NCBI GenBank assembly: GCA_030428385.1
Contig: JAUIDY010000060.1
Location: 1-37,121 of the forward strand
Length of the DNA: 37,121 nt
Direction of reading: 5' to 3'
Origin: Rhodothermia bacterium
GTDB taxonomy: Bacteria; Bacteroidota; Rhodothermia; Rhodothermales; JAAAOL01
Shown here: positions 1-37,121 of the stretch, in pieces
How the letters are laid out: each line of letters begins with the position of its first letter
How positions within the stretch are numbered: position 1 is the stretch's first letter
The notes under the pieces: generated by a model
What the model saw: only the letters and a program-made list of their open reading frames with translations
Database searches by the model: none
What the model was told of the DNA's origin: nothing
Program-made: the position numbers and the translations under genes

Positions 1-381
1 CAAGCCGCAACAACGGCTGGTACCATTGATTCGCTGTGGCTTCCCTTGGTTCAGCGGTTTGCCAGTGACCCCGAAGGCTCCCAGGCGCTTTCGATGACCT
101 ACTACCCCGAACGACATTTACTCACCGACTTGCTTGCGGTGAATCGCCTGTTGCCTCGACTTCAGGCGAATCAGATTTCGGCCATAATCGAGACTGACTC
201 TATGTTTCATATCGTACAATTGGTCGCGCGTGCCCCTGCAGGAGCCATTCCGGAACGCTCCTGGATTGAAGACGAAATCCATCGACAGCTCCTTCTGGAC
301 GAGCGGAAACAGTTGTATGTACGCCATGTTCAACGGCTGCGGAATGAAGCGCTGTCTGAGAATTCCCTTGAAATCAAATAA
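1..381 (+). CDS. C-terminal fragment of a SurA/PpiC-like peptidyl-prolyl isomerase or chaperone
   Basis: The reading frame is open from the first base of the window and ends in TAA at 379-381, so the gene starts outside. About 126 residues are visible. The stretch around 'DSMFHIVQLVARAPAGAIPE' resembles the last beta-strand of a parvulin domain (the '...GYHIIKV...' position), and the charged helix after it ('SWIEDEIHRQLLLDERKQLY') resembles the C-terminal helix of SurA/PpiC proteins. The next gene on the same strand is a clear SurA, which supports a periplasmic folding function; neighbouring PPIase genes followed by moxR are common in this lineage as far as I recall. Without the N-terminus I cannot tell whether the catalytic parvulin core is intact. 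An internal TTG at 46 is not a real start. Confidence 0.6.
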   Translation, partial: QAATTAGTIDSLWLPLVQRFASDPEGSQALSMTYYPERHLLTDLLAVNRLLPRLQANQISAIIETDSMFHIVQLVARAPAGAIPERSWIEDEIHRQLLLDERKQLYVRHVQRLRNEALSENSLEIK

Positions 382-677
382 GGGCCCGTGCTTCATGCCT
401 TCCTTCTGGAACATACGCAATAATCAGTGCCGACCTCTCGTTGCTGCATGGAAGCAAGGGGAACGCATTTGTGGTTCCTTCCCTGAAGCATATGCGCAGG
501 CTGATGCCCAGACCAAGTCTGGATTGTGTGGGCCTACAAGAATCCATCCTTGTCGCTCGCTGCTTCACTTCCGCCATACCAGCATCAGCACTATTTCTAT
601 CAATCCATCGCCCTAAGCAAACCAGTTCCTGCAGGGTGACGGACATCCGTTTCAATCTACTAGTTTGTGATTCATTT
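382..677. other. Intergenic stretch without a supportable gene
   Basis: These 296 bases separate the PPIase-like gene from surA. All frames were inspected. The surA frame stays open upstream of its start and a few other open stretches cross the region, but none shows a recognisable domain, signal peptide or convincing amino-acid pattern. I see no TAnnTTTG promoter match and no strong terminator hairpin. The gap is long for two genes of related function, so an independent surA promoter that I cannot recognise is likely. Confidence 0.4.
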
Positions 678-2075
678 ATGATACATCGAATGCCTTTTCC
701 ATTTCGGCGTGTTTTACTCCTGGTGTTGTTGATCGGGGGCGTCCATTCCGCCCTGTTCGCCCAGGATGGCCGGGTGGTCGATGAGATCGTAGCGGTAGTG
801 GGCGATGGGATTGTGCTCCGTTCCGAAGTAGATGGTTTTGTCCTCGGTGCTACCCAGCAGCAAGGTATTCCCTACTCCGATGACCTCTGGATTGAGGCCC
901 TCAACCAGTTGATAGACCAGGAAGTGCTCACGATTCATGCGAAGCGAGACACGACGATAGAGGTCACCGACGATCAGGTGGAGCAGGCCATCAACAATCG
1001 GATCCAGCAACTCACGCTGCAAGTAGGCTCCGAGCGTCGATTGGAAGAGATCTACGGAAAAAGCATCCTTCAAATTCGCGCCGATCTACGCAATGACTTT
1101 CGCGATCGCCTGATGGCAGACCAGTTTCAGAATCGCAAGGTTCAGCAAATCCGCACGACCCCCAGCGAAGTACAACAGTGGTTTGCGCAGTTCCCGACGG
1201 ACTCCCTTCCCACGTTGCCCACCACCGTCCGCGTAGCACATGTCGTTCGTTACCCCAAAGCCTCCGAACAGGCCAAGCAGGAAGCACTAGAAATTGTATC
1301 GACCATTCGTGACTCTGTCACCACCAATGTTTCGACCCTTGAAAGCATGGCCCGCCGGTTTTCCGAAGATCCGGGCTCGGCCTCCCAGGGCGGTCGAATT
1401 GCTGATATCGAACTCAGCGCACTGGTGCCTGAATTTGCAGCCGTAGCGGCCCGGCTCCCCATTGGTGATATTTCGCCGCCCTTTGAGACAACTTTCGGCT
1501 ACCATATTCTCCGTGTTAACGAACGGCGTGGGGACCTGGTAGACTTTAACCACGTGTTGATACGGATTGATGACAGCAAGGCCGACCCCACAGAGGCCAT
1601 CGAATATTTGGGCACTGTCCGCGACTCGCTTCTAACGTATGAGATTCCCTTCGAACTGATGGCCCGCCGTCATTCAGAAGAACAATTCTCGTCGGAGATG
1701 GGGGGACGGGTCGTGGACAACCAGACCGGAGAGCGCGACTTGTCGCTCCAAGCCCTCGGCCCCACCTGGCTAACGACTCTCGATACCCTCACGGTAGGAG
1801 AGGTAAGTCAGCCAGCGCAGGTCGAGTTGCTTGATGGATCCCTTGCCTATCATATCGTCAAACTTCAGCGTCGGGTGCCGTCGCACCGGGTAAGCATTCA
1901 GACGGATTATACCCGCATTGAGCAACTCGCTTTGCAGGATAAACGTAGCCGGGAACTCCAACGATGGATTACCCAACTACGTAAAGAGGTGTTTATCGAA
2001 TTACGAGGCAAAGCCCTCGAATTATCAGCCCTTGATGTCTCTGCCTCTGCTAATTCTAACCTGACGCGCAATTAG
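678..2075 (+). CDS. surA: SurA-like periplasmic chaperone / peptidyl-prolyl cis-trans isomerase
   Basis: A 465-residue protein with a cleavable signal peptide (hydrophobic residues 11-27, cleavage probably after FAQ at 27-29). Residues about 33-160 match the SurA N-terminal chaperone domain ('VDEIVAVVGDGIVLRSEVD'). Two parvulin domains follow, about 182-282 and 290-400, each with family landmarks: 'VRVAHVVR', 'MARRFSEDPGSASQGG' and 'GYHILRV' in the first, 'DFNHVLIRI', 'RRHSEE' and 'AYHIVKLQ' in the second. By family, SurA escorts unfolded outer-membrane proteins through the periplasm and isomerises X-Pro bonds. The frame is open further upstream, but ATG 678 (or 690) is chosen because it directly precedes the signal peptide. 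moxR follows after 30 bases. Confidence 0.9.
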   Translation: MIHRMPFPFRRVLLLVLLIGGVHSALFAQDGRVVDEIVAVVGDGIVLRSEVDGFVLGATQQQGIPYSDDLWIEALNQLIDQEVLTIHAKRDTTIEVTDDQVEQAINNRIQQLTLQVGSERRLEEIYGKSILQIRADLRNDFRDRLMADQFQNRKVQQIRTTPSEVQQWFAQFPTDSLPTLPTTVRVAHVVRYPKASEQAKQEALEIVSTIRDSVTTNVSTLESMARRFSEDPGSASQGGRIADIELSALVPEFAAVAARLPIGDISPPFETTFGYHILRVNERRGDLVDFNHVLIRIDDSKADPTEAIEYLGTVRDSLLTYEIPFELMARRHSEEQFSSEMGGRVVDNQTGERDLSLQALGPTWLTTLDTLTVGEVSQPAQVELLDGSLAYHIVKLQRRVPSHRVSIQTDYTRIEQLALQDKRSRELQRWITQLRKEVFIELRGKALELSALDVSASANSNLTRN

Positions 2076-2105
2076 CGCTTCATACGCCCCAACAACTCGT
2101 TAACT

Positions 2106-3101
2106 ATGGCGTCCTCCATTTCTCCTTCCGATCCGGCTACACTTGATGTGCTCCATGAAGTGTATGATCAACTCCGCGCTGAAATTGGCAAAGTCATCGT
2201 GGGTCAGGACGACATTGTTAAGAATGTAATTGTCTGTCTGCTAGCCCGTGGCCACGTCTTGCTGGTTGGGGTTCCAGGCCTGGCTAAAACCCTCTTGATC
2301 CGCACCCTTTCGCAAGCGCTCGACCTCAAGTACAGCCGAATCCAATTCACGCCCGACCTGATGCCCAGTGACATCACGGGCACAGAAATTATTGAGGAGG
2401 ATCAGACCACCGGAAAGCGTGCGTTTAAGTTTGTACGCGGCCCTATCTTTGCAAACATCGTGCTGGCCGATGAAATCAACCGTACCCCTCCGAAAACGCA
2501 GGCGGCCTTACTGGAGGCCATGCAAGAGCACCATGTGACGGCAGCGGGGCAAACCTTACCGCTGGAAGCCCCCTTTTTCGTCCTTGCTACCCAGAACCCC
2601 ATCGAGCAAGAAGGCACCTACCCCCTTCCCGAAGCGCAGTTGGATCGCTTTATGCTCAACCTCTGGCTGGATTATCCCTCCTTTGAGCAGGAAGTGGATG
2701 TGGTCCGGTCGACGACGAGTGCCCGCACGGTAACCGTGAACCCCGTAATCTCGGGAAGTGACCTTTTGCTGTTCCAGGCTTTTGTCCGCCAGATTCCAGT
2801 TGCAGACAATGTCATTCAGTATGCCGTTTCGCTCGTCAGCAAAACCCGCCCAGGACGCGAGGGCGCGCCCGACTTCGTGACCAATTATCTAAGCTACGGC
2901 GCCGGTCCCCGTGCTTCTCAATATCTCATTTTAGGGGCCAAGACTCTGGCCGCCCTTGATGGCCGCCTCACCCCTCTCGTTGAAGATGTCCGCCAAATGG
3001 CCATCCCCGTCCTCCGGCACCGCATCGTGACCAATTTTAATGCCGATGCAGATTCCGTCACCTCCGTGGACATCGTTGATCGGTTGCTCAGCATCGACTG
3101 A
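2106..3101 (+). CDS. MoxR-family AAA+ ATPase
   Basis: 331 residues, the usual MoxR length. Walker A is GVPGLAKT at about 55-62, Walker B 'VLADEINR' at about 119-126, followed by 'TPPKTQAALLEAMQEHHVT' and 'ATQNPIEQEGTYPLPEAQLD', all strongly conserved in MoxR ATPases. The C-terminal lid includes 'YLSYGAGPRASQYLI'. MoxR proteins are chaperone-like ATPases that usually work with DUF58 and von Willebrand-A domain partners on envelope or metalloprotein maturation. Here the usual DUF58 gene is not next door: an unrelated ferredoxin reductase follows after 82 bases. It lies 30 bases after surA and probably shares its transcript. The ATG at 2106 has no Shine-Dalgarno sequence, as is usual in Bacteroidota. 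Confidence 0.93.
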   Translation: MASSISPSDPATLDVLHEVYDQLRAEIGKVIVGQDDIVKNVIVCLLARGHVLLVGVPGLAKTLLIRTLSQALDLKYSRIQFTPDLMPSDITGTEIIEEDQTTGKRAFKFVRGPIFANIVLADEINRTPPKTQAALLEAMQEHHVTAAGQTLPLEAPFFVLATQNPIEQEGTYPLPEAQLDRFMLNLWLDYPSFEQEVDVVRSTTSARTVTVNPVISGSDLLLFQAFVRQIPVADNVIQYAVSLVSKTRPGREGAPDFVTNYLSYGAGPRASQYLILGAKTLAALDGRLTPLVEDVRQMAIPVLRHRIVTNFNADADSVTSVDIVDRLLSID

Positions 3102-3183
3102 TTTTTCTCCCCCTGCTTGACTTGACAGAAGCATCGGTTGTCCGTACTGTGGAAGCGCTTTCCTTTCACTTTGCTTCTTTGCC

Positions 3184-4740
3184 ATGTCTAAGCTCGGAAC
3201 GCCGGACACCCCGCTGCGGGTCGCGATTATTGGTGCAGGACCCGCGGGTTTTTATGCCGCTGAAGCCCTTTTTCAGCAGAAGGAAATCAGCGTTTCCATC
3301 GATATGTTCGACCGGCTTCCAACCCCCTATGGATTGGTCCGTTGTGGCGTGGCCCCTGATCATCAAAAAATTAAAGCCGTCACCCGGCGGTATGCCAAAA
3401 CAGCGACCCATGCTGGGTTCCGTTTCTTTGGTAACATAGGCCTGGGTGAACACCTGTCAGTGGATGACCTCCGCCGCCATTACCATCAGGTGGTGTATGC
3501 AACCGGCGCCCAAACCGATCGCTCCCTTGGAATCCCTGGTGAAGACCTCGCACGCAGTCATTCGGCGACTGAATTTGTAGCCTGGTACAATGGGCACCCC
3601 AGTTTTCGAGATTATACCTTTGACCTGTCTCAAGAACGGGTCGCCATCATTGGGATGGGAAACGTCGCCGTTGATGTAGCCCGTATTCTATGCCGGACCC
3701 CAGAAGAACTGCAACGGACAGATATCGCGAACTATGCGCTCGAGGCACTCAGAAAGAGCAACGTCCGCGAAGTGATAATGCTGGGTCGGCGAGGCCCCGC
3801 GCAGGCAGCCTTCACCAATCCTGAAGTGAAAGAACTGGGCGAAATGGAAGACGCTGACATCCACGTTCTTCCCGAGGAAGCCCAACTCGACCCCCTTTCG
3901 CAACGCCACCTAGACGCAAACCCCAACCGAGAGACCCAACGTAAGGTCGAAATCATTCAGGAGTTTGCGGATCACCAGGCACAAGGTAAATCGCGGACAC
4001 TCACCATTCGTTTTCTTGTCTCCCCTATTTCGCTTCTTTCCGACGAGAATGAAGGTGTGAAAGGGATGGAACTGGTCCATAACGAACTATATGAAACGGA
4101 TGATGGTCGGTTAAGACCACGAGCAATAGACCGGAAGGAAGAACTAGAAGCGGGTCTTGTGTTTCGGTCGGTAGGCTATCGCGGGGTAGCCCTGAAGGGC
4201 GTACCGTTTGATGCTGCATGGGGCATCATCCCCAATATAGAAGGGCGGGTGGTTTCTTCGAGGAAAGCACCAACACCACACATCGGCGAATACGTGGCAG
4301 GCTGGATTAAACGTGGGCCGTCTGGAGTTATTGGTACCAACAAGGCCGATGCTCAAGAAACAGTCGCGCACATGATCTCAGATGTACAATCAGGCCTCCA
4401 TTTTTCGCCAGCTGCCCCTGGCGTGGAAGACGTGCTCCTGCTTATAAAAGAGCGCCAGCCCGATTTCATTTCCTTTGAGGATTGGCTTTATCTGGATCAC
4501 GCGGAGCGGTTGCAAGGCGAAGCAGAAGGAAGACCTCGGGTTAAATTTACGGCCATTCAAGAAATGTTGGAGGTTTTGTCCAATCGGGAACAGGTTTCTT
4601 TGAAGCGACCTGCTCAATCAAGCCGCCCCGCCCCTAAAACACCACGTTCCCTTCCTTCAAGTAAACTACCGCCGGGAATGAACACCCCCGCATCTTCAAA
4701 ACCCACAAGCGGGAAAAATCGCCTTCCGCCTGGCTTTTAG
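3184..4740 (+). CDS. Ferredoxin--NADP+ reductase, adrenodoxin-reductase type
   Basis: 518 residues. An FAD-binding Rossmann motif (GAGPAGFYAAE, about 17-27), the hallmark 'YGLVRCGVAPDHQKIKAV' (about 49-66) and an NADP-binding second Rossmann motif (GMGNVAVDVAR, about 157-167) identify the FprA/adrenodoxin-reductase class of FAD enzymes. 'GRRGPAQAAFTNPEVKEL' and 'GWIKRGPSGVIGTNK' are further signatures. It should move electrons between NADPH and ferredoxin-type carriers in the cytoplasm. The catalytic body ends near residue 470. The last 45 or so residues are a low-complexity tail rich in Pro, Ser and Lys in which a short motif recurs (KLPPGM, RLPPGF); I do not know this tail from the family. 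The start ATG at 3184 sits just before the first beta strand. Partner ferredoxin genes are not in the window. Confidence 0.92.
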   Translation: MSKLGTPDTPLRVAIIGAGPAGFYAAEALFQQKEISVSIDMFDRLPTPYGLVRCGVAPDHQKIKAVTRRYAKTATHAGFRFFGNIGLGEHLSVDDLRRHYHQVVYATGAQTDRSLGIPGEDLARSHSATEFVAWYNGHPSFRDYTFDLSQERVAIIGMGNVAVDVARILCRTPEELQRTDIANYALEALRKSNVREVIMLGRRGPAQAAFTNPEVKELGEMEDADIHVLPEEAQLDPLSQRHLDANPNRETQRKVEIIQEFADHQAQGKSRTLTIRFLVSPISLLSDENEGVKGMELVHNELYETDDGRLRPRAIDRKEELEAGLVFRSVGYRGVALKGVPFDAAWGIIPNIEGRVVSSRKAPTPHIGEYVAGWIKRGPSGVIGTNKADAQETVAHMISDVQSGLHFSPAAPGVEDVLLLIKERQPDFISFEDWLYLDHAERLQGEAEGRPRVKFTAIQEMLEVLSNREQVSLKRPAQSSRPAPKTPRSLPSSKLPPGMNTPASSKPTSGKNRLPPGF

Positions 4741-4813
4741 CGAGAAAAAGACCAGCGACGAGGAGCACCAATTTCGTGATTCAGCGAGGAGCCTTTCGTT
4801 CCTTCTCCCGTAT

Positions 4814-4841
4814 GCTTGCCAAACGTTGATCCCAGGCAAGC
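4814..4841 (+). promoter_or_regulatory. Hairpin directly upstream of the fxsA start
   Basis: GCTTGCC (4814-4820) and GGCAAGC (4835-4841) form a perfect 7-bp inverted repeat with a 14-base loop, ending three bases before the fxsA ATG at 4845. No run of T follows, so it is not a classical terminator. If formed in the mRNA it would cover the ribosome-loading region. The functional role is inference. Confidence 0.3.
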
Positions 4842-4844
4842 CCC

Positions 4845-5390
4845 ATGAAAATCCTCGCTCGTATTCTGGCGCTTTTTCTGATCGTACCGGTCGTTGAGTT
4901 GGCCCTCCTGCTTCAGGTTGACAAGCTGGTTGGATTCTGGCCCACAGTCGGATTAATATTTTTTACTGGCATTCTGGGAGGCTTCCTTGCAAAACGTGAA
5001 GGGCTCTCTGTGTGGCGCCGCCTCGATGAACGCCTGGGCACCGGTGATCTACCCAGTAAAGAATTAATTGATGGGGTCATTATTCTTTGCGCTGGGGCGT
5101 TGTTGATCACGCCCGGCGTTTTGACAGACCTGTTTGGCTTCCTCGGTCTTATCCCTCCTAGCCGCGCTGTCATCCGGAAGTTGATTGAGAAATGGGCTGA
5201 AAAAGCCATGACCCGTAAAGCCACCCATGCCTTCGACTTCACTGGGTGGGAGTTGAATGACCCCTCCATGCCTCCAAACGGAAACGACGATCTATGGAGC
5301 CAAGATATGGGACCAGGCTGGGCGGGGCAGGCACAGAATACACCCCGGCATGCGGCTGAACCGCCGGATGTACCACCACAGGAGGGGTAA
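4845..5390 (+). CDS. fxsA: FxsA family membrane protein
   Basis: 181 residues. The N-terminal 120 residues match FxsA: 'LARILALFLIVPVVELALLL' (first membrane segment, about 4-24), a second segment with 'GLIFFTGILGGFLAKREGL' (about 36-54), the conserved Arg/Leu stretch 'VWRRLDERLGTGDLPSKELIDG', and a third hydrophobic segment 'GALLITPGVLTDLFGFLGLI' (about 84-103) that carries the signature ITPG. FxsA was named because its overexpression in E. coli relieves exclusion of phage T7 by the F plasmid; its normal role is unknown. The C-terminal 60 residues are polar, rich in Asp and Pro, and not conserved as far as I know. It lies 104 bases after the ferredoxin reductase and is convergent with the next gene. 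Confidence 0.9.
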   Translation: MKILARILALFLIVPVVELALLLQVDKLVGFWPTVGLIFFTGILGGFLAKREGLSVWRRLDERLGTGDLPSKELIDGVIILCAGALLITPGVLTDLFGFLGLIPPSRAVIRKLIEKWAEKAMTRKATHAFDFTGWELNDPSMPPNGNDDLWSQDMGPGWAGQAQNTPRHAAEPPDVPPQEG

Positions 5391-5434
5391 TGCTATCTGA
5401 CTCAGGTACCTATCTGTCGCCTAGAATAGCAGGG

Positions 5435-6226
5435 TTATCCTTCGAGCCGGACTCCAACCCCCCATGCTTTGGAAAGGGAGGCGAGAAGCCGCTGCTTGTT
5501 TTCGTCCATTGGTCCATCGGCTTCGGCAATGTGGACCAGATCGTCGATTAAAGCCAAACGCTGAACCGAAGGCAACATCTCACGGATGATGTTCACGGAT
5601 TCCTGTAACGCATCGCGATCTGGCTCCTGGGAGTAAAAAGCCAATACCTCCCGAAGCACTTTGCGGGCTTTCTCCTCTGATAATTCCGGCTGCCAGTCGA
5701 GCAAACGCGCAATCATCACCTCAATTTCAGCTTCACTAAGGCTGTTATCCGTGCTGTGCGCCATGACGAAATACATCAGTCCTACGTCGTGAAGCAAGGT
5801 CCATGATGGTTTTTCCTCTGCCGTAACATGTGCGAGCAACTCTAAGCCATCTGCCTTGATGTCCCATTTGCTTGCAAGCGAAGAGATCAGGCTGCGTTCA
5901 CTACTCAGCAGCACGCCATCAGCTTCAGCAATGCGCATCACATCCTTTAGCGCTTGCCGGCGCTCTCCAGGGCTTAGCTGGGTCCGAAGATCGTCTACAG
6001 CGCGCAGGACTTCACTTCCTGATCCGTTTTCCAGGTAGGCGGTCACCGCTTCCATGACAACTTCTTGCACCTCGTCCGGTGGAAAGTCCTCACGCCATGC
6101 TTGCAATACATCCGTGATGGTAGCAAGCTCGTAATCACTGAGTTCACGGTCCGTCCCGTACGCTAAGCTGAGATAAACAAGGCCCAGGTCATGCTCGCGG
6201 GTCCAGGTACTTTTTTGTTCGGACAT
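5435..6226 (-). CDS. Tandem TerB-like helical domain protein
   Basis: 263 residues made of two related halves. Repeat 1 (about 8-122) and repeat 2 (about 142-256) align end to end: both begin with W-T-x-x-H-D-(L/V)-G-L-x-Y, both carry an acidic 'T-D..LS..E' turn, and both end with the TerB-like signature I-A-E-A-D-G followed by an acidic helix and 'L..L...W'. Each half resembles the all-helical TerB/DjlA N-terminal domain, which binds metal through acidic residues in studied members. There is no signal peptide, so a cytoplasmic location is likely. No other ter genes are nearby, so a tellurite-resistance role cannot be claimed. ATG at 6226; convergent with fxsA. Confidence 0.7.
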   Translation of the reverse strand: MSEQKSTWTREHDLGLVYLSLAYGTDRELSDYELATITDVLQAWREDFPPDEVQEVVMEAVTAYLENGSGSEVLRAVDDLRTQLSPGERRQALKDVMRIAEADGVLLSSERSLISSLASKWDIKADGLELLAHVTAEEKPSWTLLHDVGLMYFVMAHSTDNSLSEAEIEVMIARLLDWQPELSEEKARKVLREVLAFYSQEPDRDALQESVNIIREMLPSVQRLALIDDLVHIAEADGPMDENKQRLLASLSKAWGVGVRLEG

Positions 6227-6497
6227 AGTATTCGAAACGGTTCAACCCCAAGACAAAAATCACGTCAGAGACAGAATAATCGTGCCATCGCGGAGCGGAA
6301 AAGCGCAGGGAAACAGCCGTTCGGCTATCCTGTGCAGGTACGCGAATACCTCCTCAACGAGGGACCTGGCTTTCGATTAGTCCACACGAACCCGATAGCG
6401 GTGTTCGCTCAATTGTCTCTGGCTGTCGAATGATAGCGACGGCGTCTCCGAAACACAACGAATTCGCCGTGATGTTGGCAATTCTTCTAAAAGCCAT

Positions 6498-7118
6498 TCA
6501 AGCGGTACATCCGGTAATCTCTGCAGCCTGTAACACGGTCGCTAGTTCTTCATCCACCTGTTGCCACCCTCCTGCCTCAAACGCATCCACAACTGCCTTT
6601 GATAAGGCTGGACCGGCAACGCCAGCCTGTTGCATTGCATCTCTTTCTGCCTGAACGCCATGCGGACGGGGTCCCCATTCAAACAAAACCTCGCCGTTCC
6701 CTCCAAAGCCTACCAGCTTCGGGATACTACGCCCGCCGTTAGTCAGGTGCCGATCAATCAAGTTCAGATTTTCATCGCGTATCAAATACCGCAAGGAAAT
6801 GTTGGGGTTTAGCGCGGCTGCCCTTTCCAAAATGGGAATGGCAAAGGCTGAATCTGCACACCAATCCTCTGTGAACACAAACCACCACTGCGGTTCTTCC
6901 ACACAATCTATGGCAGAACGAAGCCGGTTTGAAACACGATAGGCGTTTGCAACACGCTCGGCCCGGTCCCAATTATACTTCCGGTAGTAATGATATCGGC
7001 GGGCCCTCTTGTCCAATCCGTGAAGCGGTCTCCCGAGATGAGACATCCATTCCTGCAGATATTCGGCATAACTGATCGAGTGGAGTAGATATGAATGAAG
7101 GACAGCAGGAACCGTCAT
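6498..7118 (-). CDS. Thioredoxin-fold protein with a single active-site cysteine
   Basis: 206 residues. After a helical N-terminus ('YAEYLQEWMSHLGRPL'), residues about 76-140 carry a thioredoxin fold: 'WWFVFTEDWCADSAFAIPIL' and the cis-proline site 'RSIPKLVGFG' (Pro133). The usual CxxC is CADS, leaving only Cys87; this Trp-Cys-x-Asp pattern occurs in an uncharacterised thioredoxin family that I recall from Bacillus and Bacteroidota. A classical disulfide exchange reaction is therefore unlikely unless Cys72 or another cysteine supplies the second thiol. No signal peptide, so cytoplasmic. It starts at ATG 7118 and is divergent from the methyltransferase gene, with a 174-base spacer that contains two inverted repeats. 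Confidence 0.75.
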   Translation of the reverse strand: MTVPAVLHSYLLHSISYAEYLQEWMSHLGRPLHGLDKRARRYHYYRKYNWDRAERVANAYRVSNRLRSAIDCVEEPQWWFVFTEDWCADSAFAIPILERAAALNPNISLRYLIRDENLNLIDRHLTNGGRSIPKLVGFGGNGEVLFEWGPRPHGVQAERDAMQQAGVAGPALSKAVVDAFEAGGWQQVDEELATVLQAAEITGCTA

Positions 7119-7155
7119 AAACGTGTAGGCAAGTGGTTAAGAAATAAAAATCCGA

Positions 7156-7177
7156 TGATGGGTTTCCACACCCATCA
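7156..7177. promoter_or_regulatory. 8-bp inverted repeat between divergent genes
   Basis: TGATGGGT (7156-7163) and ACCCATCA (7170-7177) are a perfect inverted repeat with a 6-base spacer, 38 bases upstream of the thioredoxin-fold gene and 115 bases upstream of the methyltransferase gene. No T-run follows on either strand. It could be an operator for a dimeric regulator or a small hairpin; nothing in the window identifies the regulator. Confidence 0.35.
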
Positions 7178-7189
7178 CGCTCTCCGTGT

Positions 7190-7231
7190 ATTTCCTGTAG
7201 TGGATGTTACACCCTCGTATAAACAGGAAAT
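7190..7231. promoter_or_regulatory. 9-bp inverted repeat with a wide spacer
   Basis: ATTTCCTGT (7190-7198) and ACAGGAAAT (7223-7231) are a perfect 9-bp inverted repeat separated by 24 bases. It lies in the same 174-base divergent spacer as the repeat at 7156-7177, 61 bases before the methyltransferase ATG. The spacing fits two half-sites on the same DNA face or a looped RNA; which one is inference. Confidence 0.35.
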
Positions 7232-7292
7232 CTAATTTAGGGTTGTGCCTGACTAGGACTTTATGTTGGTCGCTTTCCCTTGATGTGAGTCA

Positions 7293-8033
7293 ATGCCCAT
7301 GAAGATGTATCGCGAGCTCGCGGCCTGGTGGCCGCTTCTGTCTCCCGTCGAAAACTATGCAGAGGAGGCGGCCATTTATGCCGAGACTATTTTGCAACAC
7401 ACCCGGCCACCCGTGGCTTCGGTGCTAGAATTGGGATCTGGAGGTGGAAATAATGCTTTTCATCTCAAACAACGGTTTGCTATGACGCTTGTCGACCTAT
7501 CGGAGGATATGCTGGAAATAAGCCGACGTATCAATCCCGCATGCCGCCATGTGAAGGGGGACATGCGTACTGTTCGGCTTGGCTCGTTGTTCGACGCCGT
7601 TTTTATTCATGATGCCATCGATTACATGACCACCCGTGACGACCTCCAGAAGGCCCTGGATACCGCCTTTGTACATTGCCGAGCAGGTGGAACCCTTGTG
7701 GTGGTGCCCGATCATTTAAAGGAATCCTTTCAAGAGGAGACCGACCACGGCGGCGTCAACGGATCAGACTACAGCTTGCGTTACCTGGAATGGACATGGG
7801 ACCCCAATCCTAAGGACACCACCTGTTTGACGGAGTATGCTTTTCTTCTACGATCACCTGATGGATCCGTCGATTGTTTTTCGGAACGCCATGAGCACGG
7901 GCTCTTTAGCAAGCATGAATGGATCGACCTGATCGAAGACGTCGGTTTTATCCCTCAAATTATTTCCTTTGGTCTATCCGATCATCCAGGTCACACCTTC
8001 GAGATGTTTTTAGGGAAAAAACCTTCGGTGTAG
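7293..8033 (+). CDS. Class I SAM-dependent methyltransferase
   Basis: 246 residues. Motif I of class I methyltransferases is seen as VLELGSGGGNNAFHL (about 44-58), followed by the acidic 'TLVDLSEDMLEISRRI' (SAM ribose site), then 'VKGDMRTVRLGSLFDAVFIH' and the post-motif 'LDTAFVHCRAGGTLVVVPD'. It should transfer a methyl group from SAM to a small molecule or protein; the substrate cannot be read from the sequence. There is no signal peptide. ATG at 7293, with a second ATG three codons later. It is divergent from the thioredoxin-fold gene; the next gene is on the other strand. Confidence 0.85.
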   Translation: MPMKMYRELAAWWPLLSPVENYAEEAAIYAETILQHTRPPVASVLELGSGGGNNAFHLKQRFAMTLVDLSEDMLEISRRINPACRHVKGDMRTVRLGSLFDAVFIHDAIDYMTTRDDLQKALDTAFVHCRAGGTLVVVPDHLKESFQEETDHGGVNGSDYSLRYLEWTWDPNPKDTTCLTEYAFLLRSPDGSVDCFSERHEHGLFSKHEWIDLIEDVGFIPQIISFGLSDHPGHTFEMFLGKKPSV

Positions 8034-8104
8034 ATAAGAAGGTATGTCTTCGATTCGTCCCCCACTTCGCTCAAAGGTGTTCCTTCCGCGCAGTGCTCAC
8101 ACGG

Positions 8105-8479
8105 CTAATTCGTACAGACGGACTTTAAAATTTTTCGGCGGGCCGAAAGCTTGTCGAACCACACCTCCTGATCAATCACTTCATCATCCAAAAAGTAGTC
8201 CCACGCTGTTACCGCATCATCCGTGGAAAGTACCTCATCTTCCAGATGAGCCACCCGTTTGAGAATGGGCTCCGTTCCCATCTGATGCACAAAGGTGATC
8301 GTGAATGCGCCATCATGTGCGGTCTCCTTGACCGACAGCCAATTATCACCACATACATGACAGGTGAAAAAACGGGAGTCGGGCGCTTGTTCTTTTGATG
8401 CCGATTTCGTGTCGCTGAATCGAACCTGCATAGGCATCATACTTTCACAACCACAAGTCTTGCACGTCATACGCTCCAT
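8105..8479 (-). CDS. Small zinc-ribbon protein, function unknown
   Basis: 124 residues. Cys6-x2-Cys9-x-Cys11 near the start and Cys40-x2-Cys43 about 30 residues later form a pattern like a C4 zinc ribbon (as in transcription-factor TFIIS/RPB9-type ribbons), with 'RFFTCHVCGDNWLSVKE' as the second knuckle. The rest is acidic and contains 'AWDYFLDDEVIDQEVWFD', without a domain that I recognise. The gene follows topA on the same strand with a 118-base gap. ATG at 8479. Nucleic-acid binding is plausible from the ribbon but is inference. Confidence 0.65.
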   Translation of the reverse strand: MERMTCKTCGCESMMPMQVRFSDTKSASKEQAPDSRFFTCHVCGDNWLSVKETAHDGAFTITFVHQMGTEPILKRVAHLEDEVLSTDDAVTAWDYFLDDEVIDQEVWFDKLSARRKILKSVCTN

Positions 8480-8597
8480 TGTTCACCTCACGGATCGAGA
8501 AAAGGGGCTCTTTTCGAACCCACTACAGCGGCTCCTGTTCAAGAACGCAGTGCTCCTAATGGTTATTATTTTGTGATATACCTTGCGCAAAGACTCG

Positions 8598-11165
8598 TCA
8601 GGATTTTTTGCGCCTACGTCCCCCTCCTTTCTTTGCTTTTCGGGCTGCCAAAAGTTCAACGGCCTCCTCCATGGTAATGGCTTCAGGTGCGCGCCCTTTG
8701 GGCAGCGAGGCATTGGTGCGTTGGTGTTTCACATAGGGGCCATATCTGCCCTCCCAAACTTCCACTACCTCACCCGTCTCTGGGTGCTGCCCAATAACCC
8801 GGAGGGCTGAACTTTTTTTGTTTTTTGCGGCAAGCAGCGCAAGGGCACGCTCCAAGTCGACGGAAAAGATATCGTCCGAAGCCGTCAGGGAAGCAAAGGT
8901 GCGGTTGTGCTGCACGTAAGGACCATAGCGGCCAATATTTGCCTTGATAACCTGGCCATCATCTGGATGCGTTCCCAGGGTACGGGGCAACGATAGCAAT
9001 TGAATTGCTTGATCAAGGGTAACTTCGTCCGGCCCTAGGTTTTTGGGCAAGGACATTCGCTTTGGCTTTTTCTCATCGTCATCACCCAGTTGCACATAGG
9101 GCCCATAAGGCCCCTCCCGGACCAAGATCGGGAGGTCGGCATCGGGATGAATGCCGAGCACATGATCAGGGGCCTCAGCGGCTTGCAAAAGCTCAAGAAT
9201 CTTCTCTGGAGAAAGATCTGCGGGGAGTGCCCCGTCTGGCACGGAGGCTGTCACTTTCTCTCCTTCGATTTCCCCTTCGGCATAAGGGCCGTAGCGACCT
9301 ACCCGCACGACAAATTCGCCCCACTGGGGAAATGAGATTGTAGAGATCGAACGAGCGTCGATTTTGTCAAGTGCTTCTTCCACTTTGGGTTCAAGGCCGG
9401 CATCTCCTGCATAAAAATTACGCAGGAAAACGGTTGGTTTGCGTTCTCCTGCCGCTATGTCGTCGAGGATGCGCTCCATGTCAGCGGTGAAACCCACATC
9501 CACCAACTGCTCGAACTGAGCTTCAAGTAAATTTGTAGTGGCAAAGGCCGTGAATGTGGGGACCAACGCCCGCCCATCCCGTGTCACGTAGCCACGATGC
9601 TCGATGGTATCAATAATCGAAGCGTAGGTGCTTGGTCGGCCGATGCCTTCCTTTTCGAGCACTTTAATCAATGTCGCCTCCGTGTAACGGGCTGGAGGCT
9701 TGGTTTCATGCCCAACCGACTCAACGGACTTACATGTTGGCGTATCGTCTTTTTTTAGCTCAGGAAGCGGGTTATCCCGGTCTTCCAATGCAGCGTCAGG
9801 ATCATCACTACCTTCCACATAGGCCCGGAAGAAGCCGGGGAATTCTATGGTTTTACCACTGGCCCGGAACGTGGATATTTCATCTCCTGCACCTGCTTCA
9901 ATTTGTGCGGTAACCAATCGCAAGCGGGCATCGGCCATCTGAGTAGCCACCGTCCTTTTCCATATGAGGTCATAGAGCCGCGCTTCCATTCCACTCAGCT
10001 TCAGTTCGTCGGCCGTTTTCATTGCCGTACCCGCAGGACGAATTGCTTCGTGGGCCTCTTGGGCGTTCCGTACCGTCCCAGAGAACACGCGGGGTTTGGG
10101 GCTGAGAAAGTCGTTTCCATATCGTTCCCCTACGGTCCGCCGTGCAGCATCCACCGCCTCCTGCGAAAGGTTGGTTGAGTCGGTCCGCATATAGGTGATA
10201 AACCCGTTCTCGTACAACTTCTGCGCAACTTGCATGGTGCGCCGTGCCGAGAGGTTGAGCTTTCGACTGGCTTCCTGCTGCAGGGTTGAGGTAATAAACG
10301 GTGCGTACGGCGACCGCTTCTGCTGCCGGATGTTAACATCCGAAACACGCCACGGGGCACCAGGCAACGTTTCTGCCAGGTCTTTTGCCTTTGCTTCGCT
10401 GAGAAGCAGCACATCTTTCCCAGCCTCTAAGCCGTCTTTCAGCATGCCCGTGTCGGGGTCGAAATCGCGCCCGGTCGCCAGACGAATACCCGCATAGTGG
10501 GTCATGGTGGCTTCGAAATTCTGACCCTTCTCCCGCAGGATTGCTTTTAAGTCCCAATAGCTAGCCGGAACGAACGCAATCCGTTCTTTCTCCCGCATAA
10601 CCAGCAACCGCACCGCCACGCTCTGTACACGCCCAGCCGACAGCTTCGGGGCAATCTTTTTCCACAACAGGGGCGAGAGGGTATAGCCTACGAGTCGGTC
10701 AAGCACCCGCCGGGTTTCCTGCGCATCCACCAGGCTCGCATCAATTTCACGGGTGTGGTCCAGGGCCCCCAAAATGGCTTCGCGGGTAATCTCATGGAAT
10801 ACCATCCTCCGCACCGGGACCTTCGGCTTGAGGACTTCCAAAAGATGCCATCCGATAGATTCTCCTTCTCGATCCTCGTCAGTGGCGATGTACAGTTCGT
10901 CGGCTTCCTTGAGCGCCGCCTGCAGTTCCTTGACGATTTTCTTCTTGTCTTTGGGAACGACGTAGATCGGTTCGAATCCATTCTCCACCTGCACGCCGAG
11001 CCGCGCCCACGGCTTGTTTTTCAGTTTCGCCGGAATCTCCGAAGCCGAGGCTGGCAAATCTCTGACATGCCCCATGCTGGCCTCAATGCGGTAGGTATCT
11101 TTCGGTAAAAAACGTCGGATGGTTCGGGCTTTGGTGGGAGATTCTACAACAACCAATCGCTTCAT
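8598..11165 (-). CDS. topA: DNA topoisomerase I (type IA)
   Basis: 855 residues. The Toprim domain occupies the first 120 or so residues ('VVVESPTKARTIRRFLP', acidic triad D-E-D-R-E at about 96-100). The catalytic tyrosine is Tyr325 in 'NGFITYMRTDSTNLS', and 'EKEGIGRPSTYASII' is also conserved. The enzyme relaxes negatively supercoiled DNA by cutting one strand. The C-terminus has four copies of a topoisomerase C-terminal repeat marked by G-R/P-Y-G-P-Y (at about residues 590-840) and ends in a basic tail rich in Lys and Arg. I see no CxxC zinc ribbons, unlike E. coli TopA; Actinobacteria and many other phyla also use such repeats. ATG at 11165 is divergent from ppdK. Confidence 0.97.
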   Translation of the reverse strand: MKRLVVVESPTKARTIRRFLPKDTYRIEASMGHVRDLPASASEIPAKLKNKPWARLGVQVENGFEPIYVVPKDKKKIVKELQAALKEADELYIATDEDREGESIGWHLLEVLKPKVPVRRMVFHEITREAILGALDHTREIDASLVDAQETRRVLDRLVGYTLSPLLWKKIAPKLSAGRVQSVAVRLLVMREKERIAFVPASYWDLKAILREKGQNFEATMTHYAGIRLATGRDFDPDTGMLKDGLEAGKDVLLLSEAKAKDLAETLPGAPWRVSDVNIRQQKRSPYAPFITSTLQQEASRKLNLSARRTMQVAQKLYENGFITYMRTDSTNLSQEAVDAARRTVGERYGNDFLSPKPRVFSGTVRNAQEAHEAIRPAGTAMKTADELKLSGMEARLYDLIWKRTVATQMADARLRLVTAQIEAGAGDEISTFRASGKTIEFPGFFRAYVEGSDDPDAALEDRDNPLPELKKDDTPTCKSVESVGHETKPPARYTEATLIKVLEKEGIGRPSTYASIIDTIEHRGYVTRDGRALVPTFTAFATTNLLEAQFEQLVDVGFTADMERILDDIAAGERKPTVFLRNFYAGDAGLEPKVEEALDKIDARSISTISFPQWGEFVVRVGRYGPYAEGEIEGEKVTASVPDGALPADLSPEKILELLQAAEAPDHVLGIHPDADLPILVREGPYGPYVQLGDDDEKKPKRMSLPKNLGPDEVTLDQAIQLLSLPRTLGTHPDDGQVIKANIGRYGPYVQHNRTFASLTASDDIFSVDLERALALLAAKNKKSSALRVIGQHPETGEVVEVWEGRYGPYVKHQRTNASLPKGRAPEAITMEEAVELLAARKAKKGGGRRRKKS

Positions 11166-11508
11166 ATGTAAATCTACTTAGGTGCTTTAGGACAGGCCAA
11201 AGGGGTTCAAGGAAACAAACCGCTTCACAACCCCGGCGCTTCAGAAAGGGCCAATCTCACGCCATCGGGATGACAACGTTCCGACAGTTCTTGGGACGGA
11301 TTCTTGAAATAATTACCTGCCGGTACTAATTCTATTTGCTCCCTCGATGTGTCTGAAACGTTAAATCAACGCAAATTACACGGTCTGAGCCTCTTCAGCG
11401 AAGAACGGCGACCTCGCAGGCCCTAAATTGCGCCCGGCAATGCACCGCCACCACGCATCGCCTTAATTTGGAATTAACGTCACCCACTAAACCCCTATCC
11501 CATCCGAT
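11166..11508. other. Divergent intergenic region between topA and ppdK
   Basis: 343 bases with no gene that I can support. The track on the minus strand that begins inside ppdK has no domain. The region should hold the promoters of both genes. On the ppdK side there is a TCTATTTG (11331-11338, one mismatch to TAnnTTTG) with a TTG 24 bases upstream, which is longer than the usual spacing, and an AT-rich inverted repeat at 11463-11477. On the topA side I see no clear match. Confidence 0.45.
11463..11477. promoter_or_regulatory. AT-rich inverted repeat upstream of ppdK
   Basis: TTAATT-TGG-AATTAA is a perfect 6-bp inverted repeat with a 3-base centre, ending 31 bases before the ppdK ATG. Its position suits an operator or part of a promoter. 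The motif is short and AT-rich, so chance occurrence is possible. Confidence 0.25.
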
Positions 11509-14151
11509 ATGGCTGACACTAAGTACGTCTACCGCTTTGGCAACACCAACACCGACGGCGACCGCTCGATGAAAGAGTTGCTCGGCGGCAAAGGCGCCAA
11601 CCTCGCCGAAATGGGCAGCATTGGCCTGCCCGTCCCTCCAGGCTTCACCATCACCACCGAAACCTGCAAGCAGTTTCTCGACCTCGGCGAGGCATGGCCG
11701 GAAGGGCTGGACGAGCAAGTAAAGGCGGGGATCGCCCACATTGAAGACGAGATGGGCCTGAAGTTTAATGACCCCAATAATCCTCTTCTCGTCTCCGTTC
11801 GCAGTGGTGCCGCCGTTTCGATGCCGGGCATGATGGATACGGTCCTCAACCTCGGCCTTAATGATGTGGCCGTGCAAGGGCTCGCCAAGGCCATGGGCAA
11901 CGAACGCTTTGCCTACGACGCCTACCGCCGTTTCATCGACATGTTTGGCGATGTGGTCATGGGTGTCCACCACGAACATTTCGAGCACGCCATCGACAGC
12001 CTGAAGCAGGAGCGCGGTGTGGAGCATGACACCGAGCTCAGCACAAAGGACCTGAAAGAACTGGTGGATCGCTACAAAGCCATCTACCGGAAGCACACAG
12101 GGCATATGTTTCCCTCGGATCCGGTTGAGCAATTACGTTTTGCGATCAACGCGGTTTTCCTTTCATGGAATAGCTCCCGTGCGATCAAGTACCGCCGTAT
12201 CAACCGCATCGCCGGGCTGATCGGTACGGCCGTGAACGTGCAAGCCATGGCGTTTGGAAACATGGGCGACGACAGTGGAACGGGCGTCCTGTTCACGCGC
12301 AACCCCTCGACAGGAGAAAAAGAGCTGTATGGCGAATTCCTCGTCAATGCGCAGGGGGAAGATGTGGTGGCCGGGATCCGAACGCCGGAGCCCATCGCTG
12401 GCATGGCGAACGTCTTCCCAAAGGCATACAACGACCTTGTAGATGCGACCAAGCGCCTGGAGTTGCACTACAAGAACATGCAAGACATCGAATTCACCGT
12501 TCAGCGAGGCCGCCTCTTCTTGCTCCAAACCAGGAATGGCAAACGTACCGGCACAGCGGCCATCCAAATTGCTGTGGACATGGTCTCGGAAGGGCTGGTG
12601 AAGAAAAAAACCGCCGTTCGTGACCTCGTCGAGCCAGGACACCTCGATCAACTGCTCCATCCTCGTTTTCGTGACGAAACCTCGTATAAAAGCGACGTGA
12701 TTGGGACTGGGCTACCCGCTTCTCCGGGGGCTGCCGTCGGACAGGTGGTCTTTAGCGCCGATACTGCTGAAGAATGGCGTGAAGAAGGCAAAAAAGTCAT
12801 CCTCGTTCGCATCGAAACCAGCCCTGAGGATGTGGGCGGGATGGACGCCGCCGAAGGTATTCTTACTTCGCGCGGTGGCATGACGAGTCACGCCGCCGTG
12901 GTGGCACGCGGTTGGGGCAAGCCCTGCGTGGCTGGTTGTGGGGACATCGTCATAAACTACAGAAACAAAACCTTCACCAATGGCGAAGTCACGATCCATG
13001 AAGGGGAATGGCTTTCGCTGAACGGTTCTACTGGAGAAGTTATTCTCGGCCAACAAGACCTGGTCGCTCCCGAGTTGAGTGGCGGGTTCGCTACGTTTAT
13101 GGAGTGGGCCGATGAGTTCAGGACGATCAATGTACGTGCGAATGCTGATGCACCGGCTGACGCACGACAGGCCATCGAGTTTGGTGCTGAAGGTATTGGG
13201 CTTTGCCGCACCGAGCACATGTTCTTTGAAGGCGACCGCATCCAGGCTGTACGCGAAATGATCCTCGCTGGCTCGGAAACCGAACGCCGCGCCGCCCTCG
13301 CGAAGTTGCTCCCTTACCAGCGCGATGACTTTGAAGGTCTCTTCCGTGAGATGGCGGGCAAGCCTGTAACCATCCGCCTCCTCGACCCGCCGCTGCATGA
13401 GTTCCTTCCGCATGACCCTGAAGGCAAACGCCAGATGGCCCAGTCACTTGGCGTGACATTGGAAGAAGTACAAGCCAAAGTTGATTTCCTCGACGAATTT
13501 AACCCCATGCTGGGTCACCGCGGATGTCGATTGGGTATTGTGTACCCGGAAATCACGGAGATGCAGGCACGTGCTATCCTTGAAGCTGCGGTGGTCGTGG
13601 CCGAAGAAGGAAAAACCGTGCTGCCCGAAATTATGGTTCCGCTGATCGGCACGCTCGAAGAATTTGCCGACCAGAAGGAGCACATCAAGGACACGGCAGA
13701 AGCGGTGTTTGCTGAAAAAGGCAAACGCATCGAATATCTCATCGGGACGATGATTGAGATCCCGCGTGCCGCGCTGATCGCTGACGAAATTGCGCAGGAA
13801 GCCGAATTTTTCTCGTTCGGCACCAACGACCTGACGCAGATGGGCTTCGGCTACAGCCGCGACGATGCAGGCAAATTCTTGCCCTATTACACCGAAAAAG
13901 GCATCCTCCCGGACGACCCCTTCCAGGTGCTCGACCAAAAAGGGATCGGGCAACTCGTGAAGCTCGGCACCGAACGTGGACGCTCTACTAATGCTTCCCT
14001 CAAGGTAGGCGTCTGTGGGGAACACGGCGGAGAGCCAAGTTCCGTCGAGTTCTTCTTCAAGACGGGCCTCAACTACGTTTCCTGCTCGCCTTTCCGCGTA
14101 CCGATTGCGCGCCTGGCAGCAGCACAAGCCCAGTTGCGCTCAGAAGCCTAA
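11509..14151 (+). CDS. ppdK: Pyruvate, phosphate dikinase
   Basis: 880 residues, the standard PPDK length. N-terminal ATP-grasp domain: '[20 protein letters not shown]' (about 25-44), '[20 protein letters not shown]' (about 96-115). The swivelling phosphohistidine domain has the catalytic His461 in '[20 protein letters not shown]'. The C-terminal PEP/pyruvate barrel shows '[12 protein letters not shown]', '[13 protein letters not shown]' and '[11 protein letters not shown]' with its active-site Cys. It interconverts ATP + phosphate + pyruvate and AMP + diphosphate + PEP, linking glycolysis and gluconeogenesis. The gene stands alone: divergent from topA and closed by a strong terminator. No regulatory-protein (PDRP) gene is in the window. 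Confidence 0.98.
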
Positions 14152-14173
14152 GCATACAGCACTTGCTAAGCCT

Positions 14174-14205
14174 AAAGGGGCATGGAAATCCATGCCCCTT
14201 TTTTT
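14174..14205 (+). terminator. Rho-independent terminator after ppdK
   Basis: A perfect 12-bp stem (AAAGGGGCATGG at 14174-14185 pairing with CCATGCCCCTTT at 14190-14201), a 4-base AAAT loop and a T-run from 14199 to 14205, starting 23 bases after the ppdK stop codon. This is a textbook intrinsic terminator. It ends 34 bases before the next ATG, so the downstream gene must have its own promoter or depend on read-through. Confidence 0.93.
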
Positions 14206-14239
14206 ATACTACCCTCTCTTTTTCACTAGACCTGCTGCC

Positions 14240-15973
14240 ATGAGTTGGATTTTTGGATGTGTTGGCGACCATCTACAGGCAGATGTGCGTGCGGGGCTAT
14301 CTTTTCTAAACCAACGCGTAAACGATCATTCAAAAAGTCCAACTTTTGATATTACCTGGGGAGGGCTTCCTGAAACAAATCATGCTGGTCCATGGGAGTG
14401 CCCTCAGTGCAAAAGCGGCGGATGGGTGGTTGTTGGCGTTGGGCTGCACGTTCTCGGAACCAGGTGCGAAATCCTATCGACGACCCAGTGGCAGGCGTTT
14501 TTCGAGAAGCGTATCGTCAATCTGGTTGATTTAGATGGGCATTTTGTGGCAAGTCGCTGGTGCTCCTGTAAATTCGAGGCCTGGACCGACCCTTTAGGTG
14601 TTCGAACGCTGTATTTCACCAAGAAACGGGATCACCTCTACGTTTCAACCCGCCTCGACTGGCTTGCCCAAAGTACCGACCATACGAGCATTAATTGGGA
14701 AGCCTTTGGTGCGCATTGGCTGGCATTTAACCAGTTTTCTTCCGAGAGCCTTGTTGAAGGGATTGATCGACTGGGCGCTGGCGGGCACCTGGTTTGGGAC
14801 CTTCACACACTAGAGGTATCCCATAATCCCTGGCACCCAGTACCCCTATCCAACGTTACTCCCGAGGATTTCCTTGGCACCCTAAAGACCTTCCTTCTTC
14901 CAGCCGATAGAAGCGTAAGTCTGGGCCTGTCTGGTGGACTTGACTCCCGCCTTCTGCTCTCTCTTGGAGCTGATGCCCCCTCCCTGCAGGCACACTCCTT
15001 TGGGTCAACAGCACATCCCGATGTAAAGCTGGCTCAATCCGTTGCGGCTTCTGTCAACTGTTCGCATAGGATCTACCACGAACCCGTACCTGATGCCAAA
15101 GCGTGCCTCGACCTAACAGCTGAACATGTCGCCCAAACGCAGGCTGTATCAAGCGCTTCATCCTCCCTTGGCTTGCGCTATTATCCTTCTCTCTACAAAG
15201 CAGGAAATATTATCGTTGATGGCGGTTTTGGCGAAGTGGCACGAAGACAGTTTATGAACCGGCTGCTCCGCAAAAACAAAAATGCACTCCTTGCTGGAAA
15301 CGTCGACGCTATTGTGCCACATGTTCTTTTTTCTCGCGCCGACGTCTTCTCACACGACGTCAATCACGCAATGAGGGAGGGGCTCAAAAAGCAAATCAGA
15401 CGTTTTCTGGACGACGTGGTTAACACCGAGGGGCTTGGTCCTGAAATGATTGTAGATCTCTGGGGGGTACGCGCGAGACTTCCAAACTTTTTTGGCTACG
15501 AACAATCCCGGCTGGATAGACTCTGTGTTTCATATATGCCTTTTGCCCAGCCCTCTCTCTTAAAGCTTTTGTTTAACCTACCCCTCTCATCGCGCCAAAA
15601 TGGGCGGCTCTTCCGCTTTGCCATCAGGAAGAATACACCACAACTCGCGCGACTTCCACTTGTAAAAGGAGCCCGAACCTACCCTTTTCGTCTCGGCCCT
15701 GTTGGAGCTTTTGCGTGGACTAAACTGGCGTCAGTTCTTTTCAACCAGAAGCTACACACCAGCCGATACCAATTTGTGCAGGCCGTCCTGCCACTACTCC
15801 CCGAGATAGCAAAAACGGCGGCCGAGCAAACCAACTTATTCAACCCAAAAAAAATCGACTTTCTCCTCTCAAGGTATAAAGCCGGACATCATGAGTACGA
15901 AGGTGCCATCGACTGGTGGCTAGCCTTTGAATTATGGCGTCGTTCCCTTACTTCACCAGAGTCGGTTTCATGA
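14240..15973 (+). CDS. Asparagine-synthetase-like protein without the catalytic N-terminal cysteine
   Basis: 577 residues. The N-terminal half has the class II glutamine-amidotransferase fold of AsnB: it begins MSWIFGCVGDH and later reads 'LVDLDGHFVASRW' and 'WTDPLGVRTLYF', typical GATase-II strands. The start MSWIFG lines up with the MCGI(F/V)G of AsnB, so the essential Cys2 is Ser. The C-terminal half has the ATP-pyrophosphatase loop SLGLSGGLDSRLLLSLG (about 227-243, PP-loop SGGLDS) and a weaker second site 'DGGFGEVARR' in place of the usual GEGADE-type motif. It can probably adenylate a carboxylate but not release ammonia from glutamine. Lasso-peptide cyclases and beta-lactam synthetases have this architecture, but so do many uncharacterised proteins. 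ATG 14240 is chosen because it gives the conserved start; the frame is open upstream. It faces a transglutaminase-like gene. Confidence 0.8.
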   Translation: MSWIFGCVGDHLQADVRAGLSFLNQRVNDHSKSPTFDITWGGLPETNHAGPWECPQCKSGGWVVVGVGLHVLGTRCEILSTTQWQAFFEKRIVNLVDLDGHFVASRWCSCKFEAWTDPLGVRTLYFTKKRDHLYVSTRLDWLAQSTDHTSINWEAFGAHWLAFNQFSSESLVEGIDRLGAGGHLVWDLHTLEVSHNPWHPVPLSNVTPEDFLGTLKTFLLPADRSVSLGLSGGLDSRLLLSLGADAPSLQAHSFGSTAHPDVKLAQSVAASVNCSHRIYHEPVPDAKACLDLTAEHVAQTQAVSSASSSLGLRYYPSLYKAGNIIVDGGFGEVARRQFMNRLLRKNKNALLAGNVDAIVPHVLFSRADVFSHDVNHAMREGLKKQIRRFLDDVVNTEGLGPEMIVDLWGVRARLPNFFGYEQSRLDRLCVSYMPFAQPSLLKLLFNLPLSSRQNGRLFRFAIRKNTPQLARLPLVKGARTYPFRLGPVGAFAWTKLASVLFNQKLHTSRYQFVQAVLPLLPEIAKTAAEQTNLFNPKKIDFLLSRYKAGHHEYEGAIDWWLAFELWRRSLTSPESVS

Positions 15974-16013
15974 GACGTCCCGGTCCTCGAACACGACAAC
16001 CCCTAACGGCTCG

Positions 16014-16700
16014 TTAGGCTGGCATCGGAGTACGATGAACAACGTTTGCACCTGCTTCATACAGGGTTGCCTTTCCTGACCCGACATACGCTTCAGGACA
16101 ACGCCATTTTTCTCGTAGAAAATGCCCGGTGTAGAGATACCGTGTAAAATCATGTCCCACGGAGACTTCGGGTAGGTAATGGAGATGAACGTGATGCCAA
16201 GGACGGCACATTTGAGATTTGCAGGGCACGACAGGGTCAAAGAGGAAGCGTTCACCCTCCTTTTCGAAATGGACCCAGGCATGGGCAGCCGGCTCCTCAC
16301 AAGGAACGGACCACCATCCCACCACGAATTCGGCTTCGAACCCCATCCGGACTAACTTGCGCCACGTCCATAAGGCAAAGTCTTCACAATCTCCTTTTTG
16401 CAGCACTTCAAATAAGCGTGGATGCTGCCAATAGTCTTCGGTTTGAAATAAATCGTGATCCCTCACATACTCACATGTCAGCAACCAGTCCTTCAACTCA
16501 TGTATCGAGGAGATGGGCACCGTACTTTCACCTTCGAAGTACCAGGCAAACTCGTGTTCCGCCCCCAATCCGTACCGACACATGGGGACTGCAAAAGGAA
16601 ACCGCCGCCAGGGATTGGTGGGAGAAACGGAGCGGAGAAGAAGCCGCCTGACAGGGCGAAGAAGAGACCGTAGCAATCTTTGCACGAGCAGTGTGCGCAA
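16014..16700 (-). CDS. Transglutaminase-like cysteine protease
   Basis: 228 residues if the TTG at 16700 is used; the first ATG (16583) would give 189 residues and keeps the whole domain. The catalytic triad of the transglutaminase fold is visible: Cys in 'LQKGDCEDFALWTWRKLV', His in 'PAAHAWVHFEKEG' and Asp in 'RFLFDPVVP'. The GDCEDFA motif is typical of bacterial transglutaminase-like cysteine proteases; lasso-peptide B2 proteases share the same fold but have a different Cys motif. The N-terminal 35 residues upstream of the ATG are Arg/Leu-rich and may be untranslated. The gene is convergent with the Asn-synthetase-like gene, 40 bases apart, and divergent from the sigma-factor gene. The substrate is unknown. 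Confidence 0.75.
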   Translation of the reverse strand: MRTLLVQRLLRSLLRPVRRLLLRSVSPTNPWRRFPFAVPMCRYGLGAEHEFAWYFEGESTVPISSIHELKDWLLTCEYVRDHDLFQTEDYWQHPRLFEVLQKGDCEDFALWTWRKLVRMGFEAEFVVGWWSVPCEEPAAHAWVHFEKEGERFLFDPVVPCKSQMCRPWHHVHLHYLPEVSVGHDFTRYLYTGHFLREKWRCPEAYVGSGKATLYEAGANVVHRTPMPA

Positions 16701-16923
16701 TTCGAGGGAGGGGACAGTTGCAGTACGGAGCCCCCTTCATATCGTTGCATACTGCCTGCACAGGATTCTGACACATTTCTTGATTCGCCAGAATCGAAGC
16801 CCCGACTAGCGTGTTGTATGGTCAAAGCACGGGTTAGATGACGTTCGAATCTAGCCTCGGGTTATCTGCCTAGGCGCTCATCTACATTTTTTTTTAAGCA
16901 GCCGATTCATCACTCCCTATCGG

Positions 16924-17535
16924 TTGTGTGTATCACCAACGAACAACTGGACATTGAACAATTCGAGTTTCCCGCTCTTGCCCCCGGACGACTCCTTCGA
17001 GCAGTGGAGCCGACGCCTTCAGTCTTCGGACCAGCAGGCGTTTTCGGAATTGTTTGATGCCATGCATGTAACCCTGCTGCGCTATGCTTGGCGGTTTACG
17101 AGTGACGAAGAAGCCGCTCGTGATGTCGTTCAAGATGCTTTTTTGAAGCTTTGGAACATCCGAAAGGAAATTGACCCGAAACGGTCACTGAAAGCGCTCC
17201 TTTATACCATGGTGCGCAACCTTTCGCTGAACCACAACCGGGCAGCACAACATACCAACGGTGTCTTGCCGGAGCACGACTTGTATGATCATCATCCAAG
17301 TGCCGAAGAACACTTCGATGCGAGCATGCTAGACTCTTACCTCCGCAGGTGCATTGAAGAAATGCCTGAACGCAGACGCGAAGCTTTTGTCCTCAGTCGT
17401 TATGAAGGGCTGAGTCACGAAGAAATCGCAAACATCATGAACCTGACACCACGAACGGTAAATACCCATATTGTTCTTGCTCTAAAGGATTTGCGGAGCC
17501 GCCTTCAAGCGCTTCAACCACACTCGGCCTCATGA
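16924..17535 (+). CDS. ECF RNA polymerase sigma factor, FecI type
   Basis: 203 residues from a TTG at 16924. Region 2 spans about 35-100 ('AFSELFDAMHVTLLRYAWRF', 'VVQDAFLKLWNIR'), and region 4 about 145-195 ('MPERRREAFVLSRYEGLSHE', 'EIANIMNLTPRTVNTHI'), the helix-turn-helix that reads the -35 element. No ATG or GTG occurs in frame before region 2; the first ATG is in helix 1 of region 2, so a TTG start (16924, 16954 or 16978) is needed. The stop codon overlaps the FecR start (ATGA), so the two proteins are translationally coupled. By family it should transcribe the downstream receptor and possibly the secreted protein after it when FecR relays an envelope signal. Confidence 0.92.
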   Translation: MCVSPTNNWTLNNSSFPLLPPDDSFEQWSRRLQSSDQQAFSELFDAMHVTLLRYAWRFTSDEEAARDVVQDAFLKLWNIRKEIDPKRSLKALLYTMVRNLSLNHNRAAQHTNGVLPEHDLYDHHPSAEEHFDASMLDSYLRRCIEEMPERRREAFVLSRYEGLSHEEIANIMNLTPRTVNTHIVLALKDLRSRLQALQPHSAS

Positions 17536-18503
17536 AGCAAAGCTACAAACATCCCCTTCCTCCACCCATTCGTTCGGCCATCGAAGCCGAGCCGATGAAG
17601 GAACATGCTGAGTTAAAACGTATGTGGGACCTTGCAGGTCTTGCATTTCCTCCTCCTCCATCGGAGGCACGTTTTAAACAGCTTGGTGCGGAAATTTGGA
17701 CCAACCTTGAATCGGCGATTCAGCCGGCACCACACCGAGTGGACCGCGTAGCGACGCGCCCTGCACTGCGGTTGGTACGCCCGCAAACCATGCGCTGGAT
17801 GGCCCTGGCTGCTTCTTTTGCCTTGCTTGCGGTGGTTGGTCTTTCCTTATGGCTACAACCCATCACGGTTTCGGCTCCTGCGGGAGATATGGTTGCCGTT
17901 ACGTTACCCGATGGCTCTGAGGTAACGCTCAATAGCGGAGCAACCGTAACCTACGGACGCCGTTTTGGGGAGACTACCCGTGCGGTTGCACTCACGGGTG
18001 AAGCTTTCTTCGATGTTACAAAAGCCTCCACGCCTTTTATCGTGGAAACGTTTAATGGCGCGACCACGGTGTTAGGGACCGAATTTAATGTCCGTGCTTG
18101 GCCCGATGATTTAGACGCTGCCACACAAGTCTCCGTTGTTTCTGGCGTCGTCCGCCTGGCTTCTTCTTCTGGTTCCTTTGTTACCCTTACAGCCGGTGAA
18201 GCCTCCACCCTCTCCCTTGATGCTTCTTCACCGACAGCCCCTTCATCTGTAGAAACCGAGCACGTTCTTGCGTGGCAGCACGATGGATTTAAATTCACCA
18301 GTACACCACTGGGAGTCATTTTAAACGAGGTAGAGCGTCGGTTTGACATCACTATTCACGTGACCGATGAAGCGCTTCTTAGCGAGCCCACCGACATATT
18401 GAAAGAAAAGTCCCTTGGTCCGGAAGAGATCCTGCGCGATATTAGTGAGTACAATGGATACGCGTTTCGCGCTGTGGATGGGGGCTTCGAACTCTACCGC
18501 TAG
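17532..18503 (+). CDS. FecR-family anti-sigma factor
   Basis: 323 residues. An N-terminal cytoplasmic part of about 88 residues is followed by one membrane segment ('WMALAASFALLAVVGLSLWL', about 89-108) and a periplasmic FecR domain: 'VTLPDGSEVTLNSGATVTYG', 'RAVALTGEAFFDVTK' and 'TVLGTEFNVRAW'. The last 65 residues ('TPLGVILNEVERRFDITI', 'EKSLGPEEILRDISE') are the STN-like C-terminal domain common in Bacteroidota FecR proteins. It should hold the sigma factor inactive and interact through its periplasmic part with the receptor's STN domain. The start overlaps the sigma-factor stop by four bases; a terminator follows the gene. Confidence 0.92.
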   Translation: MKQSYKHPLPPPIRSAIEAEPMKEHAELKRMWDLAGLAFPPPPSEARFKQLGAEIWTNLESAIQPAPHRVDRVATRPALRLVRPQTMRWMALAASFALLAVVGLSLWLQPITVSAPAGDMVAVTLPDGSEVTLNSGATVTYGRRFGETTRAVALTGEAFFDVTKASTPFIVETFNGATTVLGTEFNVRAWPDDLDAATQVSVVSGVVRLASSSGSFVTLTAGEASTLSLDASSPTAPSSVETEHVLAWQHDGFKFTSTPLGVILNEVERRFDITIHVTDEALLSEPTDILKEKSLGPEEILRDISEYNGYAFRAVDGGFELYR

Positions 18504-18533
18504 TCGGTTCAGTTTAGCTACTGATTTTCGAGC

Positions 18534-18571
18534 AAAGCCTGTGTTGTCCATCGGATAGCACAGGCTTTTTT
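18534..18571 (+). terminator. Rho-independent terminator between fecR and the TonB receptor gene
   Basis: AAAGCCTGTG (18534-18543) pairs perfectly with CACAGGCTTT (18559-18568), with a T-run to 18571. The intervening sequence can extend the stem (TGTCC/GGATA with one G-T pair around ATC). It starts 31 bases after the fecR stop, so the sigma/anti-sigma pair can be terminated before the receptor gene. The receptor therefore needs its own promoter or read-through. Confidence 0.85.
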
Positions 18572-18655
18572 CGGTATCCGTGGAAAGAGTCTCCTTCGAA
18601 TGCCGCAACGCGCTTCCGCCTATCTGTATCGACTCCGGCGCCCCTCTTGGCAAGC

Positions 18656-21511
18656 ATGGGTTTTCGTTCTCGGTGTACGCGTTGCGTCCTTACTCTTTTT
18701 CTCATTTCAACGGGTTGTGCCTTTTTTACAGGTACTGCCGCCTCCCAGTCCCAGCTCCTTGCTTCTTCGGACAGCCTTGGGCTACGCCCCTTGCGCGACG
18801 TCCTTTATCAGGTCCAATCCTCTACTGGAATTGACCTCTTTTACGACGCTGGTCTGATTGATGGGAAATATTCCGGCGTCGTTTCGCAACAGAATGCCCG
18901 GTCACCAGAAGAAATGCTCCAACATGCCTTGTTTGGGACGGGTTTGTATTCTTTCAGGCTCACTTCAGGGACTTTCGCCATCAAGGCCATCCCACCCAAG
19001 GGCGAGGCAACGGGAAGTGTACGCGGTCTGGTGTTCGACGGCACCACTGGTTCCTCCCTTCCGAATGCTCATATCTGGCTGTTCGCAGACTCAGATCGAG
19101 GGGCGGTATCTGATGCCCGTGGTCAGTTCTATTTTGATCGGCTCCCAGCAGGAGAATACGTCTTACACATTAGCCACCTGGGATTTGACCAGATGACGGC
19201 CCTCACGGTGGTTTTACCCACCGAGGAATCAACCCTCTCGATCGCGCTAACACCTCGACCCGTTCCGATTAGCCCCATTATCATCGAAGGAATTCAGGCC
19301 CCCGCCCGCGTTATTTTCCTGCGAGATGATCGATCAGAAGACGAACTTGCGCCTGCCCGAGGATATGGAACGGCCGATGCCTTGCGAGGTCTAGGCGAAA
19401 TCATGGGGGTACGAACAGGAGATGCCACTGCCGACATACACATTCAGGGAGGTGAAACGGGCGAACATCAATTTCAATTAGATGGTGTTCCAGTCTATGA
19501 ACCGGTTCATCTCCGAGGATTACTAGGCGCCTTCAATCCATTTGCCCTTGAGCGGATTACCGTGCACAAGGCAGGTTTTTCGGCCTCCGAAGGCAGCCAA
19601 ATTTCGGGAGTCATACGGGCGGAACATGCCCTGACCTCTTCCGATGGACGGGTCCTCGACATGCAGATTGACCCGTTGAGCATCAACGCTCGCCTTACCG
19701 GAATTATTGGGGATCCAGAAAAGCTGCATGCTCAGGTGATGGCTGCGATGCGTACCAGCGTCTGGGATGTGTACTCTCCCAATCGCCTAGACAGCTTGTT
19801 CGAGAGTTGGAATGCCCCAGACCCTTTTCTTCTGCGTGCATCCTTGTTAGCCGCTCAAGAAAGTGGACGGGTACCCATCATTGGGGCCGAGCGTCAAATC
19901 CCAGATTCTTCGTGGGCCCGAAACCCACCTGAACTTGGATTTAGAGATATTCATGGGGCCTTCCGCCTACACCAGGAACGTCACCGGTCTTTGCATGGCT
20001 CGTTTTATCACAGCCAAAACAACATGCAAGCGGATCGCTTCTTTGCACGCCCGGAAGCAGATACCATCTTTGCATCGTTGGATCAATATCAGTGGTGGAA
20101 TACCAATGCTCAAATTAACTATAGTGGGCTGTTTGGTTCGCGGACATTTATGTTGGCCCGTGCCCGGACTAGTACCTATCGCTTATCCCATGATTACCTT
20201 TCCCTGAATAACCGAGAGTTCGTCGCCCTGCCTGGTGGTACCATTATCGTTAGTGAACTTAAAGACGTAGATGATGGCAACTATATCTCCGAACAAGCCG
20301 CAGAGATTGAACTTGATTATAGCCTGAGGGCGCATGAATTCAGTGGCGGCCTTGAAGTCGTTCGCACCCATCATCGCTTCTCTTTGTCAGATGTTTACCT
20401 GACCACCATTAACAACGAAGCCACCAATTGGCAGCTCAATTCGTTTTTCGAAGATGTTTTTCATCTCGGCCCGTGGCAGTTCACTGCTGGCTCCAGGTTC
20501 TCTTTTGTCCCACAAAAACAATCCGTGTTTGCCGAGCCTCGCTTTGAGCTTCGTACCGATATGGTCACCGGGGAGCGAGGTACTTTTACGGCACGCCTTG
20601 CAGGGGGGCTTTATCGTCAGTTTGTCCACCAGTTCGATATCAGCAGCGTAAGTCCGAGCGCGTTGTTACCGGGCGTTCGATTTTGGATGCCTATAGACTC
20701 GACGGTTTCCCCGGCCAAAGCCTATCACTTGGCCGCCGATCTTTTGTGGCAACCCACCCCTACCCTTTCGATTCGGCTAGAAAGCTACTACAAACATCAA
20801 CCGCACATTCTGGCTATCAACTACCCTGCTTTGATAGGACAGGAAGAGGCTGCTCCTATACCTACAAGCAGCGACGTGATTACGCTTTCCAATCAAGTTG
20901 ACTTTCTCCGCAACAGTCGGGGGTATGCCTTAGGGAATGCACTTGCTATAGAACACCTGTTCGAAAGACTTCGAATTGGTGCCCGGTACGAATATAGTTT
21001 GGCACAACGCGAATATGCGTTCGAAGGCGAAGACGATGTTAAGGTATCACTTGAAGTAGCTCCCTGGAACGTCACTCATGGCCTGAATTTGTCCTTTGAC
21101 ATTCTGCCTCGTCCAGGTATGATAACCACCGTACGCTGGAGAGGAGGCTGGGATAGGCGGTGGGGATACCGAAAGGCTTATTACGACTTCCTGCCTACGA
21201 ATTCCTACTCTCTTTCGCGGTACGACTGTGATGCCGACTTAAATACCTGTGACATCAACCTATCAAACCCATCGGCTCATAAACTTCCCCCCTTTCGCCA
21301 GCTGGATCTAGGAATTGCATATGCACTTCCTCTCAGTCAGGCGGCCCTTCAATTTCGGTTAGACGTGCTTAATGTGTTCAATCGAGAAAATATTGCAGAC
21401 TGGAGCATTCGGGCCACGGAAGACGATGACCGCATGTTGGTGTATGAAAATGATGTTCCTCGGGGTTCGCTTCCACGTACCATCTCATTGGCCCTTCGGC
21501 TAAAATGGTAA
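18656..21511 (+). CDS. TonB-dependent outer-membrane receptor with STN signalling domain
   Basis: 951 residues from ATG 18656 (an in-frame TTG lies three codons upstream). Signal peptide about 1-30. Residues about 43-110 are an STN (secretin/TonB N-terminal) domain ('PLRDVLYQVQSSTGIDLFYD', 'ARSPEEMLQHALFGTGLYSF'), the part that signals to FecR. A carboxypeptidase-regulatory-like beta-sandwich follows at about 120-200 ('SVRGLVFDGTTGSSLPNAHI', 'GEYVLHISHLGFDQM'), then a plug domain ('ADIHIQGGETGEHQFQLDGV', 'FNPFALERITVHKAGF') and a long beta barrel ending in ALRLKW with a terminal aromatic residue. It should import a bulky ligand using TonB energy and report it through FecR to the sigma factor. 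The ligand is unknown; no SusD-like partner follows. Confidence 0.93.
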   Translation: MGFRSRCTRCVLTLFLISTGCAFFTGTAASQSQLLASSDSLGLRPLRDVLYQVQSSTGIDLFYDAGLIDGKYSGVVSQQNARSPEEMLQHALFGTGLYSFRLTSGTFAIKAIPPKGEATGSVRGLVFDGTTGSSLPNAHIWLFADSDRGAVSDARGQFYFDRLPAGEYVLHISHLGFDQMTALTVVLPTEESTLSIALTPRPVPISPIIIEGIQAPARVIFLRDDRSEDELAPARGYGTADALRGLGEIMGVRTGDATADIHIQGGETGEHQFQLDGVPVYEPVHLRGLLGAFNPFALERITVHKAGFSASEGSQISGVIRAEHALTSSDGRVLDMQIDPLSINARLTGIIGDPEKLHAQVMAAMRTSVWDVYSPNRLDSLFESWNAPDPFLLRASLLAAQESGRVPIIGAERQIPDSSWARNPPELGFRDIHGAFRLHQERHRSLHGSFYHSQNNMQADRFFARPEADTIFASLDQYQWWNTNAQINYSGLFGSRTFMLARARTSTYRLSHDYLSLNNREFVALPGGTIIVSELKDVDDGNYISEQAAEIELDYSLRAHEFSGGLEVVRTHHRFSLSDVYLTTINNEATNWQLNSFFEDVFHLGPWQFTAGSRFSFVPQKQSVFAEPRFELRTDMVTGERGTFTARLAGGLYRQFVHQFDISSVSPSALLPGVRFWMPIDSTVSPAKAYHLAADLLWQPTPTLSIRLESYYKHQPHILAINYPALIGQEEAAPIPTSSDVITLSNQVDFLRNSRGYALGNALAIEHLFERLRIGARYEYSLAQREYAFEGEDDVKVSLEVAPWNVTHGLNLSFDILPRPGMITTVRWRGGWDRRWGYRKAYYDFLPTNSYSLSRYDCDADLNTCDINLSNPSAHKLPPFRQLDLGIAYALPLSQAALQFRLDVLNVFNRENIADWSIRATEDDDRMLVYENDVPRGSLPRTISLALRLKW

Positions 21512-21566
21512 AGAAGTACTTCAACTGGCTCTCTGGTGGCGCCCCTCTCATGTTGCTTCCATTATT

Positions 21567-21601
21567 TTTGAGGGTATGGTTCATCATCGGCACTAAGTTT
21601 G
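21567..21601 (+). promoter_or_regulatory. Bacteroidota-type promoter for the FG-GAP secreted protein gene
   Basis: TAAGTTTG (21594-21601) is an exact match to the -7 consensus TAnnTTTG, with TTTG (21567-21570) upstream at a spacing of 23 bases, slightly longer than the usual 19-21. A start site near 21608 would give a leader of about 60 bases before the ATG at 21670. The match is good but the spacing makes it a candidate only. Confidence 0.45.
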
Positions 21602-21669
21602 GTGTATTAAACGTGATACTTTACCATTGAGCGGTTTCCCCTACCGCGCTGCGAGCATAGCCTCACCCC

Positions 21670-23544
21670 ATGCAGCCTATGAAACCCTACATTACTACCC
21701 TATTCCTCCTCATTGGGATGACCCTGAATGTTCAGGGTCAGTCTTTCCGCACGGCTACGACCAATCTCACAGCCTCCCAACAAGGAGCCCTAGCGCTGGG
21801 CGACCTCGATCTGGATGGTCGATTGGACGTTATCGCCTCTGGCTTTGATATTGACCAAAAAGCCTCCTTTCATTTATACCGCAACGAGGGTGAAACAGGA
21901 AGCGCGTGGTCCTTTACCCAGGTAGATAACTCTTTGCCGAGCCTTGTCGCTTCCTCACTCGACCTCGCCGACTTCGATAATGACGGAGACCTTGATTTAT
22001 TGGTAACCAGCCTGTCTGTCTCTGATGTTTTTCGGAACGACGGTGGTTTTCAATTTACCCGTTTGAATCTCGGGATGAGTCCGATTACTCAAGTAGGCGG
22101 TGTCCAAGAGTTGGTTAATACGCCTTCCGCAGCGTGGGGTGACTTTGACAGCGATGGCGACTTCGACGTGCTGCTTACTGGCACTGAACTCGGCACTTCG
22201 CTCGTTTACCAGAACATGGGGGGTGGCTCATTCATACCAAAAAATCTCGACATTGGTGACCTTCGGGGTGGCTCGGTTGAGTGGGGAGACTATGACAACG
22301 ATGGTGACCTTGATATTCTTGCCACCCACCAGCCAGGCCCTGTAGGCAGTGTGGGCTTCACTCGGATCTTCCGTAACGACTCCGGTGCTTTCGTAGACAT
22401 TTCCGCCAATTTGCCCGGTACCAACGGGGCTGCGTTTGAGACAGGCTCTGCTTCATGGGGAGACGTTGATAATGACAACGACCTCGATGTCCTGTTTATG
22501 GCCGATCGTCTTGAAGGAGGCACTTCGACACCCGTAGGCGTTTTCCGAAACGATGGGGATAACGTATTCACGGACTCGAACGACTTACTTCCTGCTGCAT
22601 ACTTTGGGGATTTCTCTGACTTCGATGCCGATGGTCGCTTGGATGTGCTGCTTAATCGCTTCGACACCTCCGGTAGCCAATCGACCTCCACGAGTACGTT
22701 TGTCCAGTTTTACAAAAACACGGGAAACGGATTTGCGCAGTCCCAGGCCGCACTTCCAGGTATTTGGTTTGGTGCGATCGCCATTGGTGACCTCTCGGGC
22801 GACGGATTCCCTGATGTACTCGTTTCGGGTGCGCGGGAAGAGAATTTTCGAGTCACACGTGACCCCTTTATTGACTTCTACGTCAATGAAGGGACTGACG
22901 CCCTCTTTAATCAACGTCCAGAACCCCCTACAAACCTACGCTCCTTCCGCAATGGTTCCGACCTGGTTTTAGAGTGGGATGCGGCCTCAGACCCTGAGAG
23001 CCCGTCAGCTTCGTTAACGTACAACGTACGGGTGGGTACCTCCCCTTCGGGTAACGAGATTGTCTCAGCAATGGCTTTGGAGGATGGTACACGGTTGGTT
23101 GCCCGTGCAGGTAATGCCGGCCATGGGCACCGTATGGTGATCCGCAACCTGGACCCCAACACGGATTACTTCTGGGCCGTCCAAGCCATTGACGCTGGTT
23201 CCGTTGGCTCTGCGTTTGCAACAGAAGCAGTCGCCACCGATGTGGCCCAAGGAAATGAGATTCCTGATACCTTTGCGCTTGTCGGGAATTATCCCAACCC
23301 TTTTAATCCAGGAACCACCATACAGTATTCGCTCCCACAACAGGCTACCGTGAGACTTGCGATTTATAACGTCCTTGGAGCGGAAGTGGCAACGCTTGTT
23401 AATGGCACCCTGCCAGCCGGTGAACACGAAGTCTACTGGAATGGCCGCAGTGCCCAGGGTAATGTCCTGCCATCAGGACTATACGTTTATCGCCTTGAAA
23501 CCCCGGGGGAGTCGTTCTCTCGTACCATGGTTCTCCTCAAGTAG
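21670..23544 (+). CDS. Secreted FG-GAP/VCBS repeat protein with type IX secretion sorting domain
   Basis: 624 residues; ATG at 21670 or, three codons later, 21679, which is the better signal-peptide start (MKPYITTLFLLIGMTLNVQG). Seven FG-GAP/VCBS repeats follow, each with a calcium-binding-like Asp-rich loop: 'GDLDLDGRLDVI', 'ADFDNDGDLDLL', 'GDFDSDGDFDVL', 'GDYDNDGDLDIL', 'GDVDNDNDLDVL', 'SDFDADGRLDVL', 'GDLSGDGFPDVL'. This gives an expected beta propeller. A fibronectin-III-like domain (about 415-520) precedes a C-terminal sorting domain ('NYPNPFNPGTTIQYSLPQ', 'GLYVYRLETPGESF') that directs export by the type IX system and attachment to the surface. It follows the receptor gene by 158 bases. 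The binding partner is unknown; a link to the upstream receptor is inferred from position. Confidence 0.93.
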   Translation: MQPMKPYITTLFLLIGMTLNVQGQSFRTATTNLTASQQGALALGDLDLDGRLDVIASGFDIDQKASFHLYRNEGETGSAWSFTQVDNSLPSLVASSLDLADFDNDGDLDLLVTSLSVSDVFRNDGGFQFTRLNLGMSPITQVGGVQELVNTPSAAWGDFDSDGDFDVLLTGTELGTSLVYQNMGGGSFIPKNLDIGDLRGGSVEWGDYDNDGDLDILATHQPGPVGSVGFTRIFRNDSGAFVDISANLPGTNGAAFETGSASWGDVDNDNDLDVLFMADRLEGGTSTPVGVFRNDGDNVFTDSNDLLPAAYFGDFSDFDADGRLDVLLNRFDTSGSQSTSTSTFVQFYKNTGNGFAQSQAALPGIWFGAIAIGDLSGDGFPDVLVSGAREENFRVTRDPFIDFYVNEGTDALFNQRPEPPTNLRSFRNGSDLVLEWDAASDPESPSASLTYNVRVGTSPSGNEIVSAMALEDGTRLVARAGNAGHGHRMVIRNLDPNTDYFWAVQAIDAGSVGSAFATEAVATDVAQGNEIPDTFALVGNYPNPFNPGTTIQYSLPQQATVRLAIYNVLGAEVATLVNGTLPAGEHEVYWNGRSAQGNVLPSGLYVYRLETPGESFSRTMVLLK

Positions 23545-23572
23545 GTTTCAAGAGGGTGCACCGAGAGCTGCT

Positions 23573-24496
23573 TTAACTCAGCAAATCGTTGATGCGGCGG
23601 GACCACCACTTACGGTGGACGATTCGGTCTACATGCAGATCTGCGTCGAATAACGCTGCTTTGGACAACTCAGCCAGTGTTTCCCATTTTTGCTGGAGCA
23701 CATAGGTTGCATTTTCTCGATTCATGCTCTCAAGGACGAAAAAATCCTTGTCCGGAAAGCCGAAAATGATGTACCCAGTAAAACCAGCCTGACCGATGGC
23801 GATGAAATCCGCCCCATATTTATTAATCGTTGCAAGCCGTTTTCGAATGATGGGCTGAAAATGTTCGGGCTGCTCATCAATCGTGGACTGTACAAACTCT
23901 TCCAAGTCATCCCAGAGCCTCCGCTGCCGGGGAAGGACGTTCCAATGAAGCCGCCGCCGCTCAGGGTAGCAAATCTCTACCGTTGCATCAATTAGGACAA
24001 GATTTTCTCCGAACAATTCGAGAAATAAGTTGATTGTATGGAGGAGGTCACCCGATTGGTTCGCAGCATAGACAACGGGCTCTGCCACTACCACCTTCTC
24101 CCCTTGATCTGTTGTTGCAATGGTTAATTCGATGCCGGGGGGTGGTACAAACGTGCGAGGATACCGCTGGTAAGGAACGTCTACCACTTTTGAGCGACCA
24201 ACATGATTCGCCGGTCCATCCCATGCTTTTCGCTGCCATTCCAACTGGCGATAGATAGTCTCCATGGGTTGATCTTTCTGCACCAACCATTTTCCTTCGG
24301 CATTAAAAAGACTTACTCGGCCTACGGCCTTCGGCACCACTGTTTCTCCTTCATTTAATGCTGGAGTAAATCCAATCTCGCAAAGTCGTTTCTTTAACCG
24401 GGTGATATTCTGCAGCGCAATGATTACGGAAGCGCCTTCTTCTAGGTCGGGCATATTGGCCCGTAGGCTCCGAATGCGTTTCTTCTGAATAACCAT
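23573..24496 (-). CDS. Uncharacterised protein with a conserved C-terminal block
   Basis: 307 residues, no signal peptide and no membrane segment. I do not recognise a named domain. A central part reads 'RTFVPPPGIELTIATT', then 'LFLELFGENLVLIDATVEIC', then an Arg/Trp-rich stretch. The last 90 residues look like a well-conserved block: 'KYGADFIAIGQAGFTGYIIF', 'KDFFVLESMNRENATYVL', 'WETLAELSKAALFDADLH' and a C-terminal 'VHRKWWSRRINDLLS'. I recall proteins with this block as uncharacterised in many bacteria, but I cannot name the family. It sits alone on the minus strand, convergent with the FG-GAP gene (28 bases apart), and 246 bases after the next minus-strand gene. ATG at 24496. Confidence 0.6.
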   Translation of the reverse strand: MVIQKKRIRSLRANMPDLEEGASVIIALQNITRLKKRLCEIGFTPALNEGETVVPKAVGRVSLFNAEGKWLVQKDQPMETIYRQLEWQRKAWDGPANHVGRSKVVDVPYQRYPRTFVPPPGIELTIATTDQGEKVVVAEPVVYAANQSGDLLHTINLFLELFGENLVLIDATVEICYPERRRLHWNVLPRQRRLWDDLEEFVQSTIDEQPEHFQPIIRKRLATINKYGADFIAIGQAGFTGYIIFGFPDKDFFVLESMNRENATYVLQQKWETLAELSKAALFDADLHVDRIVHRKWWSRRINDLLS

Positions 24497-24742
24497 GGTT
24501 TAGAGTAATTGTAACCGGGAAATTGGGTCCAATACAGCGGCAACAGAATTTCCGGAGCAAAGAAATGTCACTGCCTTTTTTATCGGCTGAATTTTCCAGA
24601 AAATAAAGTCTTTTCAGTAGATGTCGAGCCGAGTAGACTCCAGGAAAAGCGTAATCAATCCTGCCGATTAGAGATGTATTGCAAGTGCAGAGAACGGATT
24701 AGACACGTCGTAAGAAAGGGGGTATTTTTTTGAATGCACTCA

Positions 24743-25462
24743 TTAACCACTCCGATAGGAAATACTGAATCGAATCCAGGCCGATTCGGGCTTCCATCGT
24801 CCATTCTCCATTACATACGCAGGGCTCCACTCTAATTTACTAGTGGCTTCCATGGCAAGGGCATCCAGTACGGGATGCACCGATTCTAGCAATTGAATCG
24901 CCTCGGGCATCCCTTCCCTGTTTAATCGTACTTGCATCGACACACGCCCGCCAATATTGTTGTTCTTTAAGCTGTCGGGGTAAGCCAACGGGATGTCTGT
25001 ACCAACTTCTAGCGCTTTTCTTGGCTCTCGATAATGATTGCGAAGGGACTTATACCCATCCTTCTTAAACGTGGAGGCCAAATCGCCCAGGTTTTGAGAC
25101 AAATCTGCTTGATCGAGCTTCGGCGCAACGTACAACGTGAAAAGGGAGTCGATATGTTCAGGGTCGTTGCGAAAAAGAGGGATGAGTGATTGTTTGACGG
25201 CGATGATCAAGCGCTCCTTGGCTATTCCGGACCGTCTGGCAACCGAAGCATTCGCGGCCAACACTTCCTCTTCATAAAGGCCCATACTTCGTAGTGATTC
25301 CAGATCTCGGAAGGCACGAACGGTGTCCACTCCCTCCATCCACCATTTACCTTCAATACCCACCCATCCATCTGGAGGTACGGGAAGCTCCCCTGAGGAT
25401 GGAGTACAATGAATTGATAGAAAAGCGAGGAGCAAAACCCCTGCTATATTGAGAAAACGCAT
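24743..25462 (-). CDS. Lipoprotein with a TonB C-terminal domain
   Basis: 239 residues from ATG 25462. The frame is open further upstream, but this start gives a clean lipoprotein signal: hydrophobic core 'VLLLAFLSIHC' with a lipobox ending at Cys19. The middle is helical and charged. The last 80 residues are a TonB C-terminal domain: 'NNIGGRVSMQVRLNREGMPE', 'VHPVLDALAMEATSKLEWSP' and 'KPESAWIRFSISYRS'. In TonB itself this domain is tethered to the inner membrane and touches the TonB box of receptors; here the N-terminus is a lipid anchor instead. It may be an unusual energy transducer or a protein that uses the fold for another contact. It follows the short NfeD gene by 128 bases on the same strand. 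Confidence 0.75.
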   Translation of the reverse strand: MRFLNIAGVLLLAFLSIHCTPSSGELPVPPDGWVGIEGKWWMEGVDTVRAFRDLESLRSMGLYEEEVLAANASVARRSGIAKERLIIAVKQSLIPLFRNDPEHIDSLFTLYVAPKLDQADLSQNLGDLASTFKKDGYKSLRNHYREPRKALEVGTDIPLAYPDSLKNNNIGGRVSMQVRLNREGMPEAIQLLESVHPVLDALAMEATSKLEWSPAYVMENGRWKPESAWIRFSISYRSG

Positions 25463-25590
25463 GGGAGCTAAACAGAATGAGGGAAGGGTGTCGCTACAGC
25501 ATACAGAGCAGATGAGTTCCGTCTGCCAGACTACTTGCACGGAAGATTCCAGAAAGAAGACCAATGAGATGATCATTGGTTATCGTGGAA

Positions 25591-26079
25591 TTAGGCCTCC
25601 TGTTCAGTTAATCGAACAAAATAGCGCCGCCGATCCATGGCGACGACTTTCACCTTGCTTCCTGTTGCGATAAAAGCCCCCTCCGTAACCACCTCAATGC
25701 GTTCACCACCGATTTCTACAATTCCTGTGGGGCGCAATGGGGTAAGGGCATGCCCCTCCTTGCCAAGATATTGTGCCCGATACTCATGCTCCCGGGCCAC
25801 CCGTTCATCATCCTCTTTCAAATTAGTCGCCAAAATAAACCGTTCCCAGGCACCAGAAGTCCACAAATAGTAAAATACGCTTCCGGCCACAGCGCCCGTT
25901 CCGATCAGAGAAAGGGTCCCCCAGAGGAGTCCTTCTTCCACAAATACATAACCGACGGCAAACAACAATAAAAGAAAACCTAGGACCCCCACTACATTAA
26001 AACCCGGAATCAGATAAACCTCTATGACGATGAGGCCTAAGCCGACTAGAATGAGCAATATGGGTGTCAGTAATTCCAC
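25591..26079 (-). CDS. Short NfeD-family protein (membrane plus OB domain)
   Basis: 162 residues from a GTG at 26079 (GTG-GAA-TTA-CTG). Three membrane segments occupy about 5-75, including the NfeD hallmark 'VIEVYLIPGFNVVGVLGF' in the first two. A soluble OB-fold domain follows at about 100-160 ('RPTGIVEIGGERIEVVTEGA', 'KVKVVAMDRRRYFVR'). NfeD proteins usually work with SPFH/stomatin-type membrane scaffolds. Here it is directly downstream (42 bases) of a second, longer NfeD with a protease domain, and no SPFH gene is in the window. Confidence 0.9.
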   Translation of the reverse strand: MELLTPILLILVGLGLIVIEVYLIPGFNVVGVLGFLLLLFAVGYVFVEEGLLWGTLSLIGTGAVAGSVFYYLWTSGAWERFILATNLKEDDERVAREHEYRAQYLGKEGHALTPLRPTGIVEIGGERIEVVTEGAFIATGSKVKVVAMDRRRYFVRLTEQEA

Positions 26080-26121
26080 AGAAATCAGATTATTCGTGTA
26101 CCGTGTGTCCTCCTGTACGAG

Positions 26122-27534
26122 CTAGGCTGTAGATGTTTCGCTTGCGCCTTCAAAGGTCTCGACTTTGCGTACCTCCACCCGACTTCCACGCACACTCACC
26201 ACCCGGATTGCTTCGCCCGCCTCAATAAATTCTCCAGCGGTCATCACGTCCACCCGTCGATCATCTGAATCTAACTGCATGACTCCGGAGGGGCGAAGCG
26301 TTGTGATTGCTCTCCCAATTTGCCCGAGTAAGGACGCATCGGTGTCTGCGGAGGTATACCCCGTGGCACTTGAAAGGTCAGGCTCTAACACAAGATTGCG
26401 GAATCGCTCGGAACGGGGTAGGTATCGCCCCATTGACACAAGCAGCATCACTAATAGGACCAGGGTGATGGCCAGCGTGCTGGTTGCGGAAGTGATGGCT
26501 CCCCCCGAGGGAAAGCTAAACCCCACATTCCCAACCAATGATGCCACCAACGCCCCAAGCACACAAATGATACCGGCAATGCCAGCAATACCGAAACCCG
26601 GTATCACAAAAAGCTCCGCAAATATTAGCGCCACACCAATGATAAAAACAATCAATTCCCAGCTTTCAACCAACCCGAGTAAGTAGTGCGGAGCAAAAAA
26701 AGCAGCAGCCCCAATGAGGGCAATACCTCCAGCAAAGCCTACTCCCGGCGTCTGTAGCTCGAAATAAAGCCCGCCCAACATCATCAGCATTAAGATGGAT
26801 TGGACAACGGGCGAAGCGAAGAAGCGAAGCACTTTTTCTGCCCTGCGGGCCTGATGTGCTACGACGGTGGCCTCCTCAAAGCCATACTCTTCCAACACGG
26901 CTTCAACAGAGGAAAACACTCCATCCGCTACGCCTAGATTAAACGCCTCTGCAGAAGACAGCGTAAGTACTTGGCCCTCTTCTGAGACGCCTTCTACGAA
27001 GAGGGTCTCGTCCACCATAGACTCTGCGATGGCAGGGTCTCTCTCGTTGGCCTCCGCTGTGGCACGCATAAGTCCACGCATATAACTCTGGTATTTATCC
27101 GGGGCCGCTTCACCACTCCCTCCCTCCACAACCGTAGCCGCACCAATAGAGGCACCGGGCACCATAACAATCCGATCTGCGGCGTAAGAGATGAGCGCGC
27201 CAGCAGAAGCGGCATTTTTGTCAATAAATGCAACCGTCGGCAGATTCGTATTTAGGATGGCCTTCCGGATGTGATCAGCAGCATCTAACAATCCCCCAAA
27301 CGTATCCACATGGAAAACCACCAGTGCCGCGTCGCCTTCTTCAGCGTCCGAAATCGCACGGTCCAAGTACGTAGCGAGAGCATTATCAATTAGCCCTTCC
27401 ACGGGCACTACATACACGACACCATTTCCCAGTTCATCCAAGACGAGCGGCTTAGGTGCCCGGTTTGGTTGTGCCCAGGCAGGGAGTGCAAAGAGCAGTG
27501 CCGCGAGGAGGTAAACACCCAGAGTGCTTTTCAT
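26122..27534 (-). CDS. Long NfeD-family membrane serine protease
   Basis: 470 residues. Signal peptide at about 1-22 ('VYLLAALLFALPAWAQ'). A ClpP-class protease domain spans about 36-230: 'VYVVPVEGLID', 'HVDTFGGLLDAADHIRKAI' and the nucleophile region 'FIDKNAASAGALISYAADRI' with Ser110; a likely catalytic Lys147 lies in 'APDKYQSYMRG'. Four to five membrane segments follow (about 240-370), including 'LIFAELFVIPGFGIAGIAG'. The C-terminus is an OB-fold domain ('LRPSGVMQLDSDDRRVDVMT'). By family it cleaves membrane proteins such as stomatin-like partners. It is followed by the short NfeD gene, probably as one operon. ATG at 27534; 78 bases after the L,D-transpeptidase. Confidence 0.92.
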   Translation of the reverse strand: MKSTLGVYLLAALLFALPAWAQPNRAPKPLVLDELGNGVVYVVPVEGLIDNALATYLDRAISDAEEGDAALVVFHVDTFGGLLDAADHIRKAILNTNLPTVAFIDKNAASAGALISYAADRIVMVPGASIGAATVVEGGSGEAAPDKYQSYMRGLMRATAEANERDPAIAESMVDETLFVEGVSEEGQVLTLSSAEAFNLGVADGVFSSVEAVLEEYGFEEATVVAHQARRAEKVLRFFASPVVQSILMLMMLGGLYFELQTPGVGFAGGIALIGAAAFFAPHYLLGLVESWELIVFIIGVALIFAELFVIPGFGIAGIAGIICVLGALVASLVGNVGFSFPSGGAITSATSTLAITLVLLVMLLVSMGRYLPRSERFRNLVLEPDLSSATGYTSADTDASLLGQIGRAITTLRPSGVMQLDSDDRRVDVMTAGEFIEAGEAIRVVSVRGSRVEVRKVETFEGASETSTA

Positions 27535-27612
27535 GGTGAGGCCGGTCTAATTCGGTCGTTATCGCTTTTACGGCGCTAGTGCCAAAAAAGATTTGACCCG
27601 AAACGAATCCTA

Positions 27613-28356
27613 CTACTGTTCTACGAGAACAGGCGTCCCCACCTTAACAATCTCCCAAAGCTCATCCATATGTGTATTATGAACTGCTACACATCCGTGT
27701 GTCCAATTTGAACTTACACCGGTCCCATCGCCATGCAATTCAATCCAACCTCCAAGGGCCGTATTCATCGGGGGCATGGAGAATGTGCGCTCGGCGTACA
27801 TGATCGAATCGTATTCCCGTTGTGAAATGAGCCCCTGTTCTATGCCGCGGGTAGCATCTTCACCGTTGGGATAATTCAGGACGAAGGCCTTATAAAACTG
27901 ACTGTGGGGATTTTTTCGAACAACAAAAAACACACCCTCGGGGGTCCTCCAGTCATCAGGGTTGGATTCACTACCCCGTTGCTCTTTGTCGGCAAAAGCA
28001 TTGTACCCAAAGTCAGCCGGATATTTTTTGATCAGGTCGGTTCCCCGATAGAGATACACCATTTTGGTTCGTTTGGAGACACGAATCCAGACATTGGAAA
28101 CAGCACCTTCCTCCACAAATCCCATGGCCCCATCTTGTGTCCTCACCTTCAGCCATCCCTCACGGTATTCCTGGAGAAAAACGGGCTCCCGAAACCCAAG
28201 CTCTAGATAGGGCGATGTGTCGGTGGGCTCGCGGAAAAGCGTGGCCTTGTGTTCGACAACGTAATAAATATCACTCGTTGGCGGAGTAGGCTGAGCCCTT
28301 GCCTCAGAGGCAAACCCGCTCAAAAGAATAAAGAGTAGGACCAGACTCACACGCAT
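27613..28356 (-). CDS. Periplasmic L,D-transpeptidase with an SH3-like domain
   Basis: 247 residues from ATG 28356. Signal peptide 'MRVSLVLLFILLSGFASEAR'. An SH3-like domain follows (about 30-85: 'VVEHKATLFREPTDTSPY', 'WLKVRTQDGAMGFVEEGAV'). The YkuD catalytic domain (about 90-245) has 'KRTKMVYLYRGTDLIKKYPA', His208 in 'GWIELHGDGTG' and the nucleophile Cys222 in 'NWTHGCVAVHN', matching the H...(S/T)HGC pattern. It should form or edit L,D cross-links in peptidoglycan, or attach proteins to it. The longer frame upstream is rejected because a good promoter at 28391-28422 lies inside it and this ATG gives the signal peptide. Confidence 0.93.
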   Translation of the reverse strand: MRVSLVLLFILLSGFASEARAQPTPPTSDIYYVVEHKATLFREPTDTSPYLELGFREPVFLQEYREGWLKVRTQDGAMGFVEEGAVSNVWIRVSKRTKMVYLYRGTDLIKKYPADFGYNAFADKEQRGSESNPDDWRTPEGVFFVVRKNPHSQFYKAFVLNYPNGEDATRGIEQGLISQREYDSIMYAERTFSMPPMNTALGGWIELHGDGTGVSSNWTHGCVAVHNTHMDELWEIVKVGTPVLVEQ

Positions 28357-28390
28357 GACTACAGAAAAAGGGAATGATTCCTCAACGGTA

Positions 28391-28422
28391 CAAAGATAAA
28401 TTGGCCGCTCAGGCATTTTCAA
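28391..28422 (-). promoter_or_regulatory. Bacteroidota-type promoter for the L,D-transpeptidase gene
   Basis: On the minus strand TTG (28422-28420) and TATCTTTG (28398-28391) are 21 bases apart, matching the Bacteroidota -33 TTG and -7 TAnnTTTG at standard spacing. The -33 element overlaps the stop codon of the HAD gene. The implied start site near 28384 gives a leader of about 28 bases before the ATG at 28356. Confidence 0.65.
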
Positions 28423-29177
28423 GCAGCCTCCACGATTTCCATATTGTGCCGAATGCACCATTCGTACGCTTCGATTACGCCTTTAATAACAGCGTGTTGG
28501 GTGACAAACGAAACTTGTTCACGTACAGCCGGGATTGCGTTGGTCGGTGCAAACGAAAACCCAACCCTCGCTAACGCTTCTAAATCTCCTGAAGAATCCC
28601 CGATATAGGCGAGTTCATCCAGAGATACACCTACAGTATCGGCAAACCAGTGCAAGGATTGAGCCTTGGTAACGGTGGCAGGCAAGACATCAATGGACAC
28701 TTCCGTGTGGAAGACGCACAAATCAGGGAATGACGCTGCGACCAAGGCCTCTGCCTCAGGCAAAAGATCCAGGATGTCTGTTTCTGAATGCCCCACCACA
28801 CCAGCCTGGGTTCGCTTCGCATAGTCGAACATGAGTGATGGATGCTGGGCACAGACCGCCAACAACCATTTCCGAACCTCCTCTAACTGACGATCCATTT
28901 CATCCGTAAAAGAAGGATTCCAGCGTACCTGTACCTGTACCGGATCGAACATACCTCCTCCTGCCTCGAAGAGGACCGGGACGCGAATTCCGAGTGCCTG
29001 GGTCATGGCCTCTACGTACGAATAGGAACGTCCAGAACACAACGAAAACAAGGGCCAGCCGTGCTCTTGAGCGGCCCGAGAGGTGCGTTTGACTAACGCT
29101 TGAAAATGGGGTAGGTCAAACGCTTGAAACGGCAGGGCCAGACAGCCATCAATATCGCTTATGAAATACTGGATCAC
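28419..29177 (-). CDS. HAD-superfamily phosphatase (Cof-like)
   Basis: 252 residues from a GTG at 29177; there is no in-frame ATG that keeps motif I. Motif I is FISDIDGCLAL (Asp8 and Asp10 by position), motif II 'FSLCSGRSYSYVEA', motif III the Lys in 'ATVTKAQSLHWF', and motif IV 'AYIGDSSGDLEALARVG'. The cap arrangement between motifs II and III puts it in the class IIB (Cof/MPGP/sucrose-phosphatase-like) group. The substrate, probably a sugar or small-molecule phosphate, cannot be read. Its last codon overlaps the -33 element of the L,D-transpeptidase promoter. Confidence 0.88.
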   Translation of the reverse strand: MIQYFISDIDGCLALPFQAFDLPHFQALVKRTSRAAQEHGWPLFSLCSGRSYSYVEAMTQALGIRVPVLFEAGGGMFDPVQVQVRWNPSFTDEMDRQLEEVRKWLLAVCAQHPSLMFDYAKRTQAGVVGHSETDILDLLPEAEALVAASFPDLCVFHTEVSIDVLPATVTKAQSLHWFADTVGVSLDELAYIGDSSGDLEALARVGFSFAPTNAIPAVREQVSFVTQHAVIKGVIEAYEWCIRHNMEIVEAA

Positions 29178-29263
29178 GCGGTTTTCTCAATTATGAAAGG
29201 CCCCGCGTTTTAGTTCGTACCACGGCTGCTTGTTTCCCTACTTGCAGCAAATCAACCACGCTT

Positions 29264-30808
29264 TTACTCGCTACGCACATGCATCATCACTCCAACTGGC
29301 TGGACGATGGGGGTTGCTCCTTTATTTAGCATGAGCGCACCGTCACGTACGTTTACATATCGAACATCAGCACCTTGTTGTACGGCGAGTTCGAAGGGAA
29401 TGTCATCAAGGGTACCGTCGTCATCTTGGATTGTCCACGTCAATGTGCCGGTACTACGATTCCACTTCGTGGAGAGTTGAGGTAGGGTTGTGCCGTACAT
29501 CCAAAAGGAGAAAAAGGAGGCAAGGTCAACCCCTGCTATTGCCTCAAAATGCGTTTGAACCGCTGGTGTTGTAAGTGGAACGGATTTATGTTGTTCATAA
29601 ATCGTTCGAAGCGAACGAAAAAACGCCTCATCCCCGACCTTCATTCGTAAAAGGTGGAGTACTGAGGCTCCTTTGTTATAAGGCACCCAAGACAAATAAT
29701 CACCGGGCGGCCTTCCTGCATCTGGAACGAGCGGATCCCGCAAGCGTGCCTGTATGGTAGAAACAGACGCCATTTCTACCCATCGCTGGCGCGCAGCATC
29801 GGACCCATCAATGTGTTCATAAAACAGTGTCGTCAGGTACGTCGCAAATCCTTCTGAAAGCCAAAGCTCATTCCAGTCGGCGATCACGACATCATTCCCA
29901 AACCACTGATGGGCCAATTCATGAACCTGGGTTTCCTCCGCTGCATTGCGATGGAACAGATCCGCCTGTAAAAAAACAGCGGTTGCATTTTCCATTCCGG
30001 CATACCCGATAGGTACCTGCACACTTCCATACTCAGCATATGGGTACGGGCCAATTCGCTCCTCAAAAAAACGAAATGCTGTGGGGGTTCGCGAGAGTTG
30101 CGTTACCCTTTCCACATCCGATGCCAACATGGCGTACCAAATAGGAGTCGCTCCCGTGGTATCGATGATTGTACTAAAATCGGCAACGGCAAAAGCAAAC
30201 GTGTAGGTAGGAACGGGCTCATTCAACCGCCACTCGTACTGGACCGTAGAATCCAGTGTGTCACACCCTACCAACTCCCCTGCGGCTACGGCTTCATACC
30301 CCAAAGGCACGTGAAGCAGCAATCCGAAAGTCGCCGGGTCGGCGGGGTGATGAATCCCGGGTAACCACCCCCGCCCTCGGTTCGGCCACGTATCTGTGAA
30401 GTAAACCGGATGACCATCGTGGGTAGCTGCTTCATAGCCGAGCTGAGTCTTACCGTGGTAAGTGATCTCAAACTGAGAACGTGTCTGCTGACTAATTTGC
30501 TCGGTCTGCCCTCCATCCAAATGAACCGTTAACGCCGTTTCAGTCTGTTCAAAGACTACATGTTTTTTGTCGACACGCACAGAATCGACGATGAGTTCTT
30601 CAAAGGCGAAAACGAGCGAAGTGTCCGCTTCAGGATGCACCACGTCAATCCAAGCCGTGGCTTGCATGTATCCAGTTTGGGGATCGAGGTGAAGCGAGAG
30701 TTGATAGTGTTGAATATCAAGTAAGGCGGACGGAATGGCTGCTTCTCTGCCCTTTCCGCCAGAACAGCTTACAAGAAGACCAATAATCCCGAGAATCAGC
30801 CACCGCAC
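29264..30808 (-). CDS. M1-family metallopeptidase lipoprotein
   Basis: 514 residues from a GTG at 30808. This start gives a lipoprotein signal ('VRWLILGIIGLLVSCSGG', Cys15) and lies one base after the fabI stop, so the two are tightly coupled; the frame runs on upstream inside fabI, where it is a shadow. The M1 signatures are present: the exopeptidase-type 'GYAGMENATAVF' (residues about 268-279, in place of GAMEN), zinc site HELAHQW (His296, His300) with Glu319 in 'LWLSEGFATY'. It should cleave amino-terminal residues from peptides in the periplasm or at the cell surface. The C-terminal part is beta-rich, as in M1 domain IV or the preceding barrel. Confidence 0.92.
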   Translation of the reverse strand: MRWLILGIIGLLVSCSGGKGREAAIPSALLDIQHYQLSLHLDPQTGYMQATAWIDVVHPEADTSLVFAFEELIVDSVRVDKKHVVFEQTETALTVHLDGGQTEQISQQTRSQFEITYHGKTQLGYEAATHDGHPVYFTDTWPNRGRGWLPGIHHPADPATFGLLLHVPLGYEAVAAGELVGCDTLDSTVQYEWRLNEPVPTYTFAFAVADFSTIIDTTGATPIWYAMLASDVERVTQLSRTPTAFRFFEERIGPYPYAEYGSVQVPIGYAGMENATAVFLQADLFHRNAAEETQVHELAHQWFGNDVVIADWNELWLSEGFATYLTTLFYEHIDGSDAARQRWVEMASVSTIQARLRDPLVPDAGRPPGDYLSWVPYNKGASVLHLLRMKVGDEAFFRSLRTIYEQHKSVPLTTPAVQTHFEAIAGVDLASFFSFWMYGTTLPQLSTKWNRSTGTLTWTIQDDDGTLDDIPFELAVQQGADVRYVNVRDGALMLNKGATPIVQPVGVMMHVRSE

Positions 30809-30809
30809 C

Positions 30810-31652
30810 CTATCCCTCGTCGGAGTTCTTCCCCCACACGTCATGCATGGCTTCAACCAATCCATCAGAGATCCCCATGCTGCTAAAGCCCCCATCATGA
30901 AACAAGGTCTGCATGGTGACGGCACGGGTAAAGTCACTGAGGAGGCTCACGGTATAATCGGCACAACTTGCAGCATCAGCATTCCCCAGCGGCGAAAGTT
31001 GTTCTGCGAAATCATACATGGCATCGAACCCCGAAATTCCACTGCCAGCCGTTGTTTTTGTTGGACTTTGAGAAATAGCGTTGATCCGAATGCCACGTTT
31101 GCCCAGGCGATAGCCCCACGACCGGACTATACTTTCTAGCAAGGCTTTGGCATCACCCATTTCCGAGTATTTCGAGAAAATACGTTGTGCCCCAATGTAT
31201 GAAATCGTCACCACGGAGCCGTTGTCAGCCATGGCTTCGGAAGCAATCGCATGATGGACAATTCGGTGGAGACTTACAGCCGAAATGTTGAGTGTTTTGA
31301 GGTACCAATCGTAATTGAGATCTTCATAAGGCCGGTCTTTCCGAACGTTGACTCCCATCCCAATGGCATGAACGATAAAGTCGATGGTGCCATACGTTTC
31401 TTTGAGCTCGTCGAAAAGTTTTTGCAAATCATCGTCGCTCGTGGCATCTGCCCAAATGAGCGGGCTACTACATTGTTCGGCCAGTTGGTCCACACTTCCG
31501 AGTCTTCGAGCAACGGGGGCGTTTGAAAGCGCAAACTGGGCACCTTCGCGATGCGCAGCCTCGGCGATGGCCCAGGCGATGCTTTGATCATTCAGGGCCC
31601 CAAAAATTACCCCCTTCTTATCAGAGAGAAGCCCGTGTCCGTTTTGCTGCAT
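30810..31652 (-). CDS. fabI: Enoyl-[acyl-carrier-protein] reductase, FabI type
   Basis: 280 residues. A short-chain dehydrogenase fold with the FabI cofactor motif 'GVIFGALNDQSIAWAIAEAA' (about 14-33), Tyr152 in 'ISYIGAQR' and catalytic Tyr162-x6-Lys169 in 'KYSEMGDAKALLES'. The C-terminal 'AVTMQTLFHDGGFSSMGI' is the usual end of FabI. It reduces trans-2-enoyl-ACP with NAD(P)H in fatty-acid elongation. The M1 aminopeptidase begins one base after the stop codon. ATG at 31652; divergent from a membrane protein, 53 bases away. Confidence 0.95.
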   Translation of the reverse strand: MQQNGHGLLSDKKGVIFGALNDQSIAWAIAEAAHREGAQFALSNAPVARRLGSVDQLAEQCSSPLIWADATSDDDLQKLFDELKETYGTIDFIVHAIGMGVNVRKDRPYEDLNYDWYLKTLNISAVSLHRIVHHAIASEAMADNGSVVTISYIGAQRIFSKYSEMGDAKALLESIVRSWGYRLGKRGIRINAISQSPTKTTAGSGISGFDAMYDFAEQLSPLGNADAASCADYTVSLLSDFTRAVTMQTLFHDGGFSSMGISDGLVEAMHDVWGKNSDEG

Positions 31653-31705
31653 GGTATACGATTTGCTAATGGTGATTTTGAAAGCATATAGAGTCCGCCA
31701 TCCAC

Positions 31706-33205
31706 ATGAGCGGCTGCGCCAAGGTAGGAATCAGGCCCAAAAGGCGCTACTCAATGTGTCTTCTTGCAATTGCATGTGTGATCCCCGTGGAACTCCCTAC
31801 CACTCATATCCCAATTTCGCGTTCGTCCCCTGCGGAAGGCGACTATCGTTTTCTAAAACGCCGGCAAGCGGAGCTTGACCAGTGGTTTTTTTATGTCAGG
31901 CTGACGCTGGGATTAGGAGTCTTCGGGTATCTCACGGTGGATATGATTGCCGGCGCAACCTACGTTCCGTCAGGCATTCTGCTTGTGGTAGGGTATTTGG
32001 TTGGCAACCTCATCATTCGAAACACCAATGAACGCCCCTTTTTGCAGAAGCGCTGGTTGTATGCGAGCCTCGACCTATTAATGATCGTCCTGATTCGCCA
32101 TGCATTCCCACTTGAAGCCATCCTCTATTCGAATGCGTCCCTGGTAGGGTTGTTGTCGTTGGGGATGATTGTCTACACCTCATATTGCGATCCCAAACTC
32201 AGTGCTACATGGGGAGGGGGAGCGATGTTAGTATTACTCGGCACGTTTGTTTTTGAAGGGCTTTTATCCTATTCCAGCAGCCCGACTCCTCCCTTTCGTG
32301 CACTTCTGCTCTTTGTATACATTGGCTTTGTAGGCGTCATCTCCTACCGGTTGGCAGCCTTACTTCAAGGCCAAATGTTAAAATATAGCAGGGAGCTACA
32401 CCTTCGGGCACACGCCGCTGTGCTTACCGCCACCGAACGAGCACGCCGAGAACGCGTCGAGGAAGCAAGCCTCCTTCAAAAAGACCTCGTTTCCCAATTA
32501 GAAGAACAACTTGTTTCCCCGCTGTCCCCACTTATTAATGCTCTTCACGTCCTCGAAGCCTCTCTGTTGCTTTCTCATGATGATGCCACTGTGCTTAATG
32601 TTGCCCGTACCTCTGCTCATCGCCTCCAATCGGTTGTTCAAGACTTTAAGCAGGTAGCGGCAGTTATCACTCGTGATGAGACTTCTTTGATTTCATGGAA
32701 CGTATCCCTCCAAGACCTGCTCGAGGGACTAGAGCCTCATCTGAAAGCGAAACTGTTGTATGTACGAGAAGGACAGGATCATATGCTTTGGGGCGACCCA
32801 ACCCTACTCAGCATTGCCTTCTTCTCCCTTCTCCGCCACTTACAACAGACCCTCTCTGCCGATCAGCCTATAACAATCTCCAGCTTTATTGCCGACCAAA
32901 ACGTGGTGGTCGAACTATCAGCAACAGCGGTAGACACCGAACCTGTTACGCTAGATACGCTAGATACGCTATTTCGCCGGGTCGATGGCGCCGTCCTCTT
33001 CTCTCCTCATACCGGGTTCGAACAATTGCTTGCCCAGCAGGCCCTTACCCGTATCGGAGCATCTGTACACATTGATCCCTTCCTGGATGAAGGAACCATC
33101 ATTCGCTGCGAGATACCAGGGAAAAAGATGGATGGCCCCTCCCTTTCTCCAGACCTGCTCTCTCCCTTCATCCAGACGGCTTGTCGCTTTTCTTCTCCTC
33201 ACTAA
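31706..33205 (+). CDS. Membrane protein with a degenerate histidine-kinase module
   Basis: 499 residues. Six membrane segments lie at about 60-220 (for example 'GVFGYLTVDMIAG', 'LLVVGYLVGNLII', 'ALLLFVYIGFVGVISY'). A charged coiled-coil-like linker (about 225-260) leads to a region that lines up with HisKA/DHp: 'LVSPLSPLINALHVLEASL' (about 269-287) matches the 'HELRTPLNAI' helix, but the phospho-acceptor His is replaced by Val. The ATPase-like part has 'WGDPTLLSIAFFSLLRHLQQ' where the N-box Asn should be, and 'HTGFEQLLAQQALTRIGA' where the GxGxG glycines should be. It is therefore probably a pseudo-kinase that senses or scaffolds rather than phosphorylates. The start is uncertain (ATG 31706 or 31754). 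No response regulator is next to it. Confidence 0.7.
   Translation: MSGCAKVGIRPKRRYSMCLLAIACVIPVELPTTHIPISRSSPAEGDYRFLKRRQAELDQWFFYVRLTLGLGVFGYLTVDMIAGATYVPSGILLVVGYLVGNLIIRNTNERPFLQKRWLYASLDLLMIVLIRHAFPLEAILYSNASLVGLLSLGMIVYTSYCDPKLSATWGGGAMLVLLGTFVFEGLLSYSSSPTPPFRALLLFVYIGFVGVISYRLAALLQGQMLKYSRELHLRAHAAVLTATERARRERVEEASLLQKDLVSQLEEQLVSPLSPLINALHVLEASLLLSHDDATVLNVARTSAHRLQSVVQDFKQVAAVITRDETSLISWNVSLQDLLEGLEPHLKAKLLYVREGQDHMLWGDPTLLSIAFFSLLRHLQQTLSADQPITISSFIADQNVVVELSATAVDTEPVTLDTLDTLFRRVDGAVLFSPHTGFEQLLAQQALTRIGASVHIDPFLDEGTIIRCEIPGKKMDGPSLSPDLLSPFIQTACRFSSPH
32947..32971 (+). repeat. 9-bp tandem repeat inside the pseudo-kinase gene
   Basis: The unit TACGCTAGA occurs at 32947-32955 and 32956-32964 and then partially (TACGCTA) at 32965-32971. 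It is in frame and encodes a Thr-Leu-Asp repeat in the linker just before the F-box-like part. As a 9-base unit it can expand or contract without a frameshift. Confidence 0.75.
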
Positions 33206-33232
33206 CACCGATACGACCCTCCCGCAATTTCT

Positions 33233-34060
33233 TCAGTCGCGTATATTGCGCATCGGGTACAGGACGCGTTCCATCGCTTCATGGATCTTCCCATTTGACG
33301 CAATAATTTGCTGTGAGAAAATGGGGTTGGGACGCCCTTGGTAATCGGACACTGCCCCACCGGCTTCTTGCACCAACAGGATCCCTGCCGCCACATCCCA
33401 CGGTTTCAGGCCTGTTTCAAAAAAACCATCGAAGCGCCCCGCCGCTACGTAGGCCAAATCAATGGAGGCAACTCCGGGTCGACGCACACCTCTTGTTTCT
33501 TTGAAAAACTCTCGCAAGACGTCCAGGTAGAGATCGACATGCCCAAAGGCGCGAAAGGGAAACCCCGTGGTAAGTAGCGAATCTTGGAGTCGTTCATTTG
33601 AGCTTACATGCAAGCGTTGCCCGTTCAGATAAGCCCCCTCATTTTTCACGGCCCAAAACAACTCCTCTCGTGCAACATCCAGCACAACACCCATCACCAT
33701 TTCTGATTGATGGGCCAACCCAATACTGACGGCATACGGCGGAACACCATGCGTAAAATTCGTCGTCCCATCGATGGGATCAATAATCCATTGAAACACC
33801 GGCGACTTGACCTGCTCAAAATCGGCCTCCGTTCCTTCTTCTGCCAGAATGGAATGATCAGGAAATGCCCGGTGCACCATCCTGACTATTACTTCCTGTG
33901 CCTGCTCATCTAATGCAGTTACCAGGTCATGAACCCCTTTAACCTTAATATCCTGTGCTGCCACCCGTCCTGCGAAGGGTCGAATGAGACGGGCGGCGGC
34001 CCATGCAGCCTCAATAGCAACATCACACGCTTCTCGATACACATTTAATGAATGTTGCAT
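33233..34060 (-). CDS. Inositol-monophosphatase family phosphatase (SuhB-like)
   Basis: 275 residues. Metal-binding motifs of the family are all present: Glu74/Glu75 in 'HSILAEEGTEADFEQV', 'WIIDPIDGTTNFTHG' (Asp94, Asp97) and the C-terminal 'LKPWDVAAGILLVQEAGGAV'. It should remove phosphate from inositol-1-phosphate or a related compound (SuhB, IMPase, or a histidinol-phosphate or PAP phosphatase) with Mg2+. No partner gene fixes the substrate. ATG at 34060; the spacer to the divergent lipoprotein gene is only 68 bases and has a run of ten T (34074-34083). Confidence 0.92.
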   Translation of the reverse strand: MQHSLNVYREACDVAIEAAWAAARLIRPFAGRVAAQDIKVKGVHDLVTALDEQAQEVIVRMVHRAFPDHSILAEEGTEADFEQVKSPVFQWIIDPIDGTTNFTHGVPPYAVSIGLAHQSEMVMGVVLDVAREELFWAVKNEGAYLNGQRLHVSSNERLQDSLLTTGFPFRAFGHVDLYLDVLREFFKETRGVRRPGVASIDLAYVAAGRFDGFFETGLKPWDVAAGILLVQEAGGAVSDYQGRPNPIFSQQIIASNGKIHEAMERVLYPMRNIRD

Positions 34061-34128
34061 CCTCTGTTACGGATTTTTTTTTTGCCTCATTCGTGAAAGG
34101 AGCCCTCCCGACACAAGCCCATAATCTG

Positions 34129-34923
34129 ATGTCCTGCTTTCGTATTTCTCTCCTCTATACCCTCGGGTGGGTGGTTTTATTAACGGGCTGTTCTGAACCA
34201 TCCGCACAATCAACCGGACCTTTTTATCCTGCGCTAGATGCCACGTTCCATACAGACTCCACCGCTGAAGCAACCCTTTTTGCACGCCTTCAATCCATAG
34301 ATACCACCCCGCTGCGAGACGCCATCGCAGCATTGGAGGATACCCCCTTTCGCGCGACGGTTTCAGTTAAACAGGCTACCAGGGAAGGTCAGGTGGACGG
34401 AATTGAGAAGATAGACATCGGCTTTTCTCCTCCTAACTCGCTGGAAGTGTACTCCCGAAATATAGAAGACTCGTTCCAGTTTGGGGTATTACATCCCTTC
34501 GCTTCGGGATCAAGTGTAGAAGTCCCTCGGATGTCAGCTTCCCATCTCCTCCCCGATGACCCTGCGTATTTGGCACCTCGCTCCCGGGAAGCCTATACGT
34601 ATATACAGGGCCGTGATACCATGCTGCTTGGCCAGATCCATCAGGTCATCGAAGTTGCAGCGAAACCTGGCGCGGGAGACGCACAACCCATCCGTCGCGT
34701 TCGCTATTTTGTGGAGCCCCAATCAAACACCCTTTCCGCGTTTTACCTGATTCACCATCAGAAGGCCTTTCTGTTTTATGAAAGGAGCCAACACTTCGTT
34801 CAGTTTAATCCAGCACGAGCACAGGCTCTTCCCGACAGCATTCATCTTCAAACAGTGATCAAAACGCCCTTTCGGTCGTCCGAATCCTACACACTCCAAG
34901 TCAAATATCACCCGGTTGAATAG
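34129..34923 (+). CDS. Lipoprotein of unknown function
   Basis: 264 residues from ATG 34129, selected because it is followed by a lipoprotein signal ('LLYTLGWVVLLTGC', Cys21); the longer frame to 34048 runs into the divergent phosphatase gene and a T-run. After the anchor it has a helical stretch, then beta-rich parts such as 'PFRATVSVKQATREGQ', 'IEKIDIGFSPPNSLEVYS' and 'RYFVEPQSNTLSAFYLIHH'. A LolA/outer-membrane carrier-type fold is possible but I cannot show it. It ends four bases before the end of the convergent T9SS protein gene. Confidence 0.7.
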   Translation: MSCFRISLLYTLGWVVLLTGCSEPSAQSTGPFYPALDATFHTDSTAEATLFARLQSIDTTPLRDAIAALEDTPFRATVSVKQATREGQVDGIEKIDIGFSPPNSLEVYSRNIEDSFQFGVLHPFASGSSVEVPRMSASHLLPDDPAYLAPRSREAYTYIQGRDTMLLGQIHQVIEVAAKPGAGDAQPIRRVRYFVEPQSNTLSAFYLIHHQKAFLFYERSQHFVQFNPARAQALPDSIHLQTVIKTPFRSSESYTLQVKYHPVE

Positions 34924-34927
34924 GTCT

Positions 34928-35971
34928 TTACCGGCGGAATGTCATCACTTTGGTATGCACTTCTCCTCCTACTTCAAGGCGGCAAAAATAGATGCCGCTC
35001 GGGTGTCTTGAAGCATTCCACGTAACGGCGTGCTCCCCTGCTGCAAGGGAACGATCCAACAAACGGGTTACCTCCTTTCCTAACGCATCATATATCACCA
35101 GAGATACCGGCGCCGCGTGCGTCACCCTAAATTGAAGGGTGGTTTTTTGATGGAACGGATTGGGATGATTCTGCGCTAATACTGCCCACCGAGGCAGTTC
35201 CTCTTCAAATTGCTCCCGTCCTGTTCCTGTTTGGCCAACTACGGTGAAATCAATAACCAGGTTGTCGTGATCAGGATAAATACAATGGCCTTCACAATTG
35301 TCTGAGACCCCTGGTTGTAAAAAAACATACGTGCGCACCGGATAATAGTCCGTATCCGTTTCGTCTGTCGAACCGGCATCGGTGAGAAATGTAAGGGTTG
35401 CGTTCTGGTCCATGTCCACGAGTAGGATTCGTACTAAATAATCATTTCCAGCCTTTACCGAGAATGCCTCCAAGGGTAGGTCGATCACGTTCCACGCACT
35501 TTCTGGAATGGGGACCTGCGCACTTGCATTTAGGGTTGCCAAATCAATTTCAACCATCGCAAGTCCCGCATCCTCAATCTCAGGCAAAGAGTCTGGACCT
35601 TGAAATTCAAATAGTTCGATCCGCACACTCCCATCTCCCACAACCCCTGGAGCACTTCCTCCCCCATTTAGCGGGCCATTGTACAGAGGAAATTGCATAC
35701 GTGACACGGCCCCATCCAGAGATGGAGAAATTCGGACTATAAAACTGGGTACCTCAACCGTCACGTTTTCAATAAAGGACGCTGACGTGTGGTACCGAAT
35801 TAATTCCTCGTCCTGCTCAACCTTTTGTGTTGTCTGTGTGGAGAACGGACTGGGAAGTATGCCGACATGCTCCGTAATGCCTTGGCCGAACGCAGGGAGC
35901 AGGGCCAGACCTCCAGGACCGACAGCAAGCACTAGAATCAGATAGAAAGAGCTCCTTATTGGCAATAACAT
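34928..35971 (-). CDS. Secreted protein with type IX secretion sorting domain
   Basis: 347 residues. Signal peptide at the N-terminus ('SFYLILVLAVGPGGLALLP'). The middle is beta-rich, with many Thr, Asp and Gly, and no domain that I can name. The C-terminal 90 residues are a type IX sorting domain: 'NHPNPFHQKTTLQFRVT', 'PVSLVIYDALGKEVTRLLDR', 'GEHAVTWNASRHPSGIYF'. It should be exported across the outer membrane and either released or anchored. It lies five bases after the TPR gene on the same strand, so the two are probably co-transcribed. ATG at 35971; convergent with the lipoprotein gene. Confidence 0.88.
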   Translation of the reverse strand: MLLPIRSSFYLILVLAVGPGGLALLPAFGQGITEHVGILPSPFSTQTTQKVEQDEELIRYHTSASFIENVTVEVPSFIVRISPSLDGAVSRMQFPLYNGPLNGGGSAPGVVGDGSVRIELFEFQGPDSLPEIEDAGLAMVEIDLATLNASAQVPIPESAWNVIDLPLEAFSVKAGNDYLVRILLVDMDQNATLTFLTDAGSTDETDTDYYPVRTYVFLQPGVSDNCEGHCIYPDHDNLVIDFTVVGQTGTGREQFEEELPRWAVLAQNHPNPFHQKTTLQFRVTHAAPVSLVIYDALGKEVTRLLDRSLAAGEHAVTWNASRHPSGIYFCRLEVGGEVHTKVMTFRR

Positions 35972-35976
35972 CAGGC

Positions 35977-36669
35977 CTAGGGTGTAAAGAATGGCTGGAG
36001 GCTGGGAACGTCCTTTAATGGGGCCAGAACCGAATCGGCATTTACTACGGATGCATCCAGTCGCTCTTGTTCAAATCCTTGTAATAAGATCACCGTTGCC
36101 GCATCCGTCTGGTTTTTTAACATAAAAACGCGCGCAAGTTGATAATATCCGGCTGCGGTTGAAGCATCAAGTGCCAATGCCGTACGGGCAAAAGCCTCTG
36201 CTTTATCTAGCAACCCTAGTTGCTCTGCGTTCCACGAGAGTTGGACATGGAGTCCAGCATCGTCAAAAACCAGCGCTGCTGCCTGCTCTAACGCCCGCTC
36301 TGCACGTTGAAAATCGGATGTGTATCGTGCCGCTTCTGAGAGAATGAGATAAGATTCGGCATCCTTGGGGGACAGGCGGACAGCTTCCTCTATGTCTTTT
36401 AAGGCTTCAGCTGAGCGATTCATTCGAAGCAAGACCCGTGCGCGAAGCTTTAGGGCTTCTGCATCCTCTGGTAAAGACTCCAGCACCCTGTCAACCCGGG
36501 CTTTGGCTTCAAGCATACTCGCCCCACTTCGATAGGCTGTCTCAGCGCGATGGTACTGAATATTTAATTCGGCGGGCCGAGACGATGTTGGTACTTGCGC
36601 CTGGGCTAAAAAACCCGGCACACCTGCACCAATCAGCACAACCAAAAAACGAAGACACAGGGTAAACAT
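35977..36669 (-). CDS. Exported TPR-repeat protein
   Basis: 230 residues from ATG 36669; a GTG eight codons upstream (36693) would add a short polar extension. The start gives a signal peptide ('FLVVLIGAGVPGFLAQAQ'). The rest is made of tetratricopeptide repeats: 'EDAEALKLRARVLLRMNRS', 'AEALKDIEEAVRLSPKDAES', 'YLILSEAARYTSDFQRAERA' and 'EAFARTALALDASTAAGYY'. TPRs mediate protein-protein contacts. It lies five bases upstream of the T9SS-sorted protein gene, so it may help fold, transport or regulate that product; this is inference. Confidence 0.85.
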   Translation of the reverse strand: MFTLCLRFLVVLIGAGVPGFLAQAQVPTSSRPAELNIQYHRAETAYRSGASMLEAKARVDRVLESLPEDAEALKLRARVLLRMNRSAEALKDIEEAVRLSPKDAESYLILSEAARYTSDFQRAERALEQAAALVFDDAGLHVQLSWNAEQLGLLDKAEAFARTALALDASTAAGYYQLARVFMLKNQTDAATVILLQGFEQERLDASVVNADSVLAPLKDVPSLQPFFTP

Positions 36670-36848
36670 AGCAGATCGAGGATCGAAGGGCACATCCAGG
36701 TGAAATCAAGAATCATTCCACGCGCCAAAGTGGTTCTGAGGGCCCTGCTGGTGTCATCATGCGATCACTTTTTCAGACAATACACCTCAAGGGTGTCTAC
36801 CCACTGCTTGGCGGTTCTTTGCGCTTCGGGCTACCATAATAATGCACC

Positions 36849-36867
36849 AGGCTGATAACATCAGCCT
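36849..36867 (+). promoter_or_regulatory. Perfect hairpin upstream of birA
   Basis: AGGCTGAT (36849-36856) and ATCAGCCT (36860-36867) form an 8-bp perfect inverted repeat with a 3-base AAC loop, ending 15 bases before the birA ATG. Only two T follow, so it is weak as a terminator. It could be an operator (BirA regulates itself in some bacteria) or an mRNA hairpin close to the ribosome-loading site. Confidence 0.35.
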
Positions 36868-36882
36868 TTCACCGGGTCTCCA

Positions 36883-37121
36883 ATGCTTACCCCTGGCGAT
36901 TTGCTCCCTTTATTAAAGACGGCTCGCTTTGGCCATGCTGCTCGGTATGTCCCGTCCACCGAATCGACAAATACCTTGGCAGCGCAGTGGGCAGCCGATG
37001 GTGCTTCGGAAGGGAGCCTGGTTATGACTGATTATCAGCAAGGCGGTCGAGGGCGGCTAGGGCGTTCCTGGCAAGCCCCTTCCGGAAAAAACTTGCTCTG
37101 CTCCCTTGTTCTTTATCCCCA
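36883..37121 (+). CDS. birA: Biotin--[acetyl-CoA-carboxylase] ligase, 5' part
   Basis: 79 complete codons from ATG 36883 to the window end; the gene continues outside. The visible part reads 'YVPSTESTNTLAAQWAAD', 'GSLVMTDYQQGGRGRLGRSW' and 'APSGKNLLCSLVLYP', the biotin-ligase signatures (the GRGRxGRxW loop binds biotinyl-adenylate). It should attach biotin to the carboxylase carrier subunit. There is no N-terminal helix-turn-helix regulator domain, so this is the short, non-repressor type unless the start is further upstream, which I see no sign of. A perfect hairpin lies 15 bases before the ATG. Confidence 0.93.
   Translation, partial: MLTPGDLLPLLKTARFGHAARYVPSTESTNTLAAQWAADGASEGSLVMTDYQQGGRGRLGRSWQAPSGKNLLCSLVLYP

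Follow-up and report, generated by a model that had tools for sequence, protein, structure and literature searches.

The asparagine-synthetase-like (AS-like) gene of this window, the whole stretch of 37,121 nucleotides of Rhodothermia bacterium DNA analysed here, probably encodes a stand-alone amide ligase that would convert ATP to AMP and would work without hydrolyzing glutamine, a role suggested by the PP-loop and the synthetase lysine that it retains. The gene (14240..15973, + strand) begins with the ATG at 14240, its stop codon ends at 15973, and its product of 577 aa, here called P0001, belongs to a family in which the glutaminase is dead. P0001 is a member of the AS-like, or PP-loop, synthetase superfamily, as it scores above the cut-off of the Pfam Asn_synthase model (PF00733, 29.4 bits against 21) and carries an SGGxDS loop. 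An earlier note on this DNA, made from the letters alone, had proposed that such proteins make amide bonds with other amines; for an AS-like synthetase with an intact PP-loop and no glutaminase nucleophile, our best guess would likewise be amide formation, with ammonia or some other amine.

The AS-like family and its conserved residues

The translated ORF starts with MSWIFGCVG, and its Ser2 codon (14243..14245, +) occupies the position at which AsnB has its nucleophile, Cys2. The earlier note was correct in recognizing this serine, in its MSWIFG start, and in describing the SGGLDS PP-loop as intact; within the 577-aa ORF the loop comprises residues 231-236 (14930..14947, +), and SGGLDSR residues 231-237. 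Since residue 2 is Ser in 17 and Gly in 3 of the 20 family members aligned, while the two canonical AsnB proteins compared from this order (2/2) have Cys there, Ser2 is not a chance substitution. A wider alignment, whose 55 rows include pieces or duplicates, has S in 36, G in 11, A in 1, Q in 1, gaps in 6 and Cys in 0 rows of that column; the N-termini of some distant members are not alignable. The 20-member alignment further shows that the glutamine-site columns have mostly been lost from the family: where AsnB has Arg53 and Ile56, 20/20 members have gaps, the Asn of the Asn-Gly-Glu columns is found in 0/20 and the Glu is replaced by Gly in 20/20. One column of the site, that of the Asp in the AsnB SDTE motif, still has Asp in 10/20, a placement that is itself uncertain.

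The synthetase half of the protein has been better preserved. Five of the six PP-loop positions (S, G, G, D and S) are identical in 20/20 members, and Lys476 (15665..15667, +), in the conserved synthetase Lys column, is Lys in 19/20. Glu332 (15233..15235, +) lies in the column that holds Asp in AsnB and in lasso cyclases, and because this column is Glu in 19/20 members, the handling of Mg and PPi may differ in this family. The change from Asp to Glu in 19/20 members, the near disappearance of the glutamine site, and the absence of this single gene from otherwise alike loci are the features one might see in a degenerate protein that had kept its fold and lost its synthetase activity. We judge this very unlikely, as the PP-loop and the Lys are conserved across deep divergence and a stop inside the matched stretch was seen in 1 of the 25 relatives with strong matches and, for the phylum search, in 2 of its 36 match rows.

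The family is held patchily across the phylum, and its members mostly stand alone. Matches were found in 25 of 99 relatives at E <= 1e-40 (29 of 99 at E <= 1e-3), in 36 of 195 genomes of the class at E <= 1e-30, and in at least 35 of 296 genomes of the phylum at E <= 1e-20, the last count being a lower bound because at most 4 candidates were scored per genome. A plasmid search gave no match, and 0 of 50 candidate stretches from viral contigs encode one. No NCBIfam model reached its own cut-off on P0001, a PDB search with the single sequence gave no match, and the predicted structure, built from 4 sequences (mean pLDDT 49.4), is too poor for use. Literature searches listed no description of the family; the nearest entry is the AS-like nitrile synthetase PesC, which uses glutamine or ammonia (PMC13060819).

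Relationship to AsnB, CarA and lasso cyclases

Profile alignment places AsnB (TIGR01536) in the same superfamily as the window protein, over 231 columns and with 98.6% probability. The family departs from AsnB in having no Cys2, in having mostly lost the glutamine-site motifs, and in a changed synthetase motif, which after the PP-loop of P0001 reads DGGFGE instead of the GGxGxDE of asparagine synthetase. A canonical AsnB was not found in the window genome, where PF00733 at E 1e-3 has two matches, P0001 and a protein that by eye is TilS-like, which would suit an ammonia-dependent asparagine synthetase that has taken the place of AsnB. P0001, however, has that altered synthetase motif and scores 34.7 bits with TIGR01536 against a cut-off of 267.1. 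Moreover, two nearly complete relatives, G015 (99% complete) and G035 (98% complete), are without the AS-like gene, and neither has a hit at E 1e-20 with NF033535, a model whose search catches many proteins of AsnB type. Because these two genomes have neither gene, we rejected a replacement asparagine synthetase as the main reading and consider it highly improbable.

Among solved structures, the best profile match was to CarA, carbapenam synthetase (1q15, E 4.3e-8), ahead of asparagine synthetases and of beta-lactam synthetase; 1jgt ranked fifth (E 5.3e-5). CarA and beta-lactam synthetase are PP-loop synthetases that act without glutamine hydrolysis. Their alignment with the AS-like profile spans positions about 90-280 only, at very low similarity, and no beta-lactam gene cluster was recognised in the AS-like neighbourhoods, which are partly annotated.

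The earlier note had likened P0001 and its convergent neighbour, described below, to the C and B2 proteins of lasso clusters, a comparison that did not survive. The AS-like family does share Ser2, the PP-loop and the conserved Lys with lasso cyclases (NF033535), and Ser2 is common to 8/8 lasso-type cyclases compared; there are weak matches of AS-like members to NF033561 (16/18) and NF033535 (2/18), and at E 0.1 PF13471 matches 3/7 homologues of the neighbour, the best at 0.0016. P0001 itself, on the other hand, scores 28.6 bits with NF033561 (cut-off 300) and has no match to NF033535 at E <= 1, the window neighbour reaches 13.1 bits with PF13471 (cut-off 26), and the His of the lasso motif HRGPDG is found in 0/20 AS-like members. 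Two relatives (G007 and G011) carry both an AS-like gene and a lasso cyclase gene. The window genome has no PF13471 protein at E 1e-3 and no NF033535 lasso cyclase at E 1e-20, and its 12 PqqD matches are all on contigs other than that of the pair.

The same order supplies positive controls. The NF033535 cut-off of 525 bits was passed by 10 of the 296 genomes, all of this order, with scores of 526-847 bits, one of which is a sum of pieces. Lasso loci L160 and L161 have a PF13471 B2 protein alongside (83.0 and 78.5 bits, respectively), where the window AS-like locus has none, and L160 also has a PqqD protein (68.1 bits); B2 was identified by model in these two loci only, the ORFs in short flanks having been listed for L155, L156, L157, L162 and L163. 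L155, the one lasso protein scanned, contains a full GATase_7 domain (97.9 bits), and the window protein shows none. The true lasso cyclases of this order are a different family from the AS-like protein, and since curated-model scores and neighbour tests fail against these controls, we rejected the lasso interpretation; it strikes us as extremely unlikely that P0001 and its neighbour are the cyclase (C protein) and B2 protease of a lasso-peptide system or of some other RiPP system.

The transglutaminase-like neighbour

Converging with the AS-like gene and ending 40 nt from its end is a gene for a protein of 228 aa (16014..16700, - strand) of transglutaminase-like, or Peptidase_C93-LapG-like, character, with the GDCEDFA, AHAWV and FDP motifs and in the position that the earlier note gave it. 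Its membership in the transglutaminase-like superfamily is established by PF01841 (24.4 bits, cut-off 23) together with a Cys-His-Asp triad, formed by Cys105 (16386..16388, -), His140 (16281..16283, -) and Asp155 (16236..16238, -), each of which is invariant in 7/7 homologues. At E 0.1 PF01841 matches 5/7 of these homologues and Peptidase_C93 7/7, and by its profile matches the protein resembles LapG/Peptidase_C93 (BTLCP) more closely than lasso B2. Among solved structures this neighbour matches 4u65, named a putative cystine protease (E 8.9e-8), and 4fgo, whose group includes Legionella LapG (E 4.4e-7); it falls below the Peptidase_C93 cut-off (25.9 bits against 27) and far under that of the LapG equivalog NF045674 (25.7 bits against 320), and, in contrast to LapG, has no signal peptide apparent by eye. 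Its predicted structure, made from 2 sequences, is too weak (mean pLDDT 50.2), and a Foldseek search with that model gave nothing below E 0.012, the best match being TglA and the next LapG.

It is conceivable that the two proteins act in sequence, the protease cleaving a protein or peptide and the product then receiving a new amide or isopeptide bond from the synthetase. The genes are convergent and adjacent in the window genome and in three others (G001, G076 and G079), spanning two families; the AS-like gene is present in 6/7 genomes with the protease as against 19/92 without it (Fisher p 9e-4, uncorrected for kinship); and the invariance of the protease triad points the same way. Nevertheless, we think such a partnership improbable. 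Because the genes converge they are not one transcript. The earlier note had named homologues that lack a conserved transglutaminase neighbour as evidence that would refute it, and such homologues exist: adjacency is seen in 4 of the 25 strong AS-like genomes among the 99 relatives, in rows scattered on the tree (4 changes, with 500/500 shuffles as low). The protease gene sits elsewhere in G007 and G020, and G008 has it without an AS-like gene, beside a uridine kinase gene, birA and a YaaA-like gene. Across the phylum the protease gene is the rarer of the two, in 3/296 genomes compared with at least 35/296 for the AS-like gene, and visual inspection of nearby ORFs of at least 20 aa picked out no likely precursor gene and no obvious leader or core peptide. 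The AS-like gene thus has the transglutaminase-like gene beside it only occasionally and does not require it as a partner.

The ppdK locus and the proposed reaction

Directly upstream of the AS-like gene lies ppdK, encoding pyruvate phosphate dikinase (11509..14151, +; TIGR01828, 1381 bits). This arrangement, with both genes in the same direction, is found in 17 of the 25 strong AS-like genomes, all of them Rhodothermales and the window's included; in 14 of the 17 no more than 34 nt lie between the two. In the window an intrinsic-terminator-like hairpin (14174..14201, +; with a 12-bp stem, a 4-nt loop and a run of T) separates the two genes, as one does in G001. G014 and G048 do not have the linkage, and it was seen in one order only, the AS-like members outside Rhodothermales having no ppdK-cluster gene beside them in the loci compared. 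A recurring flank of the locus is topA (8598..11165, -; TIGR01051, 778 bits). In 8 loci from genomes without the AS-like gene, ppdK is followed directly by an acyl-CoA dehydrogenase gene in 5. The AS-like gene is thus present or absent as a single gene in otherwise alike loci, which supports a stand-alone role.

We envisage that the AS-like ligase would activate a carboxylate as an acyl-AMP, splitting ATP to AMP and PPi, and that free ammonia or a substrate amine would then attack this intermediate and yield the amide. As AMP and PPi are substrates of PPDK, that enzyme could recycle the products of the ligase, pulling the reaction forward and recovering ATP. A broader proposal, in which the family comprises glutaminase-free ligases across the phylum that make some amide-containing molecule and in Rhodothermales are co-expressed with PPDK as a scavenger of AMP and PPi, at the cost of PEP, seems to us rather unlikely in its entirety. 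AS-like enzymes without a glutaminase are known from the gene clusters of antibiotics and RiPPs; if one branch of them stands alone in many lineages of a phylum, outside recognised biosynthetic clusters, ordinary metabolism would seem to include an amide that has gone unnoticed. Because the gene is cleanly missing by itself from otherwise alike loci, there are natural pairs of genomes, with and without the gene, in which the product of the putative ligase might be sought.

The surroundings of the AS-like gene vary from lineage to lineage. A small membrane-protein-like gene (c18) that adjoins some members was set aside. In f18, another family within this class, c9, which we read as the gene of a TPR-type lipoprotein, overlaps the AS-like gene in 7/8 loci. 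It was rejected as a partner: c9 occurs in 78/195 genomes of the class, 53 of these 78 belong to f18, and since an AS-like match is missing from 44 of these 53, its place beside the AS-like gene is ordinary synteny.

Sequence and distribution of the P0001 family

The gene at 14240-15973 on the forward strand encodes P0001, a 577-residue asparagine-synthetase-like protein whose ORF translation opens with MSWIFGCVG and includes SGGLDSR, confirming an earlier note that Ser replaces the Cys2 of AsnB while the SGGLDS PP-loop is intact. P0001 scores 29.4 bits against the Pfam Asn_synthase model (cut-off 21), and neither it nor its transglutaminase-like neighbour exceeds the cut-off of any NCBIfam model. 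Active-site columns were compared among 20 family members, eight lasso-type cyclases (six over the cut-off of the lasso cyclase model NF033535; those of loci L165 and L166 below it) and two canonical AsnB proteins of the same order. At the Cys2 column the family has Ser in 17/20 and Gly in 3/20, the lasso-type cyclases have Ser in 8/8, and AsnB has Cys in 2/2; in a 55-row alignment, some rows of which are pieces or duplicates, position 2 is Ser in 36, Gly in 11, Ala in 1, Gln in 1, a gap in 6 and Cys in none. Since some family members have Gly there, the column argues against Ser2 as a replacement nucleophile.

With the reservation that N-terminal column placement is uncertain at such divergence, profile alignments starting only at about residue 90, most of the rest of the glutamine site appears to be missing as well: all 20 members show a gap where AsnB has the segment with Arg53 and Ile56, and in the Asn-Gly-Glu columns Asn occurs in 0/20 and the Glu position is Gly in 20/20. 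Contrary to this loss, Asp persists in 10/20 members at the position of the Asp in SDTE of AsnB. The best solved-structure match of the profile, CarA, likewise begins only at about residue 90. The synthetase half is preserved, with the S, G, G, D and S of the PP-loop in 20/20 members, Lys at the Lys column in 19/20 and Glu at the Asp column in 19/20. P0001 thus belongs to an uncharacterised, glutaminase-free subfamily of asparagine-synthetase-like enzymes; that part of the class proposed earlier stands, and the lasso-like pairing attached to it is not supported.

Among 99 relatives, P0001 has matches in 29 genomes at E ≤ 1e-3, 25 of them at E ≤ 1e-40. An 18-member profile (A1) finds the family in at least 35 of 296 phylum-wide genomes at E ≤ 1e-20, a lower bound because at most four candidates were scored per genome, and a 20-member profile (A6) in 36 of 195 class genomes at E ≤ 1e-30. 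Searches of plasmids and of viral contigs found no relatives. An Ignavibacteriae MAG carries a more distant member (L033:8962-11416); there the gene, its N-terminal domain shortened, sits immediately downstream of an AmiA-like amidase gene (169.9 bits with Pfam), at a distance of 7 nt, in a run of closely spaced genes. A literature search, mostly of titles and abstract openings, found no description of the family; one report describes an asparagine-synthetase-like nitrile synthetase able to use ammonia (PMC13060819).

The lasso-peptide interpretation

Lasso cyclases are present in the same order (10/296 genomes pass the NF033535 cut-off), and Ser2 by itself cannot separate them from the P0001 family. 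The suggestion that P0001 and its neighbour resemble a lasso C and B2 pair nevertheless proved unsupported, and we reject a lasso system: P0001 is below NCBIfam cut-offs, and the neighbour scores 13.1 bits on the B2 protease model PF13471, versus 83.0 and 78.5 bits for the B2 proteins of L160 and L161, the two lasso loci tested for B1 and B2, the first of which also has a PqqD protein of 68.1 bits. PF13471 has no match in the window genome at E 1e-3; at E 0.1 it matches 3/7 homologues of the neighbour, the best at 0.0016. In two genomes, G007 and G011, a lasso cyclase occurs as well as a P0001 family member, and the two are therefore distinct genes.

Several lasso-type loci occur in Rhodothermales (L155-L164, 10 genomes), some of them (among L155-L157 and L160-L163) with HPr-kinase-like and ABC-transporter-like neighbours, named by sequence reading. 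Elsewhere in the window genome, what looks like a TOMM-type RiPP locus, its precursors bearing their own PqqD/RRE-like leader, lies on contigs C118 (5000-17505) and C181 (1-9000). In its tandem proteins a PqqD domain at the N-terminus is accompanied by a RRRFVRKIGLVGSLTLLLP-like stretch and a tail rich in Ser, Cys and Asp; the PqqD matches listed for the genome number 12, with 8 or more on these contigs. C118 also encodes a SagD-type YcaO (270 bits) and a SagB dehydrogenase (159 bits), both over cut-off, and C181 a kinase-like protein related to HprK, which stays below cut-off at 67 bits.

Linkage to ppdK and possible chemistry

In 17 of the 25 strong-match genomes the gene lies directly downstream of ppdK (pyruvate phosphate dikinase) and co-directional with it, a count that includes G001, where two contig pieces are treated as one gene, the first coming after ppdK and the second facing the transglutaminase-like gene. 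The identity of ppdK rests on TIGR01828 in the window (1381 bits) and G076 (1374 bits), and on tblastn homology in the others. The gaps are 3-34 nt in 14 genomes, 61 in G006, 88 in the window and 99 in G001. Because the window gap holds a terminator-like hairpin (12-bp stem, z -4.6) and that of G001 a comparable one (z -4.3), the two genes are probably transcribed separately in the window's family. The gene is placed elsewhere in G014 and G048, its locus is cut by a contig edge in G020, and five distant members (G002, G036, G038, G066 and G077) have no ppdK alongside. On the tree the G014 and G048 genes (L039 and L042; family f14) cluster with that of G076 (family f15), which suggests transfer between families.

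Eight loci lacking the gene were fetched from ten genomes searched. In five (G015, G065, G082, G041 and G034) ppdK is followed by an acyl-CoA dehydrogenase gene with neither the asparagine-synthetase-like nor the transglutaminase-like gene between; the other three have ppdK without either, the downstream gene being different or unseen. Such otherwise matching loci indicate that the asparagine-synthetase-like gene was gained or lost as a single unit. Beyond the order its neighbours, named by sequence reading, are a TPR lipoprotein (the commonest), peptidase M28-like, peptidase T-like and cation-efflux-like proteins, and others. The lipoprotein was rejected as a partner, the association being ordinary synteny: 44 of 53 genomes of family f18 with the lipoprotein have no asparagine-synthetase-like match.

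Enzymes of this superfamily use the PP-loop domain to convert a carboxylate to the acyl-AMP, which an amine then attacks. P0001 would do the same, with nitrogen coming from free ammonia or the substrate itself, since there is no glutaminase, and would release AMP and PPi. Pyruvate phosphate dikinase in the ATP-forming direction uses exactly AMP, PPi and PEP; this is a plausible candidate reason for a linkage that recurs in one order and is lineage-bound. P0001 is unlikely to be the cell's asparagine synthetase, because G015 and G035 lack its gene and have no match at E 1e-20 in a search that picks up AsnB-type proteins. The window genome (97.65% complete) yielded no canonical AsnB to PF00733 at E 1e-3, its two matches being P0001 and a protein TilS-like by eye.

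The transglutaminase-like neighbour

The convergent gene (16014-16700, reverse strand; 228 residues) does lie 40 nt from that of P0001, as ORF coordinates verify. Its product scores 24.4 bits on Transglut_core (cut-off 23) and 25.9 on Peptidase_C93 (cut-off 27), and by sequence is nearest to LapG-type proteases. Clear homologues occur in 7/99 relatives (a further match, in G053 at E 7.7e-4, was left out), all seven with an invariant Cys-His-Asp triad, and in 3/296 phylum-sample genomes at E ≤ 1e-6.

A conserved pairing, as first envisaged, was not borne out. The gene adjoins and converges on the asparagine-synthetase-like gene in the window genome, G001, G076 and G079, lies away from it in G007 and G020, and is also present in G008, a genome with no asparagine-synthetase-like match, where its context is uridine kinase, birA and YaaA-like genes; it has thus been kept there without the other gene. 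Co-presence of the two genes (6/7 versus 19/92) gives a Fisher p of 9e-4, relatedness ignored. The adjacent cases are scattered on the asparagine-synthetase-like tree, with four changes, at least three of them forced. Since the gene occupies one and the same slot, between the asparagine-synthetase-like and acyl-CoA dehydrogenase genes, in both G076 and G079, the simplest reading would be that adjacency is ancestral and was lost repeatedly. Divergent from the transglutaminase-like gene, the window encodes an ECF sigma factor, a FecR-like regulator and a TonB-dependent receptor (16924-21511; Pfam), and homologues of all three also come after the pair in G001.
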